Part shown: positions 1 to 64,000 of the stretch, piece after piece | Layout: every line of letters starts with the position of its first letter | Position numbering within the stretch: position 1 is the stretch's first letter | Assembly: GCA_029907545.1 (NCBI GenBank) | Contig: JARYLR010000005.1 | Coordinates: 1-64,000 of the forward strand | Origin: Candidatus Bathyarchaeota archaeon | Lineage (GTDB): Archaea > Thermoproteota > Bathyarchaeia > Bathyarchaeales > Bathycorpusculaceae | Direction: 5' to 3' | DNA: 64,000 bases | Made by a program: the position numbers and the translations under genes | Notes under the pieces: generated by a model | Told to the model about the DNA's origin: nothing | Database searches by the model: none | What the model saw: the letters and a program-made list of their open reading frames with translations, nothing else

Positions 1-776
1 ACCGTGAGCATCTTATGGAGTTGAATGCTAGCGATGAGAGGGGTATTGATGTGGTGCGTGAGACGGTGAAGACTTTTGCGAGGGTGAAGTCTATGGGTGA
101 GCTTCCGTTTAGGATTATGATTTTGGATGAGGCGGATAACATGACTTCTGATGCTCAGCAGGCTTTAAGGAGGACGATGGAGCGTTTCACGGAGACATGC
201 CGCTTTATTCTGTGTGCAAATTACAGTGGGAAGATAATTGAGCCGATCCAGTCGAGGTGTGCGCCCTTTAGGTTTTCGTATCTTCCACGCGAAGAACATG
301 ATCATTACCTCAGGAAGATTGCGGAAAAGGAGGGCTTGAAACTGGTTGCGGACGGTCTTGACGCTGTTTTCGAGGTTTGTGGAGGAGACTTGAGGAGGGC
401 GATAAATACTTTGCAGGCGGCGGCTTCGCTGGGCAAGCCTATTGACGCTAAGGTTGTCTACTCTATTACTGGGAAAGCAAGCCCCGCTGATGTTGGAAAA
501 ATGCTTGAGACAGCTATGGGCGGCAACTTTTTGGAGGCGAGAAAGCAGCTGCGGGATATGATTCAGAAGTATGGGGTAGCTGGAAGCGACCTGATCCGCC
601 AGATACATTCGGAAATTTTCAAGTCAACGGTTCCGGAAGAGTGGAAGATCAAGCTAGCTGATGTCGTTGGAGAAATAGACTACCGGCTTGTTGAGGGCGC
701 GGATGAAGAAGTGCAGCTAAGCGCGCTGCTGGCAAGGCTTGTTGAAGCTGGATGCCAGATGAACAAGTCGAAATAG
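1..776 (+). CDS. rfcS: Replication factor C small subunit (5' end outside window)
   Basis: This is an AAA+ clamp-loader subunit that, with RfcL, opens the PCNA ring onto primed DNA. The reading frame is already open at the left edge (codons begin at base 3), so the Walker A region is missing. Visible are the sensor/Walker B segment LDEADNMT with its DEAD box, the SRC motif in PIQSRCAPFRF (the arginine finger that acts on the neighbouring subunit), and the C-terminal helical collar domain. The stop at 774-776 is followed only 10 bases later by rfcL, so the two genes form an operon. The family assignment is firm; only the N-terminus is unknown. Confidence 0.96.
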   Translation, partial: REHLMELNASDERGIDVVRETVKTFARVKSMGELPFRIMILDEADNMTSDAQQALRRTMERFTETCRFILCANYSGKIIEPIQSRCAPFRFSYLPREEHDHYLRKIAEKEGLKLVADGLDAVFEVCGGDLRRAINTLQAAASLGKPIDAKVVYSITGKASPADVGKMLETAMGGNFLEARKQLRDMIQKYGVAGSDLIRQIHSEIFKSTVPEEWKIKLADVVGEIDYRLVEGADEEVQLSALLARLVEAGCQMNKSK

Positions 777-786
777 GTGCAGACGC

Positions 787-2046
787 TTGCACGCTGCATG
801 GACTGTTAAGCACAAACCCAAGTCTGTAGCCGAGGTCGTTGGAAACAGCGAAGCAATCCAGAAACTTGAAGAGTGGGTTCAGTCATGGGAGAAAGGGGTT
901 CCCAAGAAGCGAGCGGTTTTGATTTATGGGCCGCCGGGAATTGGCAAAACGGTGACGGTTGAGGCTTTAGCTAGTGATCATGAAATGGAGTTTGTTGAGA
1001 AAAATGCTAGTGACTACCGCACTGAGGAAGCTGTGAACCGCTTTGCAGGTTTAGCCTCGCAGTTTGGATCGTTGTTTGGCGGGAAGAGGCTTATTCTTTT
1101 AGATGAGCTTGACGGCTTGACGGGGACAGCGGACAAGGGCGGGGTTAGAGCAATCACCGAGATCGTGAAGGTTTCTCAGGTTCCGATAGTTTTGATCTCG
1201 AATACGGCTTATGATCCACGGTTTGCAACTCTTCGCGCCTCGTGTCTTCTTCTGGAGTTTAAGAAGCCTGCGGCAGGCGAGGTTATGAAGCATCTTAAGC
1301 GGATAAGCGAGAAAGAAGGCATTCAGGCTGATGAGGGTGCGTTGAAGTTTATTGCTCAGCGCTCCGAGGGTGATGTCCGCTCCGCTGTTAATGATCTGCA
1401 GGCTCTGGCTGAGGGGAAGAGGAAGCTGACTTATGAAGACGTGTCTTGGCTTGGCTACCGTGACCGGCAAGAGTCGATTTTCAACGTTTTACGCATGATA
1501 CTGTATGGTAAGACCTGTGCAAGCGCGAAGCAAGCGGTAAATATGGCTGATGTGGATGTGGACATGCTTTTTGAATGGATATACGAGAACATTCCCGACC
1601 ATTTCACGGATCCAAGCGACCTAGCTCAAGCGATGGATGCGCTTTCGATGGCTGATGTCTATCGAGGCAGAATACATTCCACTCAGGACTGGAGCTTGAC
1701 GCGGTACGTGATCGACTACATGACAGCCGGTGTTGCTATGGCTAGGAAGAACACGAAGACCCGTGGATGGATTCCTTTCAAGTTTCCCGGGCGCATACAG
1801 ATGCTGTCTAGGTCAAGGGCTGAGCGTGCGCTACGGCTGAGTATAGGGAGAAAGATTAAACATAGATCTCATCTTTCAGCTGTTAAGGCTTCCAGAGAGG
1901 TTGTTCCCTACCTGCGGATTATCTTTCGCAACAATGCCGAGATGGCTGCCGGTCTGGCAAGATGGCTTGATCTAGACGAAGAGATGATTGAATATCTAAC
2001 TGGAGACGAAGAGAAAACCAAAGCCATCACCCAACTCCTAGAATGA
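787..2046 (+). CDS. rfcL: Replication factor C large subunit
   Basis: This is the large subunit of the archaeal clamp loader, 419 residues. Walker A is GPPGIGKT near residue 48 and Walker B is LLDELDGL near residue 103, followed by the AAA+ lid and the RFC collar. A TTG start is chosen because it gives the standard N-terminus (W-T-x-K-x-x-P-K-S), and a GGTG ribosome-binding element lies at 777-780 in the 10-base gap after rfcS. Many archaeal RfcL proteins end in a lysine-rich tail with a PCNA-interacting box (QxxLxxFF). This one stops at ITQLLE without an obvious box, so it is shorter than usual at the C-terminus. Confidence 0.95.
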   Translation: MHAAWTVKHKPKSVAEVVGNSEAIQKLEEWVQSWEKGVPKKRAVLIYGPPGIGKTVTVEALASDHEMEFVEKNASDYRTEEAVNRFAGLASQFGSLFGGKRLILLDELDGLTGTADKGGVRAITEIVKVSQVPIVLISNTAYDPRFATLRASCLLLEFKKPAAGEVMKHLKRISEKEGIQADEGALKFIAQRSEGDVRSAVNDLQALAEGKRKLTYEDVSWLGYRDRQESIFNVLRMILYGKTCASAKQAVNMADVDVDMLFEWIYENIPDHFTDPSDLAQAMDALSMADVYRGRIHSTQDWSLTRYVIDYMTAGVAMARKNTKTRGWIPFKFPGRIQMLSRSRAERALRLSIGRKIKHRSHLSAVKASREVVPYLRIIFRNNAEMAAGLARWLDLDEEMIEYLTGDEEKTKAITQLLE

Positions 2047-2113
2047 GACATAAAACCGAAAACTCTTATTTCTCTACTTATTAGTCAGCAGGCGCACACG
2101 GGATCTTGTTCTA

Positions 2114-2125
2114 CCTATATATAGG
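2114..2125. promoter_or_regulatory. Palindromic TATA-like motif in a convergent gap
   Basis: The 12-base perfect palindrome CCTATATATAGG, followed by a run of G, lies in the 120-bp gap between two convergent genes (rfcL and the tRNA-binding protein). No gene starts next to it. It resembles archaeal TATA boxes and recurs in closely related form at 21561-21577 and 52198-52213. Whether it drives a short transcript is not known. Confidence 0.35.
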
Positions 2126-2166
2126 GGGGTTGAAATTTCTACGCACAAATCTTCTCCTAACCGTGC

Positions 2167-2493
2167 CTAATGTATTCTGCTTCCCTCTGCAATGTCTTTT
2201 TCAGGCTGCAGCAACACAACACTGCCCTTATCATCTTCAGCCGCGAAAATCATGCACTGCGACTCCACACCCATCAACTTACGCCTCTGCAAGTTAAGAA
2301 TAAACGCATACTTCTTTCCCACAAGATCATCAGGCTTATAGTACTGCAGAAGCCCCGCAACAGCTTGCCTCTTCTCCACGCCAAAATCCACAAGCATCCT
2401 TATAAGATTCCGCGAACCCGCAATCTGACTTGCCTCCAAAACTTTCCCCACTCTCAAATCAAGCTTCTGAAACTCTTCAAAAGAGATCTCCAT
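2167..2493 (-). CDS. tRNA-binding OB-fold protein (MetRS beta / CsaA-like)
   Basis: This 108-residue stand-alone tRNA-binding domain is of the EMAP-II/Arc1p type, the same fold as the C-terminal domain of bacterial methionyl-tRNA synthetase. Diagnostic features are the opening I-S-F-E-E-F-Q-K-L-D-L-R-V-G-K-V, then the SRNLIRMLVDFG strand and the AVAGLLQYY segment. In archaea such proteins are annotated as MetG beta subunit and dock on MetRS to raise tRNA affinity; CsaA-like chaperones share the fold. It is the last gene of a minus-strand run that begins at 4902. Function beyond tRNA or RNA binding is inferred. Confidence 0.88.
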   Translation of the reverse strand: MEISFEEFQKLDLRVGKVLEASQIAGSRNLIRMLVDFGVEKRQAVAGLLQYYKPDDLVGKKYAFILNLQRRKLMGVESQCMIFAAEDDKGSVVLLQPEKDIAEGSRIH

Positions 2494-2534
2494 ACGCCCA
2501 CACCCGTGCTACAGTCTCTCAACCACATGCGCTA

Positions 2535-3254
2535 TTAAGGTTTACGTGCCTTCCTCTCCTGCACTATTCGCTTATACGCCTTTTTCACACCGTCCTCGCC
2601 TTCAGCTGCCTTGCAGTGCACAATCTCGAAGGCCTCCTTCGACGACATCACAGACAAATCCTCTCCCACAATTCTTCTGACAAGATACGAAGCAGCGTTG
2701 AGAACATCGCCATTCAACCTCGAATCCGCCAAATCAGCCAGATGACAGATCAAAGCCTCAACCGTTCGCGGTCTCACCGCTCCATAGCCTCCATGATGCG
2801 CAGCCACTATGTGAACCAGCTCAAGCGGAAAATCTCGGCGAACAAGCTCAGCCACGATAAGCGACGAATGATCCAAGTAGTCAGCCAAACGCGCTGAACT
2901 GTAGTCACCGCTCTCATCCACCTTGTACGTCAACGGCTTGAAAACATCATGTAAAAGAATCCCCGCAACCACGAGATCACGATTAACCACCCCACGATAG
3001 ACCTCTTCAACACAGTCACACATCGCCAAAGCAATAGCACCCGCAGAAACCACATGTTCCGTAAATCCGCCTAAATAGCTGTGGTGATGAGAAAGCCCGG
3101 CAGGAGAAGCATCAAGAGAGACCCCCGAATACTCCTTACCGTTTATCGAAAAACTCGGATTCTTCAGAAGATCAGCAACCTTCTTCCGCAATTTCTTATC
3201 ACGAATCTTCTCTAGTAAAGACTGAATTTTCGAATCAAGCATCTGCAACCCCAC
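2535..3254 (-). CDS. HD-domain metal-dependent phosphohydrolase
   Basis: This is a 239-residue HD-superfamily protein. The metal ligands can be followed in order: H in SYLGGFTEHV, the HD pair in GILLHDVFKP, the HHGG segment in IVAAHHGGYG, and D in ICHLADLADS. Proteins of this kind hydrolyse phosphomonoesters or phosphodiesters, often of nucleotides, but the substrate cannot be read from the sequence. It lies 41 bases upstream of the tRNA-binding gene and 23 bases downstream of endonuclease V, all on the minus strand. This suggests co-transcription with RNA- and DNA-handling functions. Confidence 0.85.
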   Translation of the reverse strand: MGLQMLDSKIQSLLEKIRDKKLRKKVADLLKNPSFSINGKEYSGVSLDASPAGLSHHHSYLGGFTEHVVSAGAIALAMCDCVEEVYRGVVNRDLVVAGILLHDVFKPLTYKVDESGDYSSARLADYLDHSSLIVAELVRRDFPLELVHIVAAHHGGYGAVRPRTVEALICHLADLADSRLNGDVLNAASYLVRRIVGEDLSVMSSKEAFEIVHCKAAEGEDGVKKAYKRIVQERKARKP

Positions 3255-3277
3255 CTAACTATCTGATGTTTACAGTA

Positions 3278-3928
3278 TTATTGGATTTTCTTCTTTGCCT
3301 CAGCAGCAACTCTATGCGCCTCTCCAATAGGCTTAGGAACCCGACCCACGACAATGCAATGCTTAACAATCTCAACAGCTTTCTCCAACGAAACCATGTG
3401 GCCCACACTAACATAAACCGGTCTCCCCCCATGCTTAACCGCGACCGCTGCACCTATAACCTCTCCTCCACATTCCAGAAAAGCAACGTCACCTCTAGTC
3501 GCCGCAACATCTGTCTTAAGCAAACTGCTCTTCGCAACACCCACCGTCGCCATGTCCAAAACCAACCCCAAATGAGTCGCAAACCCACACCGATACGGAT
3601 GCGCCAAACCGTGACCATCCACAAGCAAGACATCAGGCTGCAATCTCAGCCTTCTAACGCAGAGAACTGCAGGCGGAACCTCCCTGAAAGAAAGCAAAGT
3701 AGGAACGTACGGAAATCGAGTTTCACAGACAGCAGTCACGGCTTCAGCAAGCTCTAGAGACTCGTAATCCAGAACCACTGCCGCTCCAACAGACTTGCCC
3801 TCTGAGTAGGCAACGTCTATGCCTCCTACAAACCTAATTTTTCTTGGCAACGTGTCCTCCAAAACGGCTTTTCTGGAGAGCTGTAACTGGGCTTCATGAG
3901 CCTTTTTCACGGAGAATGAAGAAGCCAT
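3278..3928 (-). CDS. nfi: Endonuclease V (deoxyinosine 3' endonuclease)
   Basis: This nuclease cuts the second phosphodiester 3' of deoxyinosine (or inosine in RNA), starting repair of deaminated adenine. The catalytic acidic residues sit in the family motifs: the Asp of VGGIDVAYSEG, the Glu of LLSFREVPP and the Asp of LLVDGHGLAHP, followed by the ATHLGLVLD segment. The frame is open further upstream, but those 26 Lys/Arg-rich codons overlap the translin gene. The Met at 3928 (MASSFSVKK) gives 216 residues, the normal family length, and leaves 25 bases to the upstream gene. Repair of inosine would fit a thermophile, but that is inference. Confidence 0.93.
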   Translation of the reverse strand: MASSFSVKKAHEAQLQLSRKAVLEDTLPRKIRFVGGIDVAYSEGKSVGAAVVLDYESLELAEAVTAVCETRFPYVPTLLSFREVPPAVLCVRRLRLQPDVLLVDGHGLAHPYRCGFATHLGLVLDMATVGVAKSSLLKTDVAATRGDVAFLECGGEVIGAAVAVKHGGRPVYVSVGHMVSLEKAVEIVKHCIVVGRVPKPIGEAHRVAAEAKKKIQ

Positions 3929-3953
3929 GCATGTTTTCTTTTTTATTTGCGTT

Positions 3954-4604
3954 CTACGTTTTCTTCTTGCTTTTAAGATTTGCAAGCCCTTCCAATCGTT
4001 TTTCATGAGCGCTTCTTCGAATTTCCTGAGTTATGTCGCCACGTGTTATCTCGATCACTTTCCGTGCAACATCGCACTTTCTTCTGAGACCCGGAACCAG
4101 CATGTAGGCTTCATCCATGCTCATAAGCTCAACATAAATCTCATCCATTATCTCCAAGCATCGCTCCCCTTTTTCACCATCACCTTCACGAAGGGCATCC
4201 AACGCAAGGCGTCGACACTCGCCTATCACATCTGCTAATCCAAGAGCATAGTCAATAGAAGGAACCTTAACTTCTTCCGGCGCTGCAAAGCTTTCATGCT
4301 CCACTAGCTTAAGAAAAATAGCAGCTTCAGCATATTCCTGCCGAGCCGCGCTTAACATGCCACTATGCGCCACATCAGGGTACTTGCCGGCTGTTTCGCA
4401 GAGATCATGGATAATTCTGCTTGCGTTTCGGAGGAGCTTTTTGGCTTCTTTCAGCTTTTTCTGGTGAATAAGGAGAATGGACTGTTTTGAGAGGCTTGTA
4501 GCCTTCCTAGCGTTGCTCTGCATTTTCTCCCGCACGGCTTCTTTTTCCTTTAGCTCCTCTCTGATCTGTTTAAGAAAGTCTTTCAACGCTGGCATCTCAA
4601 CCAC
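3954..4604 (-). CDS. Translin family RNA/DNA-binding protein
   Basis: This 216-residue, almost fully alpha-helical protein is of the translin/TRAX family (archaeal COG2178). Archaeal members assemble into hollow oligomers and include TRAX-like endoribonucleases related to eukaryotic C3PO. Seen here are the long charged N-terminal helix, the YAEAAIFLKL helix, the L-x-D-V-I-G-E-C-R-R helix that carries acidic residues in TRAX, and the Y-V-E-L-M-S-M-D segment before a basic C-terminal helix. The neighbours are endonuclease V and HD hydrolase genes on the same strand. Whether it is catalytic depends on the acidic triad, which cannot be settled by eye. Confidence 0.9.
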   Translation of the reverse strand: MVEMPALKDFLKQIREELKEKEAVREKMQSNARKATSLSKQSILLIHQKKLKEAKKLLRNASRIIHDLCETAGKYPDVAHSGMLSAARQEYAEAAIFLKLVEHESFAAPEEVKVPSIDYALGLADVIGECRRLALDALREGDGEKGERCLEIMDEIYVELMSMDEAYMLVPGLRRKCDVARKVIEITRGDITQEIRRSAHEKRLEGLANLKSKKKT

Positions 4605-4701
4605 TTTCAGCTTGCTATGCTGATTGATGCAAAGAAGTATTTTATCGTATCCTTAAGGCACAGTCAAACGAAGCCCGCTGACACTTCGCAGAACAATGCG
4701 C

Positions 4702-4902
4702 TTACCGATTTTTTTCGGGCAAAGGTGTCTCCCACTCTTGGACAACCAGTTTGGAGTCACCGATTTTGAAAGAAATCTTCACAAACATCGAGTCTAAAAC
4801 CTTAAATGGAAACATGCTGTCTTCCGCCAGATCTTTCGGGACATATATTAAGTATTTGCCGTCTTTTCTTCTGAACAGCCTCCCTCTTCCCTCGCTTACC
4901 AT
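4702..4902 (-). CDS. Small conserved archaeal protein, unknown function
   Basis: This 66-residue protein begins M-V-S-E-G-R-G-R-L-F-R-R-K-D-G-K-Y-L-I-Y-V-P-K-D-L-A-E-D. The pattern basic strand, short turn, K-x-L-x-x-x-P-K-D-L is reminiscent of AbrB/SpoVT-type swapped-hairpin proteins, but this is only a resemblance. Composition is balanced and the ORF sits alone between spacers of about 100 and 140 bp at the head of the 2167-4902 minus-strand run. It looks coding. No function is claimed. Confidence 0.6.
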   Translation of the reverse strand: MVSEGRGRLFRRKDGKYLIYVPKDLAEDSMFPFKVLDSMFVKISFKIGDSKLVVQEWETPLPEKNR

Positions 4903-5046
4903 CTTTTCTCAAACCCAAGTTTAATCAGTAGTTTTAGAACATATTTGAATCATTGGAATAATCATATAAACCTTGCTCTCATACAGTTGCACAAAAAGTT
5001 TACACCAGCATGCACAAGAAGCGAACCTGAATAATCTGAAAACCTA

Positions 5047-6015
5047 TCACAAATCAAATTTGATAGGCTTCGCCAGCCGACTCAACAACACAACGCGATT
5101 GCTTTCCGACTCGTCAACAACGTTATACCCTATCAAACGCGCCAACTGCGCCGCAAAATCTCGAATCTCACGGTGGCTCGGCATATTTTCGAAACCAAGC
5201 CTAAGCCTCGAAAACCCTACATGCATGTAAGCCTTGGGCTCCACGTACGTAGGATTAGCCTTTTCTATAGTTCTTGCATAGCCCTCGATGTTGTTTATGT
5301 TTAAACCGCGAGCTAAGGTAACCCGAATCACGGTGGGACATTTGAAACTTGGTAAAAGAGCCAAAGTCTGGTTCAGTTTCTCCCAAGCACCCTTAATCTG
5401 CGGTCGACACACACGCTTGTACGTTGCCTTGTCTGGAGCACATACCGAAACATAGAGTTGAGTTGGCTCTTCCCCGAGACGCGCCAGTTCCGAAGGCATT
5501 GTACCGTTAGTAACAAGAAACGTTGTGAAGCCTTTTTTGCGGAAGGCCCCAATCAACTCGCCCAAGCGTTTGTACAGCATGGGTTCTCCGCTTAGGCTTA
5601 TGGCCACATGCTTCGGCATTAAGGCTTCGTTAAACTTCTTCAGATCAGTCTGAGGGTTTCCCTTGTATCCGCTTAAAATCCTAATCTGCGTTCTAATACA
5701 GTTCTCTGCGATTTCATCCGGAGAATCCAGCGAAAGCGGTTCAACCTCATTCCAAACAATTTCTTGGTCACCACTCTGTGCTCTCCAACAAAACAAGCAC
5801 CTCTGCGTGCAGTTAAAAAGGACAGGTGTCATTTGGACGCATTGATGGGTCCTTATTCCATAAAATTTCTGCTTGTAGCATGGCCTCCCCTTAACAAGCG
5901 CCTCATGCAGCCATCTGCATCTTTTCACAGCGGAGTGTCTGCCGACAAGGTGATATTTTTGCCGTTTCAACACCTGCATTAATGGTTGAGGAATAGAGCT
6001 TTCCAAGCAAGCCAC
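5047..6015 (-). CDS. taw1: 4-demethylwyosine synthase (tRNA-Phe), radical SAM
   Basis: Taw1 (TYW1) condenses m1G37 of tRNA-Phe with a two-carbon unit from pyruvate to form 4-demethylwyosine. The radical-SAM cluster motif is CTQRCLFCW near residue 68. Three upstream cysteines (in KRCRW, GRPCYK and THQCVQ) match the second 4Fe-4S cluster typical of the family, and the SLSGEPMLYKRLGEL segment is the SAM-binding GEP loop. Length (322) is normal; a second Met at residue 13 is an alternative start. It would need m1G37 as substrate, which a Trm5-like enzyme at 12609-13472 could provide. Confidence 0.95.
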   Translation of the reverse strand: MACLESSIPQPLMQVLKRQKYHLVGRHSAVKRCRWLHEALVKGRPCYKQKFYGIRTHQCVQMTPVLFNCTQRCLFCWRAQSGDQEIVWNEVEPLSLDSPDEIAENCIRTQIRILSGYKGNPQTDLKKFNEALMPKHVAISLSGEPMLYKRLGELIGAFRKKGFTTFLVTNGTMPSELARLGEEPTQLYVSVCAPDKATYKRVCRPQIKGAWEKLNQTLALLPSFKCPTVIRVTLARGLNINNIEGYARTIEKANPTYVEPKAYMHVGFSRLRLGFENMPSHREIRDFAAQLARLIGYNVVDESESNRVVLLSRLAKPIKFDL

Positions 6016-6065
6016 TTGTTTTCCGAGTTTGATATAGGAAATGCTATGGGCAGATAAAAAGTTCG

Positions 6066-7244
6066 CTACGCAAAACAGTACTCAGCGTTTTGAAATTCGC
6101 CTGTCAACTTAGCTACGTCTTTCTTCACTCGATTAGGCGACTCTTTGTCGATAACCGCTCTTTTCATAAGCTCAGCAATCCGACGCATCTCAGTTTCTTT
6201 CATACCGCGCCTCGTAACTTCACACGTGCCAACCCGCACCGCACAATCCACAATAATATTAGCCTGCTGCAACCTTTCCGCTATAACTCTTCCCTGATCA
6301 TAACCCCCATAATCAAGAGTAGCCTGATGCGACTGAGTAAACCCAAGATGAGCGCAGCTAACAGGAAACCCATACTCGGAAAGAACCTCTGCAAAGGCTT
6401 TAGCATTTTTTGTCACCTGCTTAGCGTACGCCTTACCAAACTTCTCCATCTCCGCTAGTGCTAAAGTCAATGCCGCAATACGATTCCAGTGCGCATTGTC
6501 CACAAACGCAGGACAAATTCTCTCTTTGATCACTTCCCCATGCTCTCTATCAGCCAGAATTATTCCGCCTTGAGGCCCAAAAAAGGATTTATGCGTGGAA
6601 CCGAAAAGAGCGAACGCGCCTTCTCTAAGAGGGTCTTGAAACTGTCCACCTGCAATAAGACCGAGCACGTGAGAGCCATCATATCCCACCAGCGCGTCGA
6701 CCTCGCGTGCAGCTTCAGCTAGTTCTTTAACGGGTTGAGGAAACGTGATAAGACTGGCACCGAAAATCAGAAATTTAGGTCTAAACCTTTGCACGGCTTT
6801 CTTTGCTTGTTCAACCAGTATATTCATATCATGCTTTGAAAATGGAAACGCCACAACCTTAAGCTTTAAAACTCCAGCTAGACCGTTTTTCCACATGCCT
6901 GGGTACCCTCCGTCTTCTGGCGAAACACACATGAGTCTGTTTCCCCTTTCAGCTAGGTATGTCAACATGATCCAGTCGGCAATGTGTCCCGACAGCGGTC
7001 GCAGATCCACGACTTCAGCTTTGAATACTTTCTTCGCGATTTTTTCCCCGAACTGCTCAAGCTCATCAGCAAAGCGTGTACCCATGTAAAAGCGGTTTCG
7101 CGCAGTATAGCGGTGTGCAAAATCCGAGGACAGTAGACTTCTAGCCTGTGGACTCATGATGTTTTCTGACGGTATCAAGTTCAAACACTGCTTGCCGCGC
7201 CACCTTTCTTGCGCCTTAACTAAGTTCAGTATTTCACTGAGCAA
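6066..7244 (-). CDS. glyA: Serine hydroxymethyltransferase (archaeal type, divergent)
   Basis: This fold-type I PLP enzyme interconverts serine and glycine using a pterin one-carbon carrier. The PLP lysine lies in GSTHKSFFGPQGG, the same sequence style as methanogen SHMT, and N-L-I-P-S-E-N gives the catalytic Glu. E-V-T-R-R-G-M carries the carboxylate-binding Arg, and AYDG is replaced by VGYDGSHVLG. At 392 residues it is shorter than usual. The region normally reading G-K-R-Y-Y-G-G is H-R-Y-T-A-R-N-R-F-Y-M-G, and the loop before the R-x-G-T motif is shortened. Substrate or carrier specificity could therefore differ. It is transcribed divergently from the LhgO/Ldh pair. Confidence 0.85.
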   Translation of the reverse strand: MLSEILNLVKAQERWRGKQCLNLIPSENIMSPQARSLLSSDFAHRYTARNRFYMGTRFADELEQFGEKIAKKVFKAEVVDLRPLSGHIADWIMLTYLAERGNRLMCVSPEDGGYPGMWKNGLAGVLKLKVVAFPFSKHDMNILVEQAKKAVQRFRPKFLIFGASLITFPQPVKELAEAAREVDALVGYDGSHVLGLIAGGQFQDPLREGAFALFGSTHKSFFGPQGGIILADREHGEVIKERICPAFVDNAHWNRIAALTLALAEMEKFGKAYAKQVTKNAKAFAEVLSEYGFPVSCAHLGFTQSHQATLDYGGYDQGRVIAERLQQANIIVDCAVRVGTCEVTRRGMKETEMRRIAELMKRAVIDKESPNRVKKDVAKLTGEFQNAEYCFA

Positions 7245-7363
7245 GTCGATCTCTCCGTGTTCTACAATACTGTCAAGATATTTGAAACATTCTGTTTTCT
7301 ATCAACCATTTCACGTGTTTTCTCCGAAAATTTATTAGCCATTTCCCTCTCTCATGGCTCTTC

Positions 7364-8479
7364 GTGGAACTCATAAACATAGCAGTAATAGGCGCTGGCG
7401 TAGTAGGCTTAGCGGCTGCCGCCGAGATTTCCGAGAGGAACGAAGGCGTGTATGTTTTCGAGAAGAACAAGAAATTTGGGCAGGAGACCAGCAGCCATAA
7501 CAGCGGGGTTCTCCACTCAGGCATACACTATCCAAAAAACAGCCTGAAAGCAATTCTATGTGTCAAAGGAAACAAGAAAACATACGAAATATGCGAAAAA
7601 CACGGAATTCCATACAAGAAACTGGGAAAGCTGACGGTCGCCGTCGAAGAAGACGAAATAGCAGAACTGGAAAAACTAATGCGGATGGGACAGGACAACG
7701 GTGTCGAGGGCGTAAAATACCTTGACAAAGAAGAGATCAAGAAACTGGAACCTAACATCGACGTTGAAAAAGCGCTATACACGCCGTCAACAGGAATCAT
7801 TGAACCCGATGAACTGATGAATCATTTTTATCTGCAGGCTCGCAGAAAAGGCGCTGTTTTCGCAATGGAAACTGAAGTCACAAGCATCAGAAAAACGGCT
7901 GATGGCTACGAAATCGGCGGAACAAGCGTCGACGAAAAATTCTCAGTCACCGCCAAGACCGTTATCAACTGCGCAGGTCTCTACTCAGATAAGGTGGCTG
8001 AAATGATCGGACTAGACGTAGACAAGCTCGGCTACAGACTACACCACTGCAAAGGAGACTATTTCCGACTGCTCGGGAAACCCCCAGTAAAGATACTTGT
8101 CTATCCCGTTCCCAAAGGCGCAGGACTTGGAATCCACCTGACCCCAGACCTCAGCGGCTCCATCAGACTTGGACCAAACGCCTACTACGTGAACAAGATC
8201 AGCTACGAGGTTGAATCAAGTGAAAAGGAGTTCCTAGAAGACGTAGCGAGATTCGTGCCCAGCGTACGCAGTTCGAGAATACAGGCTGACTCATCCGGAA
8301 TAAGACCTAAACTCCAGGGACCAAATGACGGCTTCAAGGACTTTGTCATAAGACATGAACATGATCGGGGCTTGTTCGGCTTCATCAATCTTGTTGGGAT
8401 AGAGTCTCCAGGCCTGACAGCAGCGCCGGCAATAGCTGAATACGTGTCTGAACTTTATGAAAAGGAAATTAAAAGGTGA
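7364..8479 (+). CDS. lhgO: FAD-dependent oxidoreductase, L-2-hydroxyglutarate dehydrogenase-like
   Basis: This 371-residue DAO-family flavoprotein has an N-terminal Rossmann FAD motif (IAVIGAGVVGLAAAAE). The LhgO signature SSHNSGVLHSGIHYPKNSLKA follows, with its His-rich covalent or active-site region, and TVINCAGLYSD carries the FAD-binding Cys-Ala-Gly. Family members oxidise L-2-hydroxyglutarate or related 2-hydroxyacids to 2-oxoacids and pass electrons to quinone or another carrier. The start is GTG at 7364. Its TGA overlaps the GTG of the next gene, a 2-hydroxyacid dehydrogenase of a different family, so the pair is translationally coupled and probably acts on linked hydroxyacids. Confidence 0.88.
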   Translation: MELINIAVIGAGVVGLAAAAEISERNEGVYVFEKNKKFGQETSSHNSGVLHSGIHYPKNSLKAILCVKGNKKTYEICEKHGIPYKKLGKLTVAVEEDEIAELEKLMRMGQDNGVEGVKYLDKEEIKKLEPNIDVEKALYTPSTGIIEPDELMNHFYLQARRKGAVFAMETEVTSIRKTADGYEIGGTSVDEKFSVTAKTVINCAGLYSDKVAEMIGLDVDKLGYRLHHCKGDYFRLLGKPPVKILVYPVPKGAGLGIHLTPDLSGSIRLGPNAYYVNKISYEVESSEKEFLEDVARFVPSVRSSRIQADSSGIRPKLQGPNDGFKDFVIRHEHDRGLFGFINLVGIESPGLTAAPAIAEYVSELYEKEIKR

Positions 8480-9588
8480 ATATGGGTATGGACCAAGGTG
8501 ATGTATATGTTTCTGCGGAAAAGCTGAGAGTGTTCTGCACAGAGGCTTTGGAAAGGCTGGAAGTGCCACGTGAGGACGCAGAAATAACAGCGCGAGTGCT
8601 GGTTGAGGCAGACCTCAGAGGAATAGACTCTCACGGCGTGGCGAGGCTGAGCCGCTATGTGAATGGCATACAGCAAGGCATGATGCGCCCCAAAGCGAAA
8701 CCAAGAATAATCCATGAAACCCCGTCTACCGCAACAATCGACGCCGACGCCGGGCTAGGGCAACCTGTATCCTTTAACGCAATGAAACTTGCTATAACGA
8801 AAGCACGCAATACCTTTCTAGGCTTCGTCGGAGTTAGAAACTCCAACCACTTCGGCATCGCAGGATTCTACGCAACGATGGCTTTAGCAGAAGACATGAT
8901 AGGCATCTGCACCACAAACTCCGAAGTCCTCGTAGTACCAACATTCGCCAAAGACGCCATCCTAGGCACAAACCCCATCGCAATCGCAATACCCGCCGGA
9001 AAAGAACGCCCCTTCGTCCTCGACATGTCCACCGCAACAGTAACACGCGGAAAACTCGAAGTCTACGCCCGACTAGAGAAAAAGATTCCTCCATCATGGG
9101 CTACCGACGAAAACGGCATAGCAACAACCAACCCAGCAAGAGTTCTCCAAAACATAATAAAAAGAGCAGGCGGCGGCTTGCTCCCATTAGGCGGTGCACT
9201 GGAGGAGTCAGGTGGGCATAAAGGCTACGGTCTAGCCCTCGCAGTAGAAATCTTCAGCGCAGTATTACCTGGCGCTCTGTATGCCAATAAAGTTTACCCG
9301 AAGAATTCAGAAGGAAAACCTTTGCCCTCTGGTCTAGGTCACTTTTTCGGCGCAATATGCATCGACGCTTTCCGTCCAAAGGCGGAGTTCAAACGTGACA
9401 TGGACGACTTGATTCAGCGTCTAAAAAACTCCCCGAAGGCCGCTGGCGCTGACCGCATCTACATTCATGGTGAAAAAGAGTTTGAAAAAACTGAATACTT
9501 GGCAAAGCATGGGGTTCCCTTGAACGCTAAAGTGGCTGATGATCTGCGATCTATAGCCAAGCATGTCGGATTGCCTGAACCCTTCTGA
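8476..9588 (+). CDS. Ldh2/ComC-type malate/L-lactate/sulfolactate dehydrogenase
   Basis: This 370-residue NAD(P)-dependent 2-hydroxyacid dehydrogenase has the non-Rossmann LDH2/MDH2 fold. Signatures are A-D-L-R-G-I-D-S-H-G-V-A-R-L near residue 47 with the catalytic His, G-V-R-N-S-N-H-F-G-I-A-G-F-Y, and L-G-T-N-P-I-A-I-A. SGGHKGYGLALAVE follows further on. Members reduce oxaloacetate, pyruvate, sulfopyruvate or ureidoglycolate analogues; ComC makes coenzyme M precursor in methanogens. The substrate here is unresolved. The GTG start overlaps the stop of the LhgO-like gene by four bases; an ATG at 8482 is an alternative. Confidence 0.9.
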   Translation: MNMGMDQGDVYVSAEKLRVFCTEALERLEVPREDAEITARVLVEADLRGIDSHGVARLSRYVNGIQQGMMRPKAKPRIIHETPSTATIDADAGLGQPVSFNAMKLAITKARNTFLGFVGVRNSNHFGIAGFYATMALAEDMIGICTTNSEVLVVPTFAKDAILGTNPIAIAIPAGKERPFVLDMSTATVTRGKLEVYARLEKKIPPSWATDENGIATTNPARVLQNIIKRAGGGLLPLGGALEESGGHKGYGLALAVEIFSAVLPGALYANKVYPKNSEGKPLPSGLGHFFGAICIDAFRPKAEFKRDMDDLIQRLKNSPKAAGADRIYIHGEKEFEKTEYLAKHGVPLNAKVADDLRSIAKHVGLPEPF

Positions 9589-9809
9589 GACAGCGGCATG
9601 GGAAAACCCTAGACACTGTTTGGCTAGGTAGGTCAATTGCTGCTGGTTTGTTGTTCTTCCGAGAGCTTTCATTCAGCTGCTGACTGTCAGAGCCGTCGCC
9701 TTGCTTTCTCCATACATCAATGTTGAAACTTGAAAATGGAAACCAAATGAGGAATGGTAAAGTTTAAAATGCTCCCTTAGCAGTAGATGTTACACTATCA
9801 TGAAAATCT

Positions 9810-11927
9810 GTGCGGAGTAGAGCTAATTTGAGACGAAAATGGTGTCCATTCATCCTCGTATGCGTGTTAATCATAGCTTTGACGTCATCTAACATGCTTT
9901 TTCCCAATGTCAAAGCAGCGGACGTAGCGATCACTTTTGTTTCCCCCATAGACCACTATGCCCGTGTTGGCGTTAAGGCAGAGGTTGCCGGCACCATAAA
10001 CACTACCGGCGGTGCCTGTCAAGTCTGGTTTAGGGGATTACTGGTTAACGAGACCACTGCAACTCAGAACAATGTTAGTGCATCGTTCATCGTTCCTCCT
10101 GTTCCACGTGGAAATTACACTTTGATTTTACGCGATGTCTCAGCAAACATTAACGCTACTACATGGTTGTATATACAGAGTACCTACTATCTCAAGGTGA
10201 AAGCTCCCTCATCTCCGAGGCAGCTACAGCAAGGTGACTCAGTAGAAGTGAACGTGAATATAACTGGTGGAGTGGCGAACACTGTTTATGTTGCGAACAT
10301 TACGGTGAAGACTCCGGCAAATCAAACCTATTTTGCACTCGTAAAGCTTTCCAACACGACAGACACCGGAACAGCATTAAACCTGACAACACTTTACCCG
10401 ACAAGTTTCGGTGGAAAATCAAACACGAACTTCATAGGCACGTATACTGTTGCTTTCAACAAGACGCTGGCTACAGATACCTTTTTTGTAGGGCTGACTA
10501 ACTTTACTCAATATCACCGCTCCCAAAACGTGGACATCAAAGCGGCTGGTTATAACCAGACAGAAAATGTTGCACTGCGAATTACTTTCGGTTCCAAACT
10601 GGTTTACTCAGCGGATGTGACTGCCGGCGAAGGCGGAAGAGTTCACACCAACTGGCCCGTGCCTTCCGACGCGTCAATCGGAACCTACAACCTTAACATC
10701 ACGTCCGCCTCAACAGTGAACAGAACTAGGAAGAATCCCGCTGACGTTCAAGCATTCACAGTTCCAGGGTTCAATGTGAATATGACTACTAGAAACCTTG
10801 CAAAGGATCGTGTTTCAAGTGTGGTTGTTCATCTCTTTGAGGGCGGCGTCTCTTTGCTGAACGTGACCAGCGATTCTGATGGTTTCTGTTCCACCCTTCT
10901 TGAGATTGGCAACTACACATATGAAGCCTATTTCAAGAACGCAAAAGTTGACGCGGGATGGATAAACGTCACTGAAGCCATGGCAACTGAGTTCATCTGC
11001 AGTCTAACTAATCTCAGGGTTCTGGTTGTAAATGAAGATCTGGTGCGCATTCCCGAAGTTTCAATATACTTCAAGCCTGATAACAGAACGCTGACACCCA
11101 CCGATATCAACGGCACGGTTATTGAGCGGTCTCTGCTACCGAATGTTACTAAGCCGTATGTTCTAAATGCTTCCCGCTACGGTCGATCATTTAATGTCAC
11201 GTCGATCCCGACGCTGCTTGTAAATGGTTCAGTGATTCCATGGTTTAACGTCACAATTACTTGTCCTATGCTGAGACTGCAGGCTAACGTTACAGGCGTA
11301 AGCGGGCAGCCCGTAGTTAATGCGCGAGTTAGGGTTAGAGACCTTGTCGGCGGATTATCAAATGAGGGAACCACTGATGCGCAGGGCATGGTTGTTCTTA
11401 ACTGTACCTTTGGAAGCTATAGCCTCAAGGTTTATGGCTCCGATGGAATAGAGATCCATGAAACCACAGTGGAGATTTTCCAGAATCGCAACCTGACCAT
11501 AAACTGTCCTCTATACGGTTTTTCTGTACATGTGAAGGTCGTTGACTACTTCGGTCAACCTATCTCGAACGTTAACGTAACAATACGCTTGAAGAACCTA
11601 GCACAGTTTTCGCACTTGACTCTGGCTAATGGGTCAGCCGTGTTTGATAACGTCTCTGGAGACACTGTACAGGTTAGCGTGCGTTTTGCTGGGCAGACAG
11701 AGCTAAGCGCTCAAAACACGTTTACCATTAATGAGCAATCCATCAAGGAGCGTTCAGTGATGTTTCAGTTTAAGATAGGCAAATACATAGTTTTGATGGG
11801 CTTTCTGGTCGAGACAAGCCACCTGGCATTAGCGCTACTTATTGCCATGTCATTGCTGGTGATTCTTGCAATAGAAATCTATAGACAAAGAAAACACGTA
11901 AAGCTTGAAAAAGAAGAGTCAGAATAA
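9810..11927 (+). CDS. Large secreted surface protein, N-glycosylation-site rich, C-terminal membrane anchor
   Basis: This 705-residue protein has a basic N-terminus and a hydrophobic signal segment (W-C-P-F-I-L-V-C-V-L-I-I-A-L-T-S), ending about residue 37 at V-K-A-A-D. Its long extracellular part reads as serial beta-sandwich (Ig/carboxypeptidase-regulatory-like) domains, for example VSGQPVVNARVRVRD and YFGQPISNVNVTIRL, typical of repeated A-x-V-x-V units. One hydrophobic helix near residue 675 and a basic cytoplasmic tail (R-Q-R-K-H) follow. Around thirty N-x-S/T sequons are visible. It looks like a cell-surface or S-layer-associated protein. The start is GTG at 9810; TTG at 9828 is an alternative. 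No enzymatic motif is seen. Confidence 0.8.
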   Translation: MRSRANLRRKWCPFILVCVLIIALTSSNMLFPNVKAADVAITFVSPIDHYARVGVKAEVAGTINTTGGACQVWFRGLLVNETTATQNNVSASFIVPPVPRGNYTLILRDVSANINATTWLYIQSTYYLKVKAPSSPRQLQQGDSVEVNVNITGGVANTVYVANITVKTPANQTYFALVKLSNTTDTGTALNLTTLYPTSFGGKSNTNFIGTYTVAFNKTLATDTFFVGLTNFTQYHRSQNVDIKAAGYNQTENVALRITFGSKLVYSADVTAGEGGRVHTNWPVPSDASIGTYNLNITSASTVNRTRKNPADVQAFTVPGFNVNMTTRNLAKDRVSSVVVHLFEGGVSLLNVTSDSDGFCSTLLEIGNYTYEAYFKNAKVDAGWINVTEAMATEFICSLTNLRVLVVNEDLVRIPEVSIYFKPDNRTLTPTDINGTVIERSLLPNVTKPYVLNASRYGRSFNVTSIPTLLVNGSVIPWFNVTITCPMLRLQANVTGVSGQPVVNARVRVRDLVGGLSNEGTTDAQGMVVLNCTFGSYSLKVYGSDGIEIHETTVEIFQNRNLTINCPLYGFSVHVKVVDYFGQPISNVNVTIRLKNLAQFSHLTLANGSAVFDNVSGDTVQVSVRFAGQTELSAQNTFTINEQSIKERSVMFQFKIGKYIVLMGFLVETSHLALALLIAMSLLVILAIEIYRQRKHVKLEKEESE

Positions 11928-12033
11928 AGAGTCTGGAGCATAAAAGCTTAAATCGAATCTCGTGGAAAATATTCTTAGGGAAGCAAAAACGAAGTTTTAA
12001 ACAAGAAAAATGAGCTCGTAGGACGTGCGTATA

Positions 12034-12321
12034 TTGGCTCAAACAAAAACGTGCTCTCCCACATGCCAATCCTTCAAGTGCGCAAAAAACGCAGCAGTCT
12101 ACCGCCGAGAAGACGTCTGGTGCCGATGGACTGAGGAAGCTTGCAACGTAGCAAACTGCACTTACGCTTTATGCTTAAAACGAAGGCTACTGCCCAGAGG
12201 AATCTGCGGAGAAACAATAAAGAGAAAAACCGTTGAAAAAGAACCAGAACAAGTGGTCGGTTCAACAATAAAACTTCGAGGAAGAGCCTTGCGAAAGATC
12301 GGCGAGAAGGAAGTCTTCTAG
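12034..12321 (+). CDS. Cys-rich small protein (putative metal-binding), unknown function
   Basis: This is a 95-residue protein with eight or nine cysteines in its first 55 residues: C-S-P-T-C-Q-S-F-K-C, then V-W-C, E-E-A-C, A-N-C-T-Y-A-L-C and R-G-I-C-G. The segment K-R-R-L-L-P-R-G-I-C-G looks conserved in style. The remainder is basic and polar. The spacing suggests one or two zinc or iron-sulfur sites. A TTG start at 12034 is preferred because GGACGTG (12021-12027) is a fair ribosome-binding site; a GTG at 12025 is also in frame. A TATA-like CATAAAAGC lies near 11940. Function unknown. Confidence 0.6.
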   Translation: MAQTKTCSPTCQSFKCAKNAAVYRREDVWCRWTEEACNVANCTYALCLKRRLLPRGICGETIKRKTVEKEPEQVVGSTIKLRGRALRKIGEKEVF

Positions 12322-12363
12322 CCGCGCCATTGCGAACTGCATTCACCAGACGCCTAATTTTTT

Positions 12364-12528
12364 CTATTTAGCCTGAATCCGTTTAACAACCGGAGGCTTT
12401 ACCTTTTTCAGAATTCTGTAGCCGCAGACGATGCACTTAATCTCTCCACCTCGAAGCTCCAGTTCGTCGGAAGGAACTTTCGCTCCGCATCTTACGCATT
12501 CATAGATAATTCCAAGTAGCTTCTCCAT
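12364..12528 (-). CDS. rpo12: DNA-directed RNA polymerase subunit Rpo12 (RpoP)
   Basis: This 54-residue zinc protein was found by reading the minus strand; it is shorter than usual ORF cut-offs. The zinc ligands are C-V-R-C-G near residue 11 and C-I-V-C-G-Y-R-I-L near residue 32. The tail K-K-x-K-P-P-V-V-K-R-I is the hallmark of archaeal Rpo12 (eukaryotic Rpb12/RPC10 family). The subunit joins the Rpo3/Rpo10/Rpo11 assembly platform of RNA polymerase. It is divergent from the Trm5-like gene, and a TATA-like CTTTTAAAG lies in the 80-bp gap. Unlike many archaea, no eL43 gene precedes it here. Confidence 0.93.
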   Translation of the reverse strand: MEKLLGIIYECVRCGAKVPSDELELRGGEIKCIVCGYRILKKVKPPVVKRIQAK

Positions 12529-12608
12529 AGGTCTTCCCCGTAGGAGGAGGATGCTTGGCTTTAAAAGGCTTTCTGATATAACAAAGTAACCTGCGCAAGT
12601 GAAAGCAC

Positions 12609-13472
12609 ATGACTAGAGGCTTGCGACAAGCTCTTGTAGACAAGATTCCAGCAGAAAATTTGAGCTACATCTACGATTCCTACGACATAATAGGCGACAT
12701 TGCCATAGTACGCCTAGCAGAAGAAACTGCCAAGTATTCTCTGGAAATCGCCGAGGCCCTCATGAAGATCCATAGAAACGTCAAAACCGTGCTTGCCCAG
12801 TCAGGCGCTGTTCACGGGGAATTTCGCCTTCGAAGACTAAGCTATGCGGCAGGCATCAACAAGACAACCACTACTCACAGAGAATATGGCTGCGTTTTCC
12901 AGGTTGATGTTGAAAAATGCTATTTTTCACCTAGACTTCACTATGAAAGAATGCGCATCGCAAGACAGGTTAAAGACGGCGAGGTCGTGGTAAACATGTT
13001 TGCCGGCGTAGGCTGCTTCTCAATAGTGATAGGCAAACACTCAGGCGTTGAAAAGATTTATTCAATTGATATGAACCCTGTTGCGGTTCAGTACATGCAA
13101 AGCAACATACGCATCAATGGGCTTTTTGGAAAAGTGATTCCCATTATGGGCGACTCCAAAGAGGTAATTGAAGCAGGATCGAGGCACGTGGCAGACCGAG
13201 TTTTGATGCCTTTGCCTGAAAAAGCCCTAGACTACTTACCGTATGCACTGTTATCTCTTAAAGAAAGGGGAGGATGGATGCACTATTACGATTTTGTGCA
13301 CTGCGGGAAAAATGAGAACCCAATAACAAAAACAGAGCAGAAAGTCGCTGGGCGTCTCCACAGCATTGGAGCTGATTTCCGCTTCTCAAGCGGGCGTATT
13401 GTTAGGTCAACCGGTCCAAACTGGTGTCAAGTGGCTCTCGACGTAGTAATTAAGCCTAATCTTAAAGTTTAA
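12609..13472 (+). CDS. trm5: Trm5/Taw2-family tRNA G37 methyltransferase
   Basis: This 287-residue class I SAM-dependent enzyme has NMFAGVGCFSIVIGKH as motif I, SIDMNPVAV as motif II and DRVLMPLPEKALDYL as motif IV. The upstream C-Y-F-S-P-R-L-H-Y-E-R-M-R-I-A carries the family's conserved Arg. Trm5 makes m1G37 in tRNA, the precursor for Taw1; Taw2 transfers an aminocarboxypropyl group. The motif-IV wording (M-P-L-P rather than the glycine-containing Taw2 form) favours Trm5, but this is by eye. It lacks the D1 domain of long Trm5. A GATATAACA box about 30 bases upstream suggests a nearly leaderless transcript. Trm112 follows. Confidence 0.85.
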   Translation: MTRGLRQALVDKIPAENLSYIYDSYDIIGDIAIVRLAEETAKYSLEIAEALMKIHRNVKTVLAQSGAVHGEFRLRRLSYAAGINKTTTTHREYGCVFQVDVEKCYFSPRLHYERMRIARQVKDGEVVVNMFAGVGCFSIVIGKHSGVEKIYSIDMNPVAVQYMQSNIRINGLFGKVIPIMGDSKEVIEAGSRHVADRVLMPLPEKALDYLPYALLSLKERGGWMHYYDFVHCGKNENPITKTEQKVAGRLHSIGADFRFSSGRIVRSTGPNWCQVALDVVIKPNLKV

Positions 13473-13506
13473 TAAGCTAGCGCTTGGCTATCGGTTACGC
13501 GGTGGC

Positions 13507-13791
13507 TTGAAGGTGAAAAGGAAACTGATGGACATGTTGGCTTGCCCTATTGACAAATATCATCCCCTCGAGCTGTATGTTTTTGACGAAAAAAATGAAA
13601 TCGAAGAAGGCTTGATTGCTTGCCCAAAGTGCTTAAGATGGTATCCTATAAGAGAAGCGATACCTGAGATGTTGCCTGATGAACTGCGAAAAGAGAATGA
13701 TGATTTGCCTTTTCTGGAAAAATGGAAAGAGAAATTTCCTGAAAAAATACTTTTGAGGGGCAAGCCATTCTGTTTGGGTAAGGGCAAGTGA
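13507..13791 (+). CDS. Trm112-family methyltransferase activator
   Basis: This 94-residue Trm112/UPF0434 protein is a small zinc-ribbon partner that stabilises and activates several SAM methyltransferases (Trm9, Trm11, Mtq2 and Bud23 in eukaryotes, and archaeal homologues). The N-terminal half-ribbon L-A-C-P-I-D and the second half G-L-I-A-C-P-K-C-L-R-W-Y-P-I are intact. The family-typical E-A-I-P-E-M-L-P follows. It starts 34 bases after the Trm5-like gene on the same strand. It has a TTG at 13507 or GTG at 13513 start and an acidic/basic tail. Its partner here is not fixed by sequence; the neighbour is the obvious candidate. Confidence 0.9.
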   Translation: MKVKRKLMDMLACPIDKYHPLELYVFDEKNEIEEGLIACPKCLRWYPIREAIPEMLPDELRKENDDLPFLEKWKEKFPEKILLRGKPFCLGKGK

Positions 13792-13795
13792 TTCT

Positions 13796-14743
13796 CTATT
13801 TCAGCTTTATGGCTTTGCTTGTTGCCGACGATCTTAGAGCGGCTTCTGCTATTCTAAGGGCTTTTACGCCGTCTGTTCCGGTTATCAGCGGTTTTTCTTT
13901 TTTGAGAATGCAGTTGGCAAAATGCTGCAGTTCAAGCTTTAAAGGCTCTTTTATCGGGTATCTTGGTTGGACTGTTTCCTTTTCAGTTTCAACTGACAAT
14001 TCTTGTGTGATGTAGTCAAGTTTCATTATTGCGGCGCTTCCGGTGACCTCCAAGGTTCTGGTTTTGTATGGAGTAAGCCAGTTTGACTCAATAAACGCGG
14101 TTTTTCCCTCTTCAAAAGTGAGCATTATCTGTGCGTAATCCTCAAACTTTCGGTTCATCATGTTGCCAGTTTTTGCGTAAACTGCAACTGGTTCTTCGTT
14201 GAAAAGATATGATACTACGTCTATGTCGTGAATAGCGGTGTCTTTTACTACGCCAACATCTCCTATTCTTTCAGGCCATTGAGAGACTCTTTTTGCAGTG
14301 GCGCACACGAGTTCTCCTAAAGTTTTTTTGGCTACTGCGTTCTTTATGTGCTGTAGCCCGGGAATAAACCTCATCAGAAAACCTACAGAGAGGTGGAGTT
14401 TCTCTTTTTTCGCTGTTTCGACGAGTTTTTCTGCTTGTTTTGTGTTTGCTGCCATTGGTTTCTCGACTAAAACGTGTTTTCCAGCGTCTAGTGCTCTCAG
14501 CGCTTCTTTCGCGAGAACCGTTGACCACGTGCAGATACTAACCGCTTCGATTTCTCTGTTTTTCAGCATCTGCGACGGCTTTGAATAATGTTTAACTCCA
14601 AATTGCTGAGCCACCGCCTTCGCTCTTTCAGCGTTTATGTCACAAACAGCAAGAAGCTCTGTTTCTTCCAGCTCCTTGTAGACTCTTGCGTGATTTTTGC
14701 CCCAGAAACCTGTGCCAATAACGGCTACGCCGAGTTTTTTCAT
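13796..14743 (-). CDS. Gfo/Idh/MocA oxidoreductase, likely UDP-GlcNAc 3-dehydrogenase type
   Basis: This 315-residue NAD(P)-dependent sugar dehydrogenase has the Rossmann motif VAVIGTGFWGKNHARVY at the N-terminus. The EKP motif is in HVLVEKPMAANTKQA, and the active-site segment is DTAIHDIDVVSYL with the catalytic His. The D-T-A-I-H-D-I-D form is like archaeal UDP-N-acetylglucosamine 3-dehydrogenases that start synthesis of diacetamido-sugars for N-glycans. It is the last gene of a minus-strand operon with an NDP-sugar pyrophosphorylase, GlmM and a UDP-sugar dehydrogenase homologue, overlapping the latter by four bases. Sugar specificity is inferred from context. Confidence 0.85.
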   Translation of the reverse strand: MKKLGVAVIGTGFWGKNHARVYKELEETELLAVCDINAERAKAVAQQFGVKHYSKPSQMLKNREIEAVSICTWSTVLAKEALRALDAGKHVLVEKPMAANTKQAEKLVETAKKEKLHLSVGFLMRFIPGLQHIKNAVAKKTLGELVCATAKRVSQWPERIGDVGVVKDTAIHDIDVVSYLFNEEPVAVYAKTGNMMNRKFEDYAQIMLTFEEGKTAFIESNWLTPYKTRTLEVTGSAAIMKLDYITQELSVETEKETVQPRYPIKEPLKLELQHFANCILKKEKPLITGTDGVKALRIAEAALRSSATSKAIKLK

Positions 14744-16110
14744 CGTGTCCAGACTCCTCGACCTAAACCGCGATATATGAAGCCTTCTTTTTCAACTTTG
14801 CGGGGGTCAAACACTGCCTCTAGGTCAACTATTGTAGCTGGCATCCGCATCAAGATTTTCAGTTTTTTTAGGTCTAAGCGCCGGAATTGCGTGTGCGCGG
14901 TTAATATTATTGCGCAGTCAGAGCCTTCTAAGGCTTCGTTGAGTGTTTTTTTGACGTACTTCTGGAAGTCAGGGAGATCATCTTTTGTGAAGTATGGATC
15001 GTAGATGCCTAGTCTGATTCCTCTTTTTTCCATGATTTTGACAAGTTCGTTGACTTTCCTATTTGGGAGGATTTTTCTGTCTGGAGCTTGGGCGATTCCA
15101 AGCAATGTGACTCTGGCTCTTCGCATTGTTTTGTTGCTATTGTGCAATGCGTCCTTGACCAAGTTGATAGTTCGACGTGCAAGTTCCGAATTTATGCTTT
15201 GGCTGGCTCTTGTGAGTCTGAGCGGGGCATCAAGATTTTCCGAGTCTCCAAGAAGTATGCTTATTCCTTTCTGAGTACCCGTGTCAGAAAACGTTGGAAT
15301 CGCAAGTTTACCGTGGCGAAGCGAATTCACGATTTCGCTTGCTTCCAGTAGGTCTATTTTGGCCTTTTCACAGAATGCTGCAAGCTCGTTGTTGAGCGCG
15401 GATTCCATGTTTTTTTGAGCGGCTTTAAACAGCAATGCGGCTTCTGCAGTTTTAATGTTCCTCACTTTTCTGAGGTTTTTGGGCGTGATTGTTTCAAGAA
15501 TAGTTGCTGACGAGTTGAGGCTAAGTTCATCGTCTGCAGCGACGATACGCGCTTGTGTTTCCACTGGTGTTGCACTTAATGATATGATGCAGGGACTGTA
15601 GGCCAAGCCTATGTCGCTTCCAACTTTAAACCCTGACGCATCTTCTATGATCTTGATCACTTCTTCTGTTGAACCTATTCCCATTGTTGTTGCGATAATA
15701 ACAAGTGCACCTTGCTGCAAACACGTAGCTACTTGTTTACATAGGTTTTTGATCTGCGTGTAGTCAGGTCTTTTTTTCTCATCAACTTTTACCGGTATTG
15801 TAATCATGATAACTTCGCTTTGCGAAACTGCAGTTTTAACATCATGAGTGGCGATTATATGTGAAGATTTGACATGGTTTTTGACGGCTTTTTCAATATT
15901 TGGCTCTGGAAAGAACATGACCCCCTTCATGATCCGGTCAGCCAGTGTCTGCTCAAGCTCTACGCAAAACACTTTGAATCCTGCTTCTGCAAAAAAGTAG
16001 GCGTGTAAGATGCCTGTCAGCCCATCATCTATAACGCTTATAGTGTACTTGCCTCTTTTCTCGTGTGTACTGATGTCTTCAGGTTTTATCTGTAGCGCTG
16101 ATGAAGACAT
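14740..16110 (-). CDS. UDP-glucose/ManNAc dehydrogenase homologue lacking the catalytic Cys
   Basis: This 456-residue protein is collinear with WecC/Ugd-type dehydrogenases. It has an N-terminal NAD domain, the central dimer helix LFKAAQKNMESALNNELA, and a C-terminal domain ending IVDLEAVFDPRKVEKEG. Two hallmark sites are altered. The glycine-rich loop reads VIDDGLTGILHAYFF instead of G-x-G-Y-V-G-L. The active-site stretch, normally G-V-G-G-x-C-I-P-x-D, reads Q-K-G-I-S-I-L-L-G-D around residues 278-288 (about 15250-15280), with no cysteine. Without that Cys the two-step oxidation to a uronate should fail. It may be a non-oxidising paralogue (epimerase, regulator or reductase). It sits between GlmM and a Gfo/Idh gene. 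Confidence 0.8.
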   Translation of the reverse strand: MSSSALQIKPEDISTHEKRGKYTISVIDDGLTGILHAYFFAEAGFKVFCVELEQTLADRIMKGVMFFPEPNIEKAVKNHVKSSHIIATHDVKTAVSQSEVIMITIPVKVDEKKRPDYTQIKNLCKQVATCLQQGALVIIATTMGIGSTEEVIKIIEDASGFKVGSDIGLAYSPCIISLSATPVETQARIVAADDELSLNSSATILETITPKNLRKVRNIKTAEAALLFKAAQKNMESALNNELAAFCEKAKIDLLEASEIVNSLRHGKLAIPTFSDTGTQKGISILLGDSENLDAPLRLTRASQSINSELARRTINLVKDALHNSNKTMRRARVTLLGIAQAPDRKILPNRKVNELVKIMEKRGIRLGIYDPYFTKDDLPDFQKYVKKTLNEALEGSDCAIILTAHTQFRRLDLKKLKILMRMPATIVDLEAVFDPRKVEKEGFIYRGLGRGVWTR

Positions 16111-16143
16111 TTTGCTGGTATCCCCCTTTATTGGTCTGGGATT

Positions 16144-17520
16144 CTAGCTTTCCAGACGGTTAAGTATCTTTTTAAGTTTTGAAGTGTACTCGTTCACAAG
16201 TCTAGCTGCTTTTTCGCTGGTTTTTGCTTCAGCATAAAGTCGGAATATCGGCTCGGTGCCGCTTGGGCGTATCAGTATCGCGCTTTTGTCTGTAAACCAT
16301 AGTTTTATTCCATCAATAGTGTTTGGATTTAGGTCTTCTACTTCTTCAGCAAGCTTTTTCAGCGCTTTTTCTTTGAGGCTTTCTGGGCACGGCACTTTTC
16401 CTTTTTCAATATAGTATCGAGGGAGTTCGCCGAGCAGCGTTGAGAGCTTCTTTCCACTTTTCGCCATAATACTTAGAATCAGAGCTGTCGCCATTGCTCC
16501 ATCTCTGACGGCTTGATGGGCGCCGTAGAAAATTCCGCCGTTTTCCTCTCCTCCCAGCTTCGCTTTCAGTTTTTTCATTGTTTGCGAGACAGTCACACTT
16601 CCAACCTTAGTCCACACCAGTTCACCTTGAAAGGCATCAGCAACATCCTTGATCAAAGTCGAGGAACTAACGGGGGTAACTATTTTTTCTCTTTTATGAG
16701 TCTGCAGGAAATCCTTCTCGACGAGAGCGAAGGTTTTGTCTCCCCAATGGATTTCTCCGGTTTCGTCAGCAAAAACTGAGCGGTCAGCGTCTCCGTCAAA
16801 TGCCACTCCAAAGTCAGCCTTAACAGCCCGCACGATCGATGAAAGCTCGGCAAGATTCTCCGGACGCGGCTCAGGAAGCCTGCCGGGAAATGTTCCATCA
16901 ATATTCGCATTTATCGTTGTAACTTTGCAGCCAAGTTCTCGAAGTAAACGAGGTGCTACTAAACTTCCCACACTGTTTGCTGCGTCGACAGCGACGTGAT
17001 AATGTTTTGCGGCGATTTTAGCGATGTCTGCATGCTGTTTGATTGCGTCAACGTAGTCGTCAATTATAGAGGGTAAACTGCAGACAGATCCAATCTTGTT
17101 CCATTCAGCATAGCAGGTTTTTTCATCGAAAAATATGTTCTCTATCTCGATTTCCTGCTCTCTGGAAAGCTCGATGCCATCGTTCCAAACAACTTTAATC
17201 CCATTATACTCAGGCGGATTATGAGATGCCGTCACTATGACGGCGCCATCCACTTTATGCCTTTTCACGGCGTATTGCAGTGCAGGCGTGGGCGCCATTC
17301 CAGCAGAGAGCACGTCGCAGCCTGCGGCGACAAGCCCTGAAGTCACTGCGTCGGTAAGCATTGGCCCACTTGTTCTTGCGTCGTATCCTACGATGAGGCT
17401 TCCTTCTTTGAAGTAGGTTCCTATTGCGCCTCCGATTTTGGCTGCTTTTTCACATGTAAGTTCGCTGTTGGCGATTCCCCGGATGCCATTAGTTCCGAAC
17501 AAGCGTCTTGAAGTAAACAT
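16144..17520 (-). CDS. glmM: Phosphoglucosamine mutase / phosphohexomutase
   Basis: This 458-residue alpha-D-phosphohexomutase interconverts glucosamine-6-P and glucosamine-1-P (or hexose equivalents). The catalytic phosphoserine loop is VTASHNPPEYNGIK near residue 95. The metal loop is F-D-G-D-A-D-R-S, the sugar-binding loop G-G-E-E-N-G-G, and the phosphate-binding loop R-P-S-G-T-E-P-I-F-R. It begins with the family N-terminus R-L-F-G-T-N-G-I-R-G. It lies 13 bases downstream of the nucleotidyltransferase gene and 33 bases upstream of the dehydrogenase homologue. It therefore supplies sugar-1-phosphate for UDP-sugar synthesis in the same operon. Confidence 0.94.
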   Translation of the reverse strand: MFTSRRLFGTNGIRGIANSELTCEKAAKIGGAIGTYFKEGSLIVGYDARTSGPMLTDAVTSGLVAAGCDVLSAGMAPTPALQYAVKRHKVDGAVIVTASHNPPEYNGIKVVWNDGIELSREQEIEIENIFFDEKTCYAEWNKIGSVCSLPSIIDDYVDAIKQHADIAKIAAKHYHVAVDAANSVGSLVAPRLLRELGCKVTTINANIDGTFPGRLPEPRPENLAELSSIVRAVKADFGVAFDGDADRSVFADETGEIHWGDKTFALVEKDFLQTHKREKIVTPVSSSTLIKDVADAFQGELVWTKVGSVTVSQTMKKLKAKLGGEENGGIFYGAHQAVRDGAMATALILSIMAKSGKKLSTLLGELPRYYIEKGKVPCPESLKEKALKKLAEEVEDLNPNTIDGIKLWFTDKSAILIRPSGTEPIFRLYAEAKTSEKAARLVNEYTSKLKKILNRLES

Positions 17521-17533
17521 AAGGCTTCCCCAT

Positions 17534-18625
17534 TTAGCAACAGATGTTTCTAGCTGTTGCCACGCTTTCTGAAATCTCTTTTGCTGGGCAGACAGTTACG
17601 CCTTCTGCTAGCGATACGTCATCTCTTATCTTCACGTAGTCTCCGAGGATGCAGGCTTTTGGGATGCTTACTCTTTTCCCGATCTTGACATGTCCCCCGA
17701 TTATTGCGCCTTGTATTCGGGTGGAATCATCTATTTCTGCTCCATCAAAAACCACGGAATCTTGAATTCGCACGTCATCTCCTACTACAGTATCATGCCC
17801 TAGAACGGTGTTCGGTCCGATTACTGAGCGCTTCCCGATAACGGCGGCTTTGCCTATTGCTACTGGCTCTCTGACCTGGCTGCCTCGGCTTGCCTGCTGG
17901 TTTTGGGTTCCTTTAGTTCTGTTCAGCAATATTCTATTTATTTCCAGATATTCCTCAGGTTTTCCTATATCCATCCACAGGTCACTGTGAATGTATCCAT
18001 AGAGTTTTTTCTCTTTTGCCAGCTTTGGAAAGACTTCCCGCTCGGTAGAGACTGCTCGATTTTCTGGCATGTACTCAAAGATTTCTGGGTGGAATGCATA
18101 AACTCCTGCATTGATGAGCTTGGAGGGCGCTTCCTCTGGAGAAGGCTTCTCAAAAAATCTCCGTATGCAGTTATCTTTGGCCAGCTCGGCGACACCAAAC
18201 CTGCTTGGATCATCAACCTTACAAAGAGCAATTGTGGCAGTTGCCCTTGTTTTTCTGTGGGTTTCAAGAAGCCTTGTGTAGTTAACGTCAGCGAAGATGT
18301 CTCCGTTCAAGACCAAGAAAGAGGAGTCGTGGCCGATTAGTTTTTCCGCCTTTTTTATAGGTCCACCTGTTCCCAGAGGTTTTCTTGGCGGGTCTCGCGA
18401 ATACATTACGCGTAGTGTGTGCGTCGGGATTTTCTGTTCCTTTACCGCGATTTCAGTTTGATGATTAACTGCCATTATAACATCCCTTATGTTATGTTTT
18501 TCAAGTCTTTCGAAAGTCCATTCTAGAAGAGGCTTGTTGACTACTGGGAAAAGCGCCTTGGGCCTCGTGCAGCTGAGTGGGCGCAGTCTTGTTGCGAAAC
18601 CTCCTGCCAAGACTATTGCTTTCAA
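17534..18625 (-). CDS. NDP-sugar pyrophosphorylase with left-handed beta-helix tail (GlmU-like)
   Basis: This 363-residue protein has an N-terminal nucleotidyltransferase domain (AIVLAGGFATRLRPLS, then PKALFPVVNKP, and VLNGDIFADV as the metal site). The C-terminal hexapeptide repeats form a left-handed beta helix (I-G-K-A-A-V-I-G-K-R-S-V-I-G-P-N and following). This layout matches archaeal bifunctional sugar-1-P nucleotidylyltransferase/acetyltransferases such as Sulfolobus ST0452 (UDP-GlcNAc, UDP-GalNAc or dTDP-Glc synthesis). A His in the helix domain is needed for acetyl transfer and cannot be confirmed by eye. It heads the minus-strand nucleotide-sugar operon. Confidence 0.9.
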   Translation of the reverse strand: MKAIVLAGGFATRLRPLSCTRPKALFPVVNKPLLEWTFERLEKHNIRDVIMAVNHQTEIAVKEQKIPTHTLRVMYSRDPPRKPLGTGGPIKKAEKLIGHDSSFLVLNGDIFADVNYTRLLETHRKTRATATIALCKVDDPSRFGVAELAKDNCIRRFFEKPSPEEAPSKLINAGVYAFHPEIFEYMPENRAVSTEREVFPKLAKEKKLYGYIHSDLWMDIGKPEEYLEINRILLNRTKGTQNQQASRGSQVREPVAIGKAAVIGKRSVIGPNTVLGHDTVVGDDVRIQDSVVFDGAEIDDSTRIQGAIIGGHVKIGKRVSIPKACILGDYVKIRDDVSLAEGVTVCPAKEISESVATARNICC

Positions 18626-18697
18626 TGTCTTTCACTGTGGTTGTTGTAGACTTATATTTGATTGTTTGTAATAAAATGGTTTCGTGGATGATTGTTT

Positions 18698-19462
18698 ATG
18701 GGTGGCAAGTTTCTGCTTTATGAGATGAGCTGGGTTGAGGCTAAGGAGTATTTTGCCAGAAGCAATATTGCCGTTCTGCCTGTAGGCTCTACGGAGCAGC
18801 ATGGACCTGCTAACCCGTTAGGAACAGACCATCTTGTCGCCAAAGTCATCGCTGAAGAAGTAGCAAAGCGCACCGAAGTCTTGTGTTTGCCGACTGTTCC
18901 GTTTGGCGTAAGCTCCCACCACAGACAGTTTTGGGGCACAATTTCCGTGTCACCGCGAGTTTTCAAAGCGTACGTCAAAGATGTGTGCTTGGCACTTTAT
19001 TACTACGGTGTAAGAAAAATCGTGGTAGTTAATGGACACGGCGGCAACCTCGGTGTGCTCTCAGAACTTGCAAGGGAACTGAGAGAAAAAGGGATATTCC
19101 TCTCGGTTTTTCAGTGGTGGACAGCGTCTGCCAAACTGCTTCCCGAGCTTTTCACTTCTGAAGAAAGGCTGCATGCCTCTGCTGAAGAAACATCAGTGAA
19201 CCTTGCCCTTTTTCCTCATCTTGTCGCCACGAGCAAGACCGTGGATGAAGAAACGCGTAAGCATCCAGCGCGGGCAGAAGGTGTGACGCTTCCTTTAGAT
19301 ACTGTTGACTTTACAAGTTGCGGAGTCTGGGGAAAATCCACTGCTGCATCTGCGGACAAGGGGGAAAAGGTTTTGAAAGCTGTTATCGAAGAATTGGTGT
19401 GGCATGTTGAGGCGCTGAAAAAAGCGGAAGGCAGTGATTTGGAATCGAAATCGCTTGTCTGA
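18698..19462 (+). CDS. Creatininase-family amidohydrolase (ArfB-like deformylase)
   Basis: This metal-dependent amidohydrolase of the creatininase/ArfB fold has metal ligands in VLPVGSTEQHGP (Glu and His), G-T-D-H-L-V-A (Asp, His) and V-N-G-H-G-G-N. The C-terminal Glu is in SAEETSVNLAL. Archaeal members include ArfB, the Fe(II) formamide hydrolase that deformylates the purine-derived intermediate in riboflavin/F420 synthesis; other members act on creatinine or mycofactocin precursor. Which one applies is not decided. Two starts are in frame, TTG at 18692 and ATG at 18698; the ATG is preferred. It is divergent from the nucleotide-sugar operon. Confidence 0.86.
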   Translation: MGGKFLLYEMSWVEAKEYFARSNIAVLPVGSTEQHGPANPLGTDHLVAKVIAEEVAKRTEVLCLPTVPFGVSSHHRQFWGTISVSPRVFKAYVKDVCLALYYYGVRKIVVVNGHGGNLGVLSELARELREKGIFLSVFQWWTASAKLLPELFTSEERLHASAEETSVNLALFPHLVATSKTVDEETRKHPARAEGVTLPLDTVDFTSCGVWGKSTAASADKGEKVLKAVIEELVWHVEALKKAEGSDLESKSLV

Positions 19463-19565
19463 GTAAAAGCACAGTTTTCTGGAAGTATGGGAAACTAGTA
19501 TGCTTATGCCGGATCTTTATGGATCTAGCAAAAGGTTGTGGGCCTTTGTTGCTACATTTTCGCTT

Positions 19566-20951
19566 TCAAGTATACAGATACTTCTCAATTTCCCATTTCG
19601 TCACTTCGTTACCGCCATTTGGTACATGCTGTTCGTACTCGTTCCACTCTTGGGTCTTAAGTTTCAAATATGCTTCTGCTGTTTCTCTGCCCAAAGCCTT
19701 TATGCAGATATCATCGCTTTTCCATTCTTCTAAGGCCTCTTTCAGCGATGCCGGCAGCATTTTGATGTTGAGGTTTCTTCGTTCCGTTTCGCTTAGATGA
19801 TAAAGGTTTGCGTCAACGGCGTTCCCAGGGTCTATTTTCTTTCTGAGGCCGTCTACTCCTGCTTCAAATACTGCTGCGTAAATGAGGTAGGGATTGCAGA
19901 GAGGGTCTGGGCATCTAAATTCGACTCTTGCCTCTTTTTCGCTGATAAATGCCGGTATTCTAATAAGGGCTGAGCGGTTTCTTCTGCTCCACGCCACGTA
20001 TACTGGGGCTTCATAGCCTGGGACAAGTCTTTTGTAGCTGTTCACCGTCGGGGCTGCTAGGGCGCTGAGCGCTCTTGCGTGGTCTAGGATTCCTCCTATA
20101 AAATATCGGCCTTTCTGGGAGATGTTTGCGTAGCCGTCGGGATCAAAGAGTGGGTTTCTGCCTGTTTTGGGTTCTCGGAGTCCTAGGTGAATGTGCATTC
20201 CGCTTCCTGCTTTTCCCATCCAAGGTTTGGGCATGAACGTGGCTGTCCAACCGTATTTTTTGTCGGCTATTGCTTTGGCTGCGAACTTGTGTCTGGTGAT
20301 GTTGTCTGAGGTGGTTTGCGGGTCGGAGTATTTGATGGTAACCTCGTTTTGTGCTGAGCCGACTTCGTGGTGCTGGCGCTCCACGGTTATTCCCATAGTA
20401 GATAGTGCTTGTGATAGATCCATTCTATATGGTTCTGTCAAGTCTCTTCCTGGAGAATTGTCAAAGTATCTTTGTTTGTCTGTGACATGGTTTTCGACTG
20501 GCTCGATTATGTTTTGTCGTTTTCTTTTTACTAGGTAAAATTCGAGTTCAGCTGCGGCGGTCAGTTCATAGCCTTCTTGCCTGATTCTTTGAGTGATTTT
20601 TTTCAAGATGTGTCTTGGGTCGTTTGGGAATGGTTCGCCGTCTGGAGTTGTGATGTCGCAGATGAACGCGGCGACGCTTTTGCCGTAGAAATAGTGTGGG
20701 CAGACGGTGAACGACGTGGGGTCGGGCTTCATGGTCATGTCGCTTTCTTCTATGTTTGCGCCACCGTTTATTGATGAGCCGTCGAATGGTATTCCTTGAG
20801 TTAGGGCGTTTTCTGCTTGATCGGCGGGTATGGTTCTTCCTTTGAGGAGTCCTAGCATGTCTGTGAAGTGTAGGATTATGTGGTCGGCGTTTTTTGTTAG
20901 TTTCAGTGTGGTTTCGAGTGTTTGGATTGCTTGTAGCCTGTTTTCCGCCAT
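19566..20951 (-). CDS. glnA: Glutamine synthetase type I
   Basis: This 461-residue protein makes glutamine from glutamate, ammonia and ATP. It has the N-terminal beta-grasp domain and D-G-S-S-I-N-G (the flap/active-site Asp and Ser). The signature GSAQNEVTIKY and the ATP site KPWMGKAGSGMHIHLG follow, then NSYKRLVPGYEAP and R-V-E-F-R-C-P-D-P. A short form of the adenylylation-loop region is present; regulation by adenylylation is not expected in archaea. It is transcribed divergently from an Lrp/AsnC regulator 131 bp away. The TATA-like CTTTTATATGC lies about 50 bases upstream of its ATG. Confidence 0.95.
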   Translation of the reverse strand: MAENRLQAIQTLETTLKLTKNADHIILHFTDMLGLLKGRTIPADQAENALTQGIPFDGSSINGGANIEESDMTMKPDPTSFTVCPHYFYGKSVAAFICDITTPDGEPFPNDPRHILKKITQRIRQEGYELTAAAELEFYLVKRKRQNIIEPVENHVTDKQRYFDNSPGRDLTEPYRMDLSQALSTMGITVERQHHEVGSAQNEVTIKYSDPQTTSDNITRHKFAAKAIADKKYGWTATFMPKPWMGKAGSGMHIHLGLREPKTGRNPLFDPDGYANISQKGRYFIGGILDHARALSALAAPTVNSYKRLVPGYEAPVYVAWSRRNRSALIRIPAFISEKEARVEFRCPDPLCNPYLIYAAVFEAGVDGLRKKIDPGNAVDANLYHLSETERRNLNIKMLPASLKEALEEWKSDDICIKALGRETAEAYLKLKTQEWNEYEQHVPNGGNEVTKWEIEKYLYT

Positions 20952-21082
20952 GGTGACACCGTCGGACTTGTTTACAGTATCTTGAGATTACTCTGTGCAT
21001 ATAAAAGCCTTATTCCCTTTCTTATGGACAAATGTTAAATATTAGGTGTGGTGTTTGAATGAGTGCTCAATGAGTGTGAGCG
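20952..21082. promoter_or_regulatory. Divergent promoter region glnA / Lrp
   Basis: This 131-bp spacer holds two opposed TATA-like boxes. On the minus strand, CTTTTATATGC near 20997-21007 would start glnA. On the plus strand, GTTAAATATTAGG near 21033-21045 would start the regulator, each about 25 bases before a plausible transcript start. The back-to-back layout suggests that the Lrp protein binds here and couples its own level to glnA. Binding is inferred, not seen. Confidence 0.55.
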
Positions 21083-21529
21083 ATGTTGCAGTTGGATAAA
21101 ACGGATTTGAAGATACTTGATGTGTTGGTTCAGGATTCTCGGCTGTCTTCGAGGCAGATCGCGAAGAAATGTGGCATTTCTATAGGCACGGTTTTGTCTC
21201 GGATTAGGCGGTTGGAGGACGATGGCGTGATAAAGGCCTATTCGGCTTTGCTGGATCATGAGAAGCTTGGTTACGAGCTGACTATTGTAAGCGAGATAAC
21301 GGTTTCCAAGGGTCGTTTGCTCGAGATGGAAAATGAAATTGCGCGGCTGCCGAACGTTTGCTGCGTCTACGACCTAACGGGGCTTATAGACGCGGTTATT
21401 GTTGCGAAGTTTAAGAACCGAGAGGAACTGGGCAGGTTCACAAAGAAGTTGCTTGCGTTGCCGTATGTGGAGCGAACGAATACACACGTGGTCTTGACAA
21501 CTATCAAAGAGGATTTTCGCTTAATCTAG
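21083..21529 (+). CDS. Lrp/AsnC-family transcription regulator
   Basis: This 148-residue protein has an N-terminal winged helix-turn-helix (L-D-K-T-D-L-K-I-L-D-V-L, then SSRQIAKKCGISIGTVLSRIRRLEDDGVI read in pieces around residues 20-50). The C-terminal RAM ligand-binding domain includes VYDLTGLIDAVIVAKFKN and the closing VLTTIKEDFRLI. Such regulators are octamers or dimers that sense amino acids. It stands next to glnA in the opposite direction, so glutamine or other nitrogen signals are plausible effectors. No other target is visible in the window. Confidence 0.92.
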   Translation: MLQLDKTDLKILDVLVQDSRLSSRQIAKKCGISIGTVLSRIRRLEDDGVIKAYSALLDHEKLGYELTIVSEITVSKGRLLEMENEIARLPNVCCVYDLTGLIDAVIVAKFKNREELGRFTKKLLALPYVERTNTHVVLTTIKEDFRLI

Positions 21530-21560
21530 TCGGTGAGCGCGTGCCGCTTGTTTTCTTTGC

Positions 21561-21577
21561 CCCCTTATATATAGGGG
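21561..21577. promoter_or_regulatory. TATA-like near-palindrome flanked by C and G runs
   Basis: CCCCTTATATATAGGGG is nearly self-complementary and lies 32 bases after the Lrp stop, about 140 bases before tRNA-Leu. It closely matches 52198-52213 and 2114-2125. It may be a TATA box for an unannotated short transcript or a shared protein-binding site. No ORF with a ribosome-binding site follows it before the tRNA. Confidence 0.35.
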
Positions 21578-21717
21578 TTGTGCTGGTTGTTTTGGTGTGT
21601 GTTTTTGAATTGTGTGGAGACGTTGCTGGGGTTTGGTTTTGATGGGTTTGTCGTTTGGCGGTTTGGGTAAGGTTTAACTTTATCTCCAAATTAGAAGATA
21701 TGCGGGCTGTGTGTTGG

Positions 21718-21805
21718 GCGGGGGTTGCCAAGCCAGGTTAAAGGCGTAGGACTGAGGCTCCTATCCTGTAGGGGTTCGTGGGTTCGAATCCCACCCCCCG
21801 CACCA
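21718..21805 (+). tRNA. tRNA-Leu (GAG)
   Basis: This is a class II tRNA with a long variable arm. The acceptor stem GCGGGGG pairs with CCCCCGC (21795-21801), followed by discriminator A at 21802 and an encoded CCA (21803-21805). The anticodon stem TAGGA/TCCTA encloses the loop CTGAGGC, giving anticodon GAG, which reads Leu CUC/CUU codons. The T-arm is GTGGGTTCGAATCCCAC. No intron is apparent. A TATA-like TTTAACTTTA lies about 45 bases upstream. Confidence 0.95.
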
Positions 21806-22119
21806 CCTTCGCAATGTCAGATTCGCTCAGATTACGCTTGTTTTGAGTATAAGATAGCAGAATATCGAGTTCAAATTCTGCATGAATTTTTGATTTTACT
21901 CGAGCATTTAAAACTGTCAATCCCGCAAGACATTCTTTCGGTGACTTTGGTGGGGGATCCACTCCCGCATTTTGATTTGGGCTAAGTAAAAAAGCATGGT
22001 GGCACCGTGTCTAGATAGCCATTTTCAGCTGTTAGCTTGGCGACCAAACGTGAACTGCCAACCAGCAAAGCATATAATCACTCACACCGAAGTATTCGTC
22101 CAAAAAGGCGGGAAGAGCG
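21806..22119. other. Non-coding gap of 314 bp downstream of tRNA-Leu
   Basis: No ORF with a recognisable product was found here on either strand. The sequence was checked by eye for a repeat of the tRNA 3' end, which would mark an integrated element, and none was seen. A/T-rich stretches near 22070-22080 (GCATATAATC) could be the TATA box of the beta-propeller gene at 22120. Confidence 0.5.
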
Positions 22120-23100
22120 TTGATTTCAAAGATCAAACTGCTACTTAGCCTAATAGTAGTCTGCATCATAGTTGTAGCGATCATTGCATTTCTGTACAGC
22201 AACCTACCAGAGCAGAACGAGATAATACCGCGAGAAAGCGCAATACCTCAAGGCGCGGTCAAAGTCACGCCTGAAACAGACACGTATCCTCCGATTCTTC
22301 ACTCAAACGAGTGGATGAACCCTGTCCCTCTGTCTTCTTCAATAAACACCGCGGGAGCAGAAGACTCCGCATTTATCGTTCCCGGCGGCAACACGCTATA
22401 CTTCTTTTTCACGCCAAACGCCTCCGTTCCACCAGAAAAACAGGTTCTCGACAAGGTTACCGGCATATACGTCTCAACCAAACAAAACGGCACATGGGGC
22501 GCTGCAGAACGAGTATTCCTACAAGACCCTGGCAAACTCGCGCTCGACGGCGCCGCGTTTGTTCTGGACACAACAATGTGGTTTGTCTCTGCCCGAGAAG
22601 GCTACACTGGGGTGCGCCTCTTCACCGCAAGATTCCAAGATGGAAAATGGATGGACTGGCAGTATGCAGGAGACAAGCTCAACAAGGAATACGAAGTGGG
22701 TGAGATGCACATTTCAGCTGACGGCAATGCAATGTACTTTCACTCAGCAAGAACAGGCGGAAAAGGGGAATTAGATATTTGGGTTACAAGAAAAGTAAAT
22801 GGGGAATGGCAAGAACCTGAAAACATTGAAGCTGTCAATACTGGGGGAAATGAGGGCTGGCCATTTCTGACGCAGGATGGAAACGAGCTCTGGTTCACGC
22901 GGACTTATCAAGGAAGCCCCGCTGTTTACAGATCGAAGAAAGTTAATGGAACATGGCAGGAGCCAGAACTCGTAATTTCCCAGTTCGCCGGCGAGCCTTC
23001 CCTAGATAACGAAGGAAACATCTATTTCACTCACCACTTCTTCAGAGACGGCAAAATGATAGAAGCCGACATATACATTGCACGCAAGAAGCAAGGTTAA
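22120..23100 (+). CDS. Membrane-anchored PD40/TolB-like beta-propeller protein
   Basis: This 326-residue protein has an N-terminal hydrophobic segment (L-L-L-S-L-I-V-V-C-I-I-V-V-A-I-I-A-F-L-Y), serving as signal or anchor. The rest is built of repeating propeller blades of the PD40/WD40-like type. Successive motifs are GNTLYFFFTP, FVLDTTMWFVSAREGYTG, SADGNAMYFHSARTGGKG, TQDGNELWFTRTYQGS and DNEGNIYFTHHFF. Each is followed by a W-x-x-P turn (W-Q-E-P-E). It is predicted to face the outside; no catalytic residues can be named. The start is TTG at 22120, with GGAAGAG just upstream as a weak ribosome-binding site. Confidence 0.78.
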   Translation: MISKIKLLLSLIVVCIIVVAIIAFLYSNLPEQNEIIPRESAIPQGAVKVTPETDTYPPILHSNEWMNPVPLSSSINTAGAEDSAFIVPGGNTLYFFFTPNASVPPEKQVLDKVTGIYVSTKQNGTWGAAERVFLQDPGKLALDGAAFVLDTTMWFVSAREGYTGVRLFTARFQDGKWMDWQYAGDKLNKEYEVGEMHISADGNAMYFHSARTGGKGELDIWVTRKVNGEWQEPENIEAVNTGGNEGWPFLTQDGNELWFTRTYQGSPAVYRSKKVNGTWQEPELVISQFAGEPSLDNEGNIYFTHHFFRDGKMIEADIYIARKKQG

Positions 23101-23199
23101 AAGCTGTTCTACACATAAAGCAACGATTCCTTCGGAACATACTTGTGAGCTTAAGGTTTATTTCTTCTGGTCGTTATACTGTAAATTGGCGTAAACTAT

Positions 23200-23430
23200 A
23201 TGGTAAAAATCAAGTTGGCAAACCCGTTAACTGTGTTGCTATACGGGGTGGCTTCAGCCATGTTTCTTATTTTAAGCATATTTATTGCTTGGCACCTGTT
23301 CGCTACGAATTTTCCTACACACTCAGATGTTTTCTGGATGGGGGTTCAAAGTGGAGCACTTGCGGTCTTGTCTATCATGTTTTTTGTCTTGGGACTATTT
23401 TTTGCGCATCGTGTTACCAGAGTCGCTTAA
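23200..23430 (+). CDS. Small two-helix membrane protein, unknown function
   Basis: This 76-residue protein consists almost entirely of two predicted transmembrane helices (P-L-T-V-L-L-Y-G-V-A-S-A-M-F-L-I-L and G-A-L-A-V-L-S-I-M-F-F-V-L-G-L-F-F). They are joined by a short loop with T-H-S-D and closed by a basic tail (H-R-V-T-R-V-A). A TATA-like GTTATACTG centred about 26 bases before the ATG would give a leaderless transcript, which supports this reading frame over the overlapping one at 23145. No family is recognised. Confidence 0.5.
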   Translation: MVKIKLANPLTVLLYGVASAMFLILSIFIAWHLFATNFPTHSDVFWMGVQSGALAVLSIMFFVLGLFFAHRVTRVA

Positions 23431-23513
23431 AGCCTAAGATGCCTTGAGGTGCACCATAATGAAGTCTTTCCAAAATGTCTTTCTCTTCATCGTTAAAAAG
23501 AGCATTTTGAAAA

Positions 23514-24287
23514 TCAGTTCCGTTTAATGGGAGCTTCTACAGCATTGTTTACGAATTCAAGCTTATTGCACTTTTTTAATACGTAAATAACCCATGGCGC
23601 AATCCATGTCTCATTGACCCATTTGTACGGTTCGCTCTCTTTTGCCCACGGTTTGTAGGTTCTAACCACCTTCAGTCCAGCCTTCTTGAAAGCTTCTCTG
23701 TAAGACTTGTCCGTCCAGAGAACATCCACAACGGGTCTCTTGTCTTCTATGTCGGTTTGCACAATTCTAACGTTGTCTCCGCTTTTTGCATGCTTATTCT
23801 CTGGGAAATCCTTGGTGGAGAATGAAGCCCACTCATGCGTGTATATCTCAGGAGAGGAAACCACGCTAACAAGCCTCCCACTGTCTTTCAGCAGAATCCC
23901 AAGCCCCTTGAAATTCTGAACTTTCCGTTCCATCGTAGGCACGTTATCAAATGTGAAAACCGACAGCACAAGGTCAAAGGCACCGCGGGCAAACTGGCGG
24001 AAATCAGCCTCTCTGATGACGCGATAGTCGCCCTCTGGATCCAGTTCTCTTGCTTTTTTCACCATGTCTTGAGCTATGTCAACGCCGACAACGCTAAACC
24101 CAAATCTCTTTAGAAAACGCGTGGAGCGTCCCGTGCCACATCCAAAGTCTATCGCCTTTCTTCCTTTTACATGCGTGTGTATGATTTCAGGTAAATCCCT
24201 GTAAGCCAGATAGTAAGTGCCCGGGAACTCTAGTTTCGAGTATGCTTCTGCGCGTTTAGCGTCCTCGTAAACATTGGAAAATTCCAT
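23514..24287 (-). CDS. Class I SAM-dependent methyltransferase
   Basis: This is a Rossmann-fold methyltransferase with motif I A-I-D-F-G-C-G-T-G-R-S-T-R-F-L, motif II S-V-V-G-V-D-I-A-Q-D-M-V, and an F-D-L-V-L-S-V-F-T-F-D motif IV. It is of the UbiE/Methyltransf_11 kind. The C-terminal part carries a Trp-rich segment (Y-K-P-W-A-K-E-S-E-P-Y-K-W-V-N-E-T-W). The Met at 24287 (MEFSNVYED) is preferred over the in-frame start six codons upstream. The substrate is unknown. The gene stands alone, followed downstream by the small membrane gene on the other strand. Confidence 0.82.
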   Translation of the reverse strand: MEFSNVYEDAKRAEAYSKLEFPGTYYLAYRDLPEIIHTHVKGRKAIDFGCGTGRSTRFLKRFGFSVVGVDIAQDMVKKARELDPEGDYRVIREADFRQFARGAFDLVLSVFTFDNVPTMERKVQNFKGLGILLKDSGRLVSVVSSPEIYTHEWASFSTKDFPENKHAKSGDNVRIVQTDIEDKRPVVDVLWTDKSYREAFKKAGLKVVRTYKPWAKESEPYKWVNETWIAPWVIYVLKKCNKLEFVNNAVEAPIKRN

Positions 24288-24305
24288 AATTAATCTTTCT
24301 CCCAA

Positions 24306-24927
24306 CTATTTATTTCCTTAACCCTAACTCAAAGCTTGAGAGTTTAAACTGAGCTTTATTTTTAACCTTCGGCTTACAATCCCTGCGATCGAGCTATTTC
24401 ATCTCGAGTTTAGAAGACGGTACAAAGAGATACCCGCTTTCACGCACAAAGTGAACATTTTCAGCCGTCTCTTTAATAAATTGGGCATACATCACCATCA
24501 AACTGAGAAGGGCATTCCGTAAAGCATAAAAACTCTAAAGAGAATCTGCTGAACATGAACATCAACAGAAGATTCATGTTATTCCTCGTCGCATTAATTG
24601 TTCTTCATTCTGCCGCTGTTTCTGGCAACTACGTTACTAGCAATTGCAGTCTGTAAGGCAAGGCGCTCAGATTTTTTCCAGAACCTTTGATTTAGTCTAA
24701 GTTGTCTGGAAATCACCATTCTTTTTGATTCATTTTAAACAGTGCCTTCAATACTTGAGTTGCTTTCAGGCACTTAGATCCCGATGTTAACAAGCCTTCC
24801 GCAAGTATAGCTTTAACGATGGTGAGACGCCCAGCGATCAACAGATGCTTCCGTATAGCAAGCGGCTCAGCATAGTGCCTCTTGCGTGTCAGAGCAACAA
24901 CATTGTTTTGTCTGATGAAGACATTTG
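24306..24927. other. Gene-poor 622-bp gap with coding-like fragments
   Basis: No complete gene is supported. Two short coding-like stretches stand out. On the minus strand (24394-24498), 34 codons read like ordinary soluble protein, with segments YAQFIKETAENV and HFVRESGYLFVPS. On the plus strand (24555-24656), 33 codons resemble a signal peptide (R-R-F-M-L-F-L-V-A-L-I-V-L-H-S-A-A-V-S-G). Neither has a clear ribosome-binding site. The rest, 24660-24927, shows nothing interpretable. The region looks like the remains of lost genes. Confidence 0.4.
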
Positions 24928-25704
24928 TTAACGTGCCAGCGAGTCGCTGTACATGGATATGTCTGAAGCCTGAAGAACTTCTCTTCGTTTCACAATTTCG
25001 CCGAAATCCACGGATTCGCCGCCGACAATCTTGAGTTTAGCCTCAACCTTTTTTCCCTTGATGGTTATCACGTTATATGAGTTGCAGAAGAAACCCCGAA
25101 GCTTCTCACATGAGACGCTTCCTGCATGAATTACTTCTATGCCTTCAAATTCCCATCTCCAAGGTCTATGCCTATGCCCGCAGAGAACAAGATCTGTTTT
25201 TGACTTGACTAGGCTTCTGAGAACGTCTCCCGCATCTATAACGGTGATCTGGTCTGCACCGGTGTCTGGAACAGGAATCACGTGATGGTGTATAGATACA
25301 ACTTTGACCTTGTCCTTATATTTCTGGAGTGTGCGTTCAAGCCAGAGGTTCTGTCTGTTTCCAACTTCGCCGTCGTCTCTGTCCGGTCTCGCCGAGCTCA
25401 GGACGATTATGGCGACGTCATCAGTTTCAGTTACCTGCGTGAAAGGAAAATACTCTTTGAACAGCAGATAGCCTGTAGATCGGTAGTCATGGTTCCCGCT
25501 GACGTAGATTTTCTTTTCTGACCGAATTTTTTTGAGTTCTTTGGCGGCTTGTTTAAATTCGGAAACTAATCCGTTTTCGGTAAGGTCGCCTGTGACAAGA
25601 ACGATGTCTGGTGATAGCTGGTTAATCTCTTTTGTGGCTGCTACCAGTTTTTCCTTTGAAAACATTGGCCCACAGTGAACATCGGAGATCTGGGCGATAA
25701 TCAT
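24928..25704 (-). CDS. Calcineurin-like metallophosphoesterase
   Basis: This 258-residue phosphoesterase has the five metal-binding motifs in order: D-V-H (AQISDVHCG), G-D-x-x-E (LVTGDLTENG), G-N-H-D (YVSGNHDYRS), H (SIHHHVIPVP) and G-H-R-H (LVLCGHRHRP). The organisation is that of class III cyclic-nucleotide phosphodiesterase/Icc-like proteins. The actual substrate is open. It ends a two-gene minus-strand unit behind the DUF47 gene (16-base gap), which may point to phosphate handling. Confidence 0.88.
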   Translation of the reverse strand: MIIAQISDVHCGPMFSKEKLVAATKEINQLSPDIVLVTGDLTENGLVSEFKQAAKELKKIRSEKKIYVSGNHDYRSTGYLLFKEYFPFTQVTETDDVAIIVLSSARPDRDDGEVGNRQNLWLERTLQKYKDKVKVVSIHHHVIPVPDTGADQITVIDAGDVLRSLVKSKTDLVLCGHRHRPWRWEFEGIEVIHAGSVSCEKLRGFFCNSYNVITIKGKKVEAKLKIVGGESVDFGEIVKRREVLQASDISMYSDSLAR

Positions 25705-25720
25705 TGAACCACGTTCAGCA

Positions 25721-26389
25721 TTATTCTCTGCTTGCCAGTATCACAATGTAGTCCGCTGTGTCAGCACACATGTCTGCTGCCTGCTCTATGAACTCGATAA
25801 GATCGTCGTAGATCACCATAGCACCGCAGTTTATTTTCTCCCCATGCTTGACAAATGACGCCTTGGTCTCGAGATATGCCATGTCCAGCTTGTGCTCGAT
25901 TTCGTCGACTTTTCTCGCGCTTTGAGCAGCCTCCGAAGGGTTCGTTGCAAGCTTCTCTATGCTGTTTCGCAGTGCTTGAGCGCATTCCACAAGCGTTTCC
26001 GTCATGAACACCACACTTTCGCATAGTTCTGTCGGAAGCCGCGTATCGGATAGCATCTCCATACATCTCGCGGCATCTTTAACATGATCAGCTAAGGTGT
26101 CAAGTCTCTTTACCAGGTGAAGGAGATCCTCGCGGTAATCAGCAAATAGTGCGGCTCCTTTTGTGAGTTCTTTGAAAACTTCCATTCGCAGCCTGTCTAC
26201 TTCTTCCTCAGCTTTGAATAGGTTTTCAATCTGCTGTTTGGCTTCTTTCTTTTTTCCATCAAGCACGCTCTTGGTAGCTTGATGAAGCAGCGTCACGGTG
26301 TCCAAAGCTTTCGATATCTGCTCTTGCGCTAGGTCTAGAGCCTTTGTTCTCCGCCGTCTTTCAAACCATGCATAGCTTCTTCTTTCCAT
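25721..26389 (-). CDS. DUF47 family, PhoU-like helical protein
   Basis: This protein of about 222 residues is all-helical, with the PhoU/TIGR00153 pattern. Two three-helix bundles have metal-binding E/D-x-x-x-D motifs such as LVKRLDTLADHVKDAARC and KVDEIEHKLDMAYL, then YDDLIEFIEQAADMCADTADYI near the C-terminus. DUF47 proteins usually partner PiT phosphate transporters as regulators; no PiT gene is in this window. The Met at 26389 is chosen because GGAG lies eight bases before it. The longer frame to 26440 has no such site. Confidence 0.88.
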   Translation of the reverse strand: MERRSYAWFERRRRTKALDLAQEQISKALDTVTLLHQATKSVLDGKKKEAKQQIENLFKAEEEVDRLRMEVFKELTKGAALFADYREDLLHLVKRLDTLADHVKDAARCMEMLSDTRLPTELCESVVFMTETLVECAQALRNSIEKLATNPSEAAQSARKVDEIEHKLDMAYLETKASFVKHGEKINCGAMVIYDDLIEFIEQAADMCADTADYIVILASRE

Positions 26390-26645
26390 TTTTTGTCTCC
26401 ATTTCAATTGTTTTTCGCGATTGCTTATAACCCTTCTCAATTGCTAACCGCCACGTCACGTGTCACAGTGCTGTCAAAAACATCTGCGAACACATGAAGA
26501 CGCAACACACGTAGCCGTTTTCTGCCTCTCAGGTCTCAGCAGGCATGGAGCACGTTTTCTTAGAGAGAGGCATTAAGGCGTTCTTTCTATGAAATGTTTC
26601 TGAAGGGAAGACTTATCAGCTAAGAAGAAAAGAAGGTGGAGAAAA

Positions 26646-26660
26646 CAACGGTAACCGTTG
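26646..26660. promoter_or_regulatory. 15-base perfect palindrome upstream of the ABC importer
   Basis: CAACGGT-A-ACCGTTG (7-base arms, one central base) lies 25 bases before the permease start codon in the divergent gap between the DUF47 gene and the importer operon. Position and symmetry suit an operator for a dimeric repressor. No known archaeal regulator motif is claimed. Confidence 0.4.
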
Positions 26661-26685
26661 CTAAGCAAAACAGGCGAAAAACCAA

Positions 26686-28356
26686 TTGCCAAAACAAGGA
26701 ACTATGGGAGCCTTAGGCAATCTTTCCTCTAGAAGATCAGTCAAGTACGGAGTGTACTTGACCGCCGTGATCGTGCTTGTCGCCTTGATTCTTCTGCCAC
26801 CTATACTTGGGATAGCGATCAAGTGGGAATCACTAACCTATGTTCTGGGTCGCCATGACCTTCTATCTCGTTCACTGATCGCTGTGCAAAACTCGTTTAC
26901 AATAGCCTTCGTTGTCTCCGCGCTCAGCGTTATCGCTGGAATACCGATGGCCTGGATTATACCCAGAAGCAAGTCAAGATGGGTTAAAATCTTGGACACT
27001 TTGGCAGACATCCCTTTTATCGTGCCCACCTCAGTGCTCGGCTACTCTCTGCTGCTCTTCTGGAGCCTTCCGGAAGGCCTATCCTCGATGTTTGGGCCAT
27101 CAATTGTCTCGCCAGGCTGGCTTCTTATCATGCTTCTTCACTTCGCATTTTCGTATCCAGTTGTTGTCAGAGTTGTTGTCGGAGCGCTTCTAGACTATAA
27201 AAGAGAATACGAGAATGCGGCAAGAACTCTGGGCGCTCCCCCGTTTGTAGCCGCGAGAACCGTCACCTTCTCAGTTATCAAGCCATCACTGATAGCCGCG
27301 TTCATTCTCGCGTTTGCTCGATCGATCTCTGAAACTGGAGCAACATTCATTGTCGCAGGAGTTTTCGAGAATGGACCAGTATTCATACAGAATATGAAGG
27401 AAAGCTTAAGCCAAGGGGTAATCACACAAGCCGAATATGATGGTGCTACAGTATTCACCAGTTTCATGTTGATTATTGTGGCGTTGCTGATCTTCTTGGT
27501 GATTAGACTTGTTGGCCCAAAACTGAAGTTGCCTGCTAAAAAAATCTACCCTGCGTTCGAAGGGAAATTAAGCTATGCAAAAGCGTCTTTCTCAAGGGAC
27601 ACTGTTACTATTCTGGTCTTCTTTTTGATCGTGCTTATTCCATCCCTATTTGTCGCGCGTACGGCCTTTGACGCTGTTCTGACAGACACTTTTGCCGAGG
27701 CGGTTTCAGGTGGTGGTATTTGGGGCGAGTATTGGCAAAGTCTTGCACTCTCGTATGTTCTTGCAGGCGCGGTTACTTTACTTAATGTTTTGATGGGTTT
27801 ACCGATGGCTATTATTATCGCGCGGAAAAGATTAGGCTCCTTGTCTTCGGCTGCGCTGGATTTGCTGGTCAATGTTCCGCTTGTTGTTCCTTCCATAGCA
27901 TTGGGGGTGTCGCTTCGTGTTTTCTGGAAAGAGACCTTTACGTCTGTTCCCGAGATATTGCTGCTGATTTTTGCGCATCTGGCGATAACATACCCGTATT
28001 TTGTCAGATCAATGTCTGCTGCCGTTGAAAGAATCAGCATAGACATGGAAGATGCCTCCAGAACGCTAGGAGCAAAGCCGCTGGTTGTTTTCAAAACAAT
28101 TGTTCTGCCCTTAACTAAATATTCAATACTTTCTGGTGCAATTATGGTTTTCACACGAAGCATGAGCGAGACAGGAGCAACGATCGCCGTGGTTTCCACT
28201 CTTAAAACCGCGCCAGTGGTTCTTGTTGACTGGGTGATGCACCCTTACCAGTTCACTGCATTACAGAGAGGTTTAGGCAGCGGCTTTCTGATGCTTTTTT
28301 CTTTTCTGATACTTCTAGCTTTAAGACTTGCAGTCAGAGAAAAAGGAAGATATTAG
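26686..28356 (+). CDS. ABC transporter permease, two fused domains (Fe3+/thiamine/molybdate-tungstate type)
   Basis: This 556-residue membrane protein has two homologous halves, each with about six helices and its own EAA loop. These are YENAARTLGAPPFVAARTV near residue 175 and MEDASRTLGAKPLVVFKTI near residue 455. Each loop is followed by the matching R-S-x-S-E-T-G-A-T segment. Such tandem permeases serve importers for ferric iron, thiamine, 2-aminoethylphosphonate and, in single form, molybdate/tungstate. The ATPase gene follows 71 bases later. No substrate-binding protein gene lies near. TTG at 26686 is used as start; ATG at 26704 is possible. Confidence 0.88.
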   Translation: MPKQGTMGALGNLSSRRSVKYGVYLTAVIVLVALILLPPILGIAIKWESLTYVLGRHDLLSRSLIAVQNSFTIAFVVSALSVIAGIPMAWIIPRSKSRWVKILDTLADIPFIVPTSVLGYSLLLFWSLPEGLSSMFGPSIVSPGWLLIMLLHFAFSYPVVVRVVVGALLDYKREYENAARTLGAPPFVAARTVTFSVIKPSLIAAFILAFARSISETGATFIVAGVFENGPVFIQNMKESLSQGVITQAEYDGATVFTSFMLIIVALLIFLVIRLVGPKLKLPAKKIYPAFEGKLSYAKASFSRDTVTILVFFLIVLIPSLFVARTAFDAVLTDTFAEAVSGGGIWGEYWQSLALSYVLAGAVTLLNVLMGLPMAIIIARKRLGSLSSAALDLLVNVPLVVPSIALGVSLRVFWKETFTSVPEILLLIFAHLAITYPYFVRSMSAAVERISIDMEDASRTLGAKPLVVFKTIVLPLTKYSILSGAIMVFTRSMSETGATIAVVSTLKTAPVVLVDWVMHPYQFTALQRGLGSGFLMLFSFLILLALRLAVREKGRY

Positions 28357-28427
28357 TATGCTAGCACACAGCATTCACTTAGCCAGCCTAAAGTGCATTT
28401 GCAACCAGAATCTTGGGAGGTTCACCT

Positions 28428-29531
28428 ATGCCTGATGTTCGCGTAGTCAACGTGTCCAAAAGATTCGGAAAAGTCATCGCGCTGGACAACGTAAGTCTCC
28501 ACATCAAAGAGCACGAATACTTTGCGCTGCTAGGTCCCAGCGGCTGCGGCAAGACAACACTGCTAAGACTCATCGCAGGGCTCATTCACCCCGACCAAGG
28601 CAAAATCTACATTGGGGACAGACTTGTCAACGACGTTCCCCCAGAAGAAAGAGACATAGGATTCGTATTCCAGACATTCGCCCTCTTTCCACATATGAAC
28701 GCTTGGAACAACGTGACCTACGGACCTAAAGTGAAAGGATTCGACATGACCAAAGCAGAAACTATCGGGCACGAAGTTCTGGAGATGGTTAAGCTGCATG
28801 AACGTCTGGACGCGTTTCCAAGTGAACTGAGCGGGGGAATGATGCAGCGAATAGCTGTCGCACGGGCGCTGGCTGCTGGCGCCAAGCTGCTGCTTCTGGA
28901 CGAGCCTCTTGGGCAACTGGACGCTAAGGTGAGAGCCGATCTTAGATATGAGATACGGCGGATGGCAAAGGACTTGGAGCTGACAGCTATACATGTAACC
29001 CACGACCAGTCTGAAGCCATGGCTATCTCTGACAGAATTGCCGTAATGCGAAAGGGGAAAATAATTCAGGTTGGAACCCCAAACGAGCTGTACATGGAGC
29101 CAGCAAGTATTTTCGTTGCGCACTTCATCGGCGAATCTAACTTTCTCGAAGGCTACGCTCTAAACTCAGACAACGAAGGAATGATAGTGGAACTGCGGAA
29201 AAACATAACAGTTCGCGCAAAAAGAAACAGCATCAAAAGCGGACAGAAAATAGTTTTAGCCGTGAGACCCGAAATCTTTTCCGTCGATAAAGAGAAAAAG
29301 AAAGAAGAAAACGTGATACCTGGCATTGTTGAACGGACAACCTTCGAAGGAACAACCATAAGGTACGAGGTTAAACTGGTAAATCAAGATTCAGTTGTGA
29401 TTGTAAAGCCATCCATGACTGAGAAATGGCTTAACGTTGGCGAACAGATCTTCGTAAGCTTTCCGCCTGAAAAAGCGCACGTCTTCCTGTATCCGGACCA
29501 TGGCTTGAAAGACGAAATCATGGTAGAATAA
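28428..29531 (+). CDS. ABC transporter ATP-binding protein (PotA/ModC/FbpC-like)
   Basis: This ATPase subunit has Walker A G-P-S-G-C-G-K-T-T, Q-loop F-V-F-Q-T-F-A-L, signature L-S-G-G-M-M-Q-R, Walker B L-L-L-L-D-E-P-L-G-Q-L-D and a switch His in I-H-V-T-H-D-Q-S-E-A. The C-terminal OB-type (TOBE-like) regulatory domain covers the last 120 residues (V-L-A-V-R-P-E-I-F-S). GGGAGG at 28415-28420 sets the start at ATG 28428; the in-frame TTG at 28413 would use that site as codons. It forms an operon with the tandem permease. MoaE follows convergently, favouring an oxyanion such as molybdate or tungstate. Confidence 0.9.
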   Translation: MPDVRVVNVSKRFGKVIALDNVSLHIKEHEYFALLGPSGCGKTTLLRLIAGLIHPDQGKIYIGDRLVNDVPPEERDIGFVFQTFALFPHMNAWNNVTYGPKVKGFDMTKAETIGHEVLEMVKLHERLDAFPSELSGGMMQRIAVARALAAGAKLLLLDEPLGQLDAKVRADLRYEIRRMAKDLELTAIHVTHDQSEAMAISDRIAVMRKGKIIQVGTPNELYMEPASIFVAHFIGESNFLEGYALNSDNEGMIVELRKNITVRAKRNSIKSGQKIVLAVRPEIFSVDKEKKKEENVIPGIVERTTFEGTTIRYEVKLVNQDSVVIVKPSMTEKWLNVGEQIFVSFPPEKAHVFLYPDHGLKDEIMVE

Positions 29532-29542
29532 GGCGTACATAT

Positions 29543-30016
29543 CTACGTGTGCTTTACTTCAGCAACCCAACGCCCATTTATCTTACCTTTGCGTGCTAAT
29601 ACGTATTCTTTTTTGAAGATAGGTGCTTCAGTTTTGTACCTTTCTACTGCTTCTTCTAACACTGCGAAAACCTGTTTCCGGTGAGAACCTGCTACTATAA
29701 CGTACACTACGTCTTCGCCTACTGCAAAATCGCCAAGCAAATGGTGTATCTGTACATCAACTATGCCTGGCTTCTTCATCAAGTCCTTGCAGATCTTATT
29801 CAGTGTGTCGTTTGCTTTTTCTTCATAGGCTTCCAGCGTTAATTTCTGAACTTTTTTCTTGTCTATTGATTCTCCTCTGACTACTCCAGTAAATGTGGCG
29901 ACTGCTCCGGCTTTGCTAAAGGGCTTTCTTTTTCGAGAGTTTTCAATTGCATCTAGAAGAGTGAATGTTCCTTTTTCATGAACCCCGCTTTGTGTTGTCA
30001 ACTTGCCTCTCTCCAA
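29543..30016 (-). CDS. moaE: Molybdopterin synthase catalytic subunit
   Basis: MoaE joins with thiocarboxylated MoaD to insert the dithiolene sulfurs into precursor Z, giving molybdopterin for Mo/W enzymes. Seen are the opening strand G-A-V-A-T-F-T-G-V-V-R-G, L-T-L-E-A-Y-E-E-K, and H-H-L-L-G-D-F-A-V-G-E-D. V-A-G-S-H-R-K-Q-V-F-A follows, then the catalytic Lys region A-P-I-F-K-K-E-Y. Length (157) is normal, with a short N-terminal addition. No moaD is adjacent. It converges on the ABC importer genes with 11 bases between stops. Confidence 0.93.
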   Translation of the reverse strand: MERGKLTTQSGVHEKGTFTLLDAIENSRKRKPFSKAGAVATFTGVVRGESIDKKKVQKLTLEAYEEKANDTLNKICKDLMKKPGIVDVQIHHLLGDFAVGEDVVYVIVAGSHRKQVFAVLEEAVERYKTEAPIFKKEYVLARKGKINGRWVAEVKHT

Positions 30017-30241
30017 AGTGTGTCTGTGTAGTGTCTATAAATAGTGTGTATATGTTTTCTTCGCTATTACAAAACAGAAATTTCTTCTATATCATTTATG
30101 GGTAAATTTTATTAATTACTAATGGTGATATGTTTGATTCGGGAGAGTCTCGGGTTAGCATATTCTTTGACGGGGTTCATCCTATTTTTACCCGCGTGCT
30201 ATCTGCTCTTCCAAGATCGAATGAGTAAAGGAGAAAGGAGA

Positions 30242-33200
30242 ATGCATGAAGCAAACAGAAAAACAGTAGTAATATCCATCTTCATCAGCATACTATTAGC
30301 TTCAGCTGCTTTCGTCAAACCAAGCTTTTCGCAACAAACAACACTATACGTCAACCCACCGGAAACCAAAGTGAATGTTTGCTCCGAGTTCACCGTCGAG
30401 ATAAGAATTCGCGAAGTTGTAGACCTTTTCATGTGGGATCTCAGAGTATTCTTTGATCCCTCGTTAATGCAGTATGTAAGCGCCACTGAAGGGCCACTCC
30501 TTAGAATGCATGGGCCAACTGTATTCCTTACAGATCCTCAGCCGGACAACGTGCATATGGGCTGTTCGCTTTTGATTCCTCCAGGAGTAAGCGGAGACGG
30601 AATTCTAGCATACATCACGTTTCACTGTATCAGCCCAGGAATAAGCCAACTGCATTTCTCTAATACGATGCTCTTTAATTCCAACCAGCTCCCGATCACC
30701 CACACTACTATTGACGGGACAGTTACCCAGCTACCTCAAATGTATTGGAAAGAGAACTTTACCGATTATGCTCCCAGCGGCATGCCCGACTTCGATCAGA
30801 AACAGGATGCATGGCAGAACCCGTGGCCGCCAAACCCTGGCTCATGGAGCTACTGCGGACCTACCGCTGTAGCTAACAGTCTTTGGTGGTATGACTCTAA
30901 ATTCGAACCTAACGCCGTGCCTCCTCCCACGATAAGCGATGGATTTCCGCTAGTTACATCGTACTCAACGATGCCGCCTTTCTGGGATGACCACGACCCG
31001 CTGAACGCCCCACCCTTGATACAAGACCTAGCGTGGTACATGGATACTGACGGCCAGAGAACCGGTCTTCCACATTGCGGCACAGACGTTTTTGACATGC
31101 ACGCAGGTATAGCCCACTATTTGTCAGACAAAGGTGTAAATCCAGTTGGAGATGCTAGCGGTGACGGCTCAGTCGATGGCGCGGACATCAACATAGTAAT
31201 GGCGGCAATGGGCTCCACGCCTGGAGCGCCTAACTGGGATCTGCGGGCAGATGTTGCTCATGACAACGTGGTTAACATGAAAGATCTTACTCTTGTTGGG
31301 GCGCATGTTAGCGAAAAATGGGGAAAATTCTATGAGAAAACCGTAAGGAAACCTGACTTCGAGTACATTGCCCATCAAATCAAAATGTGCGAGGATGCCG
31401 TGCTTCTTCTGGGATTCTGGCAAGAAGTCAGCCAAGGCTACTACATCAGAATCGGGGGGCACTTCGTGACAGCTCACGGCGTAAACGAAACAACCCTGCT
31501 AATCGGAGTTAGCGACCCATTCCAGGATAATGCTGAGCAAGGAGGAATAGGACGAGTGATTCCCGCGCCACCGCATGGTCATCCTCCGTTGCCTCCTGAT
31601 ACAGTGCACAATGATGCTGCGGTAGTCTCTCATGACATCTACAGAATCGCTCCATCCCCCAGCCCAGGCGGCATATGGGGATTGCCAAATTACAACTGCA
31701 CTCCAGCCATATTGGTTAACGCATATGGGCAAAATACGCCTCGTAATTTTACGGAGATTCAGGAACCGTGGATGGGGTTGCCGGTTTTCGTGGAAATCGA
31801 GTATGCTGTAGTTGTCTCATGCCACGGACCAATGGTTGCGGTTGGATCTGAGGATGGCAATGTTTACGCCTTTGACTACATGGGTAATCTTGTGTGGGCT
31901 TTCTCTACAGGCGCTCCCGTAGTCTCAGTTGCGATGTCTGAACGAGGCGAATATGTTGTTGCCGGAAGCCTCAACAACGGCATTTTCGTCTTTGACGGTT
32001 CTACTGGAGGCTTGCTGTGGAACCAACCGATACCTATTTCTGAAAGCTATGATGGGAGCTGGCGAGGCTCTGACTCAAAAACAGTAGGAATCTCTGCTGA
32101 CGGGTCATACATCGTTGCCGCCACGGCTACCGGCATATATCTATACGACAACATTGGTGCTCTCATATGGCAGTACATGGGGCTAATCACTCCTCAAGAA
32201 ACCTTTGTTGAAATATCTCCTGACGGCAAATGCATTGCATGCTGCAGCTACTTCAACAACGAAATCACTTCTTCTGGCACATGCGCGATGGAACGCCCGG
32301 ATGGCAACCAAGCGACGGCACACCTCTATGGAGCAAAATAATAGCTGGAGGAACATTCAACTGGCTGGCAATAGACGGATGTGGAAGGCACATTGCTTTC
32401 ACCGGCGACTCTGACAGCGACCTCCTCATGGAAGTCTATCTGTTTAACCGTTCAGGAACACTTGTATGGAGCTGGGAATTCACGAAATTTGGCTATGTGC
32501 GCGTGGACATGCCATGGGATGGAAGAAGCGTAGTTGCAGTTAACGATGATCCAACAAACATGGCTGGCACAGATCTAGTGTATTTCAGTGACATAACCGA
32601 CTGGGTTCTTGGATGGCAGGCAACCGATGGCGTACCACTATGGTTCTTCACCCCCTTGCCGGTCAACCCTGCAGATGATTTCTATAGCGTCGCTATATCG
32701 CCAGACGGGAAAGTCATAGCCACCGGACCTGGACCGAGTAACGTGTACTTGCTGTCAAATGCTGGTGGGACTTTGCAAACGCTTGCTGACGGCATCGTCA
32801 ATGCTCTTGATTTGACTTTTACTGGGGAATATGGCGTGGTAGGTGACCGCGTAGAACCCGCGTTATCAGGTACAGTCTACTTTTTCAGCAAGACGCGAAA
32901 CACTATATTATGGAGCTTTGCCACACAGGGGAAAATCAACTCCGTAGCAATACAGAAGAAGTATCCTTGTCTCGAGCCCTTCCCCTACCACGATGTGGAC
33001 GTAAGCAACGTAATACGTTACACAACTTCGGACGGCAAGGCTAAACACTACGTTTGCCAAGGCTACAATGCCAACGCAATCAATGTCACCCTATCTAACC
33101 GCGGAAACTACCCAGAGACAGTTGAAATCACCTTATACGCATACTCGTCTTCAAACAACACTCTCCGCGTCTGCGGTAACACAACCGTAATCATCCAGCC

Positions 33201-33534
33201 TAGAACAGCACCAGTCGTAAGCATTGACTGGCTCTCAACAAGCGTCCCCTACTACGGAAACTACACACTGTGCGCCACCATCGGTCCGGTTCAAGACGAA
33301 AACAATCTAGTGGACAACGAGTTTATTGACTCCGGACTCGTAGTCACCGGTGTTGGCGACATTAACGGCGACAGGAAATGCGACTTAAAAGATGTTCTCG
33401 CCGTGGCTTTAGTGTATGGCTCGTCTACCGGTCAACCGAAATACCATCCGGACCTCGATATCGTCTGCGACTACAAGATAGATCTAAAAGACTACATGGT
33501 AACCGCTCTGAATTATGGGAAAAATTACACTTAG
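30242..33534 (+). pseudogene. Secreted cohesin / C39-like peptidase / dockerin / beta-propeller protein, split by one frameshift
   Basis: Two reading frames (30242-32341 and roughly 32269-33534) make one protein of about 1097 residues if a single base is restored near 32269. Order: signal peptide (residues 1-31, ending P-S-F-S-Q); a cohesin-like domain (33-163, with V-D-L-F-M-W-D-L-R-V-F-F-D-P); a papain/C39-like peptidase with Cys205 in SYCGPTAVANS, His in G-G-H-F-V-T-A-H-G-V-N (407/412) and Asp in V-S-D-P-F (425). A dockerin (302-361) is inserted inside the peptidase. A propeller (from 520), a CARDB-like domain and a terminal dockerin (33355-33534) follow. The start at 30242 has AGGAG nine bases upstream. 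It may be functional if the shift is a sequencing error or programmed. Confidence 0.82.
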
Positions 33535-33536
33535 CT

Positions 33537-33569
33537 TCCCCCCTCTTTTTCTTTTTTTAACTTTTTTCC
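33537..33569 (+). terminator. T-rich terminator after the secreted protein gene
   Basis: Immediately after the TAG, the plus strand has a pyrimidine run with three T tracts (TTTTTC, TTTTTTT and TTTTTT). This is typical of archaeal intrinsic termination by U-rich runs. The gap to the convergent pxpBC stop is only 22 bases, so the tract runs into that gene's 3' end. Confidence 0.6.
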
Positions 33570-35242
33570 TTAAACATTCGGTTCAAAGTTGCAAGTATCT
33601 TGAGATAGTTATTGACTTTATCGCGTGCTTGCTTCATTGTGATGCTGCAAAATTCTACCGTGCTGTTCGGTCTTGCCTGCCCAAGAGCGTTAACATCGGC
33701 GCTTATGATTGCCGCAATTTTCGGATACCCACCTGTTGTCTGGGCATCACGCATTATTATAATAGGTGTTCCATTTCCAGGCACCTGAACTGCTCCTGGT
33801 AAAAGGGCGTCAGAGACGATTTCAGCTTTTTCCTTGTGCTCTATTGCTGGGCCCTCAAGACGGTAGCCCATTCGGTCTGCTTCCGAGGTCACTTTGTAAG
33901 AATTTGTTAGAAAGGTTTGCATTCCGTTTTCTGTGAACATGTCTGCTTGTGGCCCGAGGACTACGTGCACTTTGACATTGCTGGTGAACCGTGGGACTAG
34001 TTCTCTTGGCGTGTAGAGCTCTTTTTCCATAGGATCTGTTTCTGCCGTGGCTACTATGTCTCCGGCTTCTAGTGGCCTGCCGTTTATTCCTCCGAATCCT
34101 CCTCGTATGTAGGTGGATCTGCTTCCAAGCAGATGGGGCACAGCTATTCCGCCTCTTACTGCGAGGTATGCTCGGCACCCGCTTTCCATTTTTCCAAAGG
34201 CTATGACATCGTTTTTATGCACACTAAGTGTCTGCCACATCTGAGTGTTATGCCCATTGATCTTCGGAGACAGCTCTCCTCCGGTGACTGCTATCTGTGT
34301 CGGCGCTAAAACCCGCAGTTCCGGACCAATTAGTGTTATTTCAAGGCATGCTTCATTCGGCTGATTTCCAACAAGCAGGTTTGCCGCTGTAAGCGAAAAA
34401 GTGTCCATTGCGCCTGAGACGGGAACTCCGTATCTAAGGAAGCCATGTCTCCCAAGGTCTTGAACGGTTGTGAGGAACCCAGGCTTGAGCACCCTGAAAA
34501 CTTTCCTTCCGATAGGCTGCGCTTTTGGCGCTTGCTTTGTCTTAGTTTTGCTTAATGCTTCAAACTCTTGTTCAGTGATGATCTTGAATTTCACCGTGTC
34601 TCCCGCCTTCAGAAGGCTAGGTGGCTGTTGCTCGGGATCGAATAGGCTGATTGGGGTTCTGCCGATGATTCTCCATCCGCCTGGAGCTTCGCGTGGGTAT
34701 ATGCCTGTCTGCTTTTCTGCTATGCCCACTGAGCCTTCTGGCACTTTCAGCCTTGGTGTCGCAAGCCGTGGTGTAGCGATCTTTTCTGCGACTTCGCCGA
34801 GGTAAGGGAAGCCTGCAACGAAACCTATCATGTAAACTCTATATTCCCGCTGTGAATGCAGTTCTATGACGCGGTCTTCCGTTAAGCCGTGGTATTCTGC
34901 TACGTCGCCTATGTCGGGTCCGTACTCTCCTCCATAGGCTACTGGGATGACGATTCCTTTGCCTTTCACGTTTTTTATCTGTTCTTCGTGTTTTGTTTTG
35001 ATTTCTTCTGCTTGAAATACGAGTTTCTCGTAATTTGTCTTCAGTGGATCAAATCGGACAAGCAAGGATCGATAGGTCGGAACAATCTCTTCAACTCCTT
35101 GTATCCGCGCTTTCTCAAGCACATGGCTTAGTGCAATAACCTTTCTGTTTATTTCAGGACTTATTTTGTCGCCTAGTTCGACGACTAGTCCCACGTCGCC
35201 GAAAGGAAGATATCGAATAGGCTGACTTTGTTCTTGCTTCAT
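33557..35242 (-). CDS. pxpBC: 5-oxoprolinase subunits B and C fused (PxpBC)
   Basis: This 561-residue protein joins a KipI/PxpB domain (residues 1-230, with R-Y-L-P-F-G-D-V-G-L, GFVAGFPYLG, PGGWRIIGRTP) to a KipA/PxpC domain (about 245-561, with F-L-T-T-V-Q-D-L-G-R-H-G and V-P-V-S-G-A-M-D). The PxpABC complex hydrolyses 5-oxoproline (pyroglutamate) to glutamate using ATP, removing a metabolic damage product. In most genomes pxpB and pxpC are separate genes. PxpA lies 16 bases upstream on the same strand, so the full complex is encoded here. Confidence 0.93.
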   Translation of the reverse strand: MKQEQSQPIRYLPFGDVGLVVELGDKISPEINRKVIALSHVLEKARIQGVEEIVPTYRSLLVRFDPLKTNYEKLVFQAEEIKTKHEEQIKNVKGKGIVIPVAYGGEYGPDIGDVAEYHGLTEDRVIELHSQREYRVYMIGFVAGFPYLGEVAEKIATPRLATPRLKVPEGSVGIAEKQTGIYPREAPGGWRIIGRTPISLFDPEQQPPSLLKAGDTVKFKIITEQEFEALSKTKTKQAPKAQPIGRKVFRVLKPGFLTTVQDLGRHGFLRYGVPVSGAMDTFSLTAANLLVGNQPNEACLEITLIGPELRVLAPTQIAVTGGELSPKINGHNTQMWQTLSVHKNDVIAFGKMESGCRAYLAVRGGIAVPHLLGSRSTYIRGGFGGINGRPLEAGDIVATAETDPMEKELYTPRELVPRFTSNVKVHVVLGPQADMFTENGMQTFLTNSYKVTSEADRMGYRLEGPAIEHKEKAEIVSDALLPGAVQVPGNGTPIIIMRDAQTTGGYPKIAAIISADVNALGQARPNSTVEFCSITMKQARDKVNNYLKILATLNRMFKEKS

Positions 35243-35258
35243 GGTTCAGTCCAGAAAC

Positions 35259-36032
35259 TCAGATGAAAGTGCCTACCGCTTTAATCTCGATCTTCGCCTT
35301 CGCCAGCCCTTTTCTCAGCGTTTCCACAAGCTTCACTGCAGATGGTGTGTCACCGTGTATGCAGATTGAGTGGATTTTACCTAGCTTTATGGTTTTGTTG
35401 TCTATTGTTTCAACAACTCCTTCAGTGACTGCTTTAACTGTTCTTTCCAAAATTTTTTTGGAATCGTGGAAAATTGCGTTTGGTTTTGCTCTTGAAACCA
35501 AGCTTTGGTCAGGGTTGTAGGCTCTGTCTGCGAAGAATTCCGCAGCAACACGCATTTTTCTGTCTGCCGCGGTCTTGGCTAACACGGAGTTTGGGGGTGC
35601 AAAGATGATGAGGTTAGGATCTAGAGACTTTACGGCGTTGACTATTGCTTTCGCCGTTTGCTCGTCTTCTGCTGCCTTATTGTATAGGGCTCCGTGAGGT
35701 TTCACGTGTTGAAGAGCCAAGCCCTCTGTTTTTGCGAATCCGGCGAGAGCGCCAGTTTGGTAAACCACGCTATTCTCGATTTCCTCAGACGTTAACTTCA
35801 TTTCTCTTCTTCCAAACCCCGCGAGATCAGGATACCCTGGGTGTGCGCCAACTGCAACCCTGTGCTTTTTAGCCAGCTTGATGGTTTGTGCCATGACTGT
35901 AGGGTCGCTTGCGTGGAAGCCACATGCGATGTTTGCCGAGGTTATGTGCCGCATGAGTTGGGCGTCGTTCCCGATTGTGTAGGCTCCGAAGCTTTCGCCT
36001 AAATCACTGTTTATGTCGACTCTATACTTCAA
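35259..36032 (-). CDS. pxpA: 5-oxoprolinase subunit A (LamB/YcsF family)
   Basis: This 257-residue subunit of the ATP-dependent 5-oxoprolinase has the N-terminal signature D-I-N-S-D-L-G-E-S-F-G. Then come ITSANIACGFHASDP, VGAHPGYPDLAGFGRREM, H-V-K-P-H-G-A-L-Y-N, F-F-A-D-R-A-Y and the closing S-I-C-I-H-G-D-T. Length and order are normal. It lies between pxpBC and the dehydrogenase gene with 15-16 base gaps, so one transcript is likely. Confidence 0.95.
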   Translation of the reverse strand: MKYRVDINSDLGESFGAYTIGNDAQLMRHITSANIACGFHASDPTVMAQTIKLAKKHRVAVGAHPGYPDLAGFGRREMKLTSEEIENSVVYQTGALAGFAKTEGLALQHVKPHGALYNKAAEDEQTAKAIVNAVKSLDPNLIIFAPPNSVLAKTAADRKMRVAAEFFADRAYNPDQSLVSRAKPNAIFHDSKKILERTVKAVTEGVVETIDNKTIKLGKIHSICIHGDTPSAVKLVETLRKGLAKAKIEIKAVGTFI

Positions 36033-36047
36033 TGTGGTCGCCTTTTT

Positions 36048-37079
36048 CTAGAACTTGACGTATTTTGTCATTTCCTCGGTAGCTGCAGACGGCACCGGCA
36101 GATCTTTCATAGTCACAAGTCCTGCAGAAGCATTCAGCACTTTTGGAATGGAGTTGATTACCATGGCTATTGTGCCTATGTCGCCGTGTACGCATGGCTG
36201 GATCTTCTGGCTGATGTTCGGGAACCCTGTGATTGTTATCGCATCATATTCTTCGTCGACACCGATGTATGCTCTGAAATCTAGTGTGATAACCTCTTTA
36301 TTGCCGATGAAACCTTTCGCCATCTGCCTTAGCCCCGCAACTTTCCCAGACTCCACTTTTATCTCTCGGCTTTCCACGGTTTTTTCCGCTATGACGGGTT
36401 CAGCGTTTTCCACAGATATACTGTCAAGTTTCCATGCAAGAGCTCCAGCGATCATAGCGATTGACTGCTCAAGTCCTACATGTCCCGTTATCTTTTTATT
36501 CTTGATTTTGCGGTTGAACTCTTGGGCAGTTAAGCCTGCGCCTATCTTTTTCTGGAATGGCAACCGCCTTGTTCCAGCATTCATGTTTCTAACAGCCTCA
36601 ATTTTTTCGATCTTTTGGCATGGGGCTGTCAGCGTGATTACAAGCGTATCCATCAAGAAACCCGGGTTTATTCCAGTTCCAAGAACGGTTACGTCATGTT
36701 TCTTTGCCAGGGTGCCGAGCTGTTGGGCTAGTTTTGGCTCAGTTAAATATGGGTATGACAGTTCCTCGCATGTTGAAACGACGTTGATGCCGTGTTTTAC
36801 AATTGAGGCTATCTGAAAATACGTGTCTTTTAGATAGGATGTAGTGGTATGTATTGCGATATCTGGCTTAGTTCTTGAAACGACGACACTCAAATCTTTC
36901 GAGATTTTGATTTCTAGCTTTTTCTGCAAGCCTAAAACTTCGCCAAGGTCCTTGCCTATTTTGTCTCCTGCAACTTCAATCGCGCCGACTATTTCCACTC
37001 CTTTCTTTTCCAGCAGCACCTTTGCGATCATGCTGCCGACGGCGCCGACTCCGTAGAGAAGGACTCGCACCTTTTTCAT
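36048..37079 (-). CDS. 2,4-diaminopentanoate dehydrogenase-like NAD(P) oxidoreductase
   Basis: This 344-residue protein has an N-terminal dihydrodipicolinate-reductase-like NAD(P) domain (V-R-V-L-L-Y-G-V-G-A-V-G-S-M-I-A-K-V) and the family motif TVLGTGINPGFLMD. The substrate domain includes GHVGLEQSIAMIAGALAW. The pattern matches 2,4-diaminopentanoate dehydrogenase of ornithine fermentation and its uncharacterised relatives. Start at 37079 is supported by CGGAG eight bases before it; the frame upstream to 37163 has no site. It heads the pxp operon, so a role in amino-acid or pyroglutamate breakdown is plausible but the substrate is open. Confidence 0.78.
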   Translation of the reverse strand: MKKVRVLLYGVGAVGSMIAKVLLEKKGVEIVGAIEVAGDKIGKDLGEVLGLQKKLEIKISKDLSVVVSRTKPDIAIHTTTSYLKDTYFQIASIVKHGINVVSTCEELSYPYLTEPKLAQQLGTLAKKHDVTVLGTGINPGFLMDTLVITLTAPCQKIEKIEAVRNMNAGTRRLPFQKKIGAGLTAQEFNRKIKNKKITGHVGLEQSIAMIAGALAWKLDSISVENAEPVIAEKTVESREIKVESGKVAGLRQMAKGFIGNKEVITLDFRAYIGVDEEYDAITITGFPNISQKIQPCVHGDIGTIAMVINSIPKVLNASAGLVTMKDLPVPSAATEEMTKYVKF

Positions 37080-37232
37080 ATCGAGTTCTCCGTTTAGCGG
37101 AAATGCTTTATTATATGGCCTTTGTATAAAAATTCGTTGCTTCAAAGAAGGGCTTTGCCGCATGGAAAAAATCTTTACATTTGTAAACTCTTATATTTGA
37201 GGCAAACGCCAATATTTAGGAGGATCCCTCAC
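37080..37232. promoter_or_regulatory. Divergent promoter region between the pxp operon and the hdr-kor operon
   Basis: In this 153-bp spacer, CTTATATTTG near 37190 (plus) is placed to start the hdr-kor transcript. A TTTTTATAC box near 37125 (minus) suits the pxp operon. AGGAGG at 37219-37224, eight bases before TTG 37233, is a near-perfect ribosome-binding site and decides that start. Confidence 0.5.
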
Positions 37233-38678
37233 TTGGTAACCACCAAAAACATAGAATCCAAGGAAATCCTCGAAGAACTACTTGACACTGAAAAGCTCAA
37301 ATACTGTTTCGAATGCGGCATCTGCACATCATGTTGCCCCATGGCCGAACTGCTTGGAAGAGACTATAATCCAAGACAACTTCTTGAGAAGGTGGTTCTC
37401 GACCCTAAAGGAACCATGGCTTCTAACGAAATCTGGTTCTGTGCATGGTGCTATTGCTGCCATAGACATTGCCCACAAGCTCTAAAACTGCCCGAAATCT
37501 TTCTGCGGCTGCGAACAAGAGCCGTTGATGATCAGCAGCACACTGAGCCACTAAACAATGCCCTCAGAAAAATAGTGCAAAACATTCCTTTGCCTCTTGT
37601 TGCCACAGCAGTTTGTTTACATCCTGAACGTGCAAATCTTGAAAAGAAGAAGATCCTAGAGAAAATTGAAGAATCGTATCTAGAGCATTTGAGACAGAAA
37701 AAGATGGAGAGAGCCCAAAAAGTTTCAGAAGGAAAAGTAGCCGTCATAGGATCGGGACCTGCCAGCTTAACCGTGGCTTACGAGCTGAGTATGAAGGGAT
37801 ATGGTGTTACAGTTTTTGAAGCTTTACCCTATGCAGGTGGCATGTTAAGGAAGTGTATTCCTGAAAGTCGTTTGCCTAGAGAGATTCTTGAAAAAGAAAT
37901 AGGCTTTATCAGGGATTTAGGCGTCGAGATCAAGACGGCCGTTGCAGTTGGAAAGGATGTGAGTTTTAGTGATTTATGGCGTGATGGATACAAGGCGGTT
38001 TTTGTCGGCGCGGGGGCTCACAAAAGTCAACATCTGAAAATTGAGGGCGCCGACCTCGGCGGCGTGGTTCATGCGCTTGACTTTCTCTGGAGTGTAAATT
38101 CAGGTGGAAATGCTGATGTTGGAAAGAAGGTTGTGGTGATCGGTGGCGGAAATGTTGCTGTTGACGCTGCAAAAACCGCGCTGTGCAAAGGCGCATGCGA
38201 AGCAGTCATACTTTACCGTAGATCCAGAGAAGAAATGCCGGCCATCCCCTGGGAGATCAAAGAAGTCGAGGAAGCAGGCGTAAAAATAGAGTTGTTGGCT
38301 GCCCCGAAAAGAATTCTTGGAGAAAACGGCAGGGTCAAAGCCATCGAGTGTATCCGAATGCAGCTTGACGAGCTAGACGAAAGCGGACGAAGAAAACCTG
38401 TCCCGATAGAGGGCTCAGAGTTTACAGTTGAAACAGACATGGTGATTTTTGCGACTGGTGAAACCCCAGACCTTGGGTTTCTGCCCAGTCAAGTTGAGTT
38501 GAACGAAGATGGAACGGTTTGGGTTAATCCGTTGACTATGGAAACTAGCTTGCAAGGAGTTTTCGCAGGCGGAGACGCTGTTACGGGGCCTGCTACGGTT
38601 ATTGAGGCCATTAGAGCAGGCAAATGTGCGGCGCGTTCGATTGGAAAATATCTTCGTTCTTTAGGGAGGGAGACCTAG
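37233..38678 (+). CDS. HdrC-like iron-sulfur domain fused to GltD/NfnB-like NAD(P)H flavoprotein
   Basis: This protein has 481 residues from the TTG start. The N-terminal 100 residues carry two HdrC-type cluster motifs, C-F-E-C-G-I-C-T-S-C-C-P and C-A-W-C-Y-C-C-H-R-H-C-P. The rest is a glutamate-synthase small-subunit-like flavoprotein: FAD site V-A-V-I-G-S-G-P-A-S-L, NAD(P) site K-V-V-V-I-G-G-G-N-V-A-V-D-A-A, and closing F-A-G-G-D-A-V-T-G. The natural reading is a conduit between NAD(P)H and an Hdr-type complex. HdrA-MvhD follows two bases later, then KorDABC. No HdrB is present. The family parts are firm; the coupling is inferred. Confidence 0.88.
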   Translation: MVTTKNIESKEILEELLDTEKLKYCFECGICTSCCPMAELLGRDYNPRQLLEKVVLDPKGTMASNEIWFCAWCYCCHRHCPQALKLPEIFLRLRTRAVDDQQHTEPLNNALRKIVQNIPLPLVATAVCLHPERANLEKKKILEKIEESYLEHLRQKKMERAQKVSEGKVAVIGSGPASLTVAYELSMKGYGVTVFEALPYAGGMLRKCIPESRLPREILEKEIGFIRDLGVEIKTAVAVGKDVSFSDLWRDGYKAVFVGAGAHKSQHLKIEGADLGGVVHALDFLWSVNSGGNADVGKKVVVIGGGNVAVDAAKTALCKGACEAVILYRRSREEMPAIPWEIKEVEEAGVKIELLAAPKRILGENGRVKAIECIRMQLDELDESGRRKPVPIEGSEFTVETDMVIFATGETPDLGFLPSQVELNEDGTVWVNPLTMETSLQGVFAGGDAVTGPATVIEAIRAGKCAARSIGKYLRSLGRET

Positions 38679-38680
38679 AG

Positions 38681-41119
38681 ATGGCGGAAAAGAAAGAACA
38701 TGAGTCGAAGGGAGAAGCTGTTCAGCCTCGGATTGGGGTTTACGTCTGCCAATGCGGTTTAAATATCGCTGGTTCAGTGGACTGTGAAGAGGTTGCCAAG
38801 TTTGCGTCCACTCTCCCCGATGTTGTTTTAGCGCAGTATAATCGCTATACCTGTTCTGATCAGGGACAGGCTGGAATAAAGAACGATATTAAGGAGCATA
38901 AGCTAAACCGCGTAGTTGTCGCCTCCTGCTCTCCTCGTCTTCATGAACCTACTTTTAGAAAAGCATGCGAAGAAGCTGGACTGAATAAGTATCTTTTTGA
39001 AATGGCAAATATCCGTGAGCAGTGCAGTTGGGTGCACCTCTATGATAGGGCGTCGGCAACGGAGAAAGCAAAAGACCTTGTGAAGATGGCTGTGGCCAAA
39101 GCTCGCTTGCTTAAACCAGCCGTTGAGATTGAGGTTCCAATAACAAGGAAAGCGCTAGTCATCGGCGGAGGAGTTGCAGGCATCCAAGCCGCTTTAGATC
39201 TTGCTGATACAGGCTACAAGGTTTTTCTAGTTGAGAAGGAGCCAAGCATCGGGGGAATGATGGCACGCATAGACAAAACGTTTCCCACGATGGATTGCTC
39301 AATATGTATTCTTGCACCCAAAATGTCCGATGTCGGCCACCATCCGAATATTGAGTTGCTCGCTAACAGCGAAGTAACCGAAGTTAGAGGCTACATAGGC
39401 AACTTCCATGTCAAAGTAAACAAGAAACCTAGATACGTAACCAAAGACTGCTCAGCATGCGGCGAATGCGCCAAAGTCTGCTCAATTGTAGTGCCAAACG
39501 AGTTTGACGTGGGCTTAGCCATCAGACACGCCATCTACACGCCTTTCGCGCAAGCCGTCCCAGCAACATACCTCATTGACATGAACTCTTGCCTTAACAA
39601 AAATGGCGTGATTGTTTGCGATAAATGCATGAAAGCATGCGAGAGGAAAGCCATCCAGTACGAAATGCAGCCTGAAACCGTGGAGCTTGAGGTAGGAACA
39701 ATAATAGTCGCTACAGGAGCAGATGTATTTGACCCGTCTACGCTTCCTAACTACGGCTACGGCAAATACCCAAATGTAATAACGTCACTCGAATTCGAAA
39801 GACTTATCAATGCAGGGGGACCCTCTGGCGGGCGCCTGTTACGGCCCAGCGATGGAGAGATCCCTAAGCGAGTGGCGTTTATACAGTGTGTAGGCTCGCG
39901 TTCTGACAGAAATGGTAGGCTCTACTGCAGTAACGTCTGTTGCATGAATACGATAAAAGACAGTTTGCTCATCAAAGAGCACTGGCCTGAAACCGAAATC
40001 TATGTTTTTTACATTGACATACGAGCTTACGGCAAAGGCTTCGAAGATCTTTACAAGCGGGCACGCAAAGAAGGAGTAGTCTTTATTCGCGGTTTGCCAT
40101 CTGAAATTAAAGAAAACAGGAAGACTCGTGATCTCTGGTTGGCTGGCGAGAATACGCTCTGTCAAGAGCTTTACAGAATGAACTTTGACCTTGTCGTGCT
40201 CTCGGTTGGGCTGGAATCAAGAAAAGACAGCGAAGTCATCCAGCGTCTATTAACACTTTCACGAAACCAAGACGGCTTCTTCCTTGAGGCGCATCCCAAA
40301 CTGAGACCAGTTGACGCAGCTACGGGAGGCGTGTTTTTTGCCGGATGTGCTGAAGCTCCTAAGGACATCAAAGACAGCGTGACCCAAGCAAGTGCAGCGG
40401 CAGCACGCGCAGGCATTTTGATGGCGAAGGGAAAAATAACTGTGGAAGCTATCACGCCCATAGTGTTTCCAGACAAATGCAAGGCTTGCGGTCTCTGCAC
40501 TAAGGTCTGCCCATACAACGCCATCACCTTGAACAAGGATTTAAAGCGCATCGAAATTGCGGAGGCTGCATGCGGCGGCTGCGGAACCTGCGCTGCAGAA
40601 TGCCCCTTTGGCGCCTTGACGCAAGGGCACTTCACCGATGACCAGATCGTTTCCGAGATAGACGCGGTAACAGAGCATGATGCTGATAAGAAGGTTGTGG
40701 CTTTCTGCTGCAACTGGTGCTCCTATGCAGGCGCCGACTTTGCAGGAGTAAGCAGAATGCAGTATCCCCCTAACGTACGTATTATAAGGACTATGTGCTC
40801 TGGGCGAGTGGCACCGAAGTTTGTTGAAAGGGCATTTGCCAGAGGTGTAGCCGCCGTGCTGGTGGCTGGCTGCCATCTTGGAGACTGCCATTATATCAAC
40901 GCTAATTACCAGACACAAAAACGGGTTGAACGCCTATGGAAGAAAATGGAGCAAAGCGGATTGTGCAAGGAGCGGCTGCAGCTTTTTTGGGCTTCAGCTG
41001 CTGAAGGCGAAAGGTTTGCTTCCAAAATCCGCGAGATGAAGACGCTGGTGGAAAGCGTGAAGCCGGAGGAGATAGAGAAAGCGAAGAAAGTTTTTGAGAA
41101 AGCGTTAGGTGGTGCATAA
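38681..41119 (+). CDS. hdrA: HdrA-MvhD fusion, electron-bifurcating flavoprotein
   Basis: This protein of 812 residues has an N-terminal HdrA domain starting I-G-V-Y-V-C-Q-C-G-L-N-I-A-G and the FAD site ALVIGGGVAGIQAALDLAD. Cluster cysteines are in C-S-A-C-G-E-C-A-K-V-C and C-D-K-C-M-K-A-C, and a two-cluster ferredoxin in C-K-A-C-G-L-C-T-K-V-C-P and C-G-G-C-G-T-C-A-A-E-C-P. An MvhD domain closes it (C-C-N-W-C-S-Y-A-G, C-H-L-G-D-C-H-Y). HdrA holds the bifurcating FAD; MvhD relays electrons to it. GGGAGGG sets the ATG at 38681, two bases after the preceding stop. Confidence 0.93.
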   Translation: MAEKKEHESKGEAVQPRIGVYVCQCGLNIAGSVDCEEVAKFASTLPDVVLAQYNRYTCSDQGQAGIKNDIKEHKLNRVVVASCSPRLHEPTFRKACEEAGLNKYLFEMANIREQCSWVHLYDRASATEKAKDLVKMAVAKARLLKPAVEIEVPITRKALVIGGGVAGIQAALDLADTGYKVFLVEKEPSIGGMMARIDKTFPTMDCSICILAPKMSDVGHHPNIELLANSEVTEVRGYIGNFHVKVNKKPRYVTKDCSACGECAKVCSIVVPNEFDVGLAIRHAIYTPFAQAVPATYLIDMNSCLNKNGVIVCDKCMKACERKAIQYEMQPETVELEVGTIIVATGADVFDPSTLPNYGYGKYPNVITSLEFERLINAGGPSGGRLLRPSDGEIPKRVAFIQCVGSRSDRNGRLYCSNVCCMNTIKDSLLIKEHWPETEIYVFYIDIRAYGKGFEDLYKRARKEGVVFIRGLPSEIKENRKTRDLWLAGENTLCQELYRMNFDLVVLSVGLESRKDSEVIQRLLTLSRNQDGFFLEAHPKLRPVDAATGGVFFAGCAEAPKDIKDSVTQASAAAARAGILMAKGKITVEAITPIVFPDKCKACGLCTKVCPYNAITLNKDLKRIEIAEAACGGCGTCAAECPFGALTQGHFTDDQIVSEIDAVTEHDADKKVVAFCCNWCSYAGADFAGVSRMQYPPNVRIIRTMCSGRVAPKFVERAFARGVAAVLVAGCHLGDCHYINANYQTQKRVERLWKKMEQSGLCKERLQLFWASAAEGERFASKIREMKTLVESVKPEEIEKAKKVFEKALGGA

Positions 41120-41122
41120 GAT

Positions 41123-41404
41123 ATGCCTGAAAGAATAAAGCATGCGCCTCTAGACATCAAAAAAGTGAAGCCGCCTAAAGCGGAAATTCACCTAATAAAG
41201 AACCAGTGCAAGGGATGCGGCTACTGCATCGAGTTCTGCCCGAAAAAAGTGCTTGAAGAATCTGAAGAGATAAATGCCAGAGGAGTGCACCCGCCGAAAA
41301 TCGTCGACGAAGATAAATGCATCCTCTGCAGTTTTTGCAGCGTTGTCTGTCCTGACTTTGCAATATTCGTCCTAGAAAAGAAGCAGGAGGAGACGAAAAA
41401 ATGA
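41123..41404 (+). CDS. korD: 2-oxoacid:ferredoxin oxidoreductase delta subunit (2x4Fe-4S ferredoxin)
   Basis: This 93-residue ferredoxin-like subunit has two cluster motifs, C-K-G-C-G-Y-C-I-E-F-C-P and C-I-L-C-S-F-C-S-V-V-C-P. The spacer carries the G-V-H-P-P typical of KorD. It takes electrons from the KorB TPP/cluster site to soluble ferredoxin. It starts three bases after hdrA-mvhD and overlaps korA by four bases (ATGA), so translation is coupled. Confidence 0.93.
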   Translation: MPERIKHAPLDIKKVKPPKAEIHLIKNQCKGCGYCIEFCPKKVLEESEEINARGVHPPKIVDEDKCILCSFCSVVCPDFAIFVLEKKQEETKK

Positions 41405-42552
41405 GCATAAAACGAAGCTTGCTGACTGGAGCACACTTTCTAAACGGCGACGTTGCTTGTGCAGAGGGCGCAATCGCCGCTGGCTGCAGGTTCTTTGCTG
41501 GCTACCCGATTACTCCCGCGACAGAAATCGCCGAGCACCTGTCGGAGAGAATGCCTGAGTTCGGCGGAATATACATTCAAATGGAAGATGAGATTGCGTC
41601 AATGGCCGCCGTCATAGGCGCTTCATACGCGGGCTTAAAATCCATGACTGCGACCTCTGGACCAGGTTTCAGCCTTATGCAGGAAAACATTGGTCTCGCA
41701 GTTATGACTGAGACACCGTGTGTAGTTGTGGACATTATGCGTGGTGGACCAAGTACTGGTCAGCCTACATTGCCGGGGCAGCAGGATGTTATGCAGGCAA
41801 AGTGGGGTTCTCATGGCGATTACGAGATTATTGCATTGGCGCCTTGTTCAGTTCAAGAAATGTTCAGTTTGACGGTTGAGGCTTTCAACTTGTCGGAGAC
41901 TTACAGGGTTCCGGTTCTGCTTTTAGGTGACGAGATTGTGGCACACATGTATGAGAAGGTGGTGATTCCACCTCCAGACAAGCTAAGAATTGTTAACCGC
42001 AAGAAACCGCATGTTCCTTCAAAGGATTATCAGCCTTTTATGCCTGAAGAAGATTTTGTTCCACCGATGGCGAGCTTCGGCGAAGGCTACCGATTCCATG
42101 CAACTGGATTGACGCATGACGAACATGGCTATCCGAAGACACAAAGCTCTGAGGTTCAAGCAAGGCTTGTGCGCAGGCTATGTGATAAGATACGGAGAAA
42201 CGTTGACAAAATAGTGAGGGTTGAAGAGATAATGACTGAAGACGCAGATGTTGTTGTCGTCTCCTATGGAATCGTTGCAAGATCAGCGTTGAGCGCTGTA
42301 CGGAAGGCTAGAGCTGCAGGCATAAAGGCTGGTTTTCTGCGTCCGATTACTTTGTGGCCTTTTCCAGAGAAGCAAGTAGCAAAAGCGGCAGCTCGAGCTA
42401 AGGTAATAGTGGTTCCAGAGATGAACTGTGGTCAGCTTGTGCGTGAAGTTGAGAGAGTAGCGAAGAGCACTCCCGTGTCTTTTCTTTCTAAGCTGGGTGA
42501 AGATCCGCATACGCCTACGGAAATTTTTGAAGCTATTAAGAGGGGTATCTAA
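41401..42552 (+). CDS. korA: 2-oxoglutarate:ferredoxin oxidoreductase alpha subunit
   Basis: This 383-residue pyrimidine-domain subunit has an N-terminal A-C-A-E-G-A-I-A-A-G-C-R-F-F-A-G-Y-P-I-T-P and the catalytic-site Glu in Q-M-E-D-E-I-A-S-M-A. Then come TATSGPGFSLMQEN and GPSTGQPTLPGQQDV. With KorB it oxidises a 2-oxoacid and CoA to acyl-CoA, CO2 and reduced ferredoxin. The sequence is of the 2-oxoglutarate (Kor) branch, though branched-chain (Vor) use cannot be excluded. It overlaps korB by one base. Confidence 0.92.
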   Translation: MSIKRSLLTGAHFLNGDVACAEGAIAAGCRFFAGYPITPATEIAEHLSERMPEFGGIYIQMEDEIASMAAVIGASYAGLKSMTATSGPGFSLMQENIGLAVMTETPCVVVDIMRGGPSTGQPTLPGQQDVMQAKWGSHGDYEIIALAPCSVQEMFSLTVEAFNLSETYRVPVLLLGDEIVAHMYEKVVIPPPDKLRIVNRKKPHVPSKDYQPFMPEEDFVPPMASFGEGYRFHATGLTHDEHGYPKTQSSEVQARLVRRLCDKIRRNVDKIVRVEEIMTEDADVVVVSYGIVARSALSAVRKARAAGIKAGFLRPITLWPFPEKQVAKAAARAKVIVVPEMNCGQLVREVERVAKSTPVSFLSKLGEDPHTPTEIFEAIKRGI

Positions 42553-43400
42553 TGGTTCAGGAAGCTGTGACGCATCCGTTTTCAAAATATCTTCGCGAAG
42601 AGATGATGCCGCATATCTGGTGTGCTGGCTGTGGTAATGGCATTGTTCTGAACTGTTTTGTCCATGCTTTGGACGAGCTTAAAGCTGATCTGGACAAGCT
42701 TGTGGTCGTTTCCGGCATCGGTTGCATCGGGCGAACAGCAGGCTACACGAACACGGCTTCATTTCACACTACCCACGGGCGCTCCATAGCGTTCGCCACA
42801 GGAGTTAAACTGGCAAATCCTGAACTTGACGTAGTAATCGTTAGCGGTGACGGCGACCTTTTCGCTATCGGCGGAAACCACTTCATCCACGCGGCTAGAC
42901 GGAATATTGGGATAAAGGTGATCTGTGCAAACAATTTCAACTATGGCATGACTGGCGGGCAGCTGGGTCCGACAACTCCTCTTGAGGCGCTGACAACTAC
43001 AAGTCCTTATGGAAACAGCGAGCACCCGTTCAACCTTGTGCATTTGGCAGCCGCGGCGGGAGCTTCTTATGTTGCGAGGTGGACAACTCTGCATGTGCGG
43101 AGACTCACTCAATCTATCAAGAGGCTGATGCAGAAGGAAGGGTTCTGCTTCATAGAGGTCATATCGCCGTGTCCTGAGATTTTCGGTAGACGGAACAAGA
43201 TGCGGTCAGGGCTTGAGATGATGGAATGGTTCCGGAAAGCGTCTGTTGTGGAAAACTTTTCGGATCCTGCAAAGGCGGACATCACTCCTGACAGAATAGT
43301 TGTAGGCGAGTTTGTTGACATTGAGAAGATGAGCTACGAAAAACTTTTCCACGAGAAGATAGCGCAGATAAACGAAAAGGCAATGGAGAAGATGAGTTAG
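42552..43400 (+). CDS. korB: 2-oxoglutarate:ferredoxin oxidoreductase beta subunit (TPP-binding)
   Basis: This 282-residue subunit carries the thiamine pyrophosphate site: W-C-A-G-C-G-N-G-I-V, then V-V-S-G-I-G-C-I-G-R-T, and the TPP/Mg motif V-S-G-D-G-D-L-F-A-I-G-G-N-H with F-N-Y-G-M-T-G-G-Q. The substrate loop T-T-S-P-Y-G-N-S-E and the closing S-P-C-P-E-I-F-G-R are present. No extra ferredoxin domain is fused, consistent with the separate KorD. Confidence 0.94.
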   Translation: MVQEAVTHPFSKYLREEMMPHIWCAGCGNGIVLNCFVHALDELKADLDKLVVVSGIGCIGRTAGYTNTASFHTTHGRSIAFATGVKLANPELDVVIVSGDGDLFAIGGNHFIHAARRNIGIKVICANNFNYGMTGGQLGPTTPLEALTTTSPYGNSEHPFNLVHLAAAAGASYVARWTTLHVRRLTQSIKRLMQKEGFCFIEVISPCPEIFGRRNKMRSGLEMMEWFRKASVVENFSDPAKADITPDRIVVGEFVDIEKMSYEKLFHEKIAQINEKAMEKMS

Positions 43401-43401
43401 C

Positions 43402-43947
43402 ATGCGCGTCGAAATAAGATTCGCGGGTTTCGGAGGACAAGGCATAATCAAGTCAGGCATCATCACAGCGGCAGCAGCCTGCCTTTACGCTCAAAAGAAC
43501 GCAGTCCAAACGCAGTCCTACGGACCAGAGTCACGAGGCGGCGCCTGCAAGTCTGAAGTAGTGATCTCCGAAGAGGAAATTGACTTTCCAAAAGTTGATA
43601 TCCCAGACGTTTTGGTTGTCATGTCTCAGCATGCTTACAATGAGTATGCAGGCAACATGAAAGAAAACGGCACATTGCTCTTGGATCCCGACATGATTCC
43701 TGTAGAAATGGAGCTGAAGAATGTGAAGATCTTCAAGGTACCGGCTACGAAAATCGCTGAGGATCTTGGAAGAAAGATCGTGGCTAACATTGTTATGTTA
43801 GGGGCTTTTGTCGCCTTGACTGGCGTTCTGGACAAAGATGCGCTTAAAGAAGCAATTCTCGCTAACGTTCCAAAGGGCACCGAAGAACTGAACGTTAAAG
43901 CTTTTGAAAAAGGCTATGAATACGGAAAAAACCTGCTGAGTGCCTAA
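43402..43947 (+). CDS. korC: 2-oxoglutarate:ferredoxin oxidoreductase gamma subunit
   Basis: This 181-residue gamma subunit has the opening I-R-F-A-G-F-G-G-Q-G-I-I-K-S-G, then Y-G-P-E-S-R-G-G-A-C-K-S-E-V-V and the conserved A-N-I-V-M-L-G-A-F. It binds CoA in the oxidoreductase. It is the last gene of the hdr-kor operon; its TAA overlaps the stop of the convergent eS1 gene by four bases, so the two transcripts must overlap at their 3' ends. Confidence 0.93.
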   Translation: MRVEIRFAGFGGQGIIKSGIITAAAACLYAQKNAVQTQSYGPESRGGACKSEVVISEEEIDFPKVDIPDVLVVMSQHAYNEYAGNMKENGTLLLDPDMIPVEMELKNVKIFKVPATKIAEDLGRKIVANIVMLGAFVALTGVLDKDALKEAILANVPKGTEELNVKAFEKGYEYGKNLLSA

Positions 43948-44558
43948 GCTGGCTCTGCAGCCTTTACTTCTGTGTGTTGCAGTTTGGTTACAAGCTTCGA
44001 CTTTCGGATGCCGACATGTCGCGGTGGCGCTATTTTCTTTGCTTCATTGTAGATGTCTGAGGCAATCTTTCCGAGAACTATTTCTTGTGCAAACTGATCT
44101 AGTGTCAATACAGCGGCTTTTTCTTTGATTGTTTTCTCCATGATTGCGCGGATCGTTCTTTCCTGCGAGGTTCTTATCCGTGTAAGCGTAAAGGCTGAGA
44201 CAGCGAGCAGAAGCTTGTATCCATTCTTCGTTGTAGCAGTGAATATCGCGTCAACTTTGGTTGTTCTTCTGCGGACAAGGCTTCTCAAATAGTCTCTGGA
44301 GTACTCGTGCCCCTTGAATATCGTGTGTGCAGTTTTTCCTTCAACCTCTGTTACCTGGAAATACATTTTCAGATATTGGTGAGAAAAATCGTTCGTTATG
44401 TCGTAAAGTGTGGCGTCAACTACTCTTCCCACGAGTTTTTCTGCTTCAGCAACGGGCACGGAGCCTAGCTCAACGTTTCCAAAGTAGGGAGGCGCCATCA
44501 CCGTGTACCATGTTTTGCTTCTCCACTTATCTCGTATACGTTTTGTTTTTGAAGACAC
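43944..44558 (-). CDS. rps3ae: Small-subunit ribosomal protein eS1
   Basis: This 204-residue archaeal/eukaryal ribosomal protein (S3Ae) has the family opening K-W-R-S-K-T-W-Y-T-V-M-A-P-P-Y-F-G-N. Then come S-H-Q-Y-L-K-M-Y-F-Q-V and H-E-Y-S-R-D-Y-L-R-S-L-V-R-R-R-T-T-K-V-D-A. The C-terminal K-K-I-A-P-P-R-H-V-G-I-R-K-S-K-L closes it. It sits at the mRNA exit side of the small subunit. A 51-base gap separates it from serS upstream on the same strand. Confidence 0.95.
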   Translation of the reverse strand: MSSKTKRIRDKWRSKTWYTVMAPPYFGNVELGSVPVAEAEKLVGRVVDATLYDITNDFSHQYLKMYFQVTEVEGKTAHTIFKGHEYSRDYLRSLVRRRTTKVDAIFTATTKNGYKLLLAVSAFTLTRIRTSQERTIRAIMEKTIKEKAAVLTLDQFAQEIVLGKIASDIYNEAKKIAPPRHVGIRKSKLVTKLQHTEVKAAEPA

Positions 44559-44609
44559 GTCTTTCCCTTCGAATGTAGCTTGAAAATTCGCATAAGGGTA
44601 TTAAAAGGT

Positions 44610-45896
44610 TTACCGTACAGGCTTTATTTTCTCGATCCCGCTCATGTATTTCCTTAAGGCTTTAGGGACAATAATTGAGCCATCTTCCTGCTGATTGTTC
44701 TCAAGTATGGCAACGATTGTTCTGCTTGCGAGGGCGGTTGAGTTAAGTGTGTGCACGAAACCTTTTGGGGCTTCCCCCTCTTTTTCCCTATACCTAATGT
44801 TTAGCCTTCTGGACTGGTAGCCTGTGCAGTTGCTGCATGAACCCAGTTCTCTGTAAGCATGCTGAGCGGGCATCCAAGCTTCAAAATCGTATTTTTTCGC
44901 CGCCACCGTTCCAATGTCTCCGGTGCACACGTTGACTACGCGGTAGGGTAAATTTAGCTTCTTTAAGATGACTTCAGCATTTTGTATGAGTTCTTCGTGT
45001 AGTTTCCAAGAGTCTTCTGGCTTACAGAAAATAAACTGTTCAATCTTGTTGAACTGGTGAGTTCGGAAGATCCCCCGCGTGTCTTTTCCGTGTGCTCCGG
45101 CTTCCTTGCGGAAGTTCGTGCTGATACCCGCGAATTTAAAAGGCAGTTTTTCCGCGTTTAACACCTCATCCATGAACATTGCTGCGATAGGGTGCTCAGA
45201 TGTCGCGATCAGATAGAGATCTTCATTTTCGATTTTGTATAGCACGTCTTCGAAGTCGCTTAATGCGGTGACCCCTTCGTATGCTTCGCGCCTCATCATG
45301 AAAGGTGGCTCTATAGGAATGTAGCCCTTCTTGGCTACCTCTTCCATCGCGAAATGCATCAGCGCCATATCCAGCAAGACACCATCTCGTTTCAAGTAGT
45401 AGAATCTGGCTCCAGCAACCTTTCCGGCGCGTTCAATATCGATAATGTCAAGGTCTAAGCCTAGCTCTATGTGACCTTTGACGGGAAAACTGAATTTTGG
45501 AGGGTTTCCCCATGCCCGTATTTGGACATTGTCGTTCTCGTCTTTGCCGATGGGAACTGAGTCGTGCAACAGATTCGGAAGACGCATAAGAATCCCATGC
45601 GCTTTCGCCTCAGCCTCGCTCACTTCTTTCTCCAGAACCGTAATTTCCCTGTCAAGGGACTTAGCTCTTGCTACTTCCTTGACTGCGTCTTGCCCTTTCT
45701 TTTTGAGCGCCGCGATTTCTGTGGTGATCTGTTTTCTTTCGTGGCGAAGCTCATTCAGTTTCGTTAAGCCTCGGCGCCAGACCTCGTCATAATTGATCAG
45801 GGCTGCAAGCTTTTTCAGGTTTTCAGGGTCTCCCCTCTTCTCGAGGTTGTTTCTAACGAGTGTGGGGTTTTCTCGGATAAGCTTAATGTCCAGCAT
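44610..45896 (-). CDS. serS: Seryl-tRNA synthetase (common type)
   Basis: This 428-residue class II synthetase starts M-L-D-I-K-L-I-R-E-N-P and has a long coiled-coil arm (residues about 30-105) that binds the variable arm of tRNA-Ser. Motif 2 reads F-R-K-E-A-G-A-H-G-K-D-T-R-G-I-F-R-T-H-Q-F and motif 3 ends A-L-A-S-R-T-I-V-A-I-L-E-N. It is the bacterial/archaeal common form, not the rare methanogen SerRS. Upstream is a 350-bp gap with a TATA-like element. Confidence 0.95.
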   Translation of the reverse strand: MLDIKLIRENPTLVRNNLEKRGDPENLKKLAALINYDEVWRRGLTKLNELRHERKQITTEIAALKKKGQDAVKEVARAKSLDREITVLEKEVSEAEAKAHGILMRLPNLLHDSVPIGKDENDNVQIRAWGNPPKFSFPVKGHIELGLDLDIIDIERAGKVAGARFYYLKRDGVLLDMALMHFAMEEVAKKGYIPIEPPFMMRREAYEGVTALSDFEDVLYKIENEDLYLIATSEHPIAAMFMDEVLNAEKLPFKFAGISTNFRKEAGAHGKDTRGIFRTHQFNKIEQFIFCKPEDSWKLHEELIQNAEVILKKLNLPYRVVNVCTGDIGTVAAKKYDFEAWMPAQHAYRELGSCSNCTGYQSRRLNIRYREKEGEAPKGFVHTLNSTALASRTIVAILENNQQEDGSIIVPKALRKYMSGIEKIKPVR

Positions 45897-46246
45897 TGTC
45901 TCTCACGGTAAGTGTCGCTAATCTTTATTGACTCTTTAAGTTCTAGCCACAACTCGACTATTTAACTTTGATGAAGCCTTGATTTTAAGCTGTAACGCCG
46001 AAAATTGTTTTGAACATAAACAGTTGAAAGGTTTGATCGCGAGGTTCACAAGCGATATGTTTTTAATCTATATATAATCGGAGAAAATCTCCGAAAATCC
46101 ACTTTAGAGGAGCTTGATTTAGGCTTCTTTTCTTGGAGTTTCGCAATAGAAGTTTAAACAGTTTGATTAACTAGCCTATAAGGACTGATAGGAGAAAGCT
46201 CTGCTTACGTTGCTCTCTTTTCCTTTTCAGACAGAAAGAAGTGAGT
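45897..46246. other. 350-bp gap upstream of serS with TATA-like box and short hairpin
   Basis: No gene is supported. TCTATATATAATC at 46066-46078 is followed at once by the hairpin CGGAGA-AAA-TCTCCG (46079-46093). The box could serve serS on the minus strand, with a leader of roughly 140 bases, or a short plus-strand transcript running toward the GNAT gene. Nothing else is readable. Confidence 0.45.
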
Positions 46247-46783
46247 TCACTTGCTTGTGTCTTCTAGGGTTTTTTCCATGTAAAGCCATTTAGACCTAAG
46301 TTGTGGCGGGACTTCCGTTTCGGGATATTCGCTGCGTTCAACAAACCCTACAGAACGATAGAGATTGTGCGCAGTGGTCATGAATGGTCCAGATTCGAGA
46401 TAGATTGAATGATATCCGAATTCCTTCGCTTTTTGCATTAGCTGCTGCAATAAGGCTTTGCCATAACCTTTTCCCCGATATGTGGGTCGAATATACATTC
46501 GTTTTATCTCAGCGATGTTTTTCCTTACTTGATGGAGTGCACCCATACCGATAATAGTCTCTTCAATTTCAAGCAGATAATAGATTCCATGTGGAGCTGA
46601 ACACAATTTCTCAACCATGCCAGTCACATAATCCCGAACCGACACTGCACTCTTCGCAAGCAAGTCTATTCCAAAATACTTAGTGATTTCTCTCAACATC
46701 CAGTCCATGAATTCGCAGTTCAAATCAATTACTTGGGACCTGTGGACACGCAAATCAACTGGTAGAAAATGAACCTTTTCAGC
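46247..46783 (-). CDS. GNAT-family N-acetyltransferase
   Basis: This 178-residue acetyltransferase has the acetyl-CoA pyrophosphate loop R-P-T-Y-R-G-K-G-Y-G-K-A-L-L (motif A). It is preceded by I-A-E-I-K-R-M-Y-I and followed by S-I-Y-L-E-S-G-P-F and A-H-N-L-Y-R-S-V-G-F-V-E-R (motif B). The acceptor is unknown. Start at 46783 is preferred, as GGTG lies six bases upstream; an in-frame ATG at 46798 exists. It stands alone, on the same strand as serS. Confidence 0.86.
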   Translation of the reverse strand, partial: AEKVHFLPVDLRVHRSQVIDLNCEFMDWMLREITKYFGIDLLAKSAVSVRDYVTGMVEKLCSAPHGIYYLLEIEETIIGMGALHQVRKNIAEIKRMYIRPTYRGKGYGKALLQQLMQKAKEFGYHSIYLESGPFMTTAHNLYRSVGFVERSEYPETEVPPQLRSKWLYMEKTLEDTSK

Positions 46784-46924
46784 CATTCTCGACACCATAT
46801 ATTGGGATAATCTAATGTGGATTCTGTGCAGTTATAACTCTCCGTTTTTCTTCCCACTGCCATCGTGTTCACCTTGGTTTTGATTAATCCGATTTGCATA
46901 ATATGAAATTCGCCATGCCATGCG

Positions 46925-47020
46925 AAAAAACCGAGCCTACATATATCGACAATTTCTGAGCTTTAGCCATTTGGAGAGGCAAGGCTCGGAGCGCGGTAAG
47001 CGCTTTTGAATTCAGATATT
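46925..47020 (-). ncRNA. Candidate structured small RNA downstream of ftsY
   Basis: Read on the minus strand, a TATA box (TTATATATAGG, 47039-47050) is followed at transcript distance by the hairpin AGCGC-TTACC-GCGCT (47004-46990). Directly behind it are CCGAGCC (46989-46983) and GGCTCGG (46937-46931), paired across 45 bases and followed by TTTTTT. This order (promoter, stacked helices, terminal stem, U run) is that of an independent small RNA. No known class was recognised: no C/D or H/ACA boxes and no tRNA fold. Confidence 0.45.
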
Positions 47021-47074
47021 CCAAAGTCTGCTCAGGTTGCCTATATATAAAATGACAGACTTGTCGTGTAGCCA

Positions 47075-47980
47075 TTACCTAAGTATCATTTCCACAAATT
47101 TTTCTGGATTAAACTCTTCCAAATCATCATACCGCTGTCCAGTTCCAATAAACAAAATCGGCTTCTTAGTGACATACGTAACACTCAAAGAAGACCCACC
47201 CTTCACATCAGCATCCACCTTAGTGAGTATCGTCGCGTCTATGCCTATACTTTTATGAAATTCCTCTGCCTGCATGACAGCGTCATTTCCTGTGAGAGAG
47301 TCAACCGTAAGTAAGGTCAAATCTGGACTGACAACACGTTTCACCTTTTCCAGCTCGCTCATCAGATTCCTGTTTGTCTGCATCCTGCCAGCAGTATCTA
47401 TCAGAACCACGTCGACGCCATGTGATTTCGCATGCCCAATAGTGTCATAAGCCACCGCCGCTGGGTCAGCACCGTAACTGTGCTTTATCATCCTGATGCC
47501 TAAACGCTTGGCATGTTCCTCCAGCTGTTCTATGGAGCCGGCACGGTACGTGTCGCTGCACGCTAATACAACCGAGAAACCCTTCTTCTTCAGAAAACGC
47601 GCAACCTTCGCAATGGTCGTCGTCTTTCCTGTTCCGTTGATACCTACGAACACTATGACGAACGGTTCTCTTTTTTCACGTTTTTCTTTAATAGATTCTA
47701 AGAGGTTTATCCGGCTGTTTGTTAGCATAACTTCAAGGATGGCTTCGCGCAAGCTACTTTCAACAATTTTCTTGCGGTCTTCAAGCCTTTTGACCTGTAC
47801 GCCATCTAGCCTCTTCTCCATCTCGTCGCAGATGCGCTCTGCAACTGGAAAGGCAACATCGTTTTCGACGAGGCTGATCTTGAAGTCAGACAGCACAGGA
47901 TGCAGATTTGCCGCTTTAAGCTCAGTTGTAGTGATCTTGCCTACGAGGCTTTTGAAGCCGGTCTTCAGTTTCTCAAACAT
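47075..47980 (-). CDS. ftsY: Signal recognition particle receptor FtsY
   Basis: This 301-residue SRP GTPase receives SRP54-ribosome complexes at the membrane. It has the NG domains: helical N domain, then G1 F-V-G-I-N-G-T-G-K-T-T-T, the D-T-Y-R-A-G-S-I-E-Q-L insertion-box segment, G3 L-I-D-T-A-G-R-M-Q-T-N, and T-K-V-D as G4. G-x-G-Q at G-T-G-Q-R-Y-D-D-L closes the set. It lacks a long acidic A domain, as usual in archaea. It overlaps pfdA by eight bases in the conserved archaeal cluster aIF6-eL20-pfdA-ftsY. Confidence 0.95.
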   Translation of the reverse strand: MFEKLKTGFKSLVGKITTTELKAANLHPVLSDFKISLVENDVAFPVAERICDEMEKRLDGVQVKRLEDRKKIVESSLREAILEVMLTNSRINLLESIKEKREKREPFVIVFVGINGTGKTTTIAKVARFLKKKGFSVVLACSDTYRAGSIEQLEEHAKRLGIRMIKHSYGADPAAVAYDTIGHAKSHGVDVVLIDTAGRMQTNRNLMSELEKVKRVVSPDLTLLTVDSLTGNDAVMQAEEFHKSIGIDATILTKVDADVKGGSSLSVTYVTKKPILFIGTGQRYDDLEEFNPEKFVEMILR

Positions 47981-48419
47981 TTTGCTGGGCTTTTCCTTCT
48001 CTTGTTTCAGAAATCAGGCGCTCAACAGATTCGCGGTTCTTGTTAATCATGTCTACAACTTGGACAAACTGTTGCTGGAGGGCTGCTCTTGTCCTTTCTA
48101 GATCTTCTAGACGTTTCTTCATGATTTCCTTGGCTTCCTGCAGTCTCTTCTCTACCGAGACTCCGGCGCCGATGCCTACTATTACCTTGTCTGGTGTGAC
48201 AAGACGTGCTTTAGCATATGACTCTCCGCCTATGGGTATGAGAAGTTCAGCGTTCTCCCTCTCTTTTTCTAAGCCTTCAAGAGTCACACTTGAATAGTTC
48301 AAATCAGCAATCACGGCGCTAACCATGTTGATGCGGGACTGTATCGCCTCAGCCCTCTGCTCCAAAATTCGCGATTCGAGGCTTAGCCTGCGGAATTCTT
48401 CGTCACTCTTTTCCGCCAA
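47973..48419 (-). CDS. pfdA: Prefoldin alpha subunit
   Basis: This 148-residue subunit forms the core of the jellyfish-shaped prefoldin hexamer that holds unfolded proteins for the chaperonin. It has two long coiled-coil helices (residues 5-45 and 95-140) around a beta-hairpin region with L-I-P-I-G-G-E-S-Y-A-K-A and V-I-V-G-I-G-A-G-V-S-V-E-K. It overlaps eL20 upstream by 17 bases and ftsY downstream by eight bases. Confidence 0.93.
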   Translation of the reverse strand: MAEKSDEEFRRLSLESRILEQRAEAIQSRINMVSAVIADLNYSSVTLEGLEKERENAELLIPIGGESYAKARLVTPDKVIVGIGAGVSVEKRLQEAKEIMKKRLEDLERTRAALQQQFVQVVDMINKNRESVERLISETREGKAQQNV

Positions 48420-48660
48420 GTTGCACTTCTCCTACAACAAGTTTCTTCAGTAGCGGGTTCTCAATCTGCTCAGGCGCGATCTCATCAATGCTTACTATCT
48501 TTATGTTGAAACGTTTAACGCGGTGTTTGCTGCCGAGTTCCGCATAAACCTTCTCCACGGCATGTTCCTTTTTCTCGGCAAGAATTTCCTTTTTAAAACT
48601 GGTTTTAAAGTTTGGCTTATTAGTTTCGCCGACGACTCTGAAGACTTTCAAATCTATCAC
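48403..48660 (-). CDS. rpl18a: Large-subunit ribosomal protein eL20 (L18a/LX)
   Basis: This 85-residue archaeal LX protein carries K-V-F-R-V-V-G-E-T-N-K, then K-E-I-L-A-E-K-K-E-H-A-V-E-K-V-Y-A-E-L-G-S-K-H-R-V-K-R read in two parts. I-V-S-I-D-E-I closes the family pattern. It is a single-domain version of eukaryotic eL20. It sits three bases after aIF6 and overlaps pfdA, the standard archaeal order. Confidence 0.93.
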   Translation of the reverse strand: MIDLKVFRVVGETNKPNFKTSFKKEILAEKKEHAVEKVYAELGSKHRVKRFNIKIVSIDEIAPEQIENPLLKKLVVGEVQLGGKE

Positions 48661-48663
48661 CTT

Positions 48664-49335
48664 TCAGCGCACAACATCCAAAGCGTGTTCAATTATAAAT
48701 GTTTCTGGACCAGTAGTCATAGATCCAGCAACCCCTCCATAACTGTTACCAATCAAGCCTGTCCCGACGTAGGGGATTCCACAGTTCACTGTGCCCGCAT
48801 CCACAGGAACATTGAGAACGTCCTCTAAGATCTTGCGCTCCTCGTCTTTAACCAGTGGATGAACTAAAGCTCCCTTGTTGGTGGCAACGCCGAGGGAGCC
48901 AACATAGGGCAAGCCAGCGATTTCACCACGCACAGCAGGAACCTCCAACGTTTCAGAAACCATGGCGATCTCGCTGTCCTTAAGCCGTGGGTCAACAATC
49001 GCTCCATAGTCATTCGCTAAAACCATGTTTCCATAAGCCGTGCGCTTTGTCTCCATGACCTTAATTTTACCATCAAAAACAGATTTGATACTGTTAATTT
49101 CCTCATCCAGCACGAGACTTGGTAAAAGGATCCCGTTAGAATTGGCGCAGGCGAAAGCTCCCACGAGAACAGATCCGCCTATAGAAGTGTGGACAAGCTT
49201 AACGTTAAGCCATTTCGCCACTCTCTCCGCCTTTTTGAGCGGAACAAGTCGCGGCACTATAACCATCTTGTCTGTTGCCAACGAGTAGACGCCTATGCTT
49301 GCGGATCCAACGATGTCATAGAGATAAACAGGCAA
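48664..49335 (-). CDS. eif6: Translation initiation factor aIF6
   Basis: This 223-residue anti-association factor binds the 50S subunit and keeps it from joining 30S. Its five-fold pseudo-symmetric pentein repeats can be traced by N-x-x-G and D-x-x-E patterns: F-A-C-A-N-S-N-G-I-L-L-P, V-L-A-N-D-Y-G-A-I-V-D-P, V-A-T-N-K-G-A-L-V-H-P and G-L-I-G-N-S-Y-G-G-V. In many archaea eL31 and eL39 genes precede it. Here a tRNA-Val gene is upstream instead. Confidence 0.95.
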   Translation of the reverse strand: MPVYLYDIVGSASIGVYSLATDKMVIVPRLVPLKKAERVAKWLNVKLVHTSIGGSVLVGAFACANSNGILLPSLVLDEEINSIKSVFDGKIKVMETKRTAYGNMVLANDYGAIVDPRLKDSEIAMVSETLEVPAVRGEIAGLPYVGSLGVATNKGALVHPLVKDEERKILEDVLNVPVDAGTVNCGIPYVGTGLIGNSYGGVAGSMTTGPETFIIEHALDVVR

Positions 49336-49487
49336 AACCGCTCCCCTTCCTATGCGATGCCGACATGGCTTTTCTCTTCAATAATATCAAGCAAGCTTAT
49401 AGTCTTTCCTTCCAAAGCACATTCAATTCATACATAAGGTAGATATAGGCGCTTAAAGCCGACGCCCATCCTCGGAAAACTTGCTTC

Positions 49488-49565
49488 TGGTGGGCCGGAC
49501 CGGACTCGAACCGGCGACCTTTGGCTCGTAAAGCCAATGTCCTAACCAAGCTAGACGACCGGCCC
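49488..49565 (-). tRNA. tRNA-Val (UAC)
   Basis: Read on the minus strand, acceptor GGGCCGG pairs with CCGGCCC, discriminator A is at 49491 and an encoded CCA is at 49490-49488. The anticodon stem TTGGC/GCCAA holds loop TTTACGA, giving UAC for Val. The T-arm is GCCGGTTCGAGTCCGGT. The D-arm has the normal TTGGTTAGGA form. A TATA-like CTTAAATCC is about 28 bases upstream. No intron is seen. Confidence 0.95.
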
Positions 49566-49929
49566 TTCTGATTCTGATTTATGGAGCTTGGATTTAAGTT
49601 CTTTACTGATTTTGCTGCATTATTTTGGTATCTTATGTGGGGTTGTAGGCGCTTATTGTCTTTTGGTCTTCGCATGATGAGCGCATGTTCTATGGTCACT
49701 GATGTGGCTTCTCCCGCTATTGCGGCCGTTATTGTTTTAATTCTATTGGAGACTGAGAACTGATCCTTTTGCTGGAAGACTTGTTTCTTAGACTATGTTC
49801 TGGGGATTAATGATTTAGATTAATGTTTTTGTTGAATTCCACTTGATACCGCAATGTATTTATTCTAGCTTAAAAAAGGTTATCGAGCCTATACAAACTG
49901 AAAAACTAGGAGTAAGGCGGTGCAAGAAA
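49566..49929. other. 364-bp gap between tRNA-Val and alba
   Basis: A 60-codon frame at 49581-49763 (plus) ends in a short hydrophobic stretch, but it has no ribosome-binding site and no recognisable composition, so it is not called. The A/T-rich stretch 49852-49875 probably contains the alba promoter. AAGGCGGTG at 49914-49922 is the ribosome-binding site that sets the alba start. Confidence 0.45.
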
Positions 49930-50208
49930 ATGTCTGAAAGCAATTCAGTGCTGATCGGAAACAAGCCAGTAATGAACTACGTACTGGCATGCATAACCCT
50001 CTTTCACGGCGGAGCAAAAGAAGTAAACATTAAAGCGCGAGGAAGAGCCATAAGCGTAGCAGTAGACGTAGTCGAAGTGGTCAGACGCAAATTCCTACCT
50101 GACGTAAAGGTCAAGAAGGTCAACATCGGAACGCAGCAGATGACACCCAGAGAAGAGGGTGGCTCGCCAACAAACGTAAGCACAGTTGAAATAACTTTAG
50201 AACGCTAG
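49930..50208 (+). CDS. albA: DNA/RNA-binding chromatin protein Alba
   Basis: This 92-residue abundant chromatin protein of archaea has the opening [15 protein letters not shown]. Then come [21 protein letters not shown], the beta-hairpin arm [10 protein letters not shown] and the closing S-T-V-E-I-T-L. The lysine usually acetylated in Sulfolobus Alba (K16 of G-x-K-P-x-M-x-Y) has its counterpart in G-N-K-P-V-M-N-Y. The start at 49930 follows AAGGCGGTG; the frame to 49843 is untranslated leader. Confidence 0.95.
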
Positions 50209-50276
50209 AAACGTGTTTCCCATGCCGGTTCAGAGCTCCGCCGCCCCTCCTTTATTTGTGGAGGGCAGTTTCAAGG

Positions 50277-50786
50277 GTGAAAGCAGAGCTGTGCAGTTTC
50301 TGTTTGAAAAGTGGCATACTGTGCCCAAAGTGTTCAGCTAGGTTAAAGTCTGGAGATATTAGTGGTGTAGATTTGAAGGTTGCTCGTTTGCTTTTGTCTT
50401 TGGAGGTGAAGTTTCCCTCTCTTCAGAATGTGTTTTTTCATAGGGCTGTGGATGCGGGTCGGACTTTGGCGATTGTTGTTGGTCCGGGGGATGTTCCTAG
50501 GCTTTTGGGTTATGGGGGGAAGATTATTAGGGCGATTAGTGAGGAGACGGGTAAGAGTGTGCGGGTTTTGGAGTTTGGTGTTGATGACCGGAGGTTTCTG
50601 GAGGACTTGTTTGCGCCTTTGAATATCGTTACTATTAACACGATATGGTTGCCTGATGGGAGTACGGAGACGCGGGTTATTCTGCGTCGGAGGCGGGGTT
50701 CGCAGCTGCCTTTTGACTTGAAAACTTTGAAGGAGATTGCGAGTAAGATCCGCAACATTACCTTGCGTGTAGAGCTTACGGATTAG
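50277..50786 (+). CDS. Zinc-ribbon plus KH-domain protein (archaeal NusA-like)
   Basis: This protein of about 169 residues has an N-terminal C-S-F-C-L-K-S-G-I-L-C-P-K-C zinc ribbon. A KH-type RNA-binding fold follows, with the G-x-x-G loop in LLGYGGKIIRAISEETGK and the C-terminal V-R-V-L-E-F-G-V-D-D-R-R-F. It is like archaeal NusA-related KH proteins. GTG at 50277 is chosen, with GGAGG about 12 bases upstream; TTG at 50256 is in frame. Its stop overlaps the frame of aspS, which begins 14 bases later. Confidence 0.82.
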   Translation: MKAELCSFCLKSGILCPKCSARLKSGDISGVDLKVARLLLSLEVKFPSLQNVFFHRAVDAGRTLAIVVGPGDVPRLLGYGGKIIRAISEETGKSVRVLEFGVDDRRFLEDLFAPLNIVTINTIWLPDGSTETRVILRRRRGSQLPFDLKTLKEIASKIRNITLRVELTD

Positions 50787-50800
50787 TGTGGCGGGGTTTT

Positions 50801-52117
50801 ATGAATTTGGATGTTATCGGCGAATGGAAAAGAACGCATTATTCTGTTGACGTGAAGCCCGAGATGGATGGCTGTGAAGTCACGGTTTTCGGCTGGGTTC
50901 AGGAGATTAGAGATTTAGGTGCTTTGCGTTTCATTATTTTGCAAGATCGAGAAGGCACGATACAGGTTACTGTTCTGCGGAAGAAAACGAGCGTCGAAGT
51001 GCTTTCGAAGGCGGATGCTCTTCAGAAGCGGTTCAGCATTGGTGTGAAAGGCACGGTAAAAAAGACGGACATGACTCCGAGAGGTGTCGAAGTGATTCCG
51101 AAGGAGATCAAAGTTTTCAACACAGCTGAGTCGCCGCCAATAGACATCTGTGGGAAAACTCTTGCCAAACTAGATGTCTGCCTTGATGCACGAGCACTTG
51201 ATCTTTGCCGTGAAGAAAACATTGCGGTTTTCAAGATTCAGCACAAAGCTGTAGAAGCAATAAGAGAGTTCCTGTTTGCACAGGGATTTATCGAGGTGCA
51301 TACACCACGATTTATAGGCTCTGCCACCGAGGGTGGTGCAGCATTGTTTAAGGTGGATTATTTTGGGCGCGACGCGTTTCTAGCGCAAAGCCCTCAACTG
51401 TATAAAGAGCAGCTGGTGATGAGCTTAGAGAAGGTTTTTGAGATAGGTCCCTTTTTCCGAGCGGAGGAGTCGCATACTCGCCGGCATTTAAGCGAGTTTG
51501 TTTCCATCGACATCGAGGAAGCGTTTGCGGATGCGGGGGATGTTATGCAGCTGTTAGAGCATCTTATGCATCATGTGTGCAAAACGGTCAGCGAAAAATG
51601 CGGCAGAGAGTTGGCTGTGCTGAAGTACAGCGTTAAGGTTCCTGAGTTGCCGTTCAAGCGGTTGACGTATGATGAGGTGCTTGAAGAGTTGAAAGCGAAG
51701 GGTATAGTGATTTCGTGGGGCGAGGATATTCCGACGCCTGTTCTGAGAACGTTAGGGAAGATTCATCCTTACTTCTACTTCATTACACATTGGCCGAAGT
51801 CAGCTAGATCCTTCTATATTCAGCCTTGTGCTGATCGCCCAGAGCTGACTGAGGGTTTTGATTTGATGTGGCGTTGGATTGAACTTGTTTCCGGTGGGAC
51901 AAGGGTGGCTTCTAAGGGGCTTCTTGTTAAGCAGCTTAAAGAGAAGGGATTGAATCCTGATTCTTTCCGTTGTCATCTTCAAGCTTTTGACTATGGTATG
52001 CCTCCGCATGCGGGTTGGGCAATAGGTTTGGAGAGGTTGACGATGATGTTGACTGGGAAGAAGAATATTCGGGAAGTCACTCTGTATCCGAGGGATAAGG
52101 CTCGGTTGACGCCTTAA
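50801..52117 (+). CDS. aspS: Aspartyl-tRNA synthetase (archaeal type)
   Basis: This 438-residue class IIb synthetase has an N-terminal OB-fold anticodon domain (V-T-V-F-G-W-V-Q-E-I-R-D-L-G), motif 1 around G-F-I-E-V-H-T-P, motif 2 (F-R-A-E-E-S-H-T-R-R-H-L-S-E-F) and motif 3 (G-W-A-I-G-L-E-R-L-T). The ending L-Y-P-R-D-K-A-R-L-T-P is diagnostic. Whether it discriminates against tRNA-Asn is open. The OB residue after G-W-V is Gln, not the Trp of Thermococcus non-discriminating AspRS. No asnS or gatC gene is in the window. Confidence 0.94.
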   Translation: MNLDVIGEWKRTHYSVDVKPEMDGCEVTVFGWVQEIRDLGALRFIILQDREGTIQVTVLRKKTSVEVLSKADALQKRFSIGVKGTVKKTDMTPRGVEVIPKEIKVFNTAESPPIDICGKTLAKLDVCLDARALDLCREENIAVFKIQHKAVEAIREFLFAQGFIEVHTPRFIGSATEGGAALFKVDYFGRDAFLAQSPQLYKEQLVMSLEKVFEIGPFFRAEESHTRRHLSEFVSIDIEEAFADAGDVMQLLEHLMHHVCKTVSEKCGRELAVLKYSVKVPELPFKRLTYDEVLEELKAKGIVISWGEDIPTPVLRTLGKIHPYFYFITHWPKSARSFYIQPCADRPELTEGFDLMWRWIELVSGGTRVASKGLLVKQLKEKGLNPDSFRCHLQAFDYGMPPHAGWAIGLERLTMMLTGKKNIREVTLYPRDKARLTP

Positions 52118-52197
52118 CGCTTTCCATGCTCCTGATGGGAGATGCTGCTGAAAGCAGAGTATGGCATTGACGGCTGTTTTGCTCGAATGAAAATTAA

Positions 52198-52213
52198 CCC
52201 CCTTATATATAGG
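52198..52213 (+). promoter_or_regulatory. TATA-like motif after a C run
   Basis: CCCCCTTATATATAGG, 75 bases before the EamA transporter start, could be its promoter. It matches the 21561-21577 motif through the core CCCCTTATATATAGG. Confidence 0.45.
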
Positions 52214-52287
52214 CTGCGGTTCTCAAGTGGCAGACCTTTAATATGGTAGGGCGTGCTTTTGAAGAAAATGCAGAGTAGGTTTCGCTG

Positions 52288-53208
52288 GTGAAAATGGTGG
52301 TGGACGCGCGTCCAATGAGTCATTTAAATGCTCTTTTAATGTTGTTGTTGATCTTTTTCTGGGGGAGCTCATTTGTGGTTGTTAAGATTGCTTTAAATGA
52401 GGGGTTGTCTCCCACAGCGGTTGCTACCTTTCGCTTCTTGATTGCAGGTGCATTGTTTCTGGTAGCTATTGTGCTAAAGAAGAGCACAAACCGAGAATAC
52501 AACCTTAACATCCAGTTAAGAGAGTTGCCTACGATCTTGCTTCTTGCCTTGACTGGAGTGACATTCTTCTTCATTGCTCAATACACGGGAATATGGATGG
52601 CTGGAGCCTCGATTGCAGCGATTTTCGTATGTCTGCTGGCTCCGATAATAATCAGTGCTCTCTCCGTAAGACTGCTTAAAGAGAAACTGCGAAGACTCCA
52701 GATTATTGGAACCGCCATCGCTGCAACCGGAACATCCATTGTCATTGTGGGGGGAGGATGGAATGCTCAAGGCGGCTTAGATTTACTTATTGGAAGCCTT
52801 ATTTTGCTCTTGACGCCGTTTCTTTGGGCAACATATAGCTTGCTGGGACGAAAAACTTTGGAGAAATATGATGCTTTCCTTGTAGTTGCATACGTCAACA
52901 TGCTAGGCGGGCTGTTCTTGGTTCCATTCTCAGTTGCGGAAAACTCTTTCCATGTGGCACTTGGCATGAGCAGCATCGGTTGGTTGTCAATTCTCTTTCT
53001 TTCGGTTACATGCTCATTTATTGGCTACCTTATATGGTTCCACGTTTTGAAACAAGCAGGAGCAGCAGCGACCAGTTCCTTCCTCTTCATAGAGCCAGTC
53101 ATCACAGTAGTCTTCGCTGTAACATTGTTGGGAGAGCGGGTTGACGCGTCCGTTCTAGGTGGGGCATTTCTCATCTTTTTAGGCGTCTACCTTGTTACGA
53201 GGAAATAG
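52288..53208 (+). CDS. EamA/DMT-superfamily transporter
   Basis: This 306-residue membrane protein has ten predicted helices in two repeated EamA halves. The first begins L-L-M-L-L-L-I-F-F-W-G-S-S-F-V-V-V-K-I-A and the second has P-F-L-W-A-T-Y-S-L-L-G-R-K. Glycine-rich pore segments and the closing L-L-G-E-R-V-D-A-S-V-L-G-G-A-F-L-I-F-L-G-V-Y-L are present. Members export amino acids, metabolites or nucleotide sugars; the cargo is unknown. Starts at GTG 52288, ATG 52294 and ATG 52315 are all in frame. Confidence 0.9.
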   Translation: MKMVVDARPMSHLNALLMLLLIFFWGSSFVVVKIALNEGLSPTAVATFRFLIAGALFLVAIVLKKSTNREYNLNIQLRELPTILLLALTGVTFFFIAQYTGIWMAGASIAAIFVCLLAPIIISALSVRLLKEKLRRLQIIGTAIAATGTSIVIVGGGWNAQGGLDLLIGSLILLLTPFLWATYSLLGRKTLEKYDAFLVVAYVNMLGGLFLVPFSVAENSFHVALGMSSIGWLSILFLSVTCSFIGYLIWFHVLKQAGAAATSSFLFIEPVITVVFAVTLLGERVDASVLGGAFLIFLGVYLVTRK

Positions 53209-53221
53209 GCATTCGCTGGTG

Positions 53222-54007
53222 CTATAAAGCATCCAAGAAACTTTCCCCGAAAAACTCAACGACCTTACGAGGGCTAAAGACTATAAGACTCGCGTTGCGT
53301 AGATTCCTGCCCACTTTTGGAATTAAGCCAACGGCATCCGTTCCGAGCTTGCATACCACAGCATGTTCCAGCAAACTTAGTTGTTCAACATCTACGATGT
53401 CACGCGTAAATCCCGTGCGCTTTAATGCATCTCTTACTTCGTGTTCTGTCGCCCCTAAAACAAGCAGCCTGTCCAGCAGTGACCTTATCCAAATTCCGAA
53501 GATGGCACGTTGCTCTTCCGCTAACATTGCCTTCACAGAGTTGTCGGCCGCAAGGTCGCTGATTTTCACAGTTAAGGGCAAGTTTTTGCATAAGCCGAAA
53601 AGTTCTACAATTTTTTTTAATGCAATTTTTCTGCCATCCGCCATTTGAACCTGAAGCTGCTGAATAGGTATTTCTGCCTGAAATTCCTTAGGCTGGAACA
53701 CGCCAATATCAACGTAGAGATTGTCTACGTTCGGGTTCAAGCCAGAAACTCTTCCTTTAACAACCGCATTCTTCTCGAGATTTTCCAAGCTTTCTGGGCA
53801 CACAGCAAACTCCTTAGCTAGGTAACGCAGAGCTACGTCTTCGTCCTCTCCAGAGAATGCGATCTTTATCCTTCCAGCAGGTGTAGCTTCCACTTTTTCT
53901 AATGAACATCTTAGCCCCTCAAGCTTGGATTTCAAAACATCTTTCACGTATCTGATTTGCGAAGCACTGTAGATTCTGATTGCAAGAGTTACGGTATGCA
54001 ATTGCAA
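53222..54007 (-). CDS. DUF2110 family archaeal protein
   Basis: This 261-residue archaeal protein lacks a known activity. The sequence is mixed alpha/beta, with central F-Q-P-K-E-F-Q-A-E-I-P-I-Q-Q-L-Q and a C-terminal V-G-L-I-P-K-V-G-R-N-L-R-N-A. DUF2110 genes are often found beside the TFE gene in archaea, as here. It overlaps the HD-domain gene by 19 bases, and that one overlaps tfe by 11, so the three are translated as a unit. A link to transcription is suggested only by context. Confidence 0.75.
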   Translation of the reverse strand: MQLHTVTLAIRIYSASQIRYVKDVLKSKLEGLRCSLEKVEATPAGRIKIAFSGEDEDVALRYLAKEFAVCPESLENLEKNAVVKGRVSGLNPNVDNLYVDIGVFQPKEFQAEIPIQQLQVQMADGRKIALKKIVELFGLCKNLPLTVKISDLAADNSVKAMLAEEQRAIFGIWIRSLLDRLLVLGATEHEVRDALKRTGFTRDIVDVEQLSLLEHAVVCKLGTDAVGLIPKVGRNLRNASLIVFSPRKVVEFFGESFLDAL

Positions 54008-54531
54008 TCGCCGACTAGCGCTATCATTTCCGCATGTAGCTTTCTGATCCGTTCAGCTGCAGAGGATGGCAGCATCTCCTCAAAGTTTTCCAAGGTTCTC
54101 TCAATGGGAACACGCTTTGACCCTTCAATCAGCTTGTCTGCGTAACAAACTATTCTTTCTTCAAGTGTCTGAGGAACGTAGACATCTTTTGGCCAGCCAA
54201 GCTTTCGTGCCTCCTCTGAGGTGATTCCTCCCCCAACATGCCGCTTAACGATGGACACTATGCTTTCAGGCAGACCCAGCGATCTCGCGATTTTTGCTCC
54301 TGTTACTGCGTGGTGGACGCTGTGGGTTTTGGATCGTCCAATGTCGTGCAGAAGCGCACCAATCTCAACAAGCTCTAAATTAACAGTTAAACCCTTCTGC
54401 CTGCATGCGCAAGCGATTTCCTCGGCAAGTTCGGCTACGGCTTTGCAGTGTTTGACAACGTTTTTTTGGCATCCACTCTTGCGGAGAAGCTCCAATGCCT
54501 CTTCCCGTGTAGGAAGCTTTTCACTCACCAA
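53989..54531 (-). CDS. HD-domain phosphohydrolase, TIGR00295 type
   Basis: This 180-residue HD protein has metal ligands in order: H in VVKHCKAVAELA, HD in GALLHDIGRS, H in H-S-V-H-H-A-V-T-G, H in IVKRHVGGG and D in C-Y-A-D-K-L-I-E-G. The family is archaeal and uncharacterised; a nucleotide or phosphate-ester substrate is likely. It lies between tfe and DUF2110 with overlaps on both sides. Confidence 0.88.
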   Translation of the reverse strand: MVSEKLPTREEALELLRKSGCQKNVVKHCKAVAELAEEIACACRQKGLTVNLELVEIGALLHDIGRSKTHSVHHAVTGAKIARSLGLPESIVSIVKRHVGGGITSEEARKLGWPKDVYVPQTLEERIVCYADKLIEGSKRVPIERTLENFEEMLPSSAAERIRKLHAEMIALVGDCNCIP

Positions 54532-55033
54532 GCTCCTTCCTTAGCACTTCAACCTTTCTCATCAAAGACTGAACAAACTTTGCATTGTCGCAGTGCATCA
54601 ATGCCTTGCCGCACACGGGGCACTTGAAAACAAGCTCTACTGCTTCCTCAAAGGGCACGCGCTTGCAGCCAGGTGTGTTGCAATAGTAGAAGTCATGGTT
54701 TTTCTCGTATTCGAGTCTGGTGTTAAGCTTCTCGAGGACACGCCGTTTCTGGCTTAATATGAAGCCTTCAAGCTGGTCGGGTTGAAGTTTCCAGTGGAAT
54801 ATGAACCAGCCTGTTTTTGGGTCTCTGGTTCTTCTGAGGCTTACAAGCGAATGGTCATACAGTTTGTACAGAATTTTGCGGACAAAATTCAGCTTCAACC
54901 CTGTCTTGTTCGCTATCTCGTCGTCAGTTATCTGCTCCGAATTCTTCAGAATTCCAATTAGCTGTATGGCTTCTTCGTTTCCAAAGGCTTCTGCAATCTT
55001 CATCAACGTAGCGTCATCTATGTTGGATAACAT
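54521..55033 (-). CDS. tfe: Transcription factor E alpha subunit
   Basis: This 170-residue homologue of TFIIE-alpha helps open the promoter. Its N-terminal winged helix covers residues 5-85 (I-T-D-D-E-I-A-N-K-T-G-L-K-L-N-F-V-R-K-I-L-Y). A linker helix and the C-terminal zinc ribbon with Y-Y-C-N-T-P-G-C-K-R-V-P and F-K-C-P-V-C-G follow. It is the first gene of a three-gene overlapping unit. The A/T-rich 80-bp gap upstream (55034-55114) should carry the promoter. Confidence 0.94.
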   Translation of the reverse strand: MLSNIDDATLMKIAEAFGNEEAIQLIGILKNSEQITDDEIANKTGLKLNFVRKILYKLYDHSLVSLRRTRDPKTGWFIFHWKLQPDQLEGFILSQKRRVLEKLNTRLEYEKNHDFYYCNTPGCKRVPFEEAVELVFKCPVCGKALMHCDNAKFVQSLMRKVEVLRKELGE

Positions 55034-55114
55034 GGTGGACCTTTTTGTTCTTGTACAGTATGCGTATACCTACGTTATATATCTGTAATCTTTTGCATAA
55101 ATCTCTTTTCCAAA

Positions 55115-55672
55115 TTAATATCCTGATTCTTCATTTCTCACGACTTTTTTGCCTCTTTTTCTAGGAATTATCCGCAATTTAGCCGAGTCAAAGGTTTTTG
55201 CAAGCTCTTTTCCCTCAAAAAACCTGTCTAGGAAAACGGCGAGGCTGGCACATTCCGAGTGAGGCTGATTTCCGATGGCTACGTTGAAATCTGACACGTT
55301 TGCGGTGAAAAACTCGCCTCGAACCTTCTGGCTTCCGACGATGACGAGAACATCCTTTCCCGAGGCTTTAATCCTGCTCAAAACATCGCTTGTCTCGATG
55401 TTTTCTCCATAAACCGTAAGATGAACCACAAGTCCACCATTCCGTCTCCACGTGTTCACCACACTCTTCCACGAAGCTCCCATCTCAAAAAAGAAGCAGC
55501 CACCCCAGAGGCCTCTGACTTTTTCCACCGTTTCTTTAATCTTGCTGTCTTCAACATCGGCAAGTACAATGCCTGCGGCGCCAAGCGCCCGCGCAGTCAA
55601 GGCAACATGCGTCGTCAATCGCACATCCCGTTGCGGTCTATGACCCCATCTCAAAACCACAACCCTAACCAT
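55115..55672 (-). CDS. trm56: tRNA (cytidine-56) 2'-O-methyltransferase aTrm56
   Basis: This SPOUT-class enzyme makes Cm56 in the T-loop of archaeal tRNAs. It has the N-terminal signature V-V-V-L-R-W-G-H-R-P-Q-R-D-V-R-L-T-T-H-V-A-L-T-A-R-A in two parts. The knot segment V-L-V-I-V-G-S-Q-K-V and the closing N-V-A-I-G-N-Q-P-H-S-E follow. Length (185) is normal. It lies eight bases after hflX. Confidence 0.93.
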   Translation of the reverse strand: MVRVVVLRWGHRPQRDVRLTTHVALTARALGAAGIVLADVEDSKIKETVEKVRGLWGGCFFFEMGASWKSVVNTWRRNGGLVVHLTVYGENIETSDVLSRIKASGKDVLVIVGSQKVRGEFFTANVSDFNVAIGNQPHSECASLAVFLDRFFEGKELAKTFDSAKLRIIPRKRGKKVVRNEESGY

Positions 55673-55680
55673 GATAACCG

Positions 55681-56943
55681 CTACTCTATTTTCTCCAGCT
55701 TCCCATTGAGCTTTTCTGCCCGCCTTCTAATATTCTCTGCCACCCCCGGGCTGGCCTCAAAAAAGAGTAGCGCTGAATCTCCTTTATACTCGATTTTGCG
55801 GACATCTGCAACTTTGTGAAGCCACGACATAAAAGCCATTGTCTCATCTGACATTGGCAGAGTTAACGACGCGCTGACGTAGTTTTGTAGAAGTTCCAGA
55901 ATCTTTCCTTCCAGCTTATCGATGTTTACCTTTTGCAGTGCAGATATCGGTACGGGATTTACTGCTCTATCTCTAAGAACTTCAAGTTTCCGAGCAAGCT
56001 CTTCTGCAGGAACCAAATCAATCTTGTTTAACGCCGTCAGCATCGGGATGCCTGAAGCCTCAATCTGCCCCAGTGTCTCAAGGCAAACGGACAACTTCTT
56101 GTCAACAACATATGCAGGCTCGCTTACATCGACCACGAGGATTATGAGGTCAGAGTATACCGTTTCTTCTAGAGTTGAACGAAAAGCCTCAATCAGCGTC
56201 AAAGGCAGACGGTCAATAAAGCCAACCGTGTCTGTGAGAAGAAACCTTTTTCCAGAGATCTCCAAGAGCCGCGTCGTAGTGGAAAGCGTCGTAAACAAGC
56301 TTTCGTCAACGGGAACGGTCTCATCTGTGAGGGCGTTAAACAGCGAACTTTTTCCAGCTTTCGTGTAGCCAGCCAAAGAAATCACCGGGAAATCCAGTTT
56401 AGCTCTTTGTGCGCGGTGCAAAACTCGTTTTACGCGTATCCTTTTCAGTTTCTTAAGTATGGTGTGAATTTCCTTTTTGACGCTTTCGTAGTATATGTCC
56501 ACTTCGTAGGCTCCAAGCCCCATGAAGCCAGGTTGCTCTCCTTTTTTAGCAAGTCTAACCTTCTCCTTCGCCTGTGCCAGTTCGTATCTCAGTCTAGCAA
56601 GTTTAATCTGCAGTTGTGCCTCTGTCGTGGTGGCTCTTCTTGAAAATATTTCCAGAATCAGTTGAAAGCGGTCGATGACTTCGACGCCTGTGGCTTTTGC
56701 AAGGTTGTATGATTGAACAGGTCTAAGTGGGTTATCGAAAATCACTTTTTGAGCTTCGTTTTCCTTCACAAGTCGGGCAAGTTCTTCAACCTTTCCTGCC
56801 CCTATCTGGTAGCGGTAGTCCGGATGCCTTGTCTGCTCAAGTCTGCCTACCACAGTGTAGCCGGCTGACACTGCAAGGTTTTCAAGCTCATCTATGCTCG
56901 GAGGCTCGTGTCTTCGTCGACGTTGAACTATGACTGCTTTCGT
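55681..56943 (-). CDS. hflX: Ribosome-associated GTPase HflX, apparent ACG start
   Basis: This HflX GTPase has a conserved N-terminal subdomain (E-P-P-S-I-D-E-L-E-N-L-A, then G-A-G-K-V-E-E-L), a glycine-rich helical linker with G-P-like turns, and G1 G-Y-T-K-A-G-K-S-S-L-F. G3 is D-T-V-G-F and G4 N-K-I-D. The first normal start codon, GTG at 56871, would cut off the conserved start. Reading upstream, the natural first codon is ACG at 56943, giving (M)-K-A-V-I-V-Q-R-R-R-R. GGAG lies exactly eight bases before it, and aMBF1 overlaps by 16 bases. Either ACG initiates or ATG has mutated or been misread. Confidence 0.88.
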   Translation of the reverse strand, partial: TKAVIVQRRRRHEPPSIDELENLAVSAGYTVVGRLEQTRHPDYRYQIGAGKVEELARLVKENEAQKVIFDNPLRPVQSYNLAKATGVEVIDRFQLILEIFSRRATTTEAQLQIKLARLRYELAQAKEKVRLAKKGEQPGFMGLGAYEVDIYYESVKKEIHTILKKLKRIRVKRVLHRAQRAKLDFPVISLAGYTKAGKSSLFNALTDETVPVDESLFTTLSTTTRLLEISGKRFLLTDTVGFIDRLPLTLIEAFRSTLEETVYSDLIILVVDVSEPAYVVDKKLSVCLETLGQIEASGIPMLTALNKIDLVPAEELARKLEVLRDRAVNPVPISALQKVNIDKLEGKILELLQNYVSASLTLPMSDETMAFMSWLHKVADVRKIEYKGDSALLFFEASPGVAENIRRRAEKLNGKLEKIE

Positions 56944-57503
56944 CCAGATGTCTCCTTTTTGCTTTCACCGTCGTTAAGCTTCATCAGATCGCCTAACGTT
57001 ACTTCTCGGCTTACGGCTTTGGGGATTTTTGCGTCTGAAATTTTTTCTTCTGAGGCTGGAACGATGAGCTTGACTTTCAGAACATGTTCAAGTCTGGAGG
57101 CGAGAGTGTTGTTGGGTCTCATTTTCTCAGTTTCAATCTTTCTCAAGAGGGAAACTTTTTCATTCAGTTTCTTGCCCAAGTCCTCATGCGACAGATTGAG
57201 TTTTTCCCTTGCCTGCCTTATCTTTTCGCCGTAGTTTTCTACTAGTTCGATGGACGTGTCTATCTTTATCCCCGGTTGGCTTCTGACTGGAATGTTGAGG
57301 GGCTGGCGTTTTCCCGAGAGCTTCGGCGCTATCGTTTTAGGTTTTGGCTCTTCGTGGATGATCTTGCCGTGTTTTGAGCATTCATAGCATACTGTCAGCT
57401 TGGCTCCTTCTATGAGAACTCGTTGTGGTTGTCCGAAGATTTTGCGTCCGCAGACTTCGCATCGCAATGTTGCCACACCTGAAGCTTTTATTCTGCTAGT
57501 CAT
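56928..57503 (-). CDS. mbf1: Multiprotein bridging factor aMBF1
   Basis: This 191-residue protein has an N-terminal zinc ribbon (C-E-V-C-G-R-K-I and C-Y-E-C-S-K-H-G) and a Lys-rich linker. A helix-turn-helix of the MBF1/Cro type follows (I-R-Q-A-R-E-K-L-N-L-S-H-E-D-L-G-K-K-L), ending with the core I-E-T-E-K-M-R-P. Archaeal MBF1 contacts ribosomes and translation; the eukaryotic version bridges activators and TBP. Its start overlaps by two bases the divergent in-frame ATG at 57502. Confidence 0.93.
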   Translation of the reverse strand: MTSRIKASGVATLRCEVCGRKIFGQPQRVLIEGAKLTVCYECSKHGKIIHEEPKPKTIAPKLSGKRQPLNIPVRSQPGIKIDTSIELVENYGEKIRQAREKLNLSHEDLGKKLNEKVSLLRKIETEKMRPNNTLASRLEHVLKVKLIVPASEEKISDAKIPKAVSREVTLGDLMKLNDGESKKETSGRKQS

Positions 57504-57549
57504 GTTTATAGTTGTCGAAAAGACAGTACACTATTCATGGTGTTTGGGC

Positions 57550-58017
57550 GTGGATGAAGAGCTTCAAAGGATCCGAAGCGTCGCGGACTACCAGTTCGGG
57601 AAAGGCGTAGGCATCGCGCTCTTCCCCAAACGTGTAAAAATAGAATATTCAAGGAACACTGGAAGGATTCGCTATGTATACTTGGACGGCGAAAGGCTTG
57701 CTACGCTCCGCCCAACAGACGGCTTATTCTCGCTCAGCATCAAAGGCGCCTCAAGAATACTGGAGAAAAAAGCCTCAGCTAGATACGTTGTCGCTGTCCG
57801 CAACGATGTTTCAGAAATCATCAAGAAAGGCGGAGACGTGTTCGCAGCCCACGTCATCAAAGTGGATGAAAGTATCCGAGCGAGAGACGAGGTTATCGTA
57901 ACCGACGAAAACGGTAGCTTGCTGGCGGTCGGACGAGTCCTTCTATGCGCCGCTGAGATGAAGGCTTTCAAAAGAGGCATCGCGGTCAAAACTAGACGCG
58001 GCTGTAACGAAAGTTAA
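57550..58017 (+). CDS. PUA-domain RNA-binding protein
   Basis: This protein has 155 residues from GTG 57550. The first half reads R-S-V-A-D-Y-Q-F-G-K-G-V-G-I-A-L-F-P and is a pre-PUA extension seen beside archaeosine-type proteins. The second half is a PUA domain (A-H-V-I-K-V-D-E-S-I-R-A-R-D-E-V-I-V and L-A-V-G-R-V). It likely binds tRNA or rRNA; no catalytic domain is present. ATG 57502 is also in frame, but it would overlap the aMBF1 start, and TTTATAG near 57505 would suit a TATA box for the GTG start. Confidence 0.8.
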   Translation: MDEELQRIRSVADYQFGKGVGIALFPKRVKIEYSRNTGRIRYVYLDGERLATLRPTDGLFSLSIKGASRILEKKASARYVVAVRNDVSEIIKKGGDVFAAHVIKVDESIRARDEVIVTDENGSLLAVGRVLLCAAEMKAFKRGIAVKTRRGCNES

Positions 58018-58066
58018 CTTTATCAAGTCTACCTTGGTTATGTTTGAATAGAAAATAGGTGGTACT

Positions 58067-58414
58067 GTGCGAAGAGGAATAAATCCGCGGGAAGCAAGAC
58101 GCATGATGCAGCGCATGGGCATGAGCATGAATACCTTAGAAGAAGTAACTGAGGTAATCATACGGACTTCTGGAAAGGAAATAGTCATCGAGGAACCAGA
58201 AGTCGCACTGCTGGACATGCAGGGACAGAAAATCTACCAAGTGACAGGGGGAAAGATCAGCGAGAAAACTGTGAAGCGTCAGACAACTATACCCGAAGAG
58301 GACGCCCGTCTCGTTGCAGATCAAACTGGCAAAAGCATAGAGGAAGCCCGAAAAGCGCTGGAAGAAAGTGGAGGAGACTTGGCTAAGGCAATTCTGCTGC
58401 TTCAATCAGGCTAA
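58067..58414 (+). CDS. nac: Nascent polypeptide-associated complex protein
   Basis: This 115-residue archaeal NAC has a basic N-terminus (R-R-G-I-N-P-R-E-A-R-R-M-M-Q-R-M-G) that contacts the ribosome. The NAC beta domain (V-I-I-R-T-S-G-K-E-I-V-I-E-E-P-E-V) follows, then Y-Q-V-T-G and a C-terminal UBA domain (A-R-K-A-L-E-E-S-G-G-D-L-A-K-A-I). Start is GTG at 58067, preceded by GGTGG. It lies 49 bases after the PUA gene, probably in one transcript. Confidence 0.94.
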   Translation: MRRGINPREARRMMQRMGMSMNTLEEVTEVIIRTSGKEIVIEEPEVALLDMQGQKIYQVTGGKISEKTVKRQTTIPEEDARLVADQTGKSIEEARKALEESGGDLAKAILLLQSG

Positions 58415-58459
58415 CCATCAGCCATTTTTGAGCAAAATCGAAAAAAAGGAGGCAAAGGA

Positions 58460-59341
58460 TTGGCGAAAACCAATTATTTCACTGAAAATGGAAAGCCTCT
58501 GGTAAGCAAAGTTACCTTCACTGGGGATTTGGAAAAATCAGCAAAAGCAGCCATGTCACTAATCGGAGGACTAGAAAAACTTACCAAAAAAGGCGAAACC
58601 ATTTTGCTGAAGCCCAACTACAACACCGCCGATCCCTACCCGGGATCAAGTGATCCGGAGTTCATCAGAATAATTGTCAAGCAGCTTTACGGCGCGGGCG
58701 CTGGTAAAGTCATTGTTGGAGAAAGGTCAGCTTATCTTGATACTTGGAAGGTTTTGGAGAAAGCAGGTGTCGTTGAAGTGGCGCGGCGTGCTGGTGCTGA
58801 GGTTCGGGTCTTTGGAAAGAATGGTTGGCGTGCACTGCTAGATAGAAGGGGATGGAAACGCGTGAAAGTGACTGGCGGTTGCTGCCTTCGCAATGTTGCA
58901 GTGGCTAGAGAGGTATTTGAAGTAGATAAAATAGTCTATGCTCCTCTTATTAAGACCCATCACGCCGCTGGTTTTACCGGAGCCATCAAGCTGTCAATGG
59001 GACTTGTGAAGCCATTCTTTGATCAGATAGCGTTTCACATGCGCAACCTGCAGCAAAAACTGGCGGAATTAATGCTTGTGGTTAAGCCAGACTTGGTGAT
59101 AATGGATGCCCGCAAAGTCTTCATTACAGGCGGTCCGGCAAGAGGCGAACTGCGAACGCCGAATTTGATTTTGGCATCGGGAGATCAGGTGGCAATTGAC
59201 GTTGAAGGCGTAAAGGTGCTGCAAAGCTACCCAGATAGCAGTCTAAGAACCGATGTATGGAATCTAACACAGATCAAGCATGCTGTTGACTTGGGGATCG
59301 GGCCTAGAAGTGAGCGGTATTATAAAGTTGTAGCCGGCTGA
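58460..59341 (+). CDS. DUF362 domain protein
   Basis: This 293-residue DUF362 protein has L-L-K-P-N-Y-N-T-A-D and the Y-A-P-L-I-K-T-H-H segment. G-A-I-K-L-S-M-G-L and the acidic M-D-A-R-K-V-F-I-T-G-G-P end motif follow. The family resembles metal- and substrate-binding proteins, some fused to ferredoxins, but no Fe-S cysteine set is present here. No defined reaction is known. GGAGG lies before the TTG at 58460. It is followed at 89 bases by a sugar kinase. Confidence 0.8.
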   Translation: MAKTNYFTENGKPLVSKVTFTGDLEKSAKAAMSLIGGLEKLTKKGETILLKPNYNTADPYPGSSDPEFIRIIVKQLYGAGAGKVIVGERSAYLDTWKVLEKAGVVEVARRAGAEVRVFGKNGWRALLDRRGWKRVKVTGGCCLRNVAVAREVFEVDKIVYAPLIKTHHAAGFTGAIKLSMGLVKPFFDQIAFHMRNLQQKLAELMLVVKPDLVIMDARKVFITGGPARGELRTPNLILASGDQVAIDVEGVKVLQSYPDSSLRTDVWNLTQIKHAVDLGIGPRSERYYKVVAG

Positions 59342-59429
59342 GCTTACTAGGCTATTGAGGGTCTTTCCACGTTCCGCTGGGTTTAAGTTTGATGTTGCAC
59401 AATGTCTTCGCTGGAGGCATCGTTGCTAA

Positions 59430-60344
59430 GTGTTTGATCTAGCAGTAGTGGGGCATCTTGCAATAGACTCTATCATGCTGCCGAGCAGGCAGACGCCTTT
59501 CGTTGTTTTGGGCGGTTCAGCAACCTATGTGTCGCTTGTTGCAAGGCGTTTAGATGCGTCAGTGGCGGCGATCTCAAAGGTCGGCAGAGATTTTCCAGAC
59601 GCTTACCGATGGTGGCTTGAGCAGGAGCGGATTGATCTTTCAGGTGTCTCAAAACAAGACGATGCTCAAACCACGCGTTTTGAGCTTGAATATAACAAGG
59701 ATTTGACGCAAAGGGTGCTGCGGCTGAAAAGTAGGTCTCCACCGATTACAGTTGACGATTTGCCGCCAAACTTACGGGCCCGTATAATTCATGTTGCCCC
59801 CATCGCGGGCGAAATCACATACGAGAATGTAGAGGTCTTGAAAAAAAGAGCCGAAGTCCTGTCCTTGGATCCTCAGGGCTTAGTGCGAAGCTTCAGTGAA
59901 AACGGAACAGTAGACGTGGCTGCACTACCCGACAAGCGGATCCTAAGCCTCATTGACATCTACAAGTCTTCTCTTAACGAAGTTCTAGCCGTCACAGGCA
60001 TGCCTGATATGGAGGCTGCCGTAAAGGCGATTCATGACCGCGGCGCCAGCATAGTCATCGTCACTTTAGGTGCAGAAGGCGCAGCCATATCGGTCGAAAA
60101 CGCGATACACCGTGTGCCCGCCTACAAACCTGAAAAACTCATTGACCCAACCGGAGCCGGAGACACGTTCATCGGAGCCTTCCTAGCCGAATACTCCCGC
60201 GGTGAAGACTGCTCTTGGTGCTCCTATGTAGGCTCAGCAGCAGCCTCCCTAGCAACAGAAGGCATAGGTCCAACTTTTCCTATAGATAAAGATGAAATTT
60301 ACCGAAGAACGCGGTTGCTTTATGAAAAAGAAATTAAACCTTGA
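59430..60344 (+). CDS. PfkB-family carbohydrate/nucleoside kinase
   Basis: This 304-residue ribokinase-like enzyme has the N-terminal G-G-S-A-T-Y-V-S-L-V-A motif 1 (after G-H-L-A-I-D) and the ATP/catalytic motif 2 D-P-T-G-A-G-D-T-F-I-G-A-F. The latter has the catalytic Asp in G-A-G-D. The lid sits in the first 100 residues. The substrate could be a sugar, a nucleoside or an inositol-type alcohol; it is not set by these motifs. A TTG/GTG start region is used, beginning at 59430. Confidence 0.86.
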   Translation: MFDLAVVGHLAIDSIMLPSRQTPFVVLGGSATYVSLVARRLDASVAAISKVGRDFPDAYRWWLEQERIDLSGVSKQDDAQTTRFELEYNKDLTQRVLRLKSRSPPITVDDLPPNLRARIIHVAPIAGEITYENVEVLKKRAEVLSLDPQGLVRSFSENGTVDVAALPDKRILSLIDIYKSSLNEVLAVTGMPDMEAAVKAIHDRGASIVIVTLGAEGAAISVENAIHRVPAYKPEKLIDPTGAGDTFIGAFLAEYSRGEDCSWCSYVGSAAASLATEGIGPTFPIDKDEIYRRTRLLYEKEIKP

Positions 60345-60372
60345 CGCGTATTCTATTTGAGAGGCATCTATC

Positions 60373-60582
60373 TTGGGAAGAATCGACAAAGGAGCAAAAT
60401 GTGGCATAAGCGGCTGCAGCAGAGAAGCGGTTCGGTCGCTTTCCGCGGAAAAAGTTAAGGCTGCAGGGCTTAAAGTTGGAAGCACTGAAAAACGTGCCTA
60501 CCTGTGTAAGGAGCATTATAAGGAGTTTAAGAAGAAGACGAAAAAGGAAAAGAAACTTGAGAAGTGGCGATACAGCGCATAA
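60373..60582 (+). CDS. Small zinc-binding basic protein, conserved in archaea
   Basis: This 69-residue protein has the ligands C-G-I-S-G-C-S-R-E-A (first pair) and Y-L-C-K-E-H-Y-K-E-F (Cys and His). It ends with a Lys-rich tail (K-K-K-T-K-K-E-K-K-L-E-K-W-R). It resembles small archaeal ribosome-associated or nucleic-acid-binding zinc proteins, but no name is recognised. TTG at 60373 is the start; it lies 28 bases after the kinase and 21 before thrS, so it is probably co-transcribed with thrS. Confidence 0.75.
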   Translation: MGRIDKGAKCGISGCSREAVRSLSAEKVKAAGLKVGSTEKRAYLCKEHYKEFKKKTKKEKKLEKWRYSA

Positions 60583-60603
60583 ACTAGAAGGAGAGGTGTT
60601 TGA

Positions 60604-62472
60604 ATGCGAATACTTCAGCTACATTCCAACTTTATCGAGTTCCAACCTATACAGAAAGAAATAGCGATTGCTGAGGATGCTGAGAAAAAGAGCACGCGGC
60701 TGGAAGAGATTTTGGTGCTCTTTACAGCGGTAGAAGAAGGTGATAATGAAGCAACCGCAAAAAGAGCGGTAGACCAAGCGCGAGAGTTCCTTGAAAAACA
60801 GAAAGTAAACCGTCTCCTCATTTACCCATACGCTCACCTAAGCAGCAACTTAGCTAAACCAGCCGAAGCCCTGAAAATAGTCAAAACAATGGAAGCTTAC
60901 GCAAGGGAAAAAGGTGTGGAGACCATCCGCGCGCCTTTCGGATGGAACAAGCAGTTTACCATCTCAATCAAGGGACATCCACTCGCGGAACAGTCGCGCT
61001 CAATCATACCCGCCAAAGAAGAAGGAAAAGAAGAAGAAAAAATATCCGAAGCAGCAAAAGCCGAGGAAAAGCTTGAATCATTCTGGTTCATTCTCCAGCC
61101 TGATGGAAAGATGATACCTGTTGAAGACTTCGACTTCAGCGGGTACAAGGAACTTGAAAAGCTTGCGAAATATGAAATCTCGAAAGTCAGAGCCACACAG
61201 CAAATGCCGCCCCACGTCACCTCGATGAAAAAGCTGGAAATCGCTGATTATGAGCCTGGAAGCGATCCTGGGCACATTCGCTGGTATCCTAAAGGACGCT
61301 TGGTGAAATCACTTCTTGAACAGTTTGTCACGGCGAAGATGACGGAGTATGGCGCCATGGAGGTTGAGACACCTGTAATGTATGACTTCCAGCATCCAAG
61401 CCTCGCCGACTACTTGAACCGGTTTCCCGCAAGACAGTATCTTCTGAAATCCGAAGATAAGGAACTGTTTCTGCGGTTCGCAGCATGTTTTGGGCAGTTT
61501 TTAATGGTTCATGACGCTCAGTTCTCCTACCGCCATATGCCGCTGAAAGTCTATGAGCTGACACGCTACAGTTTCAGGCGGGAAAAAAGCGGAGAAGTAG
61601 TTGGCCTGAGACGCTTAAGAGCGTTTAGCATGCCTGACTGCCACGCGTTTTGCACAGACCTGCAGCAAGCAGAAAAAGAGTTTATGACACGGTTCAAACT
61701 ATGCATCCAAATTCTTGAAGAAATAGGTTTAAGCAGAGCAAACTATGAAGCAGCGGTACGATTCACCAAAGAGTTTTACGAGAAAAACAAAAAATTCGTA
61801 GCCTCATTGGCGAAAACCTTCGAAAAACCTGTCCTAGTAGAGATGTGGAAGGAACGGTTCTTTTACTTCGTGCTAAAATGGGATTTCAACTACGTGGACA
61901 ATCAAAGCAAAGCCGCTGCCCTGTCAACAGACCAGATAGACGTAGAAAACGCGAAGAGATACGAGATCAGCTATGTGAACGAAAAAGGCGAAAAACATAA
62001 CCCGCTCATTCTCCACTGCTCTCCAAGCGGCGCAATCGAAAGGGTTGTTTATGCGCTGCTGGAAAAAGCCCATAAAGAGCAGCAAGAGGGCAAGGCGCCC
62101 ATGCTTCCGCTGTGGCTTTCGCCAACACAGGTGCGGCTCATCCCGACCTCTGACGAGTTTCTTTCCCATGTGGAAAAACTAGCTGAAAGAATGGAGCAAA
62201 ACTGCATCCGCGTGGACATAGATGATAGGGCAATGACGCTGCAAAAGAGAGTTAGAGAAGCAGAAATGGAGTGGATACCGTACACAATCGTTTTTGGGCA
62301 GAGGGAAGTCGAATCTGGCTCCTTCTCAGTAAGGGACAGAAAAACGAAAGACCTGCGCAGCATGAAACTTGAAGACTTGATAAAAGAAATCCGAGAAAGC
62401 CTAAAGAATAAACCTTTCAAGCCTCTTCCGCTGCCAAAATACCTTTCAAAAAGACCTCAATTCTACGGCTAA
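60604..62472 (+). CDS. thrS: Threonyl-tRNA synthetase, archaeal type with N-terminal editing domain
   Basis: This 622-residue class II synthetase has an N-terminal D-Tyr-deacylase-like editing domain for Ser-tRNA-Thr (M-R-I-L-Q-L-H-S-N-F-I-E-F and R-A-P-F-G-W-N-K-Q-F). A charged linker (about 130-150) leads to the catalytic core. The active-site zinc ligands are in A-A-C-F-G-Q-F, M-P-D-C-H-A-F and L-I-L-H-C-S-P-S-G-A-I-E-R. The C-terminal anticodon domain covers the last 120 residues. An AGGAG precedes the ATG. Confidence 0.95.
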   Translation: MRILQLHSNFIEFQPIQKEIAIAEDAEKKSTRLEEILVLFTAVEEGDNEATAKRAVDQAREFLEKQKVNRLLIYPYAHLSSNLAKPAEALKIVKTMEAYAREKGVETIRAPFGWNKQFTISIKGHPLAEQSRSIIPAKEEGKEEEKISEAAKAEEKLESFWFILQPDGKMIPVEDFDFSGYKELEKLAKYEISKVRATQQMPPHVTSMKKLEIADYEPGSDPGHIRWYPKGRLVKSLLEQFVTAKMTEYGAMEVETPVMYDFQHPSLADYLNRFPARQYLLKSEDKELFLRFAACFGQFLMVHDAQFSYRHMPLKVYELTRYSFRREKSGEVVGLRRLRAFSMPDCHAFCTDLQQAEKEFMTRFKLCIQILEEIGLSRANYEAAVRFTKEFYEKNKKFVASLAKTFEKPVLVEMWKERFFYFVLKWDFNYVDNQSKAAALSTDQIDVENAKRYEISYVNEKGEKHNPLILHCSPSGAIERVVYALLEKAHKEQQEGKAPMLPLWLSPTQVRLIPTSDEFLSHVEKLAERMEQNCIRVDIDDRAMTLQKRVREAEMEWIPYTIVFGQREVESGSFSVRDRKTKDLRSMKLEDLIKEIRESLKNKPFKPLPLPKYLSKRPQFYG

Positions 62473-62557
62473 ACATGTTCGAAACAACAGGCGTCTTACA
62501 AAAACTATATCAAACCTTAACTTCATAGACTAGACTTCTCATTGAGAGGGGCAAATC

Positions 62558-63448
62558 ATGGAGAAAGAACTGCAGGTTTACATAGATGGCGCATACTACC
62601 CTAAATCCCAAGCAAAAATTTCAGTTTTCGACCACGGCCTTCTCTACGGAGACGGCGTTTTTGAAGGCATACGCGCCTATGACGGCATAGTCTTCAAACT
62701 GAAAGAGCACATTGCCCGGCTGTTTTGCTCAGCGCACATGATAATGCTGGAGATCCCTGTTTCAAAGGAAAAGATGACAGAAATAGTCTTGGAAACATTG
62801 AGACAGAACAAGATGGCAGACGCCTATATACGTCTCGTCGTCACGCGCGGAGTAGGTGATCTGGGACTTAACCCTAAGAAATGCCCCAAACCAACGATTA
62901 TTGTCATAGCGGACACGATCGCGTTGCATAAAAGCGAGGCAAAAGAAAAAGGCGTAACTGCCATGCTTTCATGGGTTAAAAGAGATCCAGTTGATGCGAC
63001 GTCACACGAGATCAAGTCCCTCAACTATCTTAACAGTATTCTGGCAAAAATCGAAGCCAACATCAGCAACGTAGACGAAGCTATATGCCTCGACAAAAAC
63101 GGCATGGTCTGCGAAGGAGTAGCCGAAAACATCTTCATAGTTAAAAACGGAAAAATCTACACTCCGCCAAGCTATACAGGGGCATTGCCAGGCATCACTG
63201 CGGAAGAAGTCATGAAACTTGCCCAAAAACTGGGATACGAAGCAAGAGAGAAAAACATAACTCCATACGAGCTGTTTAATGCTAATGAAGTCTTTTTCAC
63301 CGGCACGGCGGCAGAGATCATACCTGTAAGGGAAATAAACAAGAGGCTAATAGACAACGGAATGCCTGGTCCGATAACGAAAAGGCTTATGGCAGAATTC
63401 GCGAAGCTCGTGCGTGATCCAAGCCAAGGGGTCCCTATCTACAGGTAG
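62558..63448 (+). CDS. ilvE: Branched-chain amino acid aminotransferase (class IV PLP)
   Basis: This 296-residue fold-type IV aminotransferase has the PLP lysine in H-E-I-K-S-L-N-Y-L-N-S-I-L. The opening is F-D-H-G-L-L-Y-G-D-G-V-F-E-G-I-R-A-Y, and V-C-E-G-V-A-E-N-I-F and A-L-P-G-I-T follow. It interconverts Leu/Ile/Val and their oxoacids. GAGAGGGGC lies before ATG 62558. The 85-base gap from thrS carries an A/T-rich ATATCAAACC region. Confidence 0.93.
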   Translation: MEKELQVYIDGAYYPKSQAKISVFDHGLLYGDGVFEGIRAYDGIVFKLKEHIARLFCSAHMIMLEIPVSKEKMTEIVLETLRQNKMADAYIRLVVTRGVGDLGLNPKKCPKPTIIVIADTIALHKSEAKEKGVTAMLSWVKRDPVDATSHEIKSLNYLNSILAKIEANISNVDEAICLDKNGMVCEGVAENIFIVKNGKIYTPPSYTGALPGITAEEVMKLAQKLGYEAREKNITPYELFNANEVFFTGTAAEIIPVREINKRLIDNGMPGPITKRLMAEFAKLVRDPSQGVPIYR

Positions 63449-63481
63449 AACGATAGCGAAGTATTACATGGGGAGCAGTGT

Positions 63482-64000
63482 TTAGGGAATAGCGGCGCTG
63501 TAGGCGCTAGCTTGGCTTTTTTTCATGAAAAGCTCGATTCTGTTAAGTGCTTGTTCAAGCGTCTCAATTGGAGGCAAGATTACTCCTCTAACGTGCCCAG
63601 CGCCATACAAGGGATCAAACCCTGATCCATGAACAAAGAGGACCCCTGTCTCTCGCAGAAGATCAAGCACGAAGTCCATATCCGTCTTCCACTTAGAGCC
63701 TACACCCTCAATCTTTGGGAATACATAGAATGCTCCCTCAGGCTTCGCACAGGTTATTCCTTCAATTTCGTTAAGTCTTTTCCACGTGTAGTCTCTTCTC
63801 TGCCTGAGTTTCCGGACAGTCTCTTTCACGTGGTCTTGGGGCCCGTTTAATGCGGCGACACCGGCTTTTTGAATGGGAGTGTTAGCGCATAGTCTTATTC
63901 TAGCCTCTTTTTCCACGCATTGTTTTAGCTCTTCTAGTTCGCCGTTTTGGTCGTGGAAATAGACGTAGCCAAGTCTCCAGCCAGTCATTAGGTAGGCCTT
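63482..64000 (-). CDS. Class I/II aminotransferase, C-terminal part (start outside window)
   Basis: This is the C-terminal 172 residues of a fold-type I aminotransferase. The frame stays open through the right edge (K-A-Y-L before M-T-G-W-R-L-G-Y), the region just after the PLP lysine in AspC-like proteins. Seen are I-R-L-C-A-N-T-P-I-Q-K-A, K-P-E-G-A-F-Y-V-F-P-K, and H-G-S-G-F-D-P with the R-G-V-I-L Arg. It is probably an aspartate/aromatic aminotransferase. It converges on ilvE with 33 bases between stops. Confidence 0.9.
   Translation of the reverse strand, partial: KAYLMTGWRLGYVYFHDQNGELEELKQCVEKEARIRLCANTPIQKAGVAALNGPQDHVKETVRKLRQRRDYTWKRLNEIEGITCAKPEGAFYVFPKIEGVGSKWKTDMDFVLDLLRETGVLFVHGSGFDPLYGAGHVRGVILPPIETLEQALNRIELFMKKSQASAYSAAIP

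Follow-up and report, generated by a model that had tools for sequence, protein, structure and literature searches.

The gene at positions 30242-33534 of the window (the whole 64,000-nucleotide stretch of DNA that was analysed) most plausibly encodes a secreted cysteine peptidase of the papain/C39-like type, acting as one subunit of a surface cohesin-dockerin system, with a C-terminal dockerin as its plug and a second dockerin, inserted in the catalytic fold, put to another use. Judged from the domain assignments, the product would bind calcium, pair with cohesins, cleave protein and be located at the cell surface. The gene contains, in order, a cohesin, a peptidase domain interrupted by a dockerin, a beta-propeller, a CARDB-like domain and a final dockerin, and its reading frame changes once, within the propeller. 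The features are as follows, with the evidence for each in brackets.

30242..32341, + strand: ORF A, with the cohesin, the peptidase with its inserted dockerin and the start of the propeller, cut short by the frameshift (start of the mechanical ORF, 30122)
30242..30334, + strand: probable signal peptide, MHEANRKTVVISIFISILLASAAFVKPSFSQ (read directly from the sequence)
30332..30730, + strand: cohesin domain (PF00963, AlphaFold2, Foldseek)
30737..31819, + strand: papain/C39-like peptidase domain, interrupted by the inserted dockerin (15-member alignment A1; AlphaFold2; Foldseek weak)
30854..30856, + strand: codon of the predicted catalytic Cys245, CGP motif (Cys in 36 of 43 aligned members, Asp in 7 of 43)
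31145..31315, + strand: inserted dockerin, between the predicted catalytic Cys and His (PF00404; the genome's own dockerin model)
31460..31462, + strand: codon of the predicted catalytic His447, GGHFVT (43 of 43 aligned members)
31514..31516, + strand: codon of the predicted catalytic Asp465, SDP (Asp in 41 of 43 aligned members, Asn in 2 of 43)
31820..32970, + strand: beta-propeller, with the frameshift inside it (propeller family matches in ORF A; tblastn homology to the G034 protein on both sides of the shift)
32230..33534, + strand: ORF B, with the remaining propeller, the CARDB-like domain and the C-terminal dockerin (ORF list)
32266..32266, + strand: one-base frameshift inside the propeller, position approximate, from the frame of 30242 to that of 32230 (tblastn with the G034 protein)
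32977..33342, + strand: CARDB-like domain (AlphaFold2; closest PDB match 3idu)
33352..33522, + strand: C-terminal dockerin with the symmetric DLKD/DLKD signature of the genome (genome-dockerin model; recognition-residue comparison)

The cohesin, propeller and CARDB assignments of the original prediction all held, and the domain matches lie far above what chance would give. The cohesin scored 33.3 bits against PF00963 in ORF A (curated Pfam cut-off, 24.1) and 37.6 bits in the whole-genome profile search, and its AlphaFold2 model, an all-beta sandwich of moderate confidence (pLDDT about 55-72), matched several solved cohesins in Foldseek at probability 1.00. The propeller was recognised by Pfam family matches and the CARDB by its fold: the model of the CARDB and C-terminal dockerin had a mean pLDDT of 88.9, and its closest PDB match was 3idu, the archaeal CARDB of PF1109. 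A cellulosome scaffoldin has several cohesins on its chain and usually a carbohydrate-binding module; with one cohesin and no carbohydrate module found by Pfam, the window protein does not have this composition.

Two unlike dockerins

The inserted dockerin scored 24.3 bits against PF00404 (Pfam cut-off, 22.9) and 47.8 bits with a model built from the other dockerins of the genome (best of 1000 shuffles, 11.6), and in Foldseek the peptidase-domain model matched a dockerin over 55 columns at 2.0 Å. At high stringency, 18 of 257 genomes of the class had the peptidase family, which was also found beyond the class, in Chloroflexota, Zixibacteria, Thermoplasmata and others. A dockerin is inserted at one and the same site between the predicted catalytic Cys and His in 12 of 17 Bathyarchaeal members and absent from the other 5. 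The C39-like copies from Chloroflexota, Zixibacteria and Thermoplasmata belong to the same family at about 30-50% identity but differ in this respect, since none of the 51 domain copies outside Bathyarchaeota has the dockerin or any insert longer than 19 residues at that site. A tree gave no firm placement of the window's insert; its similarity to other inserted dockerins (0.37, versus 0.29 to the dockerins of its own genome) weakly favours one insertion followed by losses.

The N-terminal cohesin region is common to the window gene and the insert-free members from genomes G034, G035 and G006, which are ∼40% identical to the window over the cohesin and the N-terminus of the peptidase; Pfam gives no cohesin call in G034 despite the shared region. 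Other members that are complete at the N-terminus have a different repeat there or nothing recognisable. In several (L065:6842-10036, L071:5951-9214, L069:1017-4013 and others) the place of the cohesin is taken by an unnamed repeat, present several times, with the pattern CDWFxVxDPxxxxPxPCSWWEIxxxxxxEFHVDxxxxxFHID.

The C-terminal dockerin reached only 12.7 bits with Pfam, below the cut-off, and 75.3 bits with a model built solely from the genome's other dockerins (best of 1000 shuffles, 11.6). It carries DLKD/DLKD, as do most dockerins of the genome, and has Val at position 3 of loop 2, whereas the recognition residues of the window's inserted dockerin, GA/MK, are asymmetric. Loss of the calcium-binding Asp residues from both dockerins would have spoken against the domain assignment; in each, loop 1 is complete and loop 2 is without its position-3 ligand.

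In well-studied type I dockerins, recognition residues lie on each F-hand, and their duplication gives two binding modes (PMC4728124). Dockerins in general had genome-specific signatures in our comparison (similarity 0.507 within versus 0.294 between genomes; 0 of 2000 label shuffles). The recognition signature differs from one Bathyarchaeal genome to the next, examples being DLKD, GIDD, DIYD, VKD and NVLD (loci L024-L034 and L171-L250). Within the peptidase family, residues 10-11 were identical in both loops in 12 of the 15 C-terminal dockerins, and in each of the 7 genomes compared the recognition segments of these were more similar to dockerins of their own genome (0.42-0.71) than to those of other genomes (0.25-0.35). 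None of the 11 inserted dockerins had symmetric recognition residues, these positions were not conserved among the inserted dockerins themselves, and own-genome similarity (0.21-0.29) exceeded other-genome similarity (0.22-0.24) by a few hundredths at most; two rows of the comparison duplicate the window and G073. Calcium ligands of loop 1 were intact in 11 of 11 inserts, and position 3 of loop 2 was lost in 10 of 11.

Thus, the two dockerins of the original prediction are real in that sequence models find both and the Asp-rich loops are present, but they are not equivalent, the first lying inside the peptidase fold. Because symmetry and the own-genome match are found in the C-terminal dockerins and neither is found in the inserted ones, the C-terminal dockerin probably serves as the plug, fitting a shared cohesin that evolves along with it, although gene conversion among paralogues could also produce similarity between dockerins of one genome. 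The insert, which has no symmetric, genome-specific recognition residues, probably does not serve the same scaffold as a second plug; it is probably a repurposed calcium-binding element, released from the plug role.

An alternative is that both dockerins are working plugs and the insert has a different cohesin partner, in which case the protein, with its own cohesin, would cross-link or polymerise as in the original prediction. Nothing in the results points specifically to polymerisation of the protein with itself. Recognition of the insert by Pfam and its dockerin-like fold are consistent with this explanation, a protease with two dockerins exists in C. thermocellum (PMC12484212), and internal dockerins of R. 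flavefaciens are as active as C-terminal ones (PMC5301203). Moreover, non-canonical asymmetric dockerins are known that have one binding mode only (PMC4728124), and binding of the insert to some cohesin is therefore still conceivable. Nevertheless, we consider two working plugs unlikely, given recognition positions that are neither symmetric, nor conserved among the inserts, nor matched to the host genome, the widespread loss of the loop-2 ligand, and the absence of the insert from five Bathyarchaeal members of which three have the cohesin.

The peptidase domain and the reading frame

The catalytic residues had been named correctly and are conserved in the family alignment: Cys205, His407 and Asp425, counted from 30242, are Cys245, His447 and Asp465 of the ORF that opens at 30122. 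The peptidase domain, including the inserted dockerin, was modelled by AlphaFold2 with pLDDT mostly 90-98, and the conserved Cys-His-Asp triad stands in papain order. Matches of the model to papain-like enzymes in Foldseek were weak, and scores against Peptidase_C39_2 (PF13529) were 12.7-15.4 bits, below the curated cut-off of 24. The product is probably a secreted enzyme that cuts protein.

Among 81 homologous domains, the nucleophile Cys of CGP has given way to Asp in 12 and to Ser in none (L104, L109, L111, L115, L117, L128, L130, L143, L145, L149, L151 and L162); in two cases the Asp copy lies next to an intact CGP copy on one protein. This replacement, the Pfam C39 scores below cut-off and the presence of phytochelatin synthase, at low probability, among the papain-like Foldseek matches would also fit another papain-fold enzyme (transpeptidase-like or phytochelatin synthase-like) or a binding domain, with the docking role unchanged. 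However, the window gene has the full Cys-His-Asp set, as do, with the exception of G063 (Asn for Asp), the aligned Bathyarchaeal members covering this set, and the CGP motif resembles that of C39-like enzymes, so that we regard an activity other than proteolysis as doubtful.

The original prediction placed all of these domains on one polypeptide, merging two frames without mention of the change between them. No single reading frame crosses 30242-33534 in the ORF list of the window, which instead gives a pair of open + strand frames that overlap, 30242-32341 and 32230-33534. In G034 and G035 the counterpart gene is one intact frame of 1040-1048 aa without the inserted dockerin, and the window gene is one base out of register with it. 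When the intact 1040-aa G034 protein was aligned to the window gene by tblastn, residues up to 627 fell in the first frame and those from 628 onward in the second, with zero residues lost; the switch is at nucleotide 2025 of the gene, or ∼32266 of the window. A relative of the same genus, G001, is 84% identical over the N-terminus, and its contig ends after residue 229.

Programmed -1 frameshifting was rejected, as the sequence, read directly, has no slippery heptamer at the site. Separate translation of ORF B appears unlikely because, on reading, no Shine-Dalgarno-like sequence precedes 32230; a GGAG-rich stretch lies just before the ATG of the gene. In the G006 relative (L076:7140-10280) there is an in-frame TGA (HMRN*) only a few codons away from where the window gene changes frame, and the frame is otherwise open as far as the C-terminal dockerin. 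In a test for selection around this stop, both difference rates go up downstream, and the propeller is variable in any case.

Either an error of assembly or a recent mutation may account for the broken frame seen here. If the gene were a decaying pseudogene, the half that carries the plug would not be made, and the cohesin-peptidase half, if made, would be released undocked. The one-base shift and the G006 stop a few codons downstream of it are in keeping with decay, and taken together they mean that the gene may be decaying in some lineages. For the window gene itself we think decay quite improbable, as ∼1100 codons are otherwise undisrupted, neither the catalytic residues nor the calcium ligands of loop 1 have been lost, the G034 and G035 genes are whole, and MAG assemblies do contain one-base errors.

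A docking system and its relation to known ones

The window comes from a Bathyarchaeota MAG of 1.46 Mb (97% complete), and the nearest relatives are MAGs that carry the name Bathyarchaeota. Models built from this genome gave 25 matches for dockerins, amounting to about 22 full modules, and 14 for cohesin-like modules, with E-values that are inflated because the models contain many of the matched sequences; the general Pfam models alone gave 17 dockerins and 6 cohesins. The genome search suggested with the original prediction thus gave a positive result: outside the window protein there are about 20 further dockerins and a dozen further cohesin-like modules. A gene cluster on contig C54 (L024:744-10806) encodes proteins with 3, 2, 1 and 3 cohesin-like modules together with PKD-dockerin and cohesin-CARDB-dockerin proteins, and the last multi-cohesin protein has a hydrophobic C-terminal segment resembling a transmembrane or membrane anchor; from this arrangement, C54:744-10806 is a candidate archaeal scaffoldin locus. 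No glycoside hydrolase was found in the Pfam-scanned part of the genome's cohesin and dockerin proteins, and the repertoire is that of an archaeal noncellulosomal cohesin-dockerin system. Of 121 related genomes, 68 have cohesins, indicating that the docking system is common in the group. The scaffold that had been proposed is thus upheld in part: the further cohesin and dockerin proteins make a docking or scaffold role likely, but the inserted dockerin is probably not a second plug.

Nearer to the gene, carboxyltransferase-domain (CT_A_B/CT_C_D) and LamB/YcsF genes resembling a 5-oxoprolinase set lie downstream and convergent (window 33557-36032), and an ABC transporter and MoaE lie upstream.

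In the mechanism that we propose, the signal peptide would export the peptidase, and the C-terminal dockerin would plug it into cohesins of the same cell, for example those of the putatively cell-bound multi-cohesin proteins of C54. The N-terminal cohesin would offer one more socket to another dockerin protein, allowing the peptidase to act as an adaptor that brings this protein beside it. The propeller and CARDB would be spacers or binding domains. The insert, an EF-hand-like pair homologous to dockerins, would bind calcium through loop 1 and, as part of the catalytic domain, stabilise or tune it. There is a slim chance that the insert is instead a docking- or calcium-gated switch, with calcium or a cohesin, perhaps the protein's own, altering the active site; if so, the protease would work only when assembled or only outside the cell.

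Parts of this arrangement have precedents. ANME archaea are reported to have many dockerins and multi-cohesin proteins with up to five cohesins, and some of their proteins combine several cohesins with a dockerin; their common cargo, unlike that proposed here, is ABC-transporter binding proteins, and a peptidase with a dockerin inside its catalytic fold is not described in the section consulted (Chadwick et al. 2022, PMC9012536). R. flavefaciens RflaF_05439 is likewise a papain-like cysteine peptidase whose C-terminal dockerin attaches to a surface cohesin, but it belongs to a bacterial cellulosome, is of the NlpC/P60 rather than C39-like type, carries an X-dockerin, and has neither a cohesin nor an inserted dockerin (PMC3573020). 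The S8 protease of C. thermocellum has two dockerins and a proposed cell-surface anchoring role; it differs in being a serine protease with tandem dockerins outside the catalytic domain and no cohesin (PMC12484212). Matches of our profile to the serine protease entries 8x39/8x3a lie in its dockerin part. Acetivibrio cellulolyticus scaffoldins with extra modules join a cohesin and a peptidase in one protein, but in a bacterial cellulosome and with an S8 subtilisin-like peptidase (PMC3413522).

Archaeal cohesins and dockerins, bacterial cysteine and serine proteases with dockerins, and a cohesin and peptidase on one chain are therefore already known. With archaeal systems (PMC9012536) and bacterial docked peptidases (PMC3573020, PMC12484212) on record, the archaeal protease setting is less unusual than had been claimed; the unusual point is the dockerin inside the peptidase fold. 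A literature search, thin in subscription journals, turned up neither an account of a dockerin within a catalytic fold nor a paper on a cohesin-dockerin system in Bathyarchaeia. The surface-docking system is larger than this one protein, is common to many of these archaea and seems barely described in the group. Since 12 of 17 members have the insert and the others lack it, the family offers a natural with/without pair for studying the role of a docking module that is not acting as a plug. Bathyarchaeia abound in anoxic sediment, and detrital protein is thought to be part of what they live on. If true, a docking system specific to the species and including a peptidase would be a concrete way for Bathyarchaeia to hold degradative enzymes at their surface.
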